A DNA stretch of 64,000 bases from Ectocarpus siliculosus (taxonomy: Eukaryota; Sar; Phaeophyceae; Ectocarpales; Ectocarpaceae): NCBI GenBank assembly GCA_000310025.1, contig FN648540.1:109413-173412 (forward strand), given 5' to 3'. Each line of letters opens with the position of its first letter. Within the stretch, counting starts at the first letter, position 1. A program made the position numbers and the translations under genes. Positions 1-64,000 of this stretch are shown one piece after another. The notes under the pieces are model-generated. The model was not told where the DNA came from. It did not search any database and saw only the letters and a program-made list of their open reading frames with translations.

Positions 1-510
1 CTCGTTTTTGTATGACCGTCCGATCTGTCGACCCTTAAACCATCTTCCGACAGAACGAACCAGTTATGGAATACGTTGATTTGTTTTTTTCAACGGCGCA
101 TTGGCAAGTTGTCGACGCGCAGCAGCATGTGGCAACACTCGTCTTTGGATGTAATATTTTTCCCCTCGAAACGCAACGCGTTCGTTCGAGTACTCCCGCC
201 TTAAACCTCAGCTATGTTTTGGGGCCTTTTGAGACTTGAAACGCGCTTTTGGAGAGGCCGAGCAATTCGTAGACTGGCCCGCCTCAACTGGGGTTCGATT
301 GAAGGGGATTGTGAACTTGAACACAAGAGCAGCAGGCATCACAGAGGGCCATTGGTGGCAAACGGCGTGACCTTGCTGCATTCTAATCGGAGCATGTTTA
401 TTACCCGCCGCCCTCCTTCATCCGTACTTTCTCTCACTTAACCAATTCGCTCAGCAAGAAGCTGCCCCCGGCCCACATTGCGTTTTTTTTATATCCACGA
501 ATTGTCTCAG

Positions 511-2282
511 AACGAAGCGGATGCCTGGACGCTTTTGTGGCGGTATTGAATCATCAGTCTTGCGAGCGGCAAGAGAAGCGCTGGTACACGTCGATTCGGG
601 AGCTGCAACTGGTGTCGCTGGAGTTTTGCGGGGTGTGCAGAAGCACCTCGATCTTGCGTGTGCGTGTGGATAGCAGTGCGCCTCCTAGCTTGTGGTCTCC
701 GTACAAATCACAAGCAATACCGGACGATTACGGTGCTGAGGTTCCCATCGCGAGTCGCGTGCCGGCTGTGCGGGCCTATGGTTGGACTTGGTCTATTCCG
801 GCGGACACTCTGCTTAGTATTCCTGACGTTCGGTTTTGGGCACAAACAGAACTGAGCCGTCGGGGATCTTTTCCTGAAGCTAGGCTGGCATCGGTGGTTT
901 GGCCCCAAGGGCTCAAACAGCTGGAATTCGATTTGAACACGGCCGTGGAAAAAGCATCGTGGCCGGCGTCGTTGCAAAGCCTGACGTTTGGACGTAGCTT
1001 CAACCAGCCCATTCTCGGAGCAGTGTGGCCGTCCTCCCTGCAACAGGTTTCACTAGGCCATGACTTCAACCAGCCAATCGATGGAGTCCTGTGGCCGTCT
1101 TCCCTGCGAGAGCTGTCGTTTGGATACAAGTTCAACCAGCCCATAGCCGGCGTCTTGTGGCCTGTCTCCCTGCAGCAGTTAACGTTTGGCAATTGTTTCG
1201 ACAAGCCCATCACTGAAACCGTGTGGCCGGCCTCACTGCAACGCCTATCGTTCGGGGTTTGCTTCGACCAGACTGTCGTCGGAGTTGTGTGGCCGGCCTC
1301 CCTGCAACAACTATCATTCGGGCATTTGTTCAACCACACTATCGCCGGAGTCGTGTGGCCGGCCTCCCTTCAGCAGCTGTCGTTTGGGGACTTCTTTGAC
1401 CAGCCCATCATCGACACCGCGTGGCCGGCCTCCCTTCAGCAGCTATCCTTTGGGGACGAATTCAGCAAGACTATCGTCGGAGTTGTGTGGCCGGCCTCCC
1501 TTCAGCAGATATCGTTTGGGCATGAATTCGACCAGTGCATCGTCGGGGTCGCGTGGCCGGCCTCCCTGCAGAAGATATCGTTTGGCGATCGCTTCAACAA
1601 GCCCATCGCCAGGGTTGCGTGGCCGCCTTGCCTTCAGCAGCTATTGTTCGGCTGCTACTTCAACCAGCCCTTAACCGGAATCAAGTTGCCAGACTCGCTG
1701 CAACAGCTATCGTTGGGCGACCGCTTCAATCAACCCATCGCGGGAATCGGTTGGCCGGCTTCCCTGCCGCAGCTATCTTTCGGATGTTTCTTCAATCAGC
1801 TCATCACCGGGGTGGGTTGGCCGGCCTCACTGCAGCAACTGTCGTTCGGGGATCAATTCAACCAAGCGATGATTGGGGTCGTGTTGCCGGACTCCCTGCA
1901 ACAACTGTCGTTTGGACTCAACTTCAACCAACCGATCGTGGGAGTCGTGTGGCCTGTGTCCCTGCAGCAACTGTCGTTTGGGTACTGCTTTCACCAGCCC
2001 ATCGTCGAAGTATTGTGGCCAGCTGTTCTGAAGCGGTTATCGTTTGGGGATTTGTTTGACCAGCCTATCTCAGGAGTTGTGTGGCCGGCCTCTCTGCAGC
2101 AACTGTCATTCGGGCTCTTCTTCAACCAACCCATCAATGGTGTAACGTGGCCGGCTTCCCTTGAACAGCTATCGTTTGGGGCATGCTTCAATCAGTCCAC
2201 TACCGGAGTCGTGTGGCCAGCCTCCCTACTGCAGTTGTTGTTGGGGGGTATATGTCACGAGCCCATCGTCGGAGTCGTGTGA
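511..2282 (+). CDS. FNIP-repeat protein, copy 1 (3' exon, 21 repeats)
   Basis: This is a large terminal exon of a repeat protein. After an N-terminal region (CLDAFVAVLNHQSC, then a Trp/Tyr-rich stretch) come 21 tandem 22-residue units of the form WPASLQQLSFG..FNQPI. That matches the FNIP repeat family (Pfam FNIP, known from Dictyostelium and other protists), an LRR-like solenoid thought to bind proteins. The first unit (WPQGLKQLEF) and the last are degenerate. No ATG opens the frame. I place the exon start after the acceptor TTGTCTCAG at 508-510, because the paralogue at 13194 has the same AG in the same phase, so an upstream exon with the start codon is expected but not identified. The frame ends in TGA at 2280-2282. 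The 66-bp periodicity creates long shadow ORFs in other frames. Family call is confident; cellular role is unknown. Confidence 0.8.
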
Positions 2283-4295
2283 ACCTGGTGATCGTTGCTT
2301 TGTTGAGCTCAGAGAATTCAGCCGGGGCGAAGAAGAGAACGAAAGCAGAGACACTGATAATACATCAAAAGGATGCTGATGTGGGCAGGACACAAAGCTT
2401 GCCTTTGGTACCGGTGTCGCTTTGATTGAAATTCCTTGGAGAGGGCATTCGGGGCGCAAGTCACTAGAAGGCACCGCTGCGATTTCGTGCGTGTAGCTTT
2501 CCGAGCGGAGAGGACTTGAGCTCGGTAAAATAAACGTGGACAAAATTTCTTGTAGGTTCTTTTGTTTCGGGAGCATAAACCAACCCTATTCGGATTGGAC
2601 AAATATTTTGACGTTGGAGGAGTCCGGCATCGCCGCGAAGGTCAGCAAAACTGTACTTCTGAAACAGGAGAAGAGTCGATCGGAGAATTCGAGCCCACTG
2701 TCGAATTCACCGATATGTACAGGGGTCGCCGCGCTTCGTATCGGGCTATCCGTTTCTAAATCGGCTACAGCTGATTGGGGGGTCAGATAAATGTCTTCGC
2801 TGAGAGCGTGACCCGGTAAGGTTTAGGCTAAATGTGTTGACTGTGGACGGTGCTCCTGCCCTGTCCCCCATGATGCTCACGCCCGTTGGTTGTGCTATAG
2901 TCTCCATTTGCACCTTTAGACAACAATGTTGTTCGGCGGACAAGGCCGCAAAATGAGCCCCACGAGGCGGAAACCATAGGTCCAAACCAGAGAACTGGTG
3001 CCATTGCTCTTGGCGGGCCAACGGCGGAGGGGACGGCCCATCGCCGTCTTATTTGATGGTGCTGTTGAACAACCTGTCGGGGAGCAAGGTTTTGGGGCTG
3101 CAACAGCGTGAAGACACTAAAGGACCCTCCCACGTTCGCACCCTTCGCTGGCAGGATATTTGCGAGCACAGGTAAGGTTTGGTGATGTCCGTGCCTACCA
3201 GGGGAGTCTCTCGACTGTACAGTGATTGCAAACCGTCGAGAAACGAACAACAGCCGAATCGCCGAAACTCTGACTGTCACGATGTGCTGCAGGCTCTAGG
3301 CCTGGGCGACACGGCTCTGACCGCGCTTTTCTCCCGGCTACGGCGACAGAGCGCCAAGACCCCAACGGGGACTGCCCAGAGAGAGTCGTCCAGATCTTGA
3401 GGGCAAGGAGTCTAGATACACCGCCGGGTAGACGTTGATCAGAGGTCGTGAGAAGTCGGAAGTTGTGCGGGAACGGCCAAGGGCAGCGGAGAAGGGCCAT
3501 GGTGGGAAAGACGGGGTGATGAATCGGTGGGAACACCAAAAACAGCAACAGTAATAGCTCTCTTGATGTTTTCCATTGTTTACGCGTGGCGCACAGACTG
3601 ATTCCTCTACAGGACTTTTGTTCCACGCAAATAACATTGCTTCGACGGAGATGCGGTTGTCTTTCTGTAGCACATGGTTGGCATCGCTTCCATGGGGTGG
3701 GTGGACAAAATCAGGTTGGGTGTCTGTGGTTTCTTGCTGAGCCGACAACTTCCTGCATCTCTTTGGATATCCATCCCAGCACAACAACGGAAGCGCTACA
3801 TGTGGCGAAATGTACGTACCAACACTACAATAGACCAGGAGGAAACGAACGAATCAAACAATGACCCCCATCTCCCCGAGTGAATTGTCAACGTCTCCCA
3901 ACGGCGGCAACCCGGGGTGTTCCAGTTCTCTACTACCTGTGACCCCCCGCGCGTCTCTTGGTACGCCCCCCCCACCCATGTACCTATCATTACCGCCATT
4001 GCAAAACCGGCTATGTCACCACCCTTCGATACCTCCGCGGAAGCTACGCCGATCCCTTCCGCGATTGCGCGCAAAGTTGAGTGTAGCATGCTCAGAGTTG
4101 GTATCGAAATTAATACCACCACCGCATGCTCTACTGTTTCAGGAGGTCTGATTCCAAGAGGTGCCGGAATACGCTTGCCCTGATTTGGTCGGTAAGCTCG
4201 ACACGCTTCGTCAGTTGTTGGTGCAGGCTCAGAGGGCTTCTGCTTCGCCGATTCCTGTCTAGACCGCAACATGTCCCTCAGGGCATTCATACCGT
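2283..4295. other. No supported gene
   Basis: The stretch lies between FNIP copy 1 and the first copia element. Several open frames exist on both strands, but none shows a recognisable domain or a consistent exon structure. A 167-codon minus-strand frame ending near 3796 is Ala/Gly/Val-rich and looks membrane-like but matches no family I can name. Confidence 0.4.
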
Positions 4296-4300
4296 GCATA
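4296..4300. repeat. Target-site duplication GCATA (left, element 1)
   Basis: It is identical to 8574-8578 on the far side of the element and lies directly next to the TG terminus of the LTR. Confidence 0.75.
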
Positions 4301-4554
4301 TGTTTGCGGCCTACGCCACCTATTTATCGAGTGAGACTGTTTCGGTGATGGATTAACTTCACGAGAGGTAGACAACCGTCCTTCACACGGACGAAAGAGG
4401 GAGTGCTCCACACAGGGCAACTCCAACAGCAAGGAGGGGCCCCGTGACTCATCGCGGTGCCCCCTACCAAACGGCAATCTTTCCAATCTGCGTGACACCC
4501 AACCATACAGTACATAGACTATATCCAAAACCAATGTTCGCAGACCCACAAACA
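4301..4554 (-). repeat. 3' LTR of copia element 1
   Basis: The 254-bp block begins TGTTTGCGG and ends CCCACAAACA, giving a perfect 6-bp terminal inverted repeat. Its high-coordinate ~90 bases (about 4466-4554) align with 8488-8573 with scattered substitutions and a small indel; the rest has no match at the other end. A minus-strand frame across it (4259-4882) is probably spurious. Confidence 0.65.
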
Positions 4555-4901
4555 CCCTCCCTGGTTCTTCACGCAAGTGACCAACCATCAATGGGGCAAG
4601 AACACCCCTGGATACATCAGAAATACCAACATGGTAATTATGGAGGGGAAACCCGGCATCCGGGCAAAACCCCTCGAAAAAAAACCTACCACCACAAAAA
4701 TCGTCGCTATCACATCGGATCACGACGGCCGCACTTATTAGAAAGGCCAAGGCGAAGACAAGAACGCGAGGAACTACGTTCCCCCGGACGATGGTCTCCC
4801 GACGCCCCCTACTCCTGCCGGTGGTACACAGACCGCAACAGTTATGCGCCTTTCCCCGCATGGTAAACATGACCTCTCCCAAGTGCTAAAACCTGCTACA
4901 G

Positions 4902-5564
4902 CTACTCCGGCATATTCATCAACTTGCGCCGGTGGTACTGCAGACTGACCCTGCTAAGGGCCTTGGTTAGGAGGTCCGCGTGTTGCTCCGTTGTCGGAAC
5001 AAACTTGACCAAAATATCCCCCGACCTAAACAATCCACGGATGAAATGGAACCTCACGTCGATGTGTTTCGTGCGATCTGAGCTGAGGGGGTTCTGCACC
5101 AACGCCATGGCCCCCTGGTCGTCCTCAAGGACCTGGATGCTGCTACGACTGGTCTCTGGGGCAACAAACGAAAGCACAGCACCCACAAACAACGCCTCCT
5201 TTACGCCCTCCCCGGCAGCAATGTATGCGGCTTCCGTCACAGACAAAGACACGATGCTCTGCGTCTTGCTACCATGGCTGACTACGGTACCTCCAACCGT
5301 CGTCGCCAACCCTGACACCGAACGCCTATCCTCCGTGTCGGCGTAGCTAGCGTCTACGTACACGGCCAGCCCTAACCTCGATCCCCGTTGGTAGGTGATG
5401 CCGAGGTCCCTCGTCTCCTTGAAGTAGCCGAGGATCTTCTGTATGGCATCCCAGTGCCTCTTCGCCGGGGCGTGGGCGTGGCGCGCTACCGCACGCACGG
5501 CGAACGAGACGTCTGGACCCGAGAACGTCGACACCCACATCATGCTGCCGATGGCCTCCCTCAC
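4902..5564 (-). pseudogene. copia element 1: RNase H domain
   Basis: This frame encodes the C-terminal part of a copia polyprotein. Recognisable blocks are AVRAVARHAHAP and YVDASYADTEDRRSVSG, then TEAAYIAAGEGVKEALF, DDQGAMALVQNP and TKHIDVRFHFIR, and near the end EQHADLLTKAL. These are the standard copia RNase H signatures (acidic residues in VDASYAD, TEAAY and DDQGA). It is the last coding segment before about 350 bases of untranslated sequence and the 3' LTR. It is separated from the RT fragment upstream by frameshifts. Confidence 0.85.
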
Positions 5565-5642
5565 CGGCCACTCCCCTCCCTCCTCGTCATCTCGCTTCGG
5601 TCCTAGGTCGGCACCAGGAGTAGCGGGGATGTGGAAGGTCGA

Positions 5643-6216
5643 TTACACATCAAAGCGTTTCACCATGCTGTCAATGTACGCGGTTTGGGAGATTCTAAGA
5701 GTCCCAGCCTCTACATCTCTCTCGATGGCGCACCCGTCAAACCAATCGCACTCTCCAAGGTTTTCGGTGGGGAATTTCTTGTTGAGAGAAGCAAGCGACT
5801 CATTGCAATCCTCGTCAGACCAAGCCACCAAAATGTCATCCACGTAGATCACGATAATCATCGCCACGACTTCGTCTACCATCTTGCGGAAAACACACGG
5901 GTCCGCCTTGCACTGTTCGAACCCGTTCTCGACTAAATAGCGTATCAGCAGCATGGTACCCCCACTGCCTACCACTCTGCTTCAGACCGTAAATCGCACG
6001 CTCAGCCTTACCAATTTTATGCGATTTGTCCCCGCACCCAGCGGGGAGCCTCAGAAAAATCTCCTCGTCTAGCGTGGCGTGTGTGTACGCCTGCTTCACA
6101 TCCCAGTGATTGAGGTTCATGCCCTTCTCGTTTCCTACCGCAAGCATCAGTTTAATGGATGCGGATGATGGGCAAGGGGAAGACGAAAGGAAATAGTCCA
6201 CGTTCGGGATTTGCAA
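5643..6216 (-). pseudogene. copia element 1: reverse transcriptase (two frames)
   Basis: Two overlapping minus-strand frames together make a copia RT. The first part (5836-6216) has the LNHWDVKQAYTHA block with the first catalytic Asp, then EEIFLRLPAGCG and RAIYGLKQSGRQW. The second (5643-5975) has CKADPCVF and the catalytic IVIYVDDILVA box. A frameshift around 5960 separates them and another around 6220-6280 separates them from the upstream frame, so the enzyme cannot be made intact. These features are direct evidence of decay. Confidence 0.85.
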
Positions 6217-6279
6217 AAAAAACTAGCAACCAGACGCGCGTAAAACTTGTCTATCTTCCCTTCGTTATTGGTCTTCCAA

Positions 6280-6996
6280 CTAAAACACCACTTTTGAGCT
6301 CACGGGCCTGCGCCCCTCTGGCGCGTCGTCTACGAATGAAAGCGTCCCCGTGCCCAAGTGCCCTTCAAACTCTTCCCTCATGGCCTGTTCCCACCCCTCT
6401 CTGTACACAGACTTGGCAACGCCGGCTACGGTCATGGGGGGGGGGTTTACGTCAATCGGACGCTTGCCTATGGGGGATTCACTTAGCTCGTGGGAGGCCA
6501 GAGCCGTCTCGAAGGCGTCTGGCGAGTTGAGCATGAGGTCCACCGCACCCAGCGGGAAGTCCTCCGCCTCTTGGCGCGCAGCGTGAGCCTCCTCCGCGCG
6601 CTCGAACAGCAACTCTCGCACCACCCTCGCCTCTAGCCCCTCCGCCACGTGAAGTACCGCCGAGAGTATCCAGCGGGTGAACTCCTCCGTGTTGCTGACG
6701 GGCACGCTCGCCACCGAGGCGAGCAGGCCTTCGGCACTTGTCGGCGACGGGGGCGACTCGTACCTCGGGTTTCGGCGAGGGTTCTCCTTGGTGCGGCGGC
6801 TGGTGAGTTTCCCCGGCTTGTCGAAGCGTGCGAGCCGACGGGCCTCTGGCCCGCGGAGCGCCGGGAGATCCGTCTCGCTGCCGCTGCCGCTGCCGCTGCC
6901 GCTGACGCTGCCGCTGCCGCTGCCGCTGACGCCGCCGCTGCTACCGCGGCTGCTGCTGCGGCGGCGGTCGTGCTCGCCGCCGCCCACATCGGCCAT
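6280..6996 (-). pseudogene. copia element 1: integrase-RT linker and RT N-terminus
   Basis: The frame contains a low-complexity Ser/Gly stretch (GSGSGSVSGSGSG, from a GCTGCC-type microsatellite at about 6880-6965). It then shows the region leading into RT (EQAMREEFEGHLGTGTLSFV...GRRPVSSKVVF). The next residues expected of a copia RT (SWKTNNEGKIDKFYARLVA) are present in another frame just downstream, so a frameshift near 6280 breaks the polyprotein. Confidence 0.7.
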
Positions 6997-7439
6997 GCCG
7001 GCCGAAGTGCCATGCCGGCCGAAGTGGTAGATGGGGCGACGCTCGCGCCCTCCCTGCTCGAGGGGGCGCCATCGCCAGCGTCGCCCGCGCCCGACTCCTG
7101 GGGCAAGGTCGGCGGCGCCGCCGGCGCTACGCTCGCGGGCGGCCCCGCGGGCCCCGGGGCTGCCGTCGTGCCAAGGTTGAAACCTGGTCCTCCATCCACA
7201 GGTTCTCCCTCCGCCCCCCCTCCACCTTGGCTCGACGCGCCCTCCCCAACCTCGTTCTCCTTAGTCGCGAAGTCTCCTTCCTCCTCTGCGATGGGAGGCA
7301 GCGACTGGGGCAGGGCGGTGGGGGCGGTGGGTACGGATTGCCAGGTGAAGTTGCGAGTTGTGATCGCTTGGCGTTTTTGGTTCAGGATGCGCACGCAATC
7401 ACGGTTGGTGTTGATTCCCGGGCCGAGGTAAAAACACTT

Positions 7440-8006
7440 TTAGGCTTTCGGTTCGGACTTGTGTGTGCAATTGACCTTGTATACGGCGGGTTTGAGGAAC
7501 GGGTACGTCGCCCCCGGCGGGGGAGGGCGCCCGTGCCACATCTCGTACGGCGATTTCTTCTCTGGGTTGGATGTGGTTGAGGTGCAGTGCAGGGCGTTGC
7601 ATGCCCAAGCTATGGCCTCGGCCCAAAGGGAGGGGTAGTTCGGTGCTCCGGGGTAGAGAGTTGGTGCTTGGGTACGGGCGGCTAGTGCTGCATCCTTGAT
7701 CAGACCCAGTGCTCTCTCAGCTACAACGTTGTATTCTGGGCTGTGTGCGGGGGTGAACTCCTGTTTGATGCAGTACTTCCGGCACACCCTGCCGAACTCT
7801 CCCACAAAAACCTGTCCTCCGTTGTCAGATCTCACGACCATGACATCGGACGGGGCACCGCCTGCCCGGTTTTCTGAAAGGTATCTCTCGAATGCCTCAG
7901 AGGCGTCTGATTTTTGCTTCAGGCAATAGACACGGTTCCACCTTGTGTAATCATCCTTGACAATGAGAGTGTGGTCTTCGCAGCTTGGATGAACGATTTT
8001 CGCCAC
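7440..8006 (-). pseudogene. copia element 1: integrase catalytic core
   Basis: The rve-type core shows the D,D-E residues: DDYTRW, VVRSDNGGQVF and NVVAERALGLIKDAA. After it come WACNALHCT and KSPYEMWHGRPP, typical of copia integrases. The HHCC zinc-binding region that should precede it is absent. The frame instead abuts a gag-like fragment, marking an internal deletion near 7990. Confidence 0.8.
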
Positions 8007-8487
8007 GAATCAAATCCGTGGCTACGGCTTTTTCCGTCTAGAAGCGGGGCATTGACCGTCACTCTTTTCTGGTGGCTACTGCTGTAGCCGTCGAGGTATT
8101 CTCCATTTCCTCGAATCACGGGTATCTCACCTGGGGGGTTTAACCCCCTCGCTTCCCCGTAGTCCGGTCCTATGCCCGGGCCCACTCCGGCTGGTCTCGC
8201 AGGATTCGCTCCCGATCTGCTGGCCCAGCCGCCTTCCAGCAGCTGATGTATTTCTTGTCCACCATATCCTGCTTGCTGGAGAAATCCTCCGCCTCCGCCG
8301 TGCGACTGCAGGGGTTGTTGGCCTCCGGGGGCAGCAACCCAGCCGCCCCTACTGGCTGCATCTGTCACGACGCTGCCAGGCTCCTTCTTCGCCGACTCCT
8401 CCACCAGTTGCAAACTTGCTAGCTCCGCATCGCGGCCCTCCTGCACCGCCGGGTGGATCTGTTCTCCGCTCGCAGAAGTGGGCACCT
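7919..8487 (-). pseudogene. copia element 1: gag-like remnant
   Basis: This minus-strand frame is Gln/Gly/Ala-rich. Near its end it has a segment (PLLDGKSRSHGFDSWRKSFIQAA) resembling the start of copia gag, where a Trp sits in a conserved helix. It is joined by deletion to the integrase core. The identification rests mainly on position, so it is tentative. Confidence 0.4.
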
Positions 8488-8573
8488 CATCTAAACGGCA
8501 GTCATACCAATCTGCGCTACACCCAACCATACAGCACATGTATCCAACACCAATGTTCGCAGACCCACGAACA
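8488..8573 (-). repeat. Truncated 5' LTR of copia element 1
   Basis: About 86 bases match the outer part of the 3' LTR (shared blocks CACCCAACCATACAG and CCAATGTTCGCAGACCCAC). Downstream, the sequence passes directly into gag-like coding sequence, so the rest of this LTR and probably the primer-binding site have been deleted. Confidence 0.6.
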
Positions 8574-8578
8574 GCATA
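8574..8578. repeat. Target-site duplication GCATA (right, element 1)
   Basis: This is the partner of 4296-4300 and directly follows the ...GAACA terminus of the element. Confidence 0.75.
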
Positions 8579-10428
8579 CTCGACTTTCTCCTTGCCGTGT
8601 ACCCTTCTGATCGAGTTTCATGCCATCTCGACCTTCGACAACCGCTTGGCGTAGTCAACCACACGCCTGCTGTGCCACTTACAAGGTTACGAGTCAGGTC
8701 GTTGTAACATCCGCAAAATGATCAACAACCAACCCCGACGGAATCAAAATAATGCCGGGGGGCAGTCTTCACGGGCCCGGACTAGTGTCTAGATACTACC
8801 AGGCCGGTCAACCAGGTACTGCCTGGAGTGCGGGGTCGTTTAGAGCGCACGAATACTTGTTTTCCAACATAACCACGAAATGTAAAATGTGGGGTCGGCA
8901 TACATTACGCGGAGCCTAGACTATGCCATGTTCTACACTAAAACGTTCCCGCCACAGCAGACAACTCTCCAAACTACAGTCTGTAGAAGCTCCGGGTGCG
9001 CCCGCACAAATTGCATCGCATGTGCGTATTTTTTTGGCTGTTGACAAACGGGTAGAATATTGGACCGAGTCTGATATCTCGACTAACGCGAGAGAGCGCA
9101 TTTCGTAGTAACCAGCCCACAAGGAAGTACAACACTTTATCTTCGCCTCTCTCTGTCGCCGTAGCAGCTGACTTGCTGCGTGGTTGAGTGTGCCCGTCGC
9201 TCACATGAATGGGGGAAGTTCTCAGCGCTGTGCTGTGCTGGACAGCGGGAAGCACCAACACCATCAAGCACGCCAAAAGACCCCATCTTGCTTCCGATTA
9301 TGTCCTTGTTGCTTGATGCCGGGGCCGGGGAGTGGTCGCGGAGGGTGGGTGGGCAGGTGATTGGAGCACATGCATGTGGACATGTCATGTGATGTCATGA
9401 TGAACATGTGGGCATGTGGGGGGTTCGCAATTTGAACCAGCACCTCTCCGTTCCGTTCCGATCTACAAGTACGATCTACGATCAAGGTTACCCCGCATGC
9501 GCATGGGCCAATGGCCATGTGTTGACATCTGAGCCCCGTTCCTGTAGCCCCATCGCCATGTCGCATAACAAGCTGCTCCGGCCGATGCCGATTATTCCGG
9601 GAGCTAGCTTGACAAAGACAGGGCTTACGTTTCCGGGAGACAACTTGAGAAAGAGAGGGCGCGCTTTTCCGGGAGGCAGAGGCAGCTTGACACACAGCAG
9701 TAAGGTGAGTTTGGGGAACCGCGACCCTTGGTCTCGCTACAGGCATCCATGGAGTGGGCTGATGGGTTATTTTGGAAGATAGAGACAGCAGGTACGCGGT
9801 ACATATCCCTGCATTATCGATGTTGGTTGGCCTCTATCGTGGCCCTTTGTCTCTCTTGTCTATAGCTACATGAATAACTTGTTGTGCAATCCTTGTGCCG
9901 CACCAGTCTCTCACATCCCTGCTGCTGCTGGTCGATCGCCAACAACACAACAACAATTTTGTTGGCGCGAGGAAATTTCGGTTTCCCTGCGAAATTTCTT
10001 GAACGAATGAGTGATGAAGGCAGGTGATGCGCGCGCAGTTCCTGCTGTACGTCCCCACCTGGGTCATCTTTATCACACAAGCTCCATCAAATGGCCCCTC
10101 GATTGCCAAGCGGCGTTCAAGCAGGCATTTGATGGGGATTATTACAGACAGCTGTGCTTGCGGGAGCGTAGCACGAAAAGGAGGTAGAGAACGGGCCCGG
10201 AAATAAGAACCGTCAGTTCGGGCCGAGGCTCAGTTTCATCGCCCGGCCGTCGAGCACGTTGTTATCTGTAGAGTTTTTACTCTAGGATCCACCGCTGGGT
10301 TGCGCATCTCAGCCCTATATTCTAATTTATTTTTTGTAACAATTAACGGTCTGCGGACAAGGGTGTTGACGCTGGCTCTTTTCCTATACGTTAATCCTAC
10401 AAAAAGAAAGAAAACAACCTTCCCGTTA
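8579..10428. other. No supported gene
   Basis: No recognisable coding sequence was found here. There are degenerate 30-40 bp direct repeats around 9594-9690 (TTCCGGGAG... units) and a CATGTG-rich patch at 9366-9420. Confidence 0.4.
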
Positions 10429-10882
10429 GGTGGTGTATTCTACTTACTGTCATCAGTAGAGGCCACCATGAAGAGGCGTCGTGCGTGCTGGCACGTTCAG
10501 GTTTGCTACCGGAGCTTAGATATCGAAGGTCGCAGCAGCCTCTGAAAACAGCCCGACATCTGCGCCGGAACCAAGCGGCATCCAACATTTGTCACAGCTG
10601 TTTTCACCACCACGGGCCAGACCCTTGTACGGAGGGTTGTCAGCAGCTAGTGGCATCAGCTAGCACTGCTGTTTCCCGGCGTTTTCAGGAGATTGGGGTC
10701 AGGGGCGGCGAGCACGGCTGTGACAAAAGTTGGATGCCGCTTGGTTCCGGCGCAGATTTCGGGCCATTTTCAGAGGCTGCTTCGACCTTTCATATTTCAG
10801 CTCCAGTTGCAAACCTGAACGTGCCAGCACGCACAACGCCTCTTCATAGTGTCGTCTACTGATGACCGTAGAATGCGCCACC
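10429..10882. repeat. Long imperfect inverted repeat (hairpin element)
   Basis: Arm 1 (10429-10600) and arm 2 (10715-10882) are reverse complements with substitutions and small indels, around a 114-base spacer. Shared landmarks are GCACGTTCAGGTTTGC in arm 1 against GCAAACCTGAACGTGC in arm 2, and GGAACCAAGCGGCATCCAAC against GTTGGATGCCGCTTGGTTCC. As a result, similar short frames appear on both strands. It could be a foldback or MITE-like element or a source of hairpin RNA; no target duplication was identified. Confidence 0.75.
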
Positions 10883-13193
10883 CGGCCGTCAAAACTGACC
10901 TTGTTTGAGAGCCTTCCGTTTTGGCTCTTTGACATGAATTTAGATTGGTGTGAATTTTTATCTTGATTTCAAAGGAGGCGTGCGGAGGTAGACGCGTGAA
11001 ATGTATGTTTTGAGCAGCCTCTACTGCCGCCCTGTGCGAGAAGAGAGTAAACAATTTCTGTTTTTCGCGATGCCTTCCGACTGGTATTGCATGTCTCTCG
11101 TGCAATTTTCTGGACTCTTGCGTTTGTTTAAAAAACTTGTCAGCCTCTGTTTCCTAACAAACTTTTTGTGAACTTCGGGCCCATGCTGTACTCAAGATAT
11201 TCCTCTGAGAAAAAGAGAGACCTTCTACTGTAATCCAAGCTGTAGGTTGCCCGGTGCCTCCTTTCATCGGTGGGCGAGATGCTTCTTCCGCGCTTTGCCC
11301 CTAGTAGGGCGAGGGGCCTTCTTGTTCCTGGTTCTGTGCTTTTGGGCCGGGTTCGCTCGTCTCCGAGTTAGTCTACGTGATCGGCAGTTATTGTCGCGTT
11401 TGGACGATACTGTCTGGACCCCTCTTTATTTCGGGTCTTTGATTGCTGGAAAGGTGTACCCCTTTTGGGCAGTTGTTGTTTGGGGTGTTGAGCAGAGCAT
11501 TGGTCTACTAACCTCCGGGGTGGATGATATGATTATGATGGATATGATGCTCGGGGCCTTGTCTTGCCTTGCCCACACATCTCTCACTCGTTAATCAACA
11601 AGATCTTGAGGCAACCTTCTTTGTCTTTCGGCCTCTGACGAAGCTGCCGTACCCAAACAGTTGTTCTATGACCACGGAAAGCGTCCGCGTCAGTTGGACC
11701 ACTATTGTGCGGACGTTGTGAGGTACTGAGCGGAGACCGGAACGGTTTTTCATGTGAAGGCAACAAATATCATCCCGTTTTCTTTTTTTCCGTCCTTTGT
11801 CGTACGTGTGTGTGCACTTTGAGCTTGCACTTGAGCCCATCGATGTGACCAAGGGTGCTCACCAGGATGCAGTGGGCAAAACAGCACGGAGATACATTTT
11901 TTAGATATATATATTTCCATTGGTGGAGTCGCTTTTGTTCGTAACGGACTTTTTGTGCTCAACATGCATGTTTTCTGCCGCAGCGTCTACAGGAGAAGAC
12001 GGGCACAAGAACTCCGGCGCAGGGATCCTCAGCAGCAGCATCGTCAGCGTCAGCATCAGCATCGTCGTCGCCATCGCGTCAAGCACCAAAAAGTTAGTCG
12101 GTGTATCAGTTGGTCAAATGATCCCTTATCCAGCGACAAGTTTTTGTTTTCGTGACGCGCGCCTCTGCTTAGTGTTCCCCCCCTTGCGTTACTAGGGTAG
12201 GAAAGGAGTTGTCAAATCTGCTTCTTGTGTAAACAGGGAACGCCTGTATGTCCTGGTTTTCCAATTTCTCACTCCGGTAGATTCAAAACTACCATCGCGC
12301 CGCCACCGTCCGCAGACGTCGCGACTGCACTAAGATAGGGTGGGGTATTTGCACAGATGCACAGACAGCCTCGTCCGCTTTTCATACCCCCTGCGCTTTT
12401 TTTATTTTTTGCGTGCATTTATTTTTTGCGTGCACATGCCTAGACTACCCCTGTTTTCCCGGGTGTATCTACACAGTATATGGTTCGAAACCAAAAGGCA
12501 CCTCTTGCGTGTGATGATCGGCAGGTCTAATAACAATGCCTTTTCTCTTTTAGGAAGCTTTTCTCTTGTAGGAAGTGTTTCCGGGTGTTTTGCTCCGTTC
12601 GGACCTTGTCAATGGTCTGCCGACCAGCTGACTACCGTGGCCGATAATTACTAGAGAGGGAGAGGCAATGAGCCGCGATGGTGCTGTCCATCATTTTGAG
12701 TCCGACTCTTCGACGAAAAGACAAAATTCCTGCAGCGAACGGCCGTTGGGATGCGTAAGAATAGACCACACACCATACGTACGTGTACGTTCCCCACCGA
12801 TTTGTGTTGTCGGTGGTTTCTCTGCACAGAGTGAACCAGCAGCAATGGCAAGTACCGCGAGTGGTGTGTATGCAACGTCTTGTGTTGTGGCTGATAGAGC
12901 CCGTGGGACATGGAACCCACGGAATCTGAGGTGGCGAGATGCGAGAGTCGACAACACATACTCCAGAGTATATGCATGCGAGAACAACCCTACCGCCTAA
13001 AAACAAATATGCATGCTCTGCTTCATTTTTGCCCCGTGGCACAGATTTGTTTCCATATCATTCTCCCTTGCTCTCCTTGCTCTGCTTCGTCTGTAGGCTC
13101 TCTTTCTTCACCCATTCGCTCAGCACGAAGCCGCCCCAAGCCCATAATTTTTTTTTGTATTATTTCTTTTGTTTTTTCCACGCATTATCTCAG
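10883..13193. other. No supported gene (contains upstream sequence of FNIP copy 2)
   Basis: Short open frames only. A small tandem duplication (TTTATTTTTTGCGTGCA, twice) lies at 12401-12437. From about 13105 the sequence aligns with the region upstream of FNIP copy 1 (shared ATTCGCTCAGCA.GAAGC), so the duplication unit includes the preceding intron. Confidence 0.45.
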
Positions 13194-14470
13194 AACAAAG
13201 CCTGTGCCTGGACGCGTTTGTGGCGGTACTGAATCATCAATCTTGCGAGGAAGGACTAAAGCGCTGGTACACGTCTATTCGGGAGCTACAGCTGGTATCG
13301 CTGGAGTTTTGCGGGGTGTGCAGAAGCACCTCGATCTTGCGTGTGCGTGTGGATCACAAAGCGCCTCCTAGCTTGTGGTCTCCTACCAAATCTTTCTCGT
13401 ACGCCCTACCGGACGCTTGGAATCGCGTGCCGACTGTGCGGGCCTATGGTTGGACTTGGTCGATTCCGGTGGATACTCTGTTGAAGGTTCGTGACCTTCG
13501 ATATTGGGCGCAAACGGAACTGAGCCGTCGAGGATCTTTCCCTGAAGCAAAGCTGGCATCAGTGGTTTGGCCCCAAGGGCTCAAACAGCTGGAATTCGAT
13601 TTGGACACGGCCGTGGAAAAAGCATCGTGGCCGGCGTCATTGCAAAGCCTGGCGTTTGGATGTAGCTTCAACCAGCCCATTCTCGGAGCAGTGTGGCCGT
13701 CCTCCCTGCAACAGGTTTCACTGGGCCATGACTTCAACCAGCCAATCGATGGAGTCCGGTGGCCGTCTTCCCTGCGAGAGCTATCGTTTGGATACAAGTT
13801 CAACCAGCCCATAGCCGGCGTCTTGTGGCCGGGTTCGCTGGAGACCCTATCGTTTGGCAATTGCTTCGACCAGCCTATCACTGAAACCGTGTGGCCGCCC
13901 TCACTGCAGCAACTATCGTTTGGGCATTGCTTCGACCAGGGTATCGTCGGAGCTGTGTGGCCGGCCTCCCTTCAGCAGCTATCGTTTGGGTATCAATTCA
14001 ACAAAACTCTCGCCGGGGTTGTGTGGCCGGCGTACTTGCAGAGGCTGTTGTTCGGGCATTTCTTCAACCAACCCATCGCCGAAGTCTGGTGGCCGGCCTC
14101 CCTGCAACAGCTTTCGTTTGGAGGTTCATTCAACCAACCCGTCACCGGGGTCTCGTGGCCGGCTTCACTGCAGCAACTGTCGTTCGGAGGCTTCTTCAAC
14201 CAACCCATCACCCAAGTAGTCTGGCCGGCCTCCCTGCAACAGCTATCGTTTGGGGCGTTGTTTAACCAGCCCATTGCCGGGGCCTCGTGGCCGGCGTCAC
14301 TGCAGCAGCTCTCCTTTGGGGATAACTTCAACCAGCCCATAGCCGGCGTCTTGTGGCCGGGTTCGCTGCAGGACCTATCGTTCGGGTTTGGTTTCATGCA
14401 ATCTGCTAGAGGGGTTGTGTGGCCGGCCTCCTTAAGAAGCGTGGCTCTTGGGGGAACCAAGCTCCTATGA
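13194..14470 (+). CDS. FNIP-repeat protein, copy 2 (3' exon, 14 repeats)
   Basis: This is a paralogue of the gene at 511-2282. The N-terminal region and repeat units 1-5 are nearly identical to copy 1, including the intron sequence upstream and the acceptor (TTATCTCAG at 13185-13193). From unit 6 on the two diverge, and this copy has only 14 units of 22 residues before its stop at 14468-14470. A short insertion/replacement distinguishes the linker before RAYGW (TKSFSYALPD here, YKSQAIPDDY in copy 1). Units 4-5 and 12-13 share a run of about 43 identical bases, which suggests internal recombination. As in copy 1 there is no ATG in this exon, so the first exon lies upstream and is not identified. 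Function is unknown; the solenoid suggests a binding protein. Confidence 0.8.
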
Positions 14471-16630
14471 CAGCAGTGGTTGAGACAATATCTCCGGTTG
14501 TGAGGATCCTGTTCAGGGCACACTAGAACACGGACGATCTGGCTGTGGAAACGGGTAGGCGTTCAGGAGTTAATATTTTTTCCCACCATCCCGTGGAAAC
14601 AAGTTACTCGTATGTGGTTACATCGCTGTTGGTGAGGGATGCTGTCGTCACTCTTTGTCAGTTGACGTGGCCGAAACGCTCGAAGCGCAAAAACAAATGG
14701 CCGAGTTTGTGGATGCATCATCAGCAAGGGTCGCACAGGAAGGTCTCAGGATTCAGACTATTGTGCAGATCACGCAGAAGCTTTCGTCTGGTGATTAACT
14801 TTTGTACCGATTGGCCATCATCCTGACAGGCGAGGATACCTAACACGCCCGGGACAGCGAGGTGCCTACAGCAGTTCCAGCAGTGTTCAATTACAGCATA
14901 TTTATTTCGGTCATGGTGAGGGTGTCATCAGGACATGCGAAACCAACAGTGATGGAAATGATTTCTCCAGTAGACGGTAGACGATGCTACAGTAGACGTT
15001 TGGGACAACTGGGGGTATTGGCTGGATAGCGGTGATACCCAGTCAAGTGAATCGCATCGGCAACTTGTATGGGCAGGCAACCATTAGCACTCGTATGCAT
15101 ATGCTCAAGTGTTTTCAGGAGCTGTAGTTTTGCCTTCAACTTTGCATCCTTGACCCGTTTGCCTTCGTTTCAAAAACTTATCGTGGGAGCACATCCTGAC
15201 TCAGTCCTATGCCTTCTTCAACGAATGCACCAAGGTGCATTCTGCGGCCTCTTCATACAGTCTGAAAGACGATGACATTTCGTTGACTGTAAATGCTAAT
15301 GCTCGCCTGCAACAACGGCCTCCCTCATGCTGCAGGGGTGGGAGAAGGGGGGGATACTTCGCGAGGAAGCTCTATAAGAGAGTGCACAAAAGTGCAGCAC
15401 GTAAGAGTTGTTTTCCGTAATAAGTGAATGCACAGGTTAGGTTAGATTTTGGCCTCGATTCAACTTCTTCTCAACCGTTTAGACGAGATTGTGACGTGAC
15501 GCTGGTATGGATAATTTTGGGTGGAGCTCGAACAAGAACAGGCTGAGTAGTCTGTCCGCCCGATTTTGTTCGTGAGCCGTGCTATCCATTGGAACGTTTT
15601 GACTTTGTGTCGGTGATCAGTCGTTTGCATGGATAGCTGTGGTCCACATACGATTTGCAATCATTCCGATCGCGAGGCCTTGGAACGTGTCGCTGACGTG
15701 GGCGAGCGCAACGCGCGCGTACAACACTGACTGTTTTTCCCCGAAGGCCGACACACATCATATCATGCCCTCATGAAACCCACGAAAAGGCGATTCCGGC
15801 CTCCGGCACTCGAAAATCGAAACATAACTCAGCGCTGTATCATAGAACACATCGTGACGTACACAACCTTCAAAAATCCCGCTAGTATACCTTCGACTCG
15901 TGAGAATGGGAACACACGAACAGTTGTCCCGTTGAACTCTTCAACGGCAGCCCGTAACGCCCGATTCAACTATCGGGAATGAAAGCCTACCCTCCCGGAG
16001 CGGTTCCGTCTCCGCAACGCTCCCTACCACACAAAGAACTCGTAGCCGGTGTGCGGCACTAATCGCGTGCAAGCACGCATAGGATCACCACACTCTTGCC
16101 GCCAAGACTCTTTTCTACGAAACATGATCTACACGTGTGCTGCAAAACGTGCATGTCTCGCAAAAGCACCCGTTGCAGAATTTCCATTGACTCTCTCCAC
16201 AACCCAAGAGCCACCAGCGCACGAGACCTGTCAGTCAACATATTGAGCAAGAGCTTGCTCCGCTGGACGTCGCGCCCTGCGAACTCGAACCCTCCCGAGC
16301 ACCGTCCGGATGTACCGCCTCCACGTGTGAAACCAGCAGCGCGACGTCAGCAAAATGGAGATTGCAGATCGGGCAAGTCTCCCCTGAGCTACTGCTTCCT
16401 CCGCCGCCGCCACCGCCGTGTGCTCGAAACTGCTGCCCCTAGGGATTAGAAAACAAACGAAGGCGACCGGGAAGGAGGTGAGGGTGGAGTTAAACAACTC
16501 CACGGGACTGAATCACTACTTCTTGAAGAACGAAAACTTAACAATAAACCAGACAACCAGGGGAACCACGAAATTCCTTGACCTTGCGGCTCGGCGGTGG
16601 TCCGGTAGAGCACAACCCTACCATCCGGTC
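14471..16630. other. No supported gene
   Basis: Only short frames without recognisable domains are present; nothing repetitive stands out by eye. Confidence 0.4.
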
Positions 16631-16740
16631 GCCCCGGTGGTCTAGTGGGTACCCTCGCAGCCTACTAAGGGCCAGGTCATGGGTTCGAGTCCCGGCAAAG
16701 TGAGTTCTTTGTCTCACTAAATAAATCTTGGTCTAAGTTG
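16631..16740 (+). repeat. tRNA-derived SINE-like sequence (A and B boxes)
   Basis: A perfect pol III A box (TGGTCTAGTGG at 16638) and B box (GGTTCGAGTCC at 16682) lie 44 bases apart, as in a tRNA gene. However, the flanking 7-base segments do not pair as an acceptor stem, the D stem fails, and only part of the T stem pairs. This is therefore not a working tRNA and better fits a tRNA-derived SINE head or a tRNA pseudogene. The following TCACTAAATAAATCTTGG may be its tail. Confidence 0.5.
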
Positions 16741-17213
16741 GAAGCGACGCGCTGCAAAGATCGTTATTAGTAAACTAGATCGACTTCATAAGTCGCGAGG
16801 GAAGGGATTGGGGTACCCTTCTCGCGATAAAAATATCTCAGGCAGGAACCGCAGGAGGGGGTCCAACCCCCCCCCTCCTATGTGACCCCGGTTGGGTCGT
16901 CTAGCTAGTAGAAGTGGAGGATGGGGGCCAGAGGGGCAAACGACAGAGTCCAATGATGGGAGAAAAAAAGAAAAAAAAACTCCTGTAAGCGACAAGAAAT
17001 ATATTATCTCCAAGCAGCACGTGGGATGGTCAGCGGAAGGAGACCGCTACAGCGTGGTTCTGGGATCGAGACCGAGCTGTGCAAAGTATTGCAGGACATG
17101 GTGCAGGTGGAACGGCCCTCAACAAACACGGAAAGTATGTACGTCATCTCGAAGCCTCCAAGCTAACCACCTGCTGACATCGAGAAGGCGCTTTAATCGC
17201 ACTGTCCTCTCAC

Positions 17214-17387
17214 CTCGGAGTGGAAGGCCTCTACGTGAGCCACAAGCGATCCGATATCGCCAAAGGTAGCTCCACATTGCGGGCATTGCTCGCTTTGCCC
17301 GCCACTACCCCCAAAGCTTCGTGCTTGAGCCGCCGGGTTTTCCCTTCTCCTGCGATCGGCGGTAGCCTGCAGCGACACGCAGTGCAT
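17214..17387 (-). CDS. C2H2 zinc-finger exon
   Basis: A minus-strand frame encodes one classical C2H2 finger, CPQCGATFGDIGSLVAHVEAFH (C-x2-C-x12-H-x4-H), preceded by a basic stretch (DRRRRENPAAQ). The frame leaves the finger through HSE into a good donor (GTGAGAGG) at 17213. A good acceptor (CGCTGCAG) at 17367 would give an exon of 51 codons, 17214-17366, in phase 0 at both ends. Alternatively an ATG at 17385-17387 opens the same frame. Flanking exons were not identified, so this is one exon of a nucleic-acid-binding or adaptor protein of unknown role. Confidence 0.5.
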
Positions 17388-17399
17388 TGGGCCAATCAG

Positions 17400-20300
17400 G
17401 GCTCATGTTAGATGGTGCAGACACATCTGCAGGACATTGGAATGTGTCCGATCCCTCCAATGTGCTGCCAACAGAAACACTCCTGCTACCAAGTGTCATA
17501 TTTCCTAGAACTCGGAAGAACCTAGGGAAGCACAACGTTTCCACAATCGAACAAGACGTGCCGTAAGCACAACACCTTCAGAATAGCTACACACCTAGAC
17601 TGGAGGGGTGACTTGCAGAAGAACTATCGTGTCTTTGCTACCAAATACCCTGCAGCTCTTAAGTAGATCTTTCCGTGCAAGCTGCCGGAAACGACTCGCA
17701 GAAACGGTGTCGGTCGAGTAACGCCAGACCAGAACATGCTACCACTTCGAAAACAGATGTCATTGCACGCCGTCAACGCAAGACAAAGCCTAGGAGGACG
17801 AAGGCTACTGGTACGAGAAACTTCCGTGAGAGTATATTTCACTATTGTCGAAGGTCAAGCAAGCCCAAGGAATACTCTACACAGGCCTTGGAGTGATTGG
17901 AACACCGCCACCACTTCGGCCAAGAGCGTGCTGGAGGAGAATTGGCGCGGGTGGCATAGGCTCAGGTGGACTTACGTTCCCCGCACCACCGCCAAGCACC
18001 CGCACAAGGGTTTGACGTTTCGCTGAAGGATCACGGAAACCCCTGCGAACACCACAGTCCGGGCATTTCAGTTACACTTCCGAGGGTGCTCGACTACACT
18101 CTTGTGCACTTGCCGGGTGTCCGTTCTTACTGACTGGCGTGTAAGTCACCGCGGCGTACTGCAGCATAACAAGACCGCATCGTACTAGGTCAGCACGATC
18201 CCGTTCGGATCCTAGCGGTGTAAAGAGAGGTTGACAAGCAGGAAGTCGACTGCAGTCCCCGCTCAAGCTGTAAAACTCGCACACCCGCGTCAGCCAAAAC
18301 CACGTTATGCGAAACTGGGACACCGAAGATGGATATTTCGGTCTCTCCATGGCGGCAATCGTGCTCCGGGTGACACATACACATACCTGCACTGCTGTTT
18401 GCGCTGTCGTGCGTGCCCCATTGCCAAGGAGTTGTGAGTTGTCGTCTACCCCAACCAAAACCCAACCAACAGACAACGCAGCCACCAGCGACCCAGAAGA
18501 CCCACACAACAACACAACAACGCATCGAAGAACGCCTGTCTCACCCGGGCCGTGTTCGCGTCAGCGTCGCGGCGGGACGATGCGGCGGCCCTGTTCTGTG
18601 CTGCCTTTTCCCTCAGCGACATCGGACGCGATTGGTTCGCCTGCGCTGCCATTCGCCTAGCAGCAGCGGCCGCTGCGGAACCCCTCGCATCGCCACGGCT
18701 GGACGCGCTGCAGTTATGACTGGGGTGTCGATGGACGGCGACAGCAAACGAGAACGGTTACATACCGCGAATGCCCGTCGTCGTGCCCATGAACGAATTG
18801 GTTTCGAGGTCGAGACACTCGTTCTATTGACGTGAGTAGGGTTGTGATAATTGCGCCATTGTGGATGTCAGAGGATGATGTTTGAGCACGGCAATCGCGC
18901 AATACGGCGTGCGACACGAGTCACCAGAATCTCTGCATTCGGGCATGTTGCAGCGGTAGCGTATTAAGAACCCGAACGCTACCTCGACAGGAGGTGGTCC
19001 CTATCCCTTTCGTGTGAGACGGGATCAGTGACTCGGTATTCCATCATGTCATGAACACTTGGCTCTCAACAACCGACGTCGCACAGTCGTATCAGGAAAT
19101 GTGTTTAAGGATGTTTGGAGGCATGACGGACCTGTCCGGGAACCTGTGTGTCAAGCACGTCTCCTTGCCGCAGCTGGCACACCGTTGTGTGTTCGTTGGT
19201 CCGAGTACCACTCGACAGCTCGCCGCTGCACATCTGTTGTGCGAAGGACAATTGCGGGATGTGATGGGCAGAATCACGCACGATGCTGTTATACGGCAAG
19301 TGCTGTGCATGATGGGCACCGCCATGCCGTAGGTCGCAAAGACGGGAGCAACTCTCGCCAGAAAAAGCAAAGATTATAGTAGTTATATTCAGGTTCCCGC
19401 GGAGGTTGTCAAAGGTTAGGGTTGTTACCAATCATCCTCATGATGCCGCGCCGACAAGAAGGGTGACAACATAGACGGTGCGGTAAGGGACCCAGGAAGG
19501 GATGCTCGAAACGCTAACTTCTTACTTGAGAGGTCACGATGGATGTGACGAACAAAAAACGGGGATTCGTCGCGTACGTCAACAGCGGCAGGAGGGCTTG
19601 CGAGGCGAAGAAAATCGTGTGTTACCTCGATCGCGCCTACGGCGGTGCTCCGTCGCGCAAGCGGCGCATGGTTCGTGGTCAAAAGGCTAGGTCACGAATA
19701 CGTTAGATAACACCCCCCTCCCGCCGTACCTCTTCTTTGTCTGCTTGGCCCTCTTGTAATCCTCGGGGTTGCAGTCTGTTCTCGTGTGCAAATCCCACCT
19801 GCTCGGATCCAGGAAAAAAAAAAAAAGCACAACAAAGGGCAGACGATGAAACATCAACAAGCACCGAAAAACAAAACCGCAGACCAGCAACCTTCCGATT
19901 CCAGGCACAGCAAGGTCATGAAAGCCGCTGACCACCTCATGTGTAAACGACAAAAAAAATACAACTTAATGTGCCTGGTGTAGATTCGAGGACACGCACA
20001 TGGGGCAGAGAGCAAGCACGAAACGACGGCAAAAAAACAACCAGCAAACGCCATAAACGCGGCACCACCACGCCACAAGCAGCTCAGAATAGCAGCCTCC
20101 GATGAGCAACTACACCAGTAGCGCGTGACTTGGGGGTTCCGCAGAACCGTCAGCGTCGGCACCTTTTTCAGAGCCTATTGCTCGCTGCAGAACCAACTGG
20201 CAACACGGGTTGGCATGTGATTCACTCCATATGCGTGTAGAGTACAGAACGATTGAATTTTGCTTCGCCTTTACTTATGAAAGCAACACTTGCTGTCACG

Positions 20301-20638
20301 TAGCAAGTCAAACACGAGATCGGCCAAAGCAGCAGCTCTGGGACCGACGAATGAGGCCTACGCTGCAGCGGTGCGACACAATTTCATTGCCTTGTCTTAC
20401 ACACGAGACAAAAACAGAGCGCGATTTACTCTCGTTGCTCCATGTTCGAAAGGACAGCGACGGCAAAAAATACGCTTGACAAACAACCATCGGGCGGTGC
20501 CATCCATTCAGCACAACCGCAATTCCACAACATGACAATAGTAAGCATTGTGTCCCTAAGGTCTACATTAACCCCGAGTGGTGCAGAGGGGCTAGGGGGC
20601 GAGGGATTGCGTGGGGCGATGCCGTATTATATACTCAC
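17400..20638. other. No supported gene
   Basis: Many short frames occur on both strands, none with a recognisable domain or a convincing donor/acceptor pair. The 3' exons of the AN1 zinc-finger gene (minus strand) should lie at the high-coordinate end of this stretch, but I could not place them. Confidence 0.35.
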
Positions 20639-20774
20639 TGCTGATTGGGGTCCTGGCCCCCGTTGAAGCGAACTGTCTTCTTGCAGAGGGGACACACCAG
20701 GGCTCGAAAGTCCTTGTTTCCAGATGCCGCGCATGAGTGAGCCGCGTAGCTTCGGTGCGATAGACAGAACGTGC
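20639..20774 (-). CDS. AN1-type zinc-finger protein, internal exon
   Basis: Read on the minus strand between an acceptor (CCCTGCCACAG) and a donor (GTGAGTAT), the exon is 136 bases: 2 + 44 codons + 2. It encodes GTFCLSHRSYAAHSC followed by NKDFRALVCPLCKKTV and GGQDPN. This is the C-terminal half of an AN1 zinc finger (FC..H.....H.C) plus the adjoining KD...CPLC...V...GQDPN segment seen in ZFAND2-type proteins, which act in stress response and proteasome-associated protein quality control. The first zinc-ligand cysteines should be in an upstream exon; a CFKCD segment at about 20985-21005 on the same strand is a weak candidate. The gene is only partly resolved. Confidence 0.6.
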
Positions 20775-21397
20775 CTGTGGCAGGGTACCCACGACAATCA
20801 AAAGGGCAAACACGAGCATCGCCATCTTTGTTTACTCACAAGAGGGAAAGAGCTATTTCGACTGTTTCAATGGTAGTACGCATAGAAAATATCACAATTC
20901 TCCCTCCCGGACCGACACTCAAGTGCCAAAATGTTGTTCATCACGGGTGATCCTCACAGAGACCGCGGAATTTTCTTTCATCTGGGCACATCACATTTGA
21001 AGCAAAACGCGGCTTTCGCAACGACGAGCTTGGCGCGTTCGGCGCTGCGCGAGGAAAAGAAATTGCCGCTTCCGAGCTTGGCGACTGAGTAGTGCAGGTG
21101 CACCTGGGTTTCATGATGTAGGTCGTCATCAGTATGTGGAGGGTCGGAAACGACGAACTCCACCAACAGCACCACCATCAACGGCCAGCGGCGGAGTCAG
21201 CGGCGCCATCACAGCCTTGAATACCTCCGGCCTTCGTATCGAATCGAGCACACGACTACCGCTCATCGAATCACGCACCGAACGCTCTGCCACCTCTGCG
21301 TTCTTCTGTGGATACGCAACATGTAGGCTACTCACGGAATCGAGACATCTCAATACACAGGGGGAGCTGTTGCAGACTCATTGACAGACCCTCGCCG

Positions 21398-21576
21398 CAG
21401 ACTACCGTAGGATACACAAGATACCCCCTGGACCGATTTTCAAAAATGACTGTGTGGGAGCCGTTTGTCGACAGCGTTCCGAAAACATAATATTTGATTT
21501 CCGCACCCCGTCGTGGAGAAATCGAGCTTCGAAGTTGGGGGGTTGTATCTTGTGTCATGTCACCTACAGGTAGTCT
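21398..21576. mobile_element. Short TIR element (MITE-like), copy 1
   Basis: The ~180-bp block has inverted ends: AGACTACCGTAGGATACAC at the left and, read from the right on the other strand, TAGACTACCTGTAGGTGAC. ACACAAGATAC is present inside both ends. An internal GACCGATTTTCAAA and an ATCGAGCTT segment are shared with the block at 48590-48810. There is no coding capacity. Confidence 0.55.
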
Positions 21577-22627
21577 AATGTGGTCCAAGCGCTGCTGTGC
21601 ATAGAAATAGAAATGCCCACATACATGCATAATCTTACTGAGAGCAATGCTTGCGTGTCCATATGATACAGGGCAGGAAGTAACTCTGTAACTCGACGAG
21701 AATTTTCAGAACGCGGTTTGCATGTGGTTGGTGAGAAACAGAACTATACCGCCATCTCTTTGTCACAGCAGTATTTAGCAGCACCGAAGGGGTGGTAGAC
21801 CCCGAGGACATTGGTGAACATTGTGTGTGCCGGGGAGCACCAGACAGCTGTAGCACAGAAGCCGGCCTTGAGGCTCACGTAGAGCTATGAGTACAATGCG
21901 AGCTGTGTGGGGCGACACCGACTGTTTGTACGAAGACTTTACCTGCTGATCAGGGCTCCTGTGCCATCGCGATCGGCAGCAACAGCAGTGTGTATTGTGT
22001 GTTGTTGTTGGCCTGGTTGTGAACGGCCTAAACTCTTACTTTTCATCTCGATGTAGTTTGCCATCTGCTGAAGTCGTGAACGCTACAGGCGTTGAGGTGC
22101 ATACTGGAACACTGCGAGAGGGGCCTAAATGACTCGAAAGTAGACTTGGGAACGTTTAGAACGCCTCACACACATCAAATATGCTGCTGCTGTTGTCAAC
22201 CAACTATTCGTGGTGTAGAGCGTTAACTCTCCTCTCACCGTTACAACAGTCACACTCGAACGGCAGGAAGTCCTGCTGGTTGCAGTTCTCTGCTCCGCAG
22301 TGCTTCCCGACGCCCGTAAACTCCGGCATACTGGCCCGTGTGTCGTGTCTTCGTGGTTTTGGGAACGGACTGTCGAAGAGTGCGGAGGAATTGGGCAGAG
22401 GCCCCGCAAAGCGGAAATAGGTTCTGAACAGGTACCCTTGTCATTCCGCGGAGCCCTTCCGCGGAGCCCTTTCGCGGAGTGTCAGTTGTTGATTGGTACA
22501 ACTTACGCCCGAGCGAGAGATCAGGTCGACCTCTAACCTTGTCCTCTACTCTCGAGTGCACTCTCTCAAGAGCTCTCGTTTGTTCTTGCAGGGATCATCG
22601 GGATAGATCGGTTGTGGATGAGACGAC
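21577..22627. other. Upstream region of the SNARE gene; no other gene supported
   Basis: A triplicated GC-rich unit (CGCGGAGCCCTT-like) lies at about 22445-22480, roughly 150-180 bases upstream of the SNARE start codon. It could be part of the promoter. Nothing else is recognisable. Confidence 0.35.
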
Positions 22628-25600
22628 ATGACGTCAATCGTGGAGCTGTTTCCGAAAGCAAGAAGGTTGTCGTTTGATCTGCGGACGTTGCTGCAGTACG
22701 TCGAGAGAGGACACGCGAGCCCCGACGATGCCGGCATGAACCTGGAGGAGTTTGGCCGGCAGCTGGACGTGTTGGAGAGCCTGGTGGGGCAGGAGCGGCC
22801 AACACAGCGAGAAGATTGGCGAAGGTATGGTATTTACATGCAGCGTACGTAGATAACTACAAGCAAGTCTGCGGGCAAACACACAGCAGTGCAGAGCAGT
22901 AGATGTTCCGACAGAGAGCCGAGGAGAGGCACCTCTACTGCTGTAGTCGACAGCAGTGCATTATGTAGGTGTTGAGGGGGGTACGGGGCAGTGTAGAGAG
23001 CACTCTTGTGCAATGCAGGTCAACCGAGGTTGCAGATAAGCAACTTTTTTATTTGCTCGATGCACAGCAGTACAAAATCGTACAATGCAGGTGTGCGACC
23101 GGCACTTCACGTCCTTGCAACCTATCTTCACTTCATCTACATACATGGTCGTATCCCAGCATCGTTGGGTCTCGTTTGAGCCAATGTCTAGACGTCGAGA
23201 CTACAGCAGCGTACGTATCATGGTGAAAGAGTTGTCAAGAAGAAACATTTTGAGAGTGGATGCGCTTGCACAGGCGGGTGATTGTATGGTGTGCGTATCT
23301 CATGGCACGCTGCTCATCATGGATACAAGGTCCAAGAGTCAGCGTCACCCCCGTTCAACTGGCTTGCTTGCTAATGTAGAGCTGATGACCTGACATGGGT
23401 GCCGAGATTGGAGGTGCTTGACGACAGCAGTAGTAGCAAGGTGGCCTGCAATTGTTTTTGTGCCTATCGGTCGTGCTGCTATCATCACCCTCTGTAGTGC
23501 TGATCGTTGAATGCCGCTCAATCGCCGCCGCCACCCATCCATCCCAGGAAGCTCCGGGAATTGCGAAACGAGCACGCTTTCTTGCGAGATCAGCTGGGGA
23601 GGTTCGACCAAGGGCGGCGAAAGGTCGGCCAGGAGGCCAAGGAACGGGAGGAGCTGTTGGCGCGAAGACATGCGGTGAGACTCGACTTCGGCTCTTCAGC
23701 GTTGTCCCTCGAGCAAAAGAATACCAAATCGTTGGAGAACTGATCGGCCGCATCGGAAGCCAGTGATGCTGGTAGATGTCTAGAAAATATCAATACAATC
23801 AAAGAAAGACTTCCCATTCGAGATAATACCAAAGTGAAGTCGAAGGGGATGTGATAAAAGTCTTAGTGAGAGCAGTGAGTGGGAAGAAAACAAGAAAACC
23901 GGCTGGATACTGACACCCGCTTGGCGCTACAATAACGGGTATCTTGCTGGTGGGGAGTGTCAAGAGGTGCAGGTTGCGAAGACGAGATGGACTTGAACCT
24001 GTGTTTTTATCTGAGCCCCCAGCCTGTTTGTCGGATCATGGGCGGTTTAGCTGCAGTAGTTCGTGCCCCCAGAACTGATGCCTCTGGCCACCTCTTCGCG
24101 GTCTGTCCCAGGGGTGCAACGCCATCTAAAGATTGGCTACATACACGGGACCTCCGTTCGTCGTGCTATAGCTATTTAGTCAGCAACAGCTCCTGTGTTG
24201 TCTCTTGTCGTGTATCATGAGCAGCATGGTTGTATCCTCTCGTCTTGAATACGCGCACCATGGTTTCAGTCTCTTGGTTTCCCGCATATTCACCGCACAT
24301 GGGGCTGCGGCAGATTGTTATGGCTAAGGCTGTTGAAGAGTTTCTGCAGTCCGATTATCCCTCCATGCTATGGTATCGTACCACGGCCTCGTGCCAGGCA
24401 AGTTGTGCAACGTCTTTGCAAACCAAGGATACTGGAGGGTTAGAGTTGCGCGAACGCAGTTTTGTGAAAATCGCACCACCAGCTGACCGACTATCGTATG
24501 TAGCTGGCATTCCCCCAACAGAAAGCCAAGAGGGCGATGATGTGAGGATGGTGCCGATGCAGAAAACGGTGGTTGACCTCTTCTTTGTGGTGGCGCATTC
24601 GAGCTTCGAGAGTAAGTCGAAGGGGGGTTGCGACCACTGCTGTATCCCGTAACACTTGCGGTCTCCTATGCATATTTCTGTATTTGAAACCCTTCTTTTC
24701 AGCTAGGGAAGTTTTGATATGGTATTTTGCGCGTCTCGCGCAATCCCTCATCCAGAACCTCTCTCCCAACGCAAACACATTGGAGGTTTTCAAGTGTTCT
24801 TGGTTTTTCCCCACACATAATGTTTTGGACGTCAGGGAGGTATCTCCTTGCAGTATTCTATGGTAGGGCCAACGGAACTCGCACACCTTGGCGCTTTGTC
24901 CGAGTCACGGCACCTTGTCAAGAGAATTTCATGTTGAGGAACCTTGTCAAGAGAATTTCTATCTTGACGGGGTTGTGTTCTGTACACTCACGAATAAAGA
25001 GGGCATTTTTACCCATATCCATGCACTCATCACGGCAGAGGTCGGAGGTCATGCTTGCCCTTGACTACCCTAAAGTCAAGATGTTTTCTTCATTGTTCGT
25101 ATGCATTCTGTGGTTCATGCGACCCTTCCATTTGTTTTGGTCCCTCGCGGTTGTGGTGGTCCGTTGTTATATGTAGGCCAACTACCCAAAAGGCTGGGTA
25201 TTAAACTATGATAGTCGACCGTTTGCCTTTCTTTACTCTCTCTTCCCGTTCGATCAATGATCAATGGCCAGGCTCTGCCATCATCGGTGATGGACGCCTA
25301 CGCTGAGGAGGGGAGCTCCTTGCTGAGGTCGCGGAGAATGGTCGGTGATTACCTGCAAACAGGCCAAGCTTCGCTCACCAGTCTCGTGGAGCAGAGATCG
25401 CGCTTAAAGGCGAGTAGGCTGCGTATTCGCTGTCTGTTGTTGGCTGCCTCGATGGTTTCATTTTTGATCTCCCAACGCCTCATGTGTGTGTCGGGGGACT
25501 GTGGGACCTAGGCAAAGGTTCGGGTTCGGGTTATGGTCAGGGTTAACCTAAGAAGTTGTGGGCATTTTGCCGTGGATGTAATAGTTTTCCATGAGCTTGG

Positions 25601-27370
25601 CTTAGTTTTGGGGGGACACCAGTGTAGGGGGACATACATGCCTGGGGTTGCAATTTTTTTTGGGTTGTCGCCCCCCCCACTGGGTTGCCCCCCCCCCCCC
25701 TCTCCAAAAGATTACAATCCCCGAAGTTAACCCAACAACGTTGACGTCCGCTGATAGCGGTGATTATTTCAGGTCCTCAGCCTACCGTACATTTTGACTT
25801 TACTTTACAGGGGGGGGTGTACTCATAGTCGTGCATGCCGTAGTCGTTAGACCATTGACCTCGCATCCCTACAAAGCTGGGACGGAGCACGCCGGGTTCT
25901 CACCGGACCAGGCTCTCACATCACCAAGCGCGAAGCGCCGTGAGGTATTTGGCGAGTCGCATGAAGGGTGAGCTGCATCCTGCTAAGGGTGTTCGGCATC
26001 TTGTGCTTACTGCCTTGCGTACGGATGACAGCTGCGTATGACTTAATTTATTTTCTGGTGCTTTCACTTCCAGAGACAGTTGTAAGAACTGTGTAACTGC
26101 CTCGAGGACGCTTGACCATTTTAACACAACGTGGTGCGATCATCCCCCTTGCGCGGAGTGAGGGTTCTCGACCCGCACAACATGATCTACTCGACCACCA
26201 TTATGGTTACCGCAATAAAAAAACAGAGGTAAAAAAGAAAAACGGTAACCTGGTTGCCGAGTTCACAAAGTGAATTGGCTTGTTTTACAACGTCGTTGCC
26301 AAGCGACGAAAACCCAATCCCGATGGCAAACACCGAGGGGGGGGCTTGTTTTACCACGTCGTTGCCAAGCGACGAAAACCCAACCCCGATGACAAACATC
26401 GGGGGGGGAGGGGGGGGGGTTCCCGAAAATGTGAGGTCCACCCCGCCGGGGGGTACAAGAGCACATATCGGCTTGTCCCAGCGACCATTAGATGCCGTTG
26501 TTGCCATTCTGTTGGTTGTTGTGCCGTCGTGCCGTGTTGTACTCTCATTCTTCCCCCGCTTCCTTGAGTAGTCTAAACTACGACCGAAAGATCTATGGTT
26601 TTCGTCTTGTTATTTCAAACATCCCTGCGGCGATTGCTTTTCGCGGAAATTCTTGGTCCCTTTACCTGCGGTAGCTCAGAGGGTCGTCACCATGGCACAG
26701 CACCAAGATGTACCAAGATTCTGGCGTGTACACAACAACTTCGAAACACACTCGCCCTGCCGATGCCTCTTTTCCTAGGTGTTGATGGGGCCGAGGTTAT
26801 CCGCGCTCTTTTTTGTACCTCGAAACTTCAAAAAGGCTGCCCAGTCCCAATGTAATGTGAAAGCCGGATAGCACACCATTGTCTTGTTTATGTCAACGCC
26901 CCCCCCCCCCCCCGATGCCCCGCTTTCGTACGATTTTGTGTCCCTCAGAACGCACATCGAAAGGTGGCAAAAATGGGGAAAATCCCTGGGTTGNNNNNNN
27001 NNNNNNNNNNNNNNNNNNNNNNNNNNNNNNNNNNNNNNNNNNNNNNNNNNNNNNNNNNNNNNNNNNNNNNNNNNNNNNNNNNNNNNNNNNNNNCCCAGTC
27101 CCAACATAAGAGAAAACCCGGATACCCCCCCATTTTTTTTTTTATTTCAACCCCCCCCCCCCCCCCCGATGCCCTGCTTTCGTACGATTTTGTGTCCCTC
27201 AGAACGCACATCGAAAGGTGCTAGATATGGCGAACATCCTTGGCTTGAGCAACTCCATCTTGAGAGTGTCAGATAGAAGACAGGCCGTTGACAGGCTCTT
27301 GGTGCTTGGGGGCATCATCGTAACGTCTGTATTTTTGTGGTGGATGTGGGGCAGGCGGGTTGCATCGTAG
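22628..27370 (+). CDS. Qb-SNARE, membrin/GOSR2-like (4 exons, 209 aa)
   Basis: Exons are 22628-22824, 23548-23674, 25272-25409 and 27203-27370. Phases agree at every junction, giving 209 residues, close to the family's 210-225. Exon 1 starts at an ATG (MTSIVELFPKARRL) and forms the N-terminal helix. Exon 2 (RKLRELRNEHAFLRDQL...) is a charged helix. Exon 3 opens the SNARE motif (GSSLLRSRRMVGDYL...LVEQRSRLK), with a Gln at the expected zero layer. Exon 4 completes it (KVLDMANILGLSNSILR) and ends in a C-terminal membrane anchor (LLVLGGIIVTSVFLWWMW). Membrins act in ER-to-Golgi and intra-Golgi fusion. Intron 3 appears to begin with GC (AAAG|GCGAGT); it contains a 0.6-kb dispersed repeat, poly-C tandem repeats and the N gap. 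Family call is from recognised motifs. Confidence 0.85.
25811..26420 (+). repeat. 0.6-kb dispersed repeat, copy A (in SNARE intron 3)
   Basis: It is nearly identical by eye to 43095-43698 over its whole length. It begins and ends in G tracts. It contains the inverted pair GGTTACCG/CGGTAACC around an A-rich loop (about 26202-26250) and ends in two tandem units of ~65 bases (ACGTCGTTGCCAAGCGACGA). There is no long frame, so it looks like a non-autonomous mobile element. Confidence 0.8.
26839..27220 (+). repeat. Poly-C tandem repeat spanning the assembly gap
   Basis: Units share CCCAGTCCCAA, a C15-C17 tract, GATGCC.CGCTTTCGTACG-type sequence and CAGAACGCACATCGAAAGG. One unit lies left of the N run and one right of it. 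The right-hand unit's end is the acceptor and first bases of SNARE exon 4, so the left-hand unit carries a duplicate acceptor. Confidence 0.75.
26994..27093. other. Assembly gap (100 N)
   Basis: Exactly 100 N, the conventional placeholder for a gap of unknown size, inside the poly-C tandem repeat. Confidence 0.99.
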
Positions 27371-28163
27371 GTTCCCTGTTTCCCCGGTGATCCCAGATGT
27401 AATGCGTGGGTCTTGGCTCTTGCTTGGTGGTGCGGTGCCTTAGGTGGAACCGGCCGCTCAAAAGCGTGGGAGATACGCTAACAGAGCACCACCGTTGTAG
27501 TTGTCAGCATAGTTTCTAGAGTAGTCTAACAGTACGTTATTTTCGTTGATGGTGCCTTGTACGCGGGGATTGACGTCTGCTCAATAGTTGTAAGGCACAG
27601 CGCCTTTGCGGTGCGCAACTGATTTTGCGTACCTGGGATGTTGGCTCGGACGGTACCAGACATGAGGGACAATGAAGAGGAACAAAGGTCGTGGTATTAT
27701 ATACCATGGTACTCTAGAAAGAGGTGCAGTTGGGCTAGAGCCGATACCATCGGTGGTTCAAACAGACACCGGCACCTTTCCGTACAGCTGGAGATGCGGT
27801 AGGAAGTACTGCCTCGCATCGGCCCAACCCCGGCTCCCTTAGTGACACAGACAAGTGTTGATAATTTTGGACCCCCGTGAGATGAGAATGTTCGTCACTT
27901 TCGAACTGAGGCCTGGCTTTTGCAGGATGTAACAGAATCTGTAGATGAACGTCAGTGGGCTGCGGCAGCACTCAAGCGCAGAAGCTCGAAACACGCGCCA
28001 GCAACAGGTTCAACTCTTGCAAACCGTGTTTAGTGTGTTCGGTGATTCTATCGTCCCATTTAGCCTGGGCATAATTTTTTTTACCACCTTCCCTTTCGGA
28101 AAATTACGGGAGGGACCAGCCAGGGCAACACAGGGCAGGAGCCACGCAGGTTCTCTATTATTG
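27371..28163. other. No supported gene between SNARE gene and LTR element 2
   Basis: This should contain the 3' untranslated region of the SNARE gene. Nothing else is recognisable up to the insertion site of the LTR element. Confidence 0.4.
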
Positions 28164-28168
28164 ATCTC
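28164..28168. repeat. Target-site duplication ATCTC (left, element 2)
   Basis: Matches 32935-32939 exactly. Confidence 0.9.
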
Positions 28169-28359
28169 TGTTTGGGTGCGGTAGCCCGTCAGAGGCCGAA
28201 AGAGAAAGAAGGTTGACTCAAGACCTTTGTTGATTAGAGAGTGGCATGCACGGCGGAGGCACGAGGGGCCCCGCACGTATCATGTCCATCATACACAAAC
28301 ATCATTCACGTAACCCCCGGAGGCCCCGTAGATCAGTATCCTGCTGAGCACCCCAAACA
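28169..28359 (-). repeat. 3' LTR of copia element 2
   Basis: The 191-bp block TGTTTGGGTGCGG...GCACCCCAAACA is identical to 32744-32934. It is preceded on the outside by ATCTC. Confidence 0.95.
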
Positions 28360-29111
28360 GCCCCCCTGCTCTGTACGAGATACGATCTACGACACCTACC
28401 TCACGAACTGCCAGGTAAAACGGCAGATAAATCATCCACCATTCCACTTCAAACAACTCTGTCAACATAACAATGCCGTACAAAGCTTTCAAAGTCTTGT
28501 GATATCAAATTACTATCCCCTAAAAGGTCTGTCAATAAACAATTCACCCTCTTGAGAAAAATGCTTTACCAAATTCTCAAGCAGTCAAAACACAAACAGT
28601 CACCCTTGGAAGAATACCCAGCAAAGATACACATTACATCAGAATCACGTCAGAAAGGGGACGGGTAACTCTGGGAAAACGTGTCCAACGTCCTGACTTA
28701 ACTCAGAACAAATTCCTCAGATAAGCATTCATGTTTCAACTCATTGACCAGCTCAAATAACCTTCGGAAGCACAAAGGCTTCAACCATGACTTACGAGAA
28801 CATGCCAAATCCTTCCTCCAATACCCAATACCTTGACAAATATACCAGTCCAACAGCCCCCCTGCTGTAACATCCATCCCAAACACGAAGGAACCAAACA
28901 AACAAATCAAAAACAAATAAAACACCTGCTACTAGTATCATGGAACAATACCAATATCCCCCCCCCATGATTCTTGTGCAGAACTACCTCATCCATCGTA
29001 CGTACCAGAGAGCATAAACATAACAACAGCAAATCAACGGCCAGTATAAATTCACAAATAAAACACATCACGTAGGAAAAGGCCCCCCCGCTGAAAACAC
29101 AAAGAACAAAA
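28360..29111 (-). other. 3' untranslated region of copia element 2
   Basis: About 750 bases between the RNase H stop and the 3' LTR, A/C-rich on the + strand, with no coding capacity seen. The last bases next to the LTR form the polypurine tract. Confidence 0.7.
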
Positions 29112-30500
29112 TCAACGAATATTCATCACAAAGTCGCGATGAGCGCAAAAAGCCTCCTTGGGGAGCGGTTTAGTCAGGAAATCCGCGTGTTGTAGGTCCG
29201 AACGTACGTGGACTACCTTGAACTCGCCCCGCGCGACACGCTCACGGATGAAATGGTGGCGAATGTCGATGTGCTTCGAGTTAGGGGTCGTAGCCGGGTT
29301 ACTTGCCAAGTGAATAGCGCCTACATTGTCCTCCCACACCGGAGTGCACCCCACATCACGGTCCGGAAAGATAAAACTCCAGAGATACCGCAGAAAAATA
29401 GCCTCCTTCAGCCCCTCAGACATCGCCACGTACTCCGCTTCCGTCGAAGACAAGGTGACGCTCTTCTGCGTCCTACACAGATACATCACACACGCACCAG
29501 CGAACATCACTAGTGCCCCAGAAACAGACCGCCGGCCGGTTGCCTTGCTGGCGAAGTCCGCATCGACAAAAAGTTCCATGTGGTCTCCTCCTACCTTGCC
29601 CCTCTGAAAAGTAATACCGTACTCGCTCGTGGATCTAACATACATCAAGACATGCAAAGCCGCTTGCCAGTGTAATCGCTTCGGCGCGTGCGAATACCTC
29701 GCAACGGCACGTACCGCGTTGAGAATATCCGGGCGAGTCTGATTCGCCAGCCACATCAAGTGTCCCACCAGCGACCGGAAAGGCGCGTCAACATCGGGCT
29801 CGTCGGCGTCATACTGCTCAAGCTTCAAACCAACGACCATGGGTGTCTCTTTGTTCGTCGTCACACCGAACTTGGCGACGATCTTCTCCGCTACAGCCTG
29901 CTGCGAAATAGTCACTGTCCCCAACGCCGTGTCACGAGAAAACCGGCAACCCGCATACCAGCGCAGTTCCCCAAGGTTGGAGATGGGCACATACCGGTTG
30001 AGATCTACACCAAACTGGTCGCACCTGCTCTTACGTCCGATAGAAAAGATGTCGTCCACGTGGATCACAACCACCATGGTGACTACACCGCTCTCGATCA
30101 GACGCATCACACACGCATCGGCAGCACAAGACTCGAAACCAAGACGCTTCATGCCACGCATCAAGTGGTGATGCCATGTGCGGGACGCCTGCTTCAGACC
30201 GTAAAGACTCCGTCTCAACCGAACGACCTTACCGGAAAGCGCGCCGCACCCAGGGGGTAGACGAATGTACACAACCTCATCCAGTTCCGATTGGACAAAG
30301 GCTTGCTCGGCATCGAAATGGCACGTATCCCAACCCAGCACACAGGCAATAGCGGCTAACAAACGAATGCTCGTGATGGAAGGGCAAGGGGAGAAAGTTT
30401 CAAAGAAGTCAACACCCTCACGCTGCGCAAACCCACGGGCCACCAACCTAGCTTTAGCACGCACACGCTGCCCAAACTCGTCTACCTTCCATGAATACAC
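29112..30500 (-). pseudogene. copia element 2: reverse transcriptase and RNase H
   Basis: The 462-codon frame is in phase with the integrase frame. The RT starts with KARLVARGFAQREGVDFFETFSP, then HFDAEQAFVQSELDE, RLPPGCG, RSLYGLKQASRTW and the catalytic VVIHVDDIF (His replaces the usual Tyr before VDD). RNase H follows: VDADFASKATGRRSVSG, TEAEYVAMSEGLKEAIF, EDNVGAIHLASNP, SKHIDIRHHFIRE, QHADFLTKPLPKE. All domains look complete, so apart from the upstream TAG and missing gag/protease the enzyme segment could be functional. Confidence 0.92.
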
Positions 30501-30533
30501 CCACTTGGAGGAGATGACGTTCGTTCCTCGTTG

Positions 30534-32711
30534 CTATTCCGCCCCGACCTCCTGAAAGGTGCCCGCTGCGTTCAGCCCGCAAAACTCCTTGTGTTCGGCG
30601 TGGGTCCAGATGTGGTGGTGTGGCCCCGCGTGCGCCGCCGCGTATGTCTCAGGCGTCTCCTGGTCGTACGCCGGCCCTGTCGGTAAGTCTGGCTCAGAAA
30701 CGCCCGGCGAAGGAAGCTCGGCAATGGACCGTTTGATCTCGTCCTCCATGGCTAGAAGCGCGAAAATCCCCGGCACCCGCCCATCTCGCTTCGCGCGCGA
30801 CCTCGTCACGGCGGGCGTCGCTACAAACCCCTGCTGCCCCTGCCGACGCACGCCGGTACCACCCTCATGCTCCACCTCCGTCCACGCTCCGTCTGGTGCC
30901 AGCGGCGCCGCCGCCGGAGCTGCTGCCGATGCCGCCGCTCCTGCCGCCACCGCGGGGACCCCGGCCGCCCCCCCCGCCGCCGCCGCGGGGAAAACACTGC
31001 CGCCAGAGGTCGCCGCCGTCGCCGCCGGAGCTGCTGCCGATGCCGCCGCTCCTGCCGCCACCGCGGGGACCCCGGCCGTTCCCCCCGCCGCCGCCGCGGG
31101 GAAAACACTGCCGCCAGAGGTCGCCGCCGTCGCCGCCGGAGCTGCTGCCGATGCCGCCGCTCCTGCCACCACCGCGGGGACCCCGGCCGTTCCCCCCGCC
31201 GCCGCCGCGGGGAAAACACTGCCGCCAGAGGTCGCCGCCGTCGCCGCTTGAGCTGCTGCAGATGCCGCCGCTCCTGCCGCCACCGCGGGGACCCCGGCCG
31301 TTCCCCCCGCCGCCGCCGCGGGGAAAACACTGCCGCCAGAGGTCGCCGCCGTCGCCGCTTGAGCTGCTGCCGATGCCGCCGCTCCTGCCGCCACCGCGGG
31401 GACCCCGGCCATCCCTCCTACCGACCCCCAAGAACGTCCATCCCCCCGAAAGCCCTCGCTGCTGAATCCAAAAGTACCGTGTTCGGAGTACGTGGGCACC
31501 CCAGCCTGAGTGAGAATTTTGTGCGTCGCCGAGGAATGATCGTGGCCTGAGTTCAGGTAGAAGCACCGCTCCCCCTTGCTGTGCATCTTTGACGGGCGGT
31601 GACGGTGGCGGAAGCCGGGCATCATGAACGGTAGCGCCACCCTGATCCTCCTCTTGCCGTACAGCTTAACCTCCGGGCACCTCTTGTCTTCCTTGCTCAC
31701 CTCAGCAGCGATGTTCAAAGAATCGTTCATCCACGCGAAAGCCTCGGGCCAGATGGCCCGGAAGGACAGCGCCTTGGTCGGGTACAGAACTCCGGGGAAA
31801 AGCTTCGGGTATTCCAGAAACCCAGCCTTGCCTCCCTCCATCACTAGCGCGATCCTCCGCTCCACACGACCGTTGCTCTTGGGCCCGTCGACCGCCGTAA
31901 GCTCCCGCGTAACGTTCAGTTCCGCCAGCAGTCCCCGAAACTCCTCGTTGACCCACTCGGTACCGTTGTCGGTCAAAACACAGCCCAGCTCCCCGTGAGT
32001 AGCCAAGAGAGCCTTGATGGAGGCGTACCACGCACGGAACGCGCCCACGACGTTTGCACCACTCTTCTCCCGCAAGAAGAAAGTCCACCCGTAGTTGGTG
32101 TGGTGGTCCAAGATCTGCATCAAGTACTTGGCACCACCGCTGGATGAGCCGAAAGGACCGGCTAGGTCCATGGCGACACGTTCAAGAGGCCGCGTCGTCC
32201 GGCGGGAAGGGGAGATGACCTTGGGGACCGAGCGCTGGATCGCCTTCGACTCCGCACATCCATCACAGTACTCCGGAGTGCCGGTCACCTTGATGCCCAT
32301 CTGCTTAGCGGTCTCGTACACGGTCTTGGAGTTGGCATGGCCGAGGGAGCAGTGAAGATCGTTGTAGTTGATACTAGACTGCAGGCCAGGCCGTAGCATC
32401 GCCGCGACCATTGCGGGGGATTTGACGTGGTGGGGTAGGGGATCGACGCGAGTCCCCTGGATGTAATTCCCGTGCGGGAATTTGGTGAATTGCACTAGCC
32501 CCCCCCAAATCGATGCCCCATGCCGGTTGAGCTTGATCTCATGACGTTCCTGGATCTGGTTCAGCGACAGAACATCTAACGCCAAGTCCGGTACCACGCC
32601 AACATTCTTCAGCGTAACACGCACATCCTCATGGCAATGGAAAATCATATCCAAATCACCGAAGAACTCTACCGGGATAAGCTTGCCGTCGCCAAGCAGC
32701 TCAGACGCCAA
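30534..32711 (-). pseudogene. copia element 2: protease remnant, integrase and linker
   Basis: The frame opens inside the protease C-terminal flank (LGDGKLIPVEFFGDL, then VGVVPDLALDVLSLNQI); the catalytic DSGA-type motif is missing. The integrase is intact: the zinc-binding HHCC region (LHCSLGHANSKT, CDGCAESKA) and a DDE core (VAMDLAGP, CVLTDNGTEWVNEEF, NGRVERRIALVMEGG). It is followed by a proline/alanine region with 111-bp coding repeats. The frame ends at a TAG (30534-30536) within the segment leading into RT. The RT/RNase H frame resumes in the same phase, so this is a single nonsense codon rather than a frameshift. No ATG is needed because this would be part of a polyprotein. Confidence 0.9.
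30905..31430 (-). repeat. 111-bp tandem coding repeat in element 2
   Basis: The landmark GGGAAAACACTGCCGCCAGA recurs with AAAA at 30991, 31102, 31213 and 31324, exactly 111 bases apart. About 4.7 units encode a 37-residue Ala/Gly-rich block (AGVPAVAAGAAASAAA, then ATSGGSVFPAAAAGG). Because 111 is a multiple of 3, the frame stays open. Confidence 0.9.
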
Positions 32712-32743
32712 TACCCACTACCAACACCAGGCCCAATATATTG

Positions 32744-32934
32744 TGTTTGGGTGCGGTAGCCCGTCAGAGGCCGAAAGAGAAAGAAGGTTGACTCAAGACC
32801 TTTGTTGATTAGAGAGTGGCATGCACGGCGGAGGCACGAGGGGCCCCGCACGTATCATGTCCATCATACACAAACATCATTCACGTAACCCCCGGAGGCC
32901 CCGTAGATCAGTATCCTGCTGAGCACCCCAAACA
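32744..32934 (-). repeat. 5' LTR of copia element 2
   Basis: Identical to 28169-28359 and followed on the outside by ATCTC (32935-32939). The 33 bases on its inner side should include the primer-binding site, but I could not match them to a tRNA 3' end. Confidence 0.95.
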
Positions 32935-32939
32935 ATCTC
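32935..32939. repeat. Target-site duplication ATCTC (right, element 2)
   Basis: Matches 28164-28168 exactly. Confidence 0.9.
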
Positions 32940-33767
32940 CATTACAGGAAAGAGTAAAAAATGCCGTTTTTGTTTCTTACCTCCTGGTTGTCACATTGAT
33001 TGAATGAAAGTCTTCAACACAGCATTCTTTACAACCCTGGGCTCGCGACATGCTCAAAAGAATGGCCATTTTCAAAGGACTGCATGCCTGAGAGACATAG
33101 CCACCATTCAGAGCGTGAGTCCAATAAGTGGGGACAGAGATATCGAACGTTCGCTGTAGTGGCTAGCCCTACTGGATTGATGACACTTTCTTTTTTTGCT
33201 GTCGAAATGGTTTTACTTCCTGGGGCTCGCACTCGCTTTCGCAAACGCAACGTGTTTGCCTTTGCATCACACCGAATGTGGCTACGTATTATCCTGCACA
33301 GATCAGCATCAATCCATTGGCGACAGCAGCAGCCAATCTTTACGGTGGTTGTGCTATTTATCACAAGAGGTGACGATAGGGAGGTGCCTGACCCGGACCC
33401 TGAGCTGCTGTGTCGTCGGAGGTACATGTAGCCGCGTGGTTGATTCAGCATCCCCGCCCCCCGGGGTTTCCTGGCCATTTTCATGAGAGGCGTTCACCCG
33501 ATGTACGTCCTGAGACACATGGCGCCACACCACGAGACATACAGGGAGAAACGCAGGGAGATCATCACCCACACACCTCTCGACCCCCCCACCCGCCTTT
33601 AACAACCGCTCGCAGAACGCTGAGCCAGTGTGTACAGAGGTACGGCGCTGTAGCACCGGGTGGGAGAGAGAGAGGCAAAGAGAGAAAAAGATCTGCATTT
33701 TTTGTTTTTCTCACAGCACACACACACGACGTGGGAACTCGCTCTCCGATCCCTGAGAAAGGAAAGC
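32940..33767. other. No supported gene
   Basis: It lies between the LTR element and the first exon of the next gene. The high-coordinate part is probably promoter/5' UTR of that gene; a CA-dinucleotide run lies near 33715-33728. Confidence 0.35.
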
Positions 33768-36700
33768 ATGGCTTCGAGAGAGACTGGCCGGCTGCCAGAG
33801 GTGAGAGGTTCTCTGCTAGATGCGTTGTCTATTCTCCCTCCCGTTTATAGTCGGTGGGATTCCAACTTTGACTTCATATACCACCTCTCGACGTTGAACT
33901 TGGTAGACGAAATAGCAGATGACGGTTCACCTTCGTCCTACTGCTGCTGTCTACACCATGTCTTTGCGGGCGGTTGCCGCAAGACCCCTCTCCCCCCGCC
34001 GTGTTGACACGGAGGTGCTTCACAGTCTAGGGCAGTCCTCGGTAGAGATACACACAGGCAAGACCGCGAGACATACGCATACAGGTGGCGCAGCCAGAGA
34101 CAGAACAACAGCAATGCTCCGACGCCATTGTGGTCCGCATCCGAACCGATCTCATTTCTCCATTTTGTTGTTGAACCCCCCGTTACACAAGCAGTGTTGT
34201 AGTGTCGACGTCACCGCCTTGGACACATACCATACGCTGCTGTAGCGCCGTGGCTTCCGAACTGCTGTAAATACGCTTTGGGATGCATAGGTGTCCTCAC
34301 AAGCGTTGTTGTGTATCGAAAACCGCCATTCGTGACGTAGGCCCCGCACTACTGCTGTACTCTGCGGAAAGGCATGCTGCGGCTGCGTGTGTGCTGGCTA
34401 ACCGTGTTCCTTGAAGTTCCTTGGTGCAGTACATCGTCCAAACTGCTGTTGAAGCTGTCGAAGAGAGAAAACAATAACACGGGACGGGGATTACCTCGTT
34501 GGCAACGCTTGCCTTGATCGGCTCCGCCGTTGACAGCAAGGTGTCGGTGGGGAGTTGTACAAAGGTTGTGCTGTCGATAGACCGTCACATCGTCCGTGTT
34601 TTTTTCAAAATTGAAATCAAGTTGCCCCGCACCGGTAGACGGTGTGAGGTATGATGTTGTGACAACAGTACTGCAGTGGCACAGCCAGCTGCTGCTGTAG
34701 ATGACTGCTCTTACAGTAAATAGTCTCTCCCGAGTCCGTGGTCGCATCAGAAACACAAGTCACGTTGGAGGGATGATCCTTACCAGTCAGCCTAACCTAC
34801 TCGAAGTAGGTTTTTTGTTTTTCGTGTCACGTTGCCATCGCCGAAGCTCTCATGTGCTTGCACGCATCCCTCGACTTTTCATTGGCATCACCCGCACTAT
34901 GTAGGCCATATGTTTTGCCATGTTTTGGAGTAGCAGATTGGCTGACGCCGTTATAAACAACATGGAGCATGGTTAAAAACTAACGAGCCGTCCGTGTCGT
35001 GCTTGCGGTATTCCGCCGGGAGACTCACCATTCCGCATTCCATCTCGTCCTGTGCTGCTGTGCTTCTTTCCCCGCTCTTGGTAGGTGGGCGCCAGCGCGG
35101 CTCACTTGGACACGAGTGCAGCGCCTTCGTCACCGACCTCAAGCCAAGGGTCGTGGGTGGTAGACCCAGACGACGGCTGGGATGACAGCGGCAGCGCCAA
35201 CGTTAGCCCTAACGAGCTAGCGCCATCCGCGGCAGTGCCGCCCTCCCCTGAATCTCCTCGCGGGGAGCACCACGGACGCACGACGCCGAGCTCGTCGCCG
35301 CTTCGATCTTGGGCGCAGGTACCGATGTCGCCCCCGGCCGCCGAGTACCCGGCCATGACGACGAACACGGCCAACAGCCCTCCGCCTTCTCCCGGCAGCG
35401 TCAGAAGCCTCAAGAGCGCCGGCAGCGTGTCCAGCGGCGGCGGCGGCAGCAGTAGGGGGTCGGTGGCCGGCGAAGGGCTTGTGGCGCTGGCTCGCGACGA
35501 GAATCCTACCCCCGACACGACGCCGCCGCTAACGTCCAACGTCATGGATACTTCTGACTCCGCCGCGCCGAGGGCAGTCGGGTCCCACTCGTCCCACTCC
35601 CCCGCGGTGCTGGTGCCGAGGTTGCTCCCCTTCGAGACGTTCGAAGCGCTCGAAGCCCAAGGGTTCTCAGGCGCGTGGGGGAGGGCGGGGGCGGGGTCGG
35701 CTTCCACGGGCCAGGGCCGCGAGGTTGACGGCGTTGGCGCTGCGACGGCGGGCATGGACGTTTCTGGCTTCGCGGACCCTGCCGACGAGGCTTTCGTGAT
35801 GACGGCGGCTCCGGGGATGACGGCCGCGGAAGCCGTGGAGGCGATCGCCGAGGCGGCGGAGCTGACGGGGGTCACGCCGACGTCGGTGGTGCTCTCTCGA
35901 ACGACCGTGTCCCCGTCGCGGGCGTCGAGCGGCCGCCCGTCGCCGAACGAGGGGGAGGAAAAGGCCGAAGGTGTCACGTTCCGACGGGCCAACAGCAGCC
36001 CGACGGCAGCGGCTGCCGCTGCCGCTGCTGCCAGGTTCCGAGCCAGGGAGCCCCTGCGAAACTTGTCGGCTTCCAGCACCGCCAACACCGCCGCTGCTGG
36101 TGCTGCAGGCGTTGCCCGTGTTCCCGACATCGACCCGTCGAGGGTGAGAGCTTCGATTTGCTAAGTACATGTAGTCGTTTGTTGTCACGGTGCTGCGATC
36201 CGTCACATGTCGATTGTGGCTCCTTCTGTTGTATGGCTTCTTGTCGTCGTCGTTTGTGAGGAGGTTTTGCGCCTCGAGGGTTTGCTCGTGCACCGTCTTT
36301 TGGACTATCATAGAGGGGGTTGCGCACATTTTGCTCCCAGTGGTAGGTCCTGTGGCGCTCCCGAAACGGCTCGATACAAACCGCCGTGTATGTTTCTGCG
36401 CTGCTCACCAATTACACAGCAACTTAAGCAATGTTGTCCCGAACGTGCTTCAGGGTTTCCCACGATGGTCTTTCCCACGCGTTGGTCGCTTCTAGCCCGA
36501 TACATACGCCAATCACAGGGAAACAATCGTGGTCTAGCTTGTAGCACCGGTTTGAGAATCATCAACAAACTCCGGCACAACAATTTTGATTTATGTATTG
36601 TACCCTTTGCGCTCTTGTCCTTGGGCATCCACAGGATGACTCGGTGACGGTGCCGGCAGCGTCGGGCAGCACGTGCATCCCCATGGACACCGCGGTCGGC

Positions 36701-37060
36701 ATGGGCGTCGACGTGGACGTTGACGTCGATGTGGACGGCACGTACGACAGGCTGTGGCGTTGGACCGGCTTCCTGACGGCCGCGAAGATGGGGGTCATCC
36801 CCATCATCGTCTGCGCCACCGTAGCCGCTCTGTCGACCCAATCCAGCAGCGGTGACCGTGGTGGCCGCGGGGGTGGGGGTGGGAGCGGGGGCGGCGGGCG
36901 CGGCGGCGGTGGCGGGGGAGGCACGCGGTGCAGCAGCCGCAGGCGTCCTCAGGGCGGGGGCGGCGGGGGCGGTTGCTTCCCCGACGTCCGCATCGACCGC
37001 TGCGTGTACGGTGGCATGCCCATGCCATACTGCGTCGCCCCCTCTGTCGCGTGCGCTTAG
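33768..37060 (+). CDS. Unrecognised low-complexity membrane protein (3-exon model)
   Basis: The proposed exons are 33768-33800 (ATG; MASRETGRLPE, donor GTGAGAGG), 35085-36143 (acceptor CTCTTGGTAG, donor GTGAGAG) and 36635-37060 (acceptor CATCCACAG, stop TAG). All junctions are in phase 0, giving about 505 residues. Exon 2 is rich in Ser, Pro, Ala and Gly, with a WVVDPDDGW motif near its start, an acidic-alanine segment (TAAEAVEAIAEAAELTG) and a poly-Ala run. Exon 3 has a Val/Asp repeat (VDVDVDVDVD), then WRWTGFLTAAKMGVIPIIVCATV, a likely membrane segment, and a poly-Gly tail ending with four Cys. I recognise no domain. The first-exon link across a 1.28-kb intron is inference; exons 2-3 are firmer. 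Confidence 0.5.
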
Positions 37061-40000
37061 GTGCCTCGAGGGGAGGATGATGGTCCAGCAGCGATCGGCA
37101 TCCGTGCACACGCGGTACTGGTACGTTGGCGGTCACGCTTGCGGTCGGGCTGATGTGGTTGCGTTGTCTCCGGATAGTGTGAGGCGTAATCACTCGTAGC
37201 GTTTGAGGGTGGATTGTGAGCAGCAACAGCAGACAGCAGTGTAGCGTCCTCCCTGTTGTTCCATGACCATGTGACGGTTGCAGAGTGGCAGACGGGCAAT
37301 AATGGAAATGAAAAAGGTCGAGTGGTCTTAAGGATGATAGACGCGGTGAAAGCGGTCGAATCGAACTCGACGTGTGAAGCATGTAGGATGGAATATATTG
37401 TGTACTAAGTGACGAGGGGTTCAACTGGGCGTAGGAAGGAGCGAGAAGGGGGTAGCCAGGTGTAGAGGGTGACGGGGTGGGACGTCGCAACGCGTTGAAC
37501 TGGTGCACACATTGCGGTCCTTGTTGGAAGCATAGCAGTATGATAGCTTATGGACGTCGAATGTGTAGGGGGATGTGGCGTCGGATTCTTTCGTAGGAGG
37601 GATTGGGGTCTCTCCGTAGGGTTGATTGTTGAACTTGTGTACCACGACATGTATAAAAGACAAGCACTAGCTTGAGCGGAGGCGGAAATTACATCGCAAT
37701 GGGAAATTTCTGAGAATTGTGGGGGAACTTACTTTGTAAATTATTCGCCGAGAGGGTCGTGTACAGGACGGACGCCGTGTACATAAAATCAAATTCAGGG
37801 GTCACCCACCGAAATATTGCAGCGTTGAAAACCCCTGTGGTGTCTCTCCTCTCAAGCTGGCTTGGATGGGGCAGGCGTCAGGGCCGGACGTGGTTTCCCG
37901 CTCTAGCTTCTGTTGTGCCAATCATGCATCTCACCAGCCGGAGCGGCAGCGACGAACATTTTGGTGGTATGTACATATCTTGGTCCCTTTTTGTCTTGTC
38001 TTCTTTGTATACTACCGCTATCGGGGTTAGTGTGGTCGTGCGATCTAGGCGGGAAACGGTCTAACAATTCGAGCAGCAGTATCGTAGTAATCACGTTTCC
38101 GGCTGCTATAATAGTGACCTTGCTGGTACAGTAGAGCAAGAGCTGACTACAGTAGGACGGCGCACGATTCTTTTTCCAGAGATGTCGGTAGCGGTTAACC
38201 CACCTGGCAGTGTCTCCATTGAGTTTCAGTAGATGAAAGAGCAGGAAGAGGCCAGACGGCGGATGGCAGGAAGTGGGGGTGCGGGTATGTACGGTGGTCG
38301 ATATCTCCAGGGTTGCACCAGAGGTGGTGCCCAACCGAAGGGAGAAAGAAGGGAGAGCAGTGGGGTGTGATGACTGTGTCTTCTAGCTATGGCGCTGCTC
38401 CCAACCCGACTGATGATGACCTCGCCAAGCGTGTATGGTAGGCGGTTGGTCGGTGCACGGCGGTCCGTACTTCCATGTGCCGTCGGCGTGTGGTGCCATG
38501 TTTTGGGGGCATTTATTGCGATCCTGCGCCTGTGACATGCGGACAAAGTGGTCGAACAGTCGTTTTGGGGATGTAGGACGGTGTTTGCATGCGCTTTCTT
38601 CTCGTCGACTGTGTCCGCACGGCACTCGTTTGGCAAGGGTTGGATGTGCCGTGTGGACGGGTTTCTGTTGGCGTGGTGCTTGTCTGTCGAGCTCGAGCCT
38701 TCTTGAGGCAATCCCGCGGCGCAACAGAGCAAGTCACGTGTTTCAATAACTTCTCCTGTTGTTTCCGCTGGGCCCCTGTTTGCCGAAAAAAGTCGTTGGT
38801 CGGTGCTCGAACCTCGGGGGCAATAGCGTCAACTACGCTTATGTTGCCGTCGATCGTTGTTGGTTTTGACTGTTGCTCTTTGTCCAGAATACCAAAAAAA
38901 TATTGAAAAGGGACAAAGACGCCTGCGTGTTGGCCGGGCGCCTCAGGATTTTGCTAGGGAAAGGGACGTGTCCGTGGAGGCTTAGGGCCGTTGCGTTGTA
39001 CTGTAGGGTATGGTATGGTAGGATTGGGGGTGGTGTGTGTTGCATCGGCGATGGCACTCTTGCCGGAGCCCAAGAGCTGTTTGCACCCAGCGCATCTGTT
39101 TTGTCCACCACAACAGCAGCTCTGTCTATAGTGTATGTAAATTGCCGTTCCTAGGAGAAACATTGGTTCTTGCTTTTTGTATTGCCAGTTGTTCGCGCTG
39201 GCTTGGTAGTTTAGGAGCGGATTGGTCCAAAGGCTCGCACTCTGACTCTGTAGGTATGACGCGTTTCGAGGTTCTCCCAGCCGCCGTCTCTCAAGTCTGG
39301 TTTCGAGTTCGACTGGATTCGAGGCCATTACGTAGTTTCTTTGGTTGTATTGGAATTTGGTTGGCGAAGGCTGGCTCTGAGCGATTTCTCGGGCAATCAG
39401 AAATTGGCCCAGTACTTTGTTGTACAGAAGCTCACCCAACGCTCACGATGCGTTGGATGCGAAAAAGAAAAGAATGAAGCACGTGATGCGATGTAGATAT
39501 GATTACAGGCGCAAATGCCAACAGCGGTACCGCAAGTGTGTTTCCCTCGGACAAGGGCAGGACTCGTGAACGTGCTCCTTTTGCCTCTCGGCCGATTACA
39601 ACACGAGACACACCTCTGTTGCATGCATGTCCCCCGGCCCGGTCTCTTGGTTGGGTGTTGCGGGGTGCGTTATCTTCTCCCAAACCCAAGCTATCAACCC
39701 GCGAGCTGCTGAATTGACTCTGATCTCCCCGTTGATTCCCAAAATGCAAATCGTGATTATATCAGGCAGGGCTAAAAGAAACGGCTACTTGTATTGATTC
39801 TTGTGACACGAAAGTTATTACACTGAACATCCAATGGCAGGAGGTTGGAATGCTTTTCTCTACAACGCTCACGAAATACCAGCCTGTTCCCTCTCGGCAG
39901 TGACCTCGCGTGACGAAAATGACACCTAGGCCCAAGTCTAACGGCTAGCCCCGCCGACGTGACGGAATGACGGCGCCACACACACCAGAGCACCACAACA

Positions 40001-40263
40001 TTGCAAAACGCATGAAACTGTATCTGGAACCTAACACCTCCTCCTGGATATTGCACAAAAATACATGTCATGCATACGCTTCTTAGGATAGTTGGCTACT
40101 TCGAAGTATTATAATAGTGACCACTGAAGGTGACCGCGTCAGTTGGGCCAGTACGGATCTCAGAAAGTACGAGCACCTGCGCGGTCGTTATTGTGAAGAG
40201 AACTACATGTCAGCCTTTTACAAGCAGCCCTGCCAACTATTGCAGTGCTTCTCCGTACATAGA
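37061..40263. other. No supported gene
   Basis: Downstream flanks of two convergent genes. Short frames occur on both strands, none with a recognisable domain. Confidence 0.35.
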
Positions 40264-43200
40264 CTATAACCTAGCCTGGGGGTGCCGTGGGGGGGCTCCC
40301 TGGTCGCGGCCTTGGCGTTCTTTACGCGCATCTTCTTTCGCCTGGTTTGATGTAAACTGCGAGATAGCCGTCTCCACGAGGGAGCCCTGATCGAACATGA
40401 GCTGACCGACCATGCCGAAATGATCACCTTCCAAGAGGCAGAAGACACAAACGGTTTCAGTACGTACAGCAGTGGGGAGGGCATGGGTCAGAGCGAAGTG
40501 CGGCGAAGAAATGAAGTTTGTTGCTAAATGGGCGCCGCTAGGTTGAATGTTGTTGAGAGGGAAACGCACGGCCACACGGGGTCGCAAAAGTTCCAAGCAC
40601 GTCACGATACGCTACTACTTGTACTACTGTACCACGTGCTGCTGTGAGTCGTGCAAGCTCGAACTAGCCAGCGAATCAAGTGCAAGACGAAGATGCTATT
40701 GGCGCTCGCACGCAGCGAACAGCAAACATCTCCTGTTTTTTCACCTGTAGCATCGACCGAGAAAAAGGAATGGTGCCATATTTGTGCTTGGGTCGTGTTC
40801 TCTTCCCTCCAAAAACAATTGCAACGACGAACCTTCTTCCCCTTGGCTCTGACACCAAGACATGAGTGATCGCCGTGGCAGACAATGTAGAAAAGGGCAA
40901 CGCTACGCATCCAGACATCTCTGCGCATCGTAGTTGTCACAACTTGCTTCAGTTGTATTCCAACTACGCAAGGCTGTACGCTCAGTTACCCTGAGACGAA
41001 GAGCGAGCAGACTTGCGCTCATGCAGACAAACATGGACAGTTGCAAAATATCGCTGCAATAGCACGGGATTGCCTGACTGCGTATAAGTAGTAGTGTAAC
41101 AATTCACACAACCGATACGAACAGCCGGATTACAGAAAAAAGAAAGAGCATTGCACGCATTCACGAAAATACGTCGGTCACAACAGCGTGGTGCAAGACA
41201 CATGCGACAACACAGCTGCTGCCCCATCGACGACTCAGAGATGGAGGAGACCAACATTACGCCTCTTGCGTGTATCGATACATACGTATCAAAGGACATA
41301 TATATCAACCTACGGCTACTAATGATCTCTTGTTTCCACAGCAGCACCAGCCATTCGTCTCACCCCCTTGCTCAAAGCGAACCACCGTAGGCACCCCGAG
41401 CGCCCTGAGCGCGGCAGCCACCGCCGCCGTCTGCGAGAAGGGGACAGTGGCATCCGACGTCCCATGCATCACCAAAACGCGCGGCAGTCGCCTCCCCAGT
41501 CCTCGACCTCTATCTCCAGCCTCAGGAACGGGTACGCCTCCCGCACCAAGAGCAACGGGCTCTTTACTTGCCAACGACGAGCCTCCGTCACGACGGCCCC
41601 CACCAGACATGACGACGTTACCTCTGGGTTGGGTGTCTCGAGGCGAGTAAGTCGAGGGTTCTTCGCCTTTAGCAGGGGCTTGTGCTCGAGGCTGTTGGTG
41701 CTGCGAAGGCCCCGACGAAGGTGCCAGAGGGGGGCGGGACCAGGTCCGCGTCGCCCGATGGCTCCCCGTCCCCAGAAAACACTGGTGGGAGTAGTCGGAG
41801 AGAGTGTGGAGCCTGCCGCCGTTGGCCGCCTTCATGGGGGAGATCTCGTGTACACCCCTGCTTTGGAAAAAGGCCCGATCGCGTGCGGGTGCAAGCACGG
41901 TGTCAGGTTCCCGTGCAGGTGGGATAAGTACTATTGAAGTGCCCGCGTCGGAGGCGTGCTGTAACAAGCGCCTCGTGAGCGATCCTGAGAAACTGCAGAA
42001 TACAAATACTTCTGAAAGTGTAGCAGAATTTGCTATCGGAAGCAAGGGTGGTTTGAGCGTCGAACCAAGCGATAGCGATCCTCCAGTGCACGTGCCTCGT
42101 TGGGTAAAATATGAACGCGTATGGAAACCGGTTCTTGCTAAGTAGGCGATGAATGCTTTTTGTACGCTGGAAGGGCCCAACGCAGCCGTGTATGTGCTTT
42201 CTCCGGTTCGGCGGTTCATGCGACAGAAACGGCTCACTGAATAGAAAATAAATGGATTACACGTCCAACTTATAAGTACAACCCTCCGAAACGCACCCAC
42301 CACTGCCTACTGAGCGCCGTACGTCCTCCTGCCGGCTGCTACCGCCCCGGCAGCCACCCATACGCAACCCCCCCTACAAACTGCATGTGAGATAACACCG
42401 TGCCCATCTGACACCGCTTGTTGGCAGAGAGGTCCGAAAGGTTTCAGTCGAGGACGCTCAAAGGGCTGGCTCTCGACTTGATATTCTCCTTCATGGAAAT
42501 TTTTCTTGTACAGTACTGGTACCTGGATTCATGTTTTTGGTCGCCTCAGTTGTGTTTTCGGGTGCATTGGTGACATCGAGTGGGGGTGGTTTCAACACGC
42601 AACGTGGTGGGAAGCACCGGTAGCACACATACACCCTGAGGTCGAAGCGAACGGCAAAGCCAACAACGAACCTCCAAGACTCGTACAGGTAGTGTCGGTG
42701 GACATCGTACACCCCCGACAGGCCAATGAACCCTTCCACGTCCAGCTGCCGCCCGCCGTCTTCACCAATAACATCGCCATCGCCAATACTACCGACAGAC
42801 CCATGACCACCACCACCACCACCACCACCACCACCTGGTATGTTCGGCAAGCCGGTCGGGGCGTTGGCTCGCGCTGCAGCCTCTGCCTCGGCCATACCCC
42901 TCTCCTCCGCTTGTTGGACGAGGTAGAGCATCCCGATGTGGGCACCGGACGAGTGTCCCATGAGGTACACCTCGGGGTCTCGATCGAATCCCATCGTGCC
43001 GGTGTTGCGGGATATCCATCGCATCGCCTCGGCAAGGTCGTTCACCTTACATGACAGGTTGAAGAGAGATGAGAGAGCGAGAGGAAAAGAGGGAGGGGGG
43101 GTGTACTCATAGTCGTGCATGCCGTAGTCGTTAGAACATTGACCTCGCATCCCTACAAAGACGGGACGGAGCACACCGGGTTTTCACCAGACCAGGCTCT

Positions 43201-45156
43201 CACATCACCAAGCGCGAGGCGCCGTGAGGTATTTGGCGAGTCGCATGAAGGGTGCGCTGCATCCTGCTAAGGGTGTTCGGCATCTTATGCTTTCTTCCTT
43301 GCGTACGGATGACAGCTGCGTATGACTTAATTTATTTGTGGTGCTTTCACTGCCACAGACAGTTATAAGCACTGCTGTGTAACTGCCTCGAGGATGCTTG
43401 ACCATTTTACCACAGCGTGGTGCGATCATCCCCCTTGCGCGGAGTGAGGGTTCTCGACCCCGCACAACATGATCTACTCGACCATCATTATGGTTACCGC
43501 AAAAAAAAAAAACAGAGGTAAAAATAAAAACGGTAACCTGGTTGCCGAGTTCATGAAGTGAATTGGCCTGTTTCACCACGTCGTTGCCAAGCGACGAAAA
43601 CCCAACCCCGATGGCAAACACCGGGGGGCGGCGGCTTGTTTTATAACGTCGTTGCCAAGCGATGAAAACCCAACCCCGATGGCAAACACCGGGGGGGGCC
43701 GAAAAGAGGGAAGGGAGGAGATTTGCACACCGCGGCAGGGGGCAGCAAGTGCAGGATAGTGTCGGCTTCAAAATAGCACACCTTCACGAACGACCATAAA
43801 TTTGACACGAAGGCGGAGAAAACATGTCCTCGTAGCTATCGACCGAGGGTCGTTGGTGGGGCCACACCAAGTCAACGACACCCCAAGAAAGTGTCAGGCG
43901 CCAAAACACACCAAAGCACGCCAACAACAAGCAGGACACTGGCCGTGCAAATTGATTCGGTCTTCCACCTAAAGGGCTGCATTGAGAGGCACCTGCGCGG
44001 GATGCAGTGCGTTGTACGAGCGGTGTGTGGCACAAACAATGTGAAGCGGATGGCATATCAACACCAAGCAAGGCAATTTACAGCAAGCAATCGAGGGACC
44101 TTCGTAGGAGCCGGTGCATACTCCGTACCATGTGCTAGTCCAACACAGCGACACTGGATGAGGCATCGGCACTATTCCCTTCATCACCCCGTGTCACACG
44201 GCTCCACCGATACCACGCAAGCAACGGCACTACAGTGGGCACTCCCGCTACTGAGGGGCCTCGACTGCACTGTTTTTATGGTTCGAGCTGACCTGGCCGT
44301 CTGTGTCGGCGTCTGGATGCACCCTGTACCCCACCGAAGCAACACTGTACGATCTCAACCGAGGATGGTGTGAGTGAGAAAGCCTGTCCACCATTAGGCG
44401 GTACATCCTGACAAAGACAAGACAAACACGAAACGGGGCACCAAACAAGCAGCACGCGGAAATCCCCGGTGTGAGGATACACATGCCACCACGGCGATGG
44501 TACCAAAGTTGAATCTCCCTCACACTGCTAAACATTGTCAAGGCATGCGGGAGCAACGGTGACTGGGCGCCAAGAACCGATCTAAAAAAACGTATCTATA
44601 TCACGATGCTCCGAGACAACATCTACCCTGAATTTCCCCTCTCAGGACGCGGATGTTGAGTGAACCAGGGACGAACCAGTTGCTTGGGCTGAGTGCCCGC
44701 TAGCGTTCTTATCTAGCGGGCCCTGAAAATGGGCGGCAAAACAAGACTGCCGCCGCGATGGAATCACCATGACAAGTCGGGGTCTCTCGTCAATCCCCGT
44801 CTGTACTTGATGACAGCCACCACATGACCGGCAACACGGGGACCGATTGAAACTAGGGTGGCCAAGCGGAAACTCATAGCTTTGGAGAAAAACTGTCTCG
44901 AGATCATTCTGACATTACCCACGGTGTTGGAGCAAGCTGTGGTCGTGACCGGGGGATCGGACACGAGTCAACTAGTAATCAATCGAACAATCCAAGCACG
45001 ACTCAAACAACCACAACAAGGTGGTATAGCTCACCAGGTGGAGCCAGATCCCCAGGCCCCTCCATGGACAAACACTATCAGCTTCGGATCCTCGTCGTCT
45101 CCGACTGCCGATCTCGACGGCCCATCATCCCTCACAGGATGCACCACTTCGATCAC
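40264..45156 (-). CDS. Alpha/beta hydrolase, isoprenylcysteine methylesterase-like (5' end incomplete)
   Basis: Minus-strand exons, in order: 45156-45035 with VFVHGGAWGSG, the oxyanion-hole HGGxW motif; about 44872-44775 with GHVVAVIKYR, tentative; 43045-42672 with VYLMGHSSGAHIGML, the Ser nucleophile elbow, and IGLSGVYDVHRHYL; 41857-41364 with RGVHEISPMKA and VLVMHGTSDATVPF, carrying the catalytic Asp; and 40427-40264 with GGDHFGMVGQL, carrying the catalytic His, then a basic tail and TAG. Phases match for the last three exons. The full triad and motif order fit the ICME branch of alpha/beta hydrolases, which demethylate prenylcysteine ends; substrate is inferred. The 42672-43045 exon contains a CAC microsatellite giving about ten Gly. 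Upstream coding exons, and the join between 44.77 and 43.05 kb, are unresolved. Confidence 0.75.
43095..43698 (+). repeat. 0.6-kb dispersed repeat, copy B (in hydrolase intron)
   Basis: It matches copy A (25811-26420) throughout: the same G-tract ends, the same internal GGTTACCG/CGGTAACC pair and the same two tandem units at the 3' end. It lies only about 50 bases upstream (in gene sense) of hydrolase exon 43045-42672. Confidence 0.8.
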
Positions 45157-48100
45157 CTTGTGCGGGCACAAGACAGCATGCGTCGACCATGTTCACACAT
45201 CGGCTAAAAGCGAATCGGAGGCATCAACACCTCTGCGGTATGGTGCTCAAGCAGCGTGCAATGGGGCATGCGAACTGCTGCGCACCACCACATCAAGATG
45301 TGGGAGATGGCCAACTTGCGGTGATGGCGGAGGACATACGTCGGCTGTCGGGTGTACGACAAGTGAGGGGACTTGGACTAATATTTGGTGCTGCGCGTGC
45401 TGCTACCGCAAACTTCTTCACCGCGAAGAGCCGTTGACACCTGTTTCCTAAACTTGGTTTCAGGAACCTATACTTGGGTGTCGGTTATGAGACAATACCC
45501 CTCTTGTTGAAAGACTTAGATACGCCGTGTCCGAGGTAGATGTGGCAAGCTAAGGATGCGCCGTAGGTAACAGCCGAACAACACACAGTACAACGTGCTC
45601 TGGGATCGTTTCACATTGGACAAGGCACGGCAGAAAATGCCGCCACCTTCAACATCTCGTGGCCAAACATAAACGCGATCACATGCGTCACCAACCACAC
45701 TTCATGTCAACAATCCTACAGTGTGTTGCTTGCCGGTGTCAGTAGCACAGCTATGCTCGACGCCGATAACCATGCACGTCGATGTCTACAGCAGTACCCC
45801 ATTCCCCACAAAAGGCCAAGGAAAGTTTCGCCGGTCCGGTCATCGTCATCCACATATAGCAATCAAATCACCGTCCCCGTTCCAAGTCAGCTAAATAGAG
45901 CATTTCACACTTAGCAACACGCGGAGTTTCACCTGTCGAGGATGCCCGCCGTATCTGTGATCTTCCCGCCGCCGGCCCGCAGACAAGAATCTAGCGGCGA
46001 GGCCAGGCCGGAAGACTGCAGAAACTCCGGCCGCGACCGCTACGCCGCCGTCGGAGACAGCTCGGAAAGCTCCGTCCCGGAAAGATCGCTGGGCGGAAAC
46101 GGGCAGAACCCTGCGGATAATTGAAAAACGTGCTTCAACTTTTCAACGCGTTGGTGTCTGACACCGGTGACAAAATGATCGGAGTGTTCACGGTGATTGC
46201 ATCGAAGTATTTGCGCCAAGGGTTGAGTCACACTTGCTGAACGCTGGGCTTAGTTGAGCGAGTTTCAAGTCCTTGCACAGAGAAACCCGCGAAACCAACG
46301 AGGGATACACCACAATGTTGGAAGAGAGTTGAACTTTCATGTTTTAACGTTTTGAAACGGTGAAATCGCACTACTGTGTTCTACTGTACTGCTGTAATGC
46401 CACGGACGGTGTCTGCCTGTCTGGTGTCTGGTACTGGCGTAGTGGCCGGCAACACGGGGCAGCAAGTGGGGGGGAGACGCCACGACGGCAATACTTCAAG
46501 TACTGTAGTAGCATAGGCCAGCAGAAGGCTGGTTTCTTGTTGAACTACTGCTGTACACGTACCGTAATAGTCGAAGAGATGGCACCGGTCGTGAACATGG
46601 CACCGGGGTGCGCAAAAAAATACAAGAACGGGTTGGAACGGGATGATTTAATTCGATTTACGGTTCGGTGCGAGACCCCCAAATCCAATATTGAACTCCT
46701 TTCAGCTGCCGGAATGAGGTACATGTGCGTACCTTTTGCACGTGGGGACGGTGTCAGCGGAGCGCCACTCCTCTCCTGTATGTACGAATGCATGGTCGCG
46801 GTTCACGCGGGATGCCAGTTGCCAACCGTACACTCAACCAAACACACAACGTACAAGCCGCACGCTACCCCACCTTACACAACACGAAACTATTGTACGG
46901 CTGCGTACGTACTGGTATCCGCCGGAGCGAAAGCGGAAGACAGCCTGATACCGTACGTATCAGTGCCTCACATGGACACCACATCGTTTGTTCCCCTTTC
47001 ACGCCATAGCCAAACTCGCCTTCAACACAAGACCACTCGCTGTGCATGGCATGTTACGTACCAGCCTACATTGCCGTTACCGGTGTGCTTCCAACCAACA
47101 ACAACGGTACCTACACGTACGGTGTGGTTCTATACTGATCAGTAGCATTTGTCAACTACCGTGTGAAGAAAAACGGTGCGTGTGGGTATGCCTACACCGG
47201 TATCATTACTATCGTACCGGTCGGGGAGATGGCACCGGGGTGCGTGCATACAATACCTGTGTGTATTTCATTGGGGATGGCACCGGTCGGAGATATCGCA
47301 CCGGGGTGCCTTGAAAAAACTAAACGAAATGATTTAGTTGCATTTCTGCACCGGGGTCGGAGAGATGACATGAGTCGGAGAGATGGTACCGGGGTGCGAT
47401 AAAAAACTCGAGGCAAAACTTAAACAAGCGATCGCACCCGGTGCCATCTCTCCGACTATTACGGGTATGCTAGAGTCGGGATTGTTTGTTGCGCTCTTGC
47501 TGTGGCACTTCTCCGTTACTTTTTTCTCCTGGGACACGTATGGCAGTCGCTGTTGTTGTTGTTAATGCCTACATGTTTGCTGCTGTTGTTTTATCACCCT
47601 GTCGGCTAAGCAGCGCGGTCAATACGTCAACAAGTCAAGTCGTGTGTACCGCGTTGAGAGCAGAGAGGCACAGCACAGCAAAAGTGGACGCGGCTCTCGC
47701 GGGACTGTCAGATTCGTCGTTCGTGTGCAGGCTGCGCGCCGTGCAGGTCTCATCAGCAAGCCCGACCAAAGGCACATACAATATATCATTCTACGCTACA
47801 ATGGTAGCAGTGTCGATGATTCTGCTGCGTGCGATGGAGTGGGTGTTGTTGCTCTTGCGCTACTGCGCGGTAGGCTTGTGTCAGGTCCGTGCCTTGCAAC
47901 CGAAGCTACTTGCAGGCGAACGTCATAGCTCTCCATTGTTGCCTACGGTTTCACGCACCTGTGCAAAAATCCAGTGGTTTTCACAGAGCCAGGCTTGTCC
48001 CGGAAGACCGAGCCATGGATTGTGAAGCGTTGCTCCTCCAGGGCCTTGCTCATGTCCCTTTGTCGCACTGCTGCTTGTGGGCGTGGTCGTTGTCTTGGAG

Positions 48101-48229
48101 GGGTCGAAAGGACGACGCATCCTATTGGTCAGCAAAAAACAAACGCGGCGGAATAGATACGAACGTCATCATGAGAACCATCATGTCCTGTTTGCGCACA
48201 ACAGGCAACAGCAGCAAAGACACCCCAGA
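45157..48229. other. Mostly unassigned; hydrolase 5' exons expected, hairpin repeats present
   Basis: The missing first exon(s) and promoter of the minus-strand hydrolase should be here, but none could be identified. The 46570-47456 part is filled with short hairpin-type repeats described separately. Confidence 0.35.
46570..47456. repeat. Cluster of short hairpin/TIR repeats (GATGGCACCGGGGTGCG)
   Basis: The motif GAGATGGCACCGGGGTGCG or close variants occurs at about 46577, 46593, 47226, 47293 and 47382, and inverted at 47431-47456. The block 47374-47456 is an 83-bp hairpin: 27 bases beginning GTCGGAGAGATGG pair with the inverted copy around a 30-base loop. A second palindromic core, ACTAAACGAAATGATTTAGT, lies near 47315-47338. 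This suggests nested or degraded copies of a tiny MITE family. Confidence 0.65.
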
Positions 48230-51200
48230 ATGGGCGGCATGGCTTATGTCTGCTCCAGGCTAGTGCCTCTAGCTATTTGGGTGCTAGTGTTCGTCTGCAG
48301 GAATGCAGCCGGGCTCGTGTCTACCGCTCACGGCACCGTTACGGCAGCATCAGCGAGACGGCCCCTGACAATGTCCAACGCCGGCAAGAAGAGGCAAAGG
48401 GAGGTGCGTGCTGACTGCTGACTTGAGAAAGAGAGAAGAGGCCAGGGGGCATGGGGCGACATCGGTGACTACTACCGGTCACTCCAAGTCACTCTACCCT
48501 AATGCTCCAAAACGCCGCCCTCTGGAAGATATTTTCGGAAAAAGTGCCGATATTTTACCGGTCGCAGCTTCGCCGTGTGTTCTGACGCATAGTCTACCGT
48601 ATAACACACACCCCGTGCACCGATTTTCAAACCTCGATTTGTCAACAGCAGAAAGAGTCACAGCGCCGAAAACGGCGGTATTGAAGCCGTCTGGTCGAGA
48701 GCTCTCCGAAAACGAATCGTTTCGCTTATGTATCCTCTTGGTCGTGGAGCGATCGAGCTTTGAAAATCGGTCGAGGGTGTGTGTTATCTTGTGTCGAATA
48801 CGGTAGTCTACAGCAGTACGTGTTCTCCTCTCTCTCTTTCCCCGAAGTCTCTCTCTCGCTTGCTTGTGAGTTAACTGTCAAATACCCTCACCCAGTGAAC
48901 CGGCTGAATCACCACGCCTTCTTCACTTGATTCTGTACAAAACCATACCCAACCCGTCTCCCTCTGAGAATAACTATTTAATCACCCGAGCTACAAGACG
49001 GCAGTTCTCATGCTCCCCTTACCCCTCTCACCCTTCTGCAATGAATGTAGGTCAACGGCAATGTTAGGGCGAAACACCTCCTCGAGGTTGCGTGCTACCG
49101 AGTTTTTTTTGTACATTGAACATGTCGCAGTGTCCGCGTAACAAGAACGGCGTTTTCTGGGATTTGTGCAATTTTCAAGTTTGATTAATTTGTGGTGCAC
49201 CCTGCTCCTCTTGCTGCGAACAAGGTCCCATTTCTCAAGTGCACCGGCCACGCCATGCAGCTGGCTGGTCGATGAACATGTGCAATGAACATGTGCGATG
49301 AACATGTGCAACAAACAGACGCCCCATCGGAACGAACATCGACATTCACGTTTTCGACACGTCTTTGACACGTCTCTGCGGATCGCGCAAGAGGCTACTG
49401 TAGGCTGAAGGGTAAGGTCAACGTATTGCGCTCTCTCCCATTGCCTTGTCCGCGGTATGTATCCAGCGGACCGACGAATAGACGCCAAACTTCGCGTGAT
49501 ACAGAACGAAATGCTCATTCCCGCTTGGCAGTTGGAGAGGTCTGCTGACAGGGGGACCGCGGACGAGTCAGTAAGATACTGTACCGGTCCAACCTCCGGA
49601 TCTGACAAGAGCCCTCGCGTAGAAATCTGTAACACTCGTGGCGATGAGCCAGAGTGTGTCCTATGTCTTCGCCGGTACATGCACCACGTACTTTGATTGG
49701 TTTTTGTTGCAACTCTTGAGCCTTTTGTTCTTTCGCGAGATCAGGTGGTGGTGATTGGGGGTGGCTGGGCAGGATTCGGGGCGGCATCACACCTGTCTAG
49801 CGCTGGCGTCAAGGTTACCCTCCTGGAGGCGCAGCCATCCGCGGGAGGATTGGCCGCTGGGTGGGAGACGGCGAAGGGCAAGAGGTGTGTACGCCATTGA
49901 AATTGTTGTCATCGGCATCTTCATCGCCTCCAACACTACTTGATGCCAGGGGAGCAACCCGGCGAGGCAGTATTTGTATGCCCACGTAGATGCGCCATCC
50001 GCGTAGTGCGGATTCCACGTTTCGCCACTCTGTAATGTAGACTGGTGGGTAGCGAGTACTCTTCGGCATTAGGTGGGGCACACCCTGATTCCGAGACGAT
50101 ACATTTTCGGATGCCGGCCATACTTTCCCCGCTCGAGCGCAGGGTGGAGGTGGGTATTCACGGCTTTTGGAGATCCTACCGCAACATCGACCGCTTGATA
50201 ACGGAAGAGCTCAGGCTGGATGCACGGAAAGTCTTCACTAGATATGAGAGGTCGGCACTGCATACGAAGGTACAATATCGCGGCCGGCTGTACATCAGTG
50301 TCAACACACCCATACCCCTGAAACGGTTCGGGATTTCTTGTTCGTCTGGTAACCGGTCGGTTGCGTGTGTGCTGGTTTTGCTTGTGGTGCTCGACGACGG
50401 GTTTCAGAGATTCTGATGGTGCGCAAAGATTGCAGGACAAGGGTAAGGGTAAGGATAAAGGATGGCGATCACATTGAGGAGGGCTCTGATGGCCGTGGTC
50501 CAGAGGAACCGCATGGGGGGGGGGGGGGGGGGGTGTGACCCGCATGGGGCGAAGGTCAAATGTGCGCAGCGCTTCTGCGTTCAGTATCTATTCCCCCTTT
50601 GCAGGGAGCGTGTATGGATTTTGCGTAGGATCAGACTTGGCTCCGTGCATGCAAAAGCAACATGATGCCGACGACAAAGTCTAAAACGTATTGCGCTCCC
50701 CCATGTGCGCTTGGACATCACGTCGACGAGCAGGATGGACTTAGCGTCGTGGCGCCGATTTTGGGTGAGCTGCCCAAGACTCCCAGCTCCTCTTGGGGCC
50801 GGCGTTGTACCCGATGTTCAGGTGATGCTATGCATTTGTTGTTGCCCTATCGATGTTTCTCTCTCTCAATCCCTCCGTTTCTGGATATCGCTTCAACGAA
50901 ATCTCCAGGAAAAGGGCAAAGGTAGTATCCATCTGCTGAGCCAGCCGCCGTTGTACCGTGAATAGAAACCAAAGTGTACGGTGGTACTTCAGCGGTACGC
51001 ACACTCAACAACAGCAGCGGGGTGGGCCAAACGACGTGAGGGTGTAGCTGAAGCATCCAGCAGAGCTCAGCATATAGACTCAGTTATGCACTTCAGGGTT
51101 GGGGTGCTTTGGGGGGGCGTCCCCACAAGGCGATGTTAGGTTACATACTCTCGCAAGAAGATATTCTTCTGATCAATTCAGGATCTCCCGCAACCTGATA

Positions 51201-54200
51201 TCGGTATCACACTAGCAACAGCCGGTGATGGTGCCTCCAACAATCTCGGCATGAAACTTGTCGCCGCCACCCAGCACCATCAGCAGCGACGTTTGTCGTT
51301 GTTGCCGGAACGTAGTGCGGGCCTTCCCGTACGCAATCCTTTCCCTTTAGATCCTTCTTGCTGAAGAGTTTGGTTTCTTGGCCGTTTGTTTCGCCGTCGT
51401 CTGTTGCTGCCGCTGCAATGTGTTGTGTAGCACGTTTCCTCCTTGCCGCAAACGAAATGACAGACAGCTTTCGCCGCTAGCTGGTATTTGATTCTGTGTC
51501 TAGCTCGGTACCACCTGCCATACTTTGAACCCCTTGAAGCCCGAAGTGAACCCTTTCATAGCCCGCGATACTGCTGCTGGGTTTGGCCTGAGCGTGCGGT
51601 TTGTTGTTTGGTAGTGACGTACACAAGCCATATCACGTGTCTGCGTGAGTTCTTTGCCCCGAAGGGTTTTCGTTTGGCCCTTCACCTCGTCTGCACGAAG
51701 CGTGGAATGCATGCACGATAGTGATTGGACCGACGCGATCATACTTGGCATTTTCTACCGTCCTCCGTTACCGTGGCAGCCGGTTGGGACTGCTAGACAG
51801 AGCGAGCGCACTGGGCTTGACGAAGGCGTTCTTGGATTTCGACGGTAGCGAGGAGGCTTGGCGGCGGTACGACAAAATCACGGCCAGAGAGGTGATACAT
51901 GGGTGGGCCTTGGCCGTAATAATTCCAAGCAGCAGGGCAGAGAGTGAACACTCGCAAGCACGGCCCTACCCGCGCAAAGTTCAAATCAGTCGATAGCGCC
52001 ATCTTCGCCTTGACGGTTGAGCTTGAGCTGAACCTGTTGCGGAACGAGCAGGACCCCTTGCCGATTCTCAAGCCCAGCTAAACACATGAGTTACACTGTA
52101 GCCGATCATTTCGCCAGGATCTGCGTGAAATGATGGTGGTTTGATAAGCTTCAAGTCGCTGTAAATGCGTACGATTCAATTGGCATCCAAGCTCGTCGCG
52201 AATGGTGGGTAATATGAACTGGTTGGTATGAGGCCCTTCCTGAGTCTATAGCAGACAGCCGTGGCGGCAGGTTTAACGAGCCCCCTATGCCGTCACCTAA
52301 ATCCCATTCCCACCTCTCTGACCACGTTCTGCTCCTGGTTGTGTTGGCAGCTTTTTCGAAACGCCGGTGTCTCTCAGCGCTTGTACGACGAATTTCTAGA
52401 ACCGATGCTGCTGGTGCTGCCGATGTGCCCCGGCGAAGATTGCAGCGCGGCTGCGGCCCTGAGCTGTTTCCAGTACTTCGCGCTGGAGCACCAGGTATCT
52501 ATATATCTACATATATCTATCTACGTTGTAGCTGCCTCTACATGTAGAGTCGACGATAAATATATGTAGGCACTCCGAACATTCACATTTTTTTCACAGC
52601 ATAAAGCCATACACTGCCGTGCCAGGGACAAAGCAGTGGTTTGTAAGTCGTCCACCGGCACCACCCTCTTTGTGTCTTTTCTGCGTGCGTTTCGTGGACC
52701 TCGTTCGCGATGCAGCGGCTTGAATGTTTTATTGGTGCTTGAACGTTTGGTTGGTGACGATGGGTCTCTTCTGCAAAGGACGTGTGAAGAAATCCCTTGT
52801 GTTCTCGCTGTGCCTCCGTCTGCCACCATGGTGCCTTACTGTCCCCAAGGGTGACTTCGATGTGCGATGGCTCCGCGGGAGTGCATCTGACCTGATATTC
52901 GCCCCCTGGCTGAGAGCAATAGAGAGGGATGGTGGCAAGGTCATCGGAGGCAAAAGAGTTTCGACCATCCGGTTCAAGGGGTTACCGGTAGCGGAGAGCA
53001 CTTTGGGTACGGCTGCTGGCGTCGCCAAGATGGCGTCGAGCGGCGGAGAGGGCAACGAGGGAGACGAGAAAGGTGGGGGGGGACAGGGCGCAGGCGATGG
53101 CGAGGCTTGGAGAAAAGCTAACGGGGGTGGTGCTGTTGATGGCGACCCTGATGCCGAGGGTGACGGTTGCTCGATGTGGGTGGAGACAACAGACGGAGAG
53201 GTCTTCAAGCCGGATGCCGTAGTGCTCGCCGTCGGCATAACAGCCGCCAAGGTTAGACCTCATGCTGTTGGTTCGCTGTTGCAGAAGTAGCAGCTGCCTC
53301 AGTTTCTATGGACATGTATGCGAACAAAGTAAAGCAGTGCCCTTTACCGGAAGAATTTTGTCGGCCTCCGTGCTCTCCGTTGACGATGAGACAGTCGACA
53401 TATTCCTGGGATGAGACTAAACGGCAAATAACATAAATTACAGTAAGAGCAATGATCTGTGCCGACGGCAGGGTGCACTGACTGGTTCGCAAGAGCTGTG
53501 GAAGAAGCTCAAAGCTCGGTCAGCTGAAGCTACAATGGTCTGATCCTTCACCCAAATTTTGGATTGGGAATATCACAACGGCGTTGGACGATTCTATGAT
53601 GGGATGGTTCGCAGGCACGAGGTGTACACAAAGAGTGGACCACAATGGACGCTGAGAACGTGTGAGCCTGCAGCATTGAGGATGTGCCATGGGTTTGACA
53701 TCATCCGGCAGAGGCGAGAACTCCACTCCATCCGTCCGCCAGATGATGTGACCGTCACGGATGCAGCAAATGTGCAACAATGGCTGCTCATCGTACGATT
53801 CGTTTTTTATAACCGGGCATCGATAACTTATTGACGCCGACACTGGCAAGGTTGGACATGCTGTTATAGCTGTAGTTATGACTGTCTGTCTTTACCCCGC
53901 GCAAAATCTCCGCCCTAAGCCATGTTGGTCGGTCCGCTGCCATGCGGCAACTCTGTGCAATGTTTTCCAGGCGTTGGTCCGGAGCTCCCCCGAGCTGGCG
54001 TCGAAGCCAGAATTCCAGGCGCTCTCTAACCTCAGGGGGGTTGACGTTGTCGCCACCCGGCTGTTCTTCGACAGGAGAATTGACTTACCAAGAGCGGCTT
54101 CCGTGGCGGGCGGCGGGTTAGCTCCCGGTGAGGAAAGCCTTGAGTCGCCAGTCGAAATTTTTCTCAGGCTCACGTCCTCACCTGCTCTAGTGATCGGCAT

Positions 54201-57200
54201 AGAGGTCAGACGATGATGGCAAGGGCCCAATTTGTTCTCTATTGGTCTCAGTGTTATCTAGGGAAGGTCGACAAGGTTTTGGTTTTCAGACTATCACCGC
54301 GAAAGTTGCAACCCCCATCGTGGGAACACTTCTACTTTCTGATCGGAACCGTCTTTGGGTGGAAGCACTTCCGCGCAAGGTGACTCCTGCGGCGTTGTTG
54401 GATGACTGTCGTGCTGGCTGTACCATGCGTTCGCGATCAGCAATAGGTACCCTGGTATTTCTGTTGTCTTCATGTATGGCATGAATTTACGCCTCTCGGC
54501 AGCTCTCGGTGTTATTACCATGAATCCCTTCTTACGCTTACGACTTTAACCCAGCGCGATCTTTGGTGTGAAGACAACAATACCACCACCATCAACAGCA
54601 GAGGCATTTGCGATACCTTCCTTACTCTCGTTTACCTTGTCTTGTGGTCTTGTGGTGTTGCCCTCGTGCAGGGTTGGAGACGGCGGGTCTGACCTTTTAT
54701 CATCTCAACGAGCTGCAGGATGCTTATCGCTCTCAGGAGGCCTCAGTCGTGGAGGTGGGTACCGCCCTCTGTGACATCTCGTTATTCGCACATATGTCGT
54801 TCCCGCTTTTAAGATACTCGACTCAAGTAAACTCCCCGCTTTGAGGACACGCAAAACCTCAGGAGCAGGGAGCTCTGCAGATGTACAATATAGAGACTCC
54901 TCCAGAATCTTGAATTCTTCCCCGCGTCAAAGACACGTTCCAATAAGGAATACCACGTGCGTCTTGAAAGCGGAGTCGACTGATGTCCATCGCACATGCA
55001 AGCATGTATAGGCATGCATAGGTTGCAACGGGCTCGGAGGGGGCATTGCAGTGTTACCGAAAAGCGCCGCTCGTGGAGAGACCGATTCTTGGGCGGTGAC
55101 GCTCTCGTTATTTATCACTCCGGGGGGGTTGCCTTGTTGTAGAATGATGCATTCGACATCTCTGTTCCCTGAGGTTTCCGTGCTACTGCTGTGGGTGGGC
55201 AAGGCGTGCCGGTACAATGTATCGATCCCCATCGCTCGACACTGCTCCATTCGACCTACCTTCTTGGAACGGTGTGGGGCCAGGCTTGCGAGCAAGAGCT
55301 TGCTTGTTTCATATCATGGCATGGGTTCCATGTAGGAGTCGACAACAATGGCAACTGATACCGAAGCGACAACCATGTGGTGGTCCGTTGATTCAGGTTG
55401 ACATGTACCACGCCAGCCCTCTGCTACCGATGAGCGATGAAGGCATAATGGAGACCGCCCTTGAAGCCCTTAACAAGGTGAGAACACCCCTCCGACACGT
55501 TACATCTATCAATCCATCTTTCGCTTCATCTCATTCGGTCATGTGTGTCTCAGGTGCCAATCAAGCACATCGAGCTATTATCTCCCACTGCGAACATTAT
55601 TCTCACCATTAGAGTGCGTGTAAATGGTGGTGCTCTGGTGTCAAGAATGGGTAGGGTCAGGGTTGGGAGTAGTGTTGGCCTGCACGTGCACAGTTGCTCT
55701 GATATTGCAATCATGATGTGTGTCGAAACCGATGGTGTTTGTTGTTCTATGTGCCGGACCTGAAACCTTGGCTGGACTACAATATGACCCGGATACACGA
55801 CAGTTTTTCGGTCTTAGAACGTCGTGAACCACCACACGCGCCACTCACGCCAAGGTTGATGTCTCTTGTTGGTCCACACACAGTGCGAACACTTGCCTAC
55901 GCATTCCATAAGAAAATGGACTGGAGTTCTTGGAGAGATGTACGTGACGGCTCGGCCGTTGTCTCGCTCCCCGGTCGCTAACCCTTTCAACTGCGGGCCG
56001 CAAGAGAAAAATCACTCAACTTTCGTTTGTTGACGTTGTGGCCTCAGGCGCTTCCCGAGCTAGGCGTTGCGAGCGACATGCTTGAGGACTTTGCTGTGGT
56101 CCGGGCACCTCAGGTGAATTTATTGTTGGCTCCCAGTAAATGATTAATGCTTCTGTGCCGTTTCAGGATTGCCAAAGCTGGGCTACCCGGCCGGATGTTG
56201 CCACAATTGTTCTCTGTAACTTGCGTCTTGGAGCAGGTAGGTGTCGCGATATTGACCCTCCAGAGTGTCGTCTGTTCCGGTTCAATGCTTTCCCTCATAA
56301 TTGGACTCTGGTGTCATAGTGTTGTGGCTCGGGAAGTAATCTCGCTAGTATACTCTCTGGTTTTTTGTTCATACATTTATACAAGGTTCGCCTAGACCTT
56401 TCCGTTTTATATGGGACCAAATATTTATCTTTCCACACACCTTGACCCAAGATGTGCCTTAGAGGGCAGTCCAACGACACTTTCCGTGAGTGCAACGTGA
56501 AAAAGAAGGTAGTGTGTGCTTTTGCCAAGCGAAAAATCAAGCTATTGTCTAACACGGTGTGAGACCTGTACCTCGCACAGTCGTGAAAGATGTTACGTGA
56601 CATCGCATCAATGATCAACTTCAAAGAGACGACAGCGCACCACCCATAAAAAATATATACTTTCGCCCAACTAAACCTTGCAACAGGTCGAATATGTCGG
56701 TCAAATCTTGAGACAAACTTCCAAGATATATTCACAACATTCTTCCCATAGAGACCGTGTGAGAGCTATTTTACTGAACATCATAAGCGAATAATAACAT
56801 ACTCAGATGTATGCATGTGCCATCATGTGGCTTTGTTTGTCGAAAACAGTGGTGATGATCACCTGATGTGTACCAGCAGGCAGAAGCACGTTCTTTCATC
56901 GACGGTTTTGGCGATCGCCGTAATTGCCAGTGAGGAATAATGACCAGAGAGAGATTTTACCTCGGGATGGCTCGGCACATGCGGATGATCGATGTCTGCA
57001 TACGGTGTTCTGTTGATGGTATGGCCAGGCGGTCAGCCACTTCTTCCCAGGCGCTTTCCAACACTTGCCCCGGATTCAGCCGTCAGCGGACCTCCCGTCG
57101 GTGTTCATGTGCGGCGATTGGGTATGCCGAGGAGGACACCGATCATGGTCACAGGTCAGACGGTAGACGAATGTCGGTAAGGGGTGTTTGGTTAGAGCCT

Positions 57201-58148
57201 TGGGGGTCGGCACTAGTCGCGTCCCCGCTCCATGCCGGTGCACCGACCAAACGGAGGGCCAGCCACATAGGCGAAGGGCGTGTTTTACAACCCTACCAGC
57301 GTCGTGTGCTGCTCTGCCTCGCTGGACCACGATCGCTGACACTACGGTTTTCTTCAACTCCAAGCGTCCAATGTGTATCGCCACGACAGTGTCCTCAGCC
57401 GTCGCTGTAGCGTCACCTTGAAATATTTCTAGAAGCACGTTGGTGGTTGCGGTTTTTCGACGTTCAGGGATCGCGCCACGAAAACATGGACGAGGACCCG
57501 ACATGGTTGGGAAAAGTCATGCGTGTGCGATCTTATCATCATTTATGCAGCCTCGCGTGCCAAGGATGCACTCCTGCTGATCGTTGTTGGTGCAGAGAAT
57601 CGTGGCTTACGTCATCACACTAGTGTAGCAAGGAAAACCGATCCGGATTCGCAGGAAGGGTGCCTGCCGGGTAGAAATAGTTTGTGGAAAGTTGTTGTTC
57701 GCGTGCACGGAGCGTCGCTGAGGCCCCATCGATCGACTCACGTACCGTTCACTTTTTCTGTGGAAGACAACGGAGTCCAGCTAGGCGGTCAACAAACACG
57801 TTCACAGGCGGGCCCCTTCCATGTGGCCGTTTTTCTGGGAGTGTATGCCTGCACCGTAAATGTCCTAAATAGCTTAATAGTGCTAGGTCGTTTCGAGATG
57901 GCGCATCCAGCACGACAAGTCCATTGAACTCTCCAATCTGAATTGTTTCGTAGGAAAAGGCTCTTGTGGAAGGCAGGAGAGCAGCAGCTGCCGTCTGCAA
58001 ACAGCTCGGCGTTCGAGAGGGCTACTACCCGAGCATTCTCCCCATCGAGGAGGACGAACCTCATGTTAGGCTGGGCCGTTCGGCTTTCCGGAGGCTGAGA
58101 TCGACATCTTTGCCAAGCCGAGCAACAGTTGGTGTGTTTCTTGGCTGA
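48230..58148 (+). CDS. Phytoene-desaturase/amine-oxidase-like FAD oxidoreductase, probably plastid-targeted (about 13 exons)
   Basis: Exons: 48230-48403, 49745-49884, 50143-50269, about 50731-50821, 51780-51891, 52351-52494, 52850-53251, 53971-54127, 54672-54754, 55397-55477, 56048-56113, 57080-57154, 57954-58148. Exon 1 starts MGGMAYVCS with a hydrophobic segment (LAIWVLVFVC) then an Ala/Arg/Ser stretch, like a bipartite plastid presequence. Exon 2 has the dinucleotide-binding VVVIGGGWAGFGAASHL. Next come VGIHGFWRSYRNID, DRASALGLTKAFLDFDG with KITARE, RLYDEFLEPMLLV, DFDVRWLRGSASDLIF and FMCGDWV...HRSWSQ (C-terminal FAD-binding), ending PIEEDEPHV. This order fits the FAD-dependent desaturase/isomerase family; substrate is unknown, a carotenoid being a guess. 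Most exon phases match. Exon 4 has an apparent frameshift and a piece before 57080 is missing. Confidence 0.82.
48590..48810. mobile_element. Short TIR element (MITE-like), copy 2, in intron 1 of the FAD gene
   Basis: The ~220-bp block begins TAGTCTACCGTATAACACAC and, read from the right on the other strand, begins TAGACTACCGTATTCGACAC. Both ends include AACACACACCC and ACCGATTTTCAAA, giving about 35-45 bp of inverted terminal sequence with an indel. It shares ends and the ATCGAGCTT core with 21398-21576. Confidence 0.7.
49264..49312. repeat. Short tandem repeat GATGAACATGTGC
   Basis: Three near-perfect units of about 15 bases within the FAD-gene intron; no function apparent. Confidence 0.7.
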
Positions 58149-59548
58149 TGGCTTGCCCATGGCCGACGCTCGAACGTGTTGAAGGACGGGCGCATATTGC
58201 CCGAATATTGTGTGCAACGTAGAATTTGCCACCAATCCTGAAGAAAGTACGCTTGGTAAACGAAATAGACCCCCGTTGGGCGTGAGGAAGAGAATCAAGC
58301 CACGGATGAAGCGGGCAATCGATTTCCCTGAATGGTTTCAGGTGGTGCCTTCATAGTACCCAGGCACGGCCAAGCTTCTGTTTATCATGCGTATGTGCGA
58401 TATAATGATGTGTTGACACAAAGGCTCCGCACTCGATCGCCCAAGGCATCCTCGTCCTAAGCCCTTGGATCGAACGCTGTTTCAAAATTAGCGATGCAAT
58501 GTTGTGGGGAAAGAGAGTTTAACAGTGGTTCCAAGCGAACTGGTGAGGGTATGTTTTTTAGGAGGTTGGAGATTCTGCTTGGCTTCTTTGGGTTTCTTGT
58601 GAAAACATGGCAAGATGGCTAAGACATACACTGCAGCATTGAATTCGTCCATGCACACGACTTTGAAAGTGCTATGCGGCAGTTTTTAGGCATGGCACAT
58701 CAAATCAAAGGCCGTGATCGACGTGCATGCACACCCCGCCAACCTGAGCCACTGGCTGATCAACAGGAGGAGCTTCACGATGGACTTGAGCTGGATAATC
58801 CATGTCAAGGCGGCCGATACGGTGACCAGGCAGGGTGCAGAGCACCCGAATGGGGGCGACGGCTGCTTCTCCCTGCTGGAAGCCTATGCAGAACACGGCC
58901 TCGAATTCATATTTAATTTACTAGACCTCTTTTTCGCCGACCCTACTGCCGATCGTCCTACCAAACACCGTGGATGAAATGTGACAAAAATTCCTTGACA
59001 ACAAAGAAATATAGGGAGAGAAAGACAAACACCACCACACATAAACAATCTACACAATCTACACAGATAGGCTCCCAAGGTCATGAGGCCAAATTTCTTC
59101 TTCTTGAAAGGCGTCCGAAAAATGCGAAGCGCTACTATTTATGTCCAAATGCACAACCACCTTGCCACGACACCATTCCATCGTGAAATTCAACAAATTC
59201 CCCATGTTTACATGCATTAGATAGAGTACAAAGGGCTTAGTATGTCTACTGCTGCTTGCTGGTACACACACCGATATTTGTGTGGTGAGACTGAAAACTA
59301 CGTTTTTGACGGTCCAACTTGCTCATTGTTGCTAACCTGAATGTCTGGTCCCGGTCAACACCAAAGAACTGGTCAAGATTATTCAAAATGTGGTTACACG
59401 TAGCAGAGGAGATCAAAATACTACGTGTTATATCCGGGAAACGATCGGACCATGGTCCGGCCACGTTTCAGAACATGAGTTGACCGTAAAAAATTGCAAC
59501 GCACTGCTAACAATGGCATAACCTTGGTTATTGCAAGCAAGTGTTAGG
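58149..59548. other. No supported gene; one unexplained frame
   Basis: This follows the FAD gene. A + strand frame at 58714-58977 (IDVHAHPANLSHWLINRRSF, ending in a Phe/Leu-rich segment) is open for 87 codons but I recognise no family and no splice context, so it is left unannotated. Confidence 0.35.
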
Positions 59549-59878
59549 GTTAGGATCTCAGGTTGAAACCCCATTTATTTCTGTAGTGTATGGCTTGGTT
59601 AGGGCCCCTTTTTCGTCACGTGTCACAGAAAACAGGGGATGGGGTTTCAAATTAGGATCTCAGGTTGAAACCCCATTTCTGTAGAGTGTGGCTTGGTTAG
59701 GGCCCCTTTTTGTCGCGTGTCACATGAAACAGGGGGTGGGGTTTGAGAATAGGATCTCAGGTTGAAACCCCATTTCTGTAGTGTGTATGGCTTGGTTAGG
59801 GCCCCCTCTTTGTCGCGTGTCACAGAAAACAGGGGATGGGGTGTTTCAAATCAGGATCTCATTTTGAAACCCCATTGG
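59549..59878 (+). repeat. About 100-bp tandem repeat (3.2 copies)
   Basis: GGATCTCAGGTTGAAACCCC starts at 59553, 59655 and 59752, with a variant at 59854, so units are 102, 97 and 102 bases. Each unit also contains GGCTTGGTTAGGGCCCC and CGTGTCACA.GAAACAGGGG, and units differ by small indels. Confidence 0.9.
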
Positions 59879-60145
59879 GATCCCACGTGGGACGGCCCAT
59901 GGGACACGCGGGCTGGCCCATGGGACAGGTGGGACATCCCACCTGTCCCATGGGACGGCCCGTACGGACGCATGGGACACGTGGGACGTCCCGTGGGACA
60001 CGTGGGACGTCCCATGGGACACCAAATCTAGAACGTGGGACTCGTGGGACGCCCCATGGCACCACGCTAGGGACGTCCCACGCGGCGCTCGAAGACAGGC
60101 GTGGGACGTCCCAGCCGGTCTCCCCTACGGTGTCCCACTGCTGTC
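59879..60145. repeat. Palindromic TGGGAC/GTCCCA tract
   Basis: About 270 bases contain at least 13 TGGGAC and 6 GTCCCA hexamers, many joined into palindromes such as GTGGGACGTCCCAT. Because the unit is self-complementary, both strands are open and encode similar Gly/Pro/Met/His peptides (GRPMGH-like), which are unlikely to be real proteins. It directly follows the 100-bp tandem repeats. Confidence 0.85.
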
Positions 60146-60795
60146 CCACAGGCGTTCATAATAATTAGCTATATTTTATCAGCTAATTTAGTGCAAGATA
60201 AGAGAATACCCGAATACGATGGATGAATAGCGAGTTTGAACTTTCGAACTCACTCGTGTTGTTGGAACAGGGATGGATGTGGGCGTGCAATGGGCCATGC
60301 GTCTTGAGGAACCCTTCTCTCAGCGTGTCCGCTCAACCCTTTCGGGTCTACCGGCGTCCTGACATATAATAGATTGATCATTTGGGAATGCTGGTGCTGT
60401 GGCATGTCATGGAGTCGCCGCCCTGCTTCCCTCCACGCCAGGTGTTGGCAAGTCCATAGGTAGGTGTGCCTTTTATTTTCGAATATACCGTGCTTGCTTC
60501 CCGGTGACCAATGAAAAGACGTTAGAACCAGCGCGCGGGGAAAGTCCAGGTAGGTCCCTGGACCGGCTAAATTTCGATAGTTGCGCATAGCTCTAGTCTA
60601 AATGCGAATGCCTCCACGAATGTCTCCCCGTATCCTTTCACAGTGACACACATCAATAGCTCCACGTACATCCCCTGAAGCAAAAAGACAGGAGGACTGC
60701 AAAAAGGTGCATTTGAAGGCCAACTAGGTAAGGAGTGGTATGCCACCCAACGTCATTTCCTTTGCCCCGCATGTTTTCCTTCCCTCTACATCCAG
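60146..60795. other. No supported gene
   Basis: An AT-richer patch (60150-60240) and short frames only. Confidence 0.4.
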
Positions 60796-61542
60796 GTGTG
60801 CCTCGTACGACTGGTTTTTAATATGCCACTCTGGGAGGACCTGAGCAATGTCACCGCCCAGCCGGACGGCGCCTTTCGGAACCACACGGAGTCTGAGATC
60901 ATGGTTTTGCTTCATGAACTCCACAGCCACAACCACATGCGACGGTTGCCCGATGGCCGACCCGCGACTGAGACATTGCGTCGTCAATTCGAACGCTCCT
61001 TCAGAGAACAGTTCTCGCTTTCCGACCACCAGTACGATACCATCACCAGCATATTCGACCGTTGTTCGATCGGGGACATCCCGGGCTCGATATCAGACGC
61101 CGTCCCCCCACCCCCCCACGGCGTATGCCCACGGTACACGAGAAAATGCTTCGCCTCCGACACGCAAATGTGCTGTGGCTACACGCTGCGATCGCGCTTG
61201 GTGCATGCGACTGTGTACGAGCGGGACGGTTGCTACCCTGCTTTCTACGCCGTCAAGGACTGTAGAGGCGGTTGCGGAGCGAGGTACATGTTCGACAAAC
61301 GGGTTCTACGCGGCACAAGGAATGGGTCGGACTGCTCCTGGCATGTATACAAGTCGTGGGACGACAGGAAGCTGCCGGACTTCATTGCTTCCAAGTCGGG
61401 ACACTTCATCATCAGCTCGTCGTTGCTCCGGGACACGGCGATAAACCAGACAACCAGCAAGAACGTCCTTTCCTCACACGTGAGCGTACAGGATGCTACC
61501 TGCGTCCACGTTACACATAGAAATACAGCAGTATCTCTGTGA
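60796..61542 (+). CDS. ORF with Cys cluster, resembling CxC regions linked to KDZ transposases
   Basis: A 248-codon frame follows a plausible acceptor (CCCTCTACATCCAG); it opens with GTG and the first ATG is at about 60823 (MPLWEDLSNV). The middle part has a Cys-rich block: PRYTRKCFASDTQMCCGY, then TVYERDGCYPAFYAVKDC and RGGCGARYMFDKRV with SDCSWHVYKSWDD. The spacing C..CC / C / C...C..Y resembles the cysteine clusters found N-terminal to Kyakuja-Dileera-Zisupton transposases in fungi and algae. That reading is tentative. The transposase catalytic domain is not seen nearby, so this is either a domesticated exon or a fragment. Confidence 0.4.
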   Translation: MCLVRLVFNMPLWEDLSNVTAQPDGAFRNHTESEIMVLLHELHSHNHMRRLPDGRPATETLRRQFERSFREQFSLSDHQYDTITSIFDRCSIGDIPGSISDAVPPPPHGVCPRYTRKCFASDTQMCCGYTLRSRLVHATVYERDGCYPAFYAVKDCRGGCGARYMFDKRVLRGTRNGSDCSWHVYKSWDDRKLPDFIASKSGHFIISSSLLRDTAINQTTSKNVLSSHVSVQDATCVHVTHRNTAVSL

Positions 61543-61615
61543 CCGTTTATTCTTCCCCTATAGTGTGGGATAAGACAGCGGCTTCACCTCCCGCTAGGTT
61601 GGTGAAGTCACCCGT
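61522..61615. repeat. Direct repeat copy 1 near recombinase element
   Basis: It shares GTATCTCTGTGACCGTTTAT and TAGTGTGGGATAAGA..GCGG with 61903-62013. It ends in a small inverted pair CTTCACC/GGTGAAG. Confidence 0.85.
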
Positions 61616-61629
61616 CGTGAAAAGGAAAT

Positions 61630-61670
61630 GTCGATGAGTGTTCTCCTGTGTCTCTGCCACACTCATCGAC
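61630..61670. repeat. Hairpin with 12-bp perfect stem
   Basis: GTCGATGAGTGT (61630-61641) pairs with ACACTCATCGAC (61659-61670) around a 17-base loop. It lies between the two direct repeats. Confidence 0.8.
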
Positions 61671-61902
61671 GCTCCTGATCGCGACTGCATTTTTGGAAAA
61701 TAAACGTCACCTGAGTGTACTACTACATACCACTTGTAAGGGTGGGTGGGCGGTGCTTTAAACGTACTCTCTTTCTCCTGTTTGCTGTGTCGGCACTTGG
61801 TTGCCCAAAGAAGTGGGGATGAGGGGCATCCCTGTGATACGTGCGCTTTCGTGTGCGAACGTTCCTGGAAATTGTTTAGAACATTTCCCGGACCGGTCTT
61901 CA

Positions 61903-62013
61903 TAATACAACAGTATCTCTGTGACCGTTTATTCTTCCCCTATAGTGTGGGATAAGAGAGCGGCTTCACCTCCCGCGGCGGCTTCACCTCCCGCGGTTGG
62001 TGAAGTCACCCGT
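61903..62013. repeat. Direct repeat copy 2 near recombinase element
   Basis: Matches 61522-61615 but carries an extra tandem GCGGCTTCACCTCCCGC. The two copies are 381 bases apart. Confidence 0.85.
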
Positions 62014-62117
62014 TCCAAAACTAACTCCACATCCTTCAGATGCCAAGTTGAAGGTGTTGTATGTTATATCCCATACTGTACTATACGTAGTATTATTCGT
62101 TGTAGGCTTTTCTTTTC

Positions 62118-63122
62118 TTAGAGTAACGGCGTGTTCCCGAACGCAGCCAATGAACGGCTTTGTTCGCTTAGTGGAAACTCGTTCAACTCCCGGTACTGGT
62201 ACTCCGTGATCCCTTCTACCATGCCTTCGCTTCCCGCTCCTGGAGCTACCACCTCCATCAACCTCATGTACCTCCACGCCGTCTTCGGGTTTTTCCAAAA
62301 CGCCCTCTGCATGATTGTCGAAAGGGATTCTCCGGTTAGGGCCCTCGAAATGGCTCCCCCTGCCCTAAACGAATGCATCGAAAACTCCTACTCCAACCCG
62401 ACTCCTTTCGCGTAATTCTTCAACATTGCTGTCATGTATGCCGCCATCACTGGCCTCGGCTCTCTTTTCGGCTTCTTTCCTGTCTTACTCGCCGAAATGC
62501 CTGAAAACAAATAGCCTGTACTCATGTCCCAACCCACACTTCTTCCCATGCCTATGTAGCGCTCTACCGCACTAACAGGGCATAACGGCAGACACTCCGA
62601 GTCGTACTCCACTGATAACACGTGATCCGCCCCATCTCGCTGCGTCTTCCCCCATTGAAAATTGAACATCAGACCGCTCTTGTTGGGTAACCGCAGTATA
62701 CGTTGTATGAGCGTGTTTACCAACTCGTTTCCTCTCTTCGTCGTGCTAATCGCTACTGTGAAGAAAGCGATATCTCGTGCCTAAGTCACCCTCTTCTCCG
62801 CTGATGTTGTAAAATCGAGCTCGGCCCTCAAAGGAACCAGTATCTGATGCAAATGGCTGCGCAAGATCGCTGGCACTTGTTTAACGAGTACCCCTGCTTG
62901 CTTTTGCTGCTTCGTTGTAAATCGCATGTACTGTGTCACCAACTCGCTTCTCACTGGGTTTCCTGTTCGTCGTTGACTGTCCCAATCGTGCGTGCACCCC
63001 AACTCCTTCTCGAAAGCCACCGCCAATTTTGACACGTGGTTCGTTCTCAGAGAATCGTGAGCATACCTCTTGGTACACGCTCCCTGCTCGGTTGTGCCGC
63101 CCCCGTTGCCCCTAGTATGCAA
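62118..63122 (-). pseudogene. Tyrosine recombinase of a DIRS/Ngaro/Crypton-type element, two in-frame TAG codons
   Basis: One minus-strand frame encodes a complete-looking tyrosine recombinase. An N-terminal helical part (HVSKLAVAFEKELG...LVTQYMRFTTKQQKQ) is followed by the first catalytic Arg (TTKRGNEL), a middle region (LPLCPVSAVERYIGMG), the HSFRAGG box (HxxR) and FWKNPKTAWRYM with the catalytic Tyr. The frame is interrupted only by two TAG codons (62781-62783 and 62388-62390) and is otherwise in phase for about 335 codons. Such enzymes move DIRS-like, Ngaro and Crypton elements; no RT is visible here, which favours Crypton or a fragment. Direct repeats lie on its 3' side. Family is clear, element class is not. 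Confidence 0.75.
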
Positions 63123-64000
63123 TATCTAAGTGCAGGCAGTGTTTTGGGTGCTTGGGAGTTTTTTAGGGTCGTATGTAATGTCCTACCCTATGTACGTAAT
63201 GTCAGCTAGTAATTTGTATCATATTGGCTCAGGTTGCATGATACTTTCCTGACATATGTATGCATACACCCTGCTGTTGCCCGGCCTCGCCCGCTTGTTT
63301 GTTTCGTAATTTACAGCAGCCCAGCGGCTCGGCCGAAAGTGTGACTCTCTTCGATGCCGTGGGAAGTCCTCTCTGCCCATGCTGCTATGTGTACGCCGTA
63401 GGGGGTGTCAGGTGAGTGCCGCCAATGACTCATGATTTCTCCCTGTAAGAAAAGCTTCCGCTTCTTGGGCAGATGTTTTGGCTGGGTATACTAACACAGC
63501 GAGACACACGGAAGAATACCGCGCAACGGAGTACTGCTGCTGGAGAATCACCTCTGGGGCCGGCGGGGGGAGGGAGGGGTATGCGTCCTAGACTAGCTTT
63601 TTCACAGGAGTGTAGACCCTTTTGGGACCAGGCAATGCAGCAGTTTTACCACAGAGTAGAACTAGGCTGTGTAGCAGTTTTACCACCTGCAGGGGACGCG
63701 CGGCTCAGGGGATTTTGCACATTAAGTTAGGCGCCCAGGCACTATACTAAACCTAGACAGGACCACAGCGTGCCAACTCCACCACAGCGTAGCACCTTAC
63801 CGAGTCACGATACACCAAGGGTTCTCTCTGCGCTAGAAGCACAGCGGAGCCTCCGGCGACTACCGTGCGGTAAACAGAGTTTAGTGACCATGCTTTGGAC
63901 CTTTGTGTTCATGAGTCTCAAGGACAGGAATGTGCTGGCGAAGGGCCCTACCGCGTTAAGAAAAAAAACTTTAAAAAATGCCTCTTGTAGCTCATCTGAT
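63123..64000. other. No supported gene
   Basis: Nothing recognisable up to the window edge. A 25-base phrase (GTAGCAGTTTTACCAC-like) is repeated at about 63640 and 63670. Confidence 0.4.

Follow-up and report, generated by a model that had tools for sequence, protein, structure and literature searches.

Two FNIP-repeat genes on contig C104

The window, by which we mean the whole 64,000-nucleotide stretch that was analysed (C104:109413-173412 of the 189.5 Mb, 492-contig Ectocarpus siliculosus genome), carries on its forward strand two exons, g1 (511-2282) and g2 (13194-14470), each of which encodes a head followed by an array of 22-residue repeats in one open frame. Both match the FNIP family (PF05725), g1 with a Pfam E value of 4.4e-79 over 14 matching stretches and g2 with 9.7e-70 over 12, so that their FNIP identity is far beyond chance. 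The head of g1 (511-959) includes a degenerate cap unit at 894-959 and is followed by 20 units of 22 codons (960-2282, stop codon at 2280-2282) with the consensus WPASLQQLSFGxxFNQPIxGVV, while the head of g2 spans 13194-13627 and is followed by 12 complete units and a partial one of 16 residues (13628-14470, stop codon at 14468-14470). With the cap counted in each gene, these figures reproduce the 21 and 14 units that had been read from the sequence alone. No Pfam match, including to F-box or kinase domains, was found in the head exon.

Neither exon has an in-frame methionine codon near its start, and both open in the same phase at the acceptor ctcag/AAC, which implies an upstream exon. Comparison of 30 upstream regions for this first exon revealed conserved stretches and no clear coding exon. 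Among diverged paralogues, four loci (L005, L012, L020 and L028) show scattered, all-frame conservation of DNA approximately 400-600 bases before the acceptor of the head, possibly representing a promoter, a 5' UTR or the first exon.

The two genes are separated by approximately 11 kb of DNA that contains the remnants of a copia-type retrotransposon on the minus strand (4902-8009), recognised by matches to reverse transcriptase (RVT_2) and integrase (rve); a second, longer copia-type element with RVT_2 and rve matches lies further along the window, also on the minus strand (29112-32717). Within g2, approximately 42 identical bases (ttcaaccagcccatagccggcgtcttgtggccgggttcgctg) are present at 13799-13840 (units 3/4) and again at 14327-14368 (units 11/12), likely explained by a recent exchange inside the array. 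Upstream of the window, further FNIP heads at C104:63589 and C104:66521 each have a stop codon in one of their matches and are apparently decayed copies.

g1 and g2 are two of about 100 related genes

A search of the genome for the head, in which every candidate was scored, gave 103 head-bearing places on 38 contigs. The locus therefore does not hold the only two copies, and the repeat-bearing family that had been proposed from these two genes exists: judged from their sequences, g1 and g2 are ordinary members of an FGxxFN-type leucine-rich-repeat (LRR) family of about 100 genes. The heads are clustered, with 51 of the 103 lying less than 50 kb from another (5.5 expected). Among the members that we read, a sample of 77 open frames from 69 regions rather than the whole family, median head identity is approximately 44% (1335 pairs). 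The 33 complete genes of a first set have between 6 and 22 units, and the maximum rose to 24 after a second set was added, so that the variability in unit number noted for g1 and g2 extends across the members of one genome, and unit order has been lost in most of the gene pairs compared. The view that FNIP proteins are little described outside amoebozoans is outdated, since 121 have been reported in Saccharina (PMC4421812), and 104 in Ectocarpus (printed as 'Endocarpus') and about 70 in the giant virus CroV (PMC9525666).

Crystal structures are available for two of the CroV FGxxFN/FNIP LRR proteins, Crov539 and Crov588 (7ZAL and 6NYR; PMC9525666). Units of the family conform to the 22-residue LxxLxFGxxFNQPIxxVxWPxx pattern of the Crov539 sub-class, which is marked by P at 13 and WP at 19-20 in the numbering of PMC9525666, with W, P, L, L, F, G, F, N, Q, P and I occupying their positions in 91, 96, 94, 89, 83, 88, 95, 74, 80, 76 and 75% of units, respectively, and a match to Crov539 is found at E 3e-58. 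The predicted structure of the array is an LRR solenoid, mostly with pLDDT above 90, whose best PDB matches are Crov588 and Crov539, followed by internalin A and other LRR proteins; the fold predicted for the head has a pLDDT below 50.

Variation is concentrated in two codons of each unit

Across 771 units, positions 12 and 13 have entropies of 3.99 and 4.02 bits of a possible 4.32, compared with 0.3-0.9 bits at the framework anchors W1, P2, L5, L8, F10, G11 and F14. This hypervariable pair is the xx of FGxxFN, encoded by codons 12-13 of each unit (hereafter the cassette). In the FNIP proteins of CroV the xx residues are likewise the most variable ones and lie on the edge of the concave face (PMC9525666), and it is from there that we infer a ligand-facing placement of codons 12-13. 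The diversification of the array that had been claimed for g1 and g2 thus holds in a sharper form, in that diversity is confined to two codons per unit at the predicted ligand-facing edge.

An age-calibrated comparison of rates was provided by one young tandem trio on contig C6, whose genes A (C6:3127815-), B (C6:3140146-) and C (C6:3163927-, with a frameshift) share near-identical heads and upstream DNA and have arrays that are offset by whole units. Between A and B, 34 of 1162 non-coding upstream positions differ (2.9%), as do 9/450 in the head (2.0%), 35/855 in the unit framework (4.1%) and 8/137 at four-fold framework sites (5.8%). Codons 12-13, by comparison, differ at 31/90 positions (34%), or 11.8 times the non-coding rate (95% CI 7.2-16.7); the corresponding ratios are 14.8 (9.2-20.4) for A-C and 5.2 (1.3-10.5) for B-C. 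Since the head diverges about as much as non-coding DNA and the cassette far more, it is the cassette that is accelerated and not the head that is slowed. Purifying selection does not prevail across all repeats, pN/pS at codons 12-13 being 2.76 for A-B and 1.81 for B-C (0.23 and 0.34, respectively, elsewhere); the ratio is 0.74 for an older pair on C45 and 0.26 for g1/g2, comparisons that are saturated or involve few units.

Cassettes change together with an adjacent silent base

The third base of the Gly11 codon, which is silent, differs in 5 of 14 A-B units, against 2.9% divergence in non-coding DNA; B-C taken alone gives a weak signal (1/12). When the trio and the C45 pair are pooled, differences at this base occur in 13 of 29 units with an altered cassette and in 0 of 17 with an unaltered one (p 7e-4), and other silent sites show no association with cassette change (p 1.0). 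Expressed relative to the difference expected if a randomly chosen unit of that gene had taken its place, changed trio units differ by 0.68 (codons 12-13), 0.59 (Gly11), 0.42 (codons 9-10), 0.19 (codons 14-16) and 0.10 (codons 17-22). The alignments thus show codons 12-13 and the silent Gly11 base changing en bloc, at a rate far above that of the flanking DNA.

The same cassettes, along with their nearest silent sites, also recur in otherwise dissimilar units of one gene. Among units of the same gene that share a six-base cassette on a framework of background similarity (25 genes, 35 gene-cassette groups), concordance at the third base of Gly11 is 0.82 vs 0.48 (Wilcoxon p 6e-4), with a smaller excess at positions 9.3, 10.3 and 15.3, while positions 8.3 and 16.3 show no excess. 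Cassette-sharing units on different contigs show almost no such excess (0.40 vs 0.34 in the control), which argues against an effect of neighbouring bases on Gly11. Equal residue pairs are encoded by identical DNA in 59% of same-gene cases and in 20% of cases across contigs, so that copying explains the shared cassettes better than convergence on the same residues does. Moreover, cassettes are shared within genes more often than in within-gene shuffles, both at framework identity below 80% (21 vs 10.2) and at 80-90% (44 vs 12.7). In the trio, unit 12 of A carries exactly the seven bases found in B6 and C9, the counterparts of unit 7, and B and C keep a different cassette at the unit-12 position; among the sequences examined, an exact donor was found for 1 of 7 polarised cassette changes.

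We favour a reading, to which we assign a probability of roughly 0.6, in which about 100 LRR genes diversify by the copying of cassettes between units through very short conversion, by diversifying selection and by the gain and loss of units, and serve in recognition. Each gene joins a conserved head to a curved LRR solenoid; the framework WPASLQQLSFG..FNQPI is kept in every 22-residue unit while the xx of FGxxFN is hypervariable. In this reading, templated conversion tracts of approximately 15-25 bases would copy cassettes between units, new combinations of cassettes would be favoured by diversifying selection, whole units would be gained and lost, and the succession of xx pairs along the array would set ligand specificity. 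That the proteins act in recognition, in defence or in the distinction of self from non-self, is the less certain part, suggested by the fold, the number of copies and where the variable residues lie. Conversion itself imports nonsynonymous variety, and a pN/pS above 1 is therefore no proof of selection; in PRDM9, too, conversion makes formal dN/dS tests unreliable (PMC3890296). We regard diversifying selection as the likeliest cause of the excess of nonsynonymous change, though not the sole candidate.

Point mutation under strong diversifying selection on two surface codons, with no templated copying, would account for most differences being nonsynonymous and for first and second codon positions inside the cassette changing more than third positions. 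If these forces acted alone, however, silent sites next to the cassette would be expected to diverge at the neutral rate, which the Gly11 base does not do, either in the pooled counts or in A-B, and the sharing of cassettes together with their silent flanks within genes also speaks against this explanation, which we consider unlikely. Similarly unlikely, in our estimation, is a bolder version of the copying model in which a process targeted to these loci, in the germ line or the soma, would copy the cassettes of approximately 15-25 bases and the roughly 100 LRR proteins would form a rapidly renewed recognition repertoire; if true, its logic would be comparable to that of lamprey VLR assembly and of PRDM9 arrays. 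It is more doubtful still that the xx residues are merely unconstrained and that the divergence stems from ordinary unequal crossing-over and the duplication of units. The widely varying unit numbers and the loss of unit order would fit such a process, but sites free of constraint are expected to change no faster than non-coding DNA, a rate that codons 12-13 exceed 5-15 fold, and duplication of whole units predicts concordance across the unit rather than a peak at the cassette.

Divergence along g1 and g2

The sequence-only reading had described the N-termini of g1 and g2 as almost identical, whereas their heads are 86% identical in protein, with pS 0.257 and pN 0.118 over 516-883. The upstream intron is shared as far as its last 100 or so bases (410-510 in g1, 13079-13193 in g2, by local alignment), which diverge about as much as the head, and its remainder cannot be aligned. 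Similarly, the close resemblance reported for units 1-5 holds for units 1-3 (95-98% DNA identity) and falls in units 4-6 to 78-83% (pS 0.36), compared with a background of approximately 66-70% between units. From unit 7 on the arrays have diverged, as had been claimed, to the point that units show no orthology and resemble each other no more closely than arbitrary units do, so that dN/dS cannot be computed there; the 3' flanks are unrelated. A simple recent swap of the tail of g1 or g2 is not supported, since a search of the genome gave no donor for either tail, the best matches being 73-79% identical.

Between 884 and 1162, at the end of the head and in units 1-3, g1 and g2 differ at 8 of 279 bases (pS 0.060, pN 0.019), a divergence so low that it was reached in 0 of 5000 permutations (Fisher p 0.002 for synonymous change). 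This segment is best read as a candidate gene-conversion tract. It is also the observation that favours a view in which the head, as the sequence-only reading proposed, is homogenised, here by gene conversion, while the tails drift apart. The tract, however, covers mainly the start of the array, the remainder of the head has diverged much as the intron has, the heads of the trio diverge much as their non-coding flank does, and heads across the family have only the modest identity given above; homogenisation of the head is thus very improbable.

Relatives of the family and known systems

The idea that these are remnant or domesticated giant-virus FNIP genes that lack a present role in recognition, or stoichiometric antagonists of viral factors, is the least probable of all: the closest solved and predicted relatives are indeed viral (CroV, together with Gaeavirus and Pithovirus LCPAC001 proteins matched in a library of viral structures), and viral association in brown algae has been discussed (PMC4421812, PMC2373305), but stop codons interrupt only 7 of the 103 heads, the head yielded no viral relative, three pattern scans of viral contigs, whose short degenerate patterns miss diverged repeats, gave no relative, and a role in recognition is compatible with shared viral ancestry.

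Crov539 and Crov588 resemble the family in their 22-residue register (consensus LxxLxFGxxFNQPIExVxWPxx in Crov539), their variable xx and their membership of large families; they differ in being viral and in having no such head, and diversification of xx was not measured there. Reports of brown-algal FNIP proteins (PMC4421812, PMC9525666) concern the same Pfam family at similar copy number and with the WP sub-motif, but give counts and a repeat phylogeny only and describe no evolutionary mode, head or selection. The FNIP families of Dictyostelium and the F-box FNIP proteins of mimiviruses have the FNIP array in common with the family, the head exon of which has no F-box or kinase match.

In its coding tandem repeats, conserved framework, hypervariable contact residues, turnover of units and gene conversion, the zinc-finger array of PRDM9 (PMC3890296) is similar; PRDM9, however, is one gene whose zinc fingers bind DNA, whereas the present family comprises about 100 genes built of LRR units, and its tracts seem to be limited to approximately 15-25 bases. 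The LRR-ROCO and NB-TPR genes of brown algae (PMC11378527) are likewise proposed immune receptors built of repeats with variable concave residues. The comparison with brown-algal LRR/TPR genes that had been suggested fails mechanically, because these exon-shuffled genes have one repeat per exon, whereas the 20 units of g1 lie in a single open frame. They also have ROC or NB domains; among 24 members of the present family, the FNIP exon gave no Pfam match to a ROC-COR or NB domain.

Earlier work had already recognised both the family and its variable positions, and it is the mode of diversification that appears to be undescribed for it: we found no description in the literature on FNIP proteins and Ectocarpus or on gene conversion in brown algae, subscription papers being mostly outside the scope of that search. 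The case for a diversified recognition repertoire in brown algae has so far been built on LRR and TPR genes with shuffled exons, and young tandem copies, the C6 trio among them, allow a direct test of it. The FNIP genes form a separate family, numbering about 100 and with relatives of solved structure, that changes fastest exactly at the residues thought to touch the ligand, the pattern expected of proteins that need ever-changing binding, and the way in which the cassettes are altered has left a signature at the level of single bases.

We note that the members at C174:26041+, C27:2062058- and C30:446667-, along with related ones, include some with regularly irregular inter-unit spacings (46 and 35 residues), a second array architecture.
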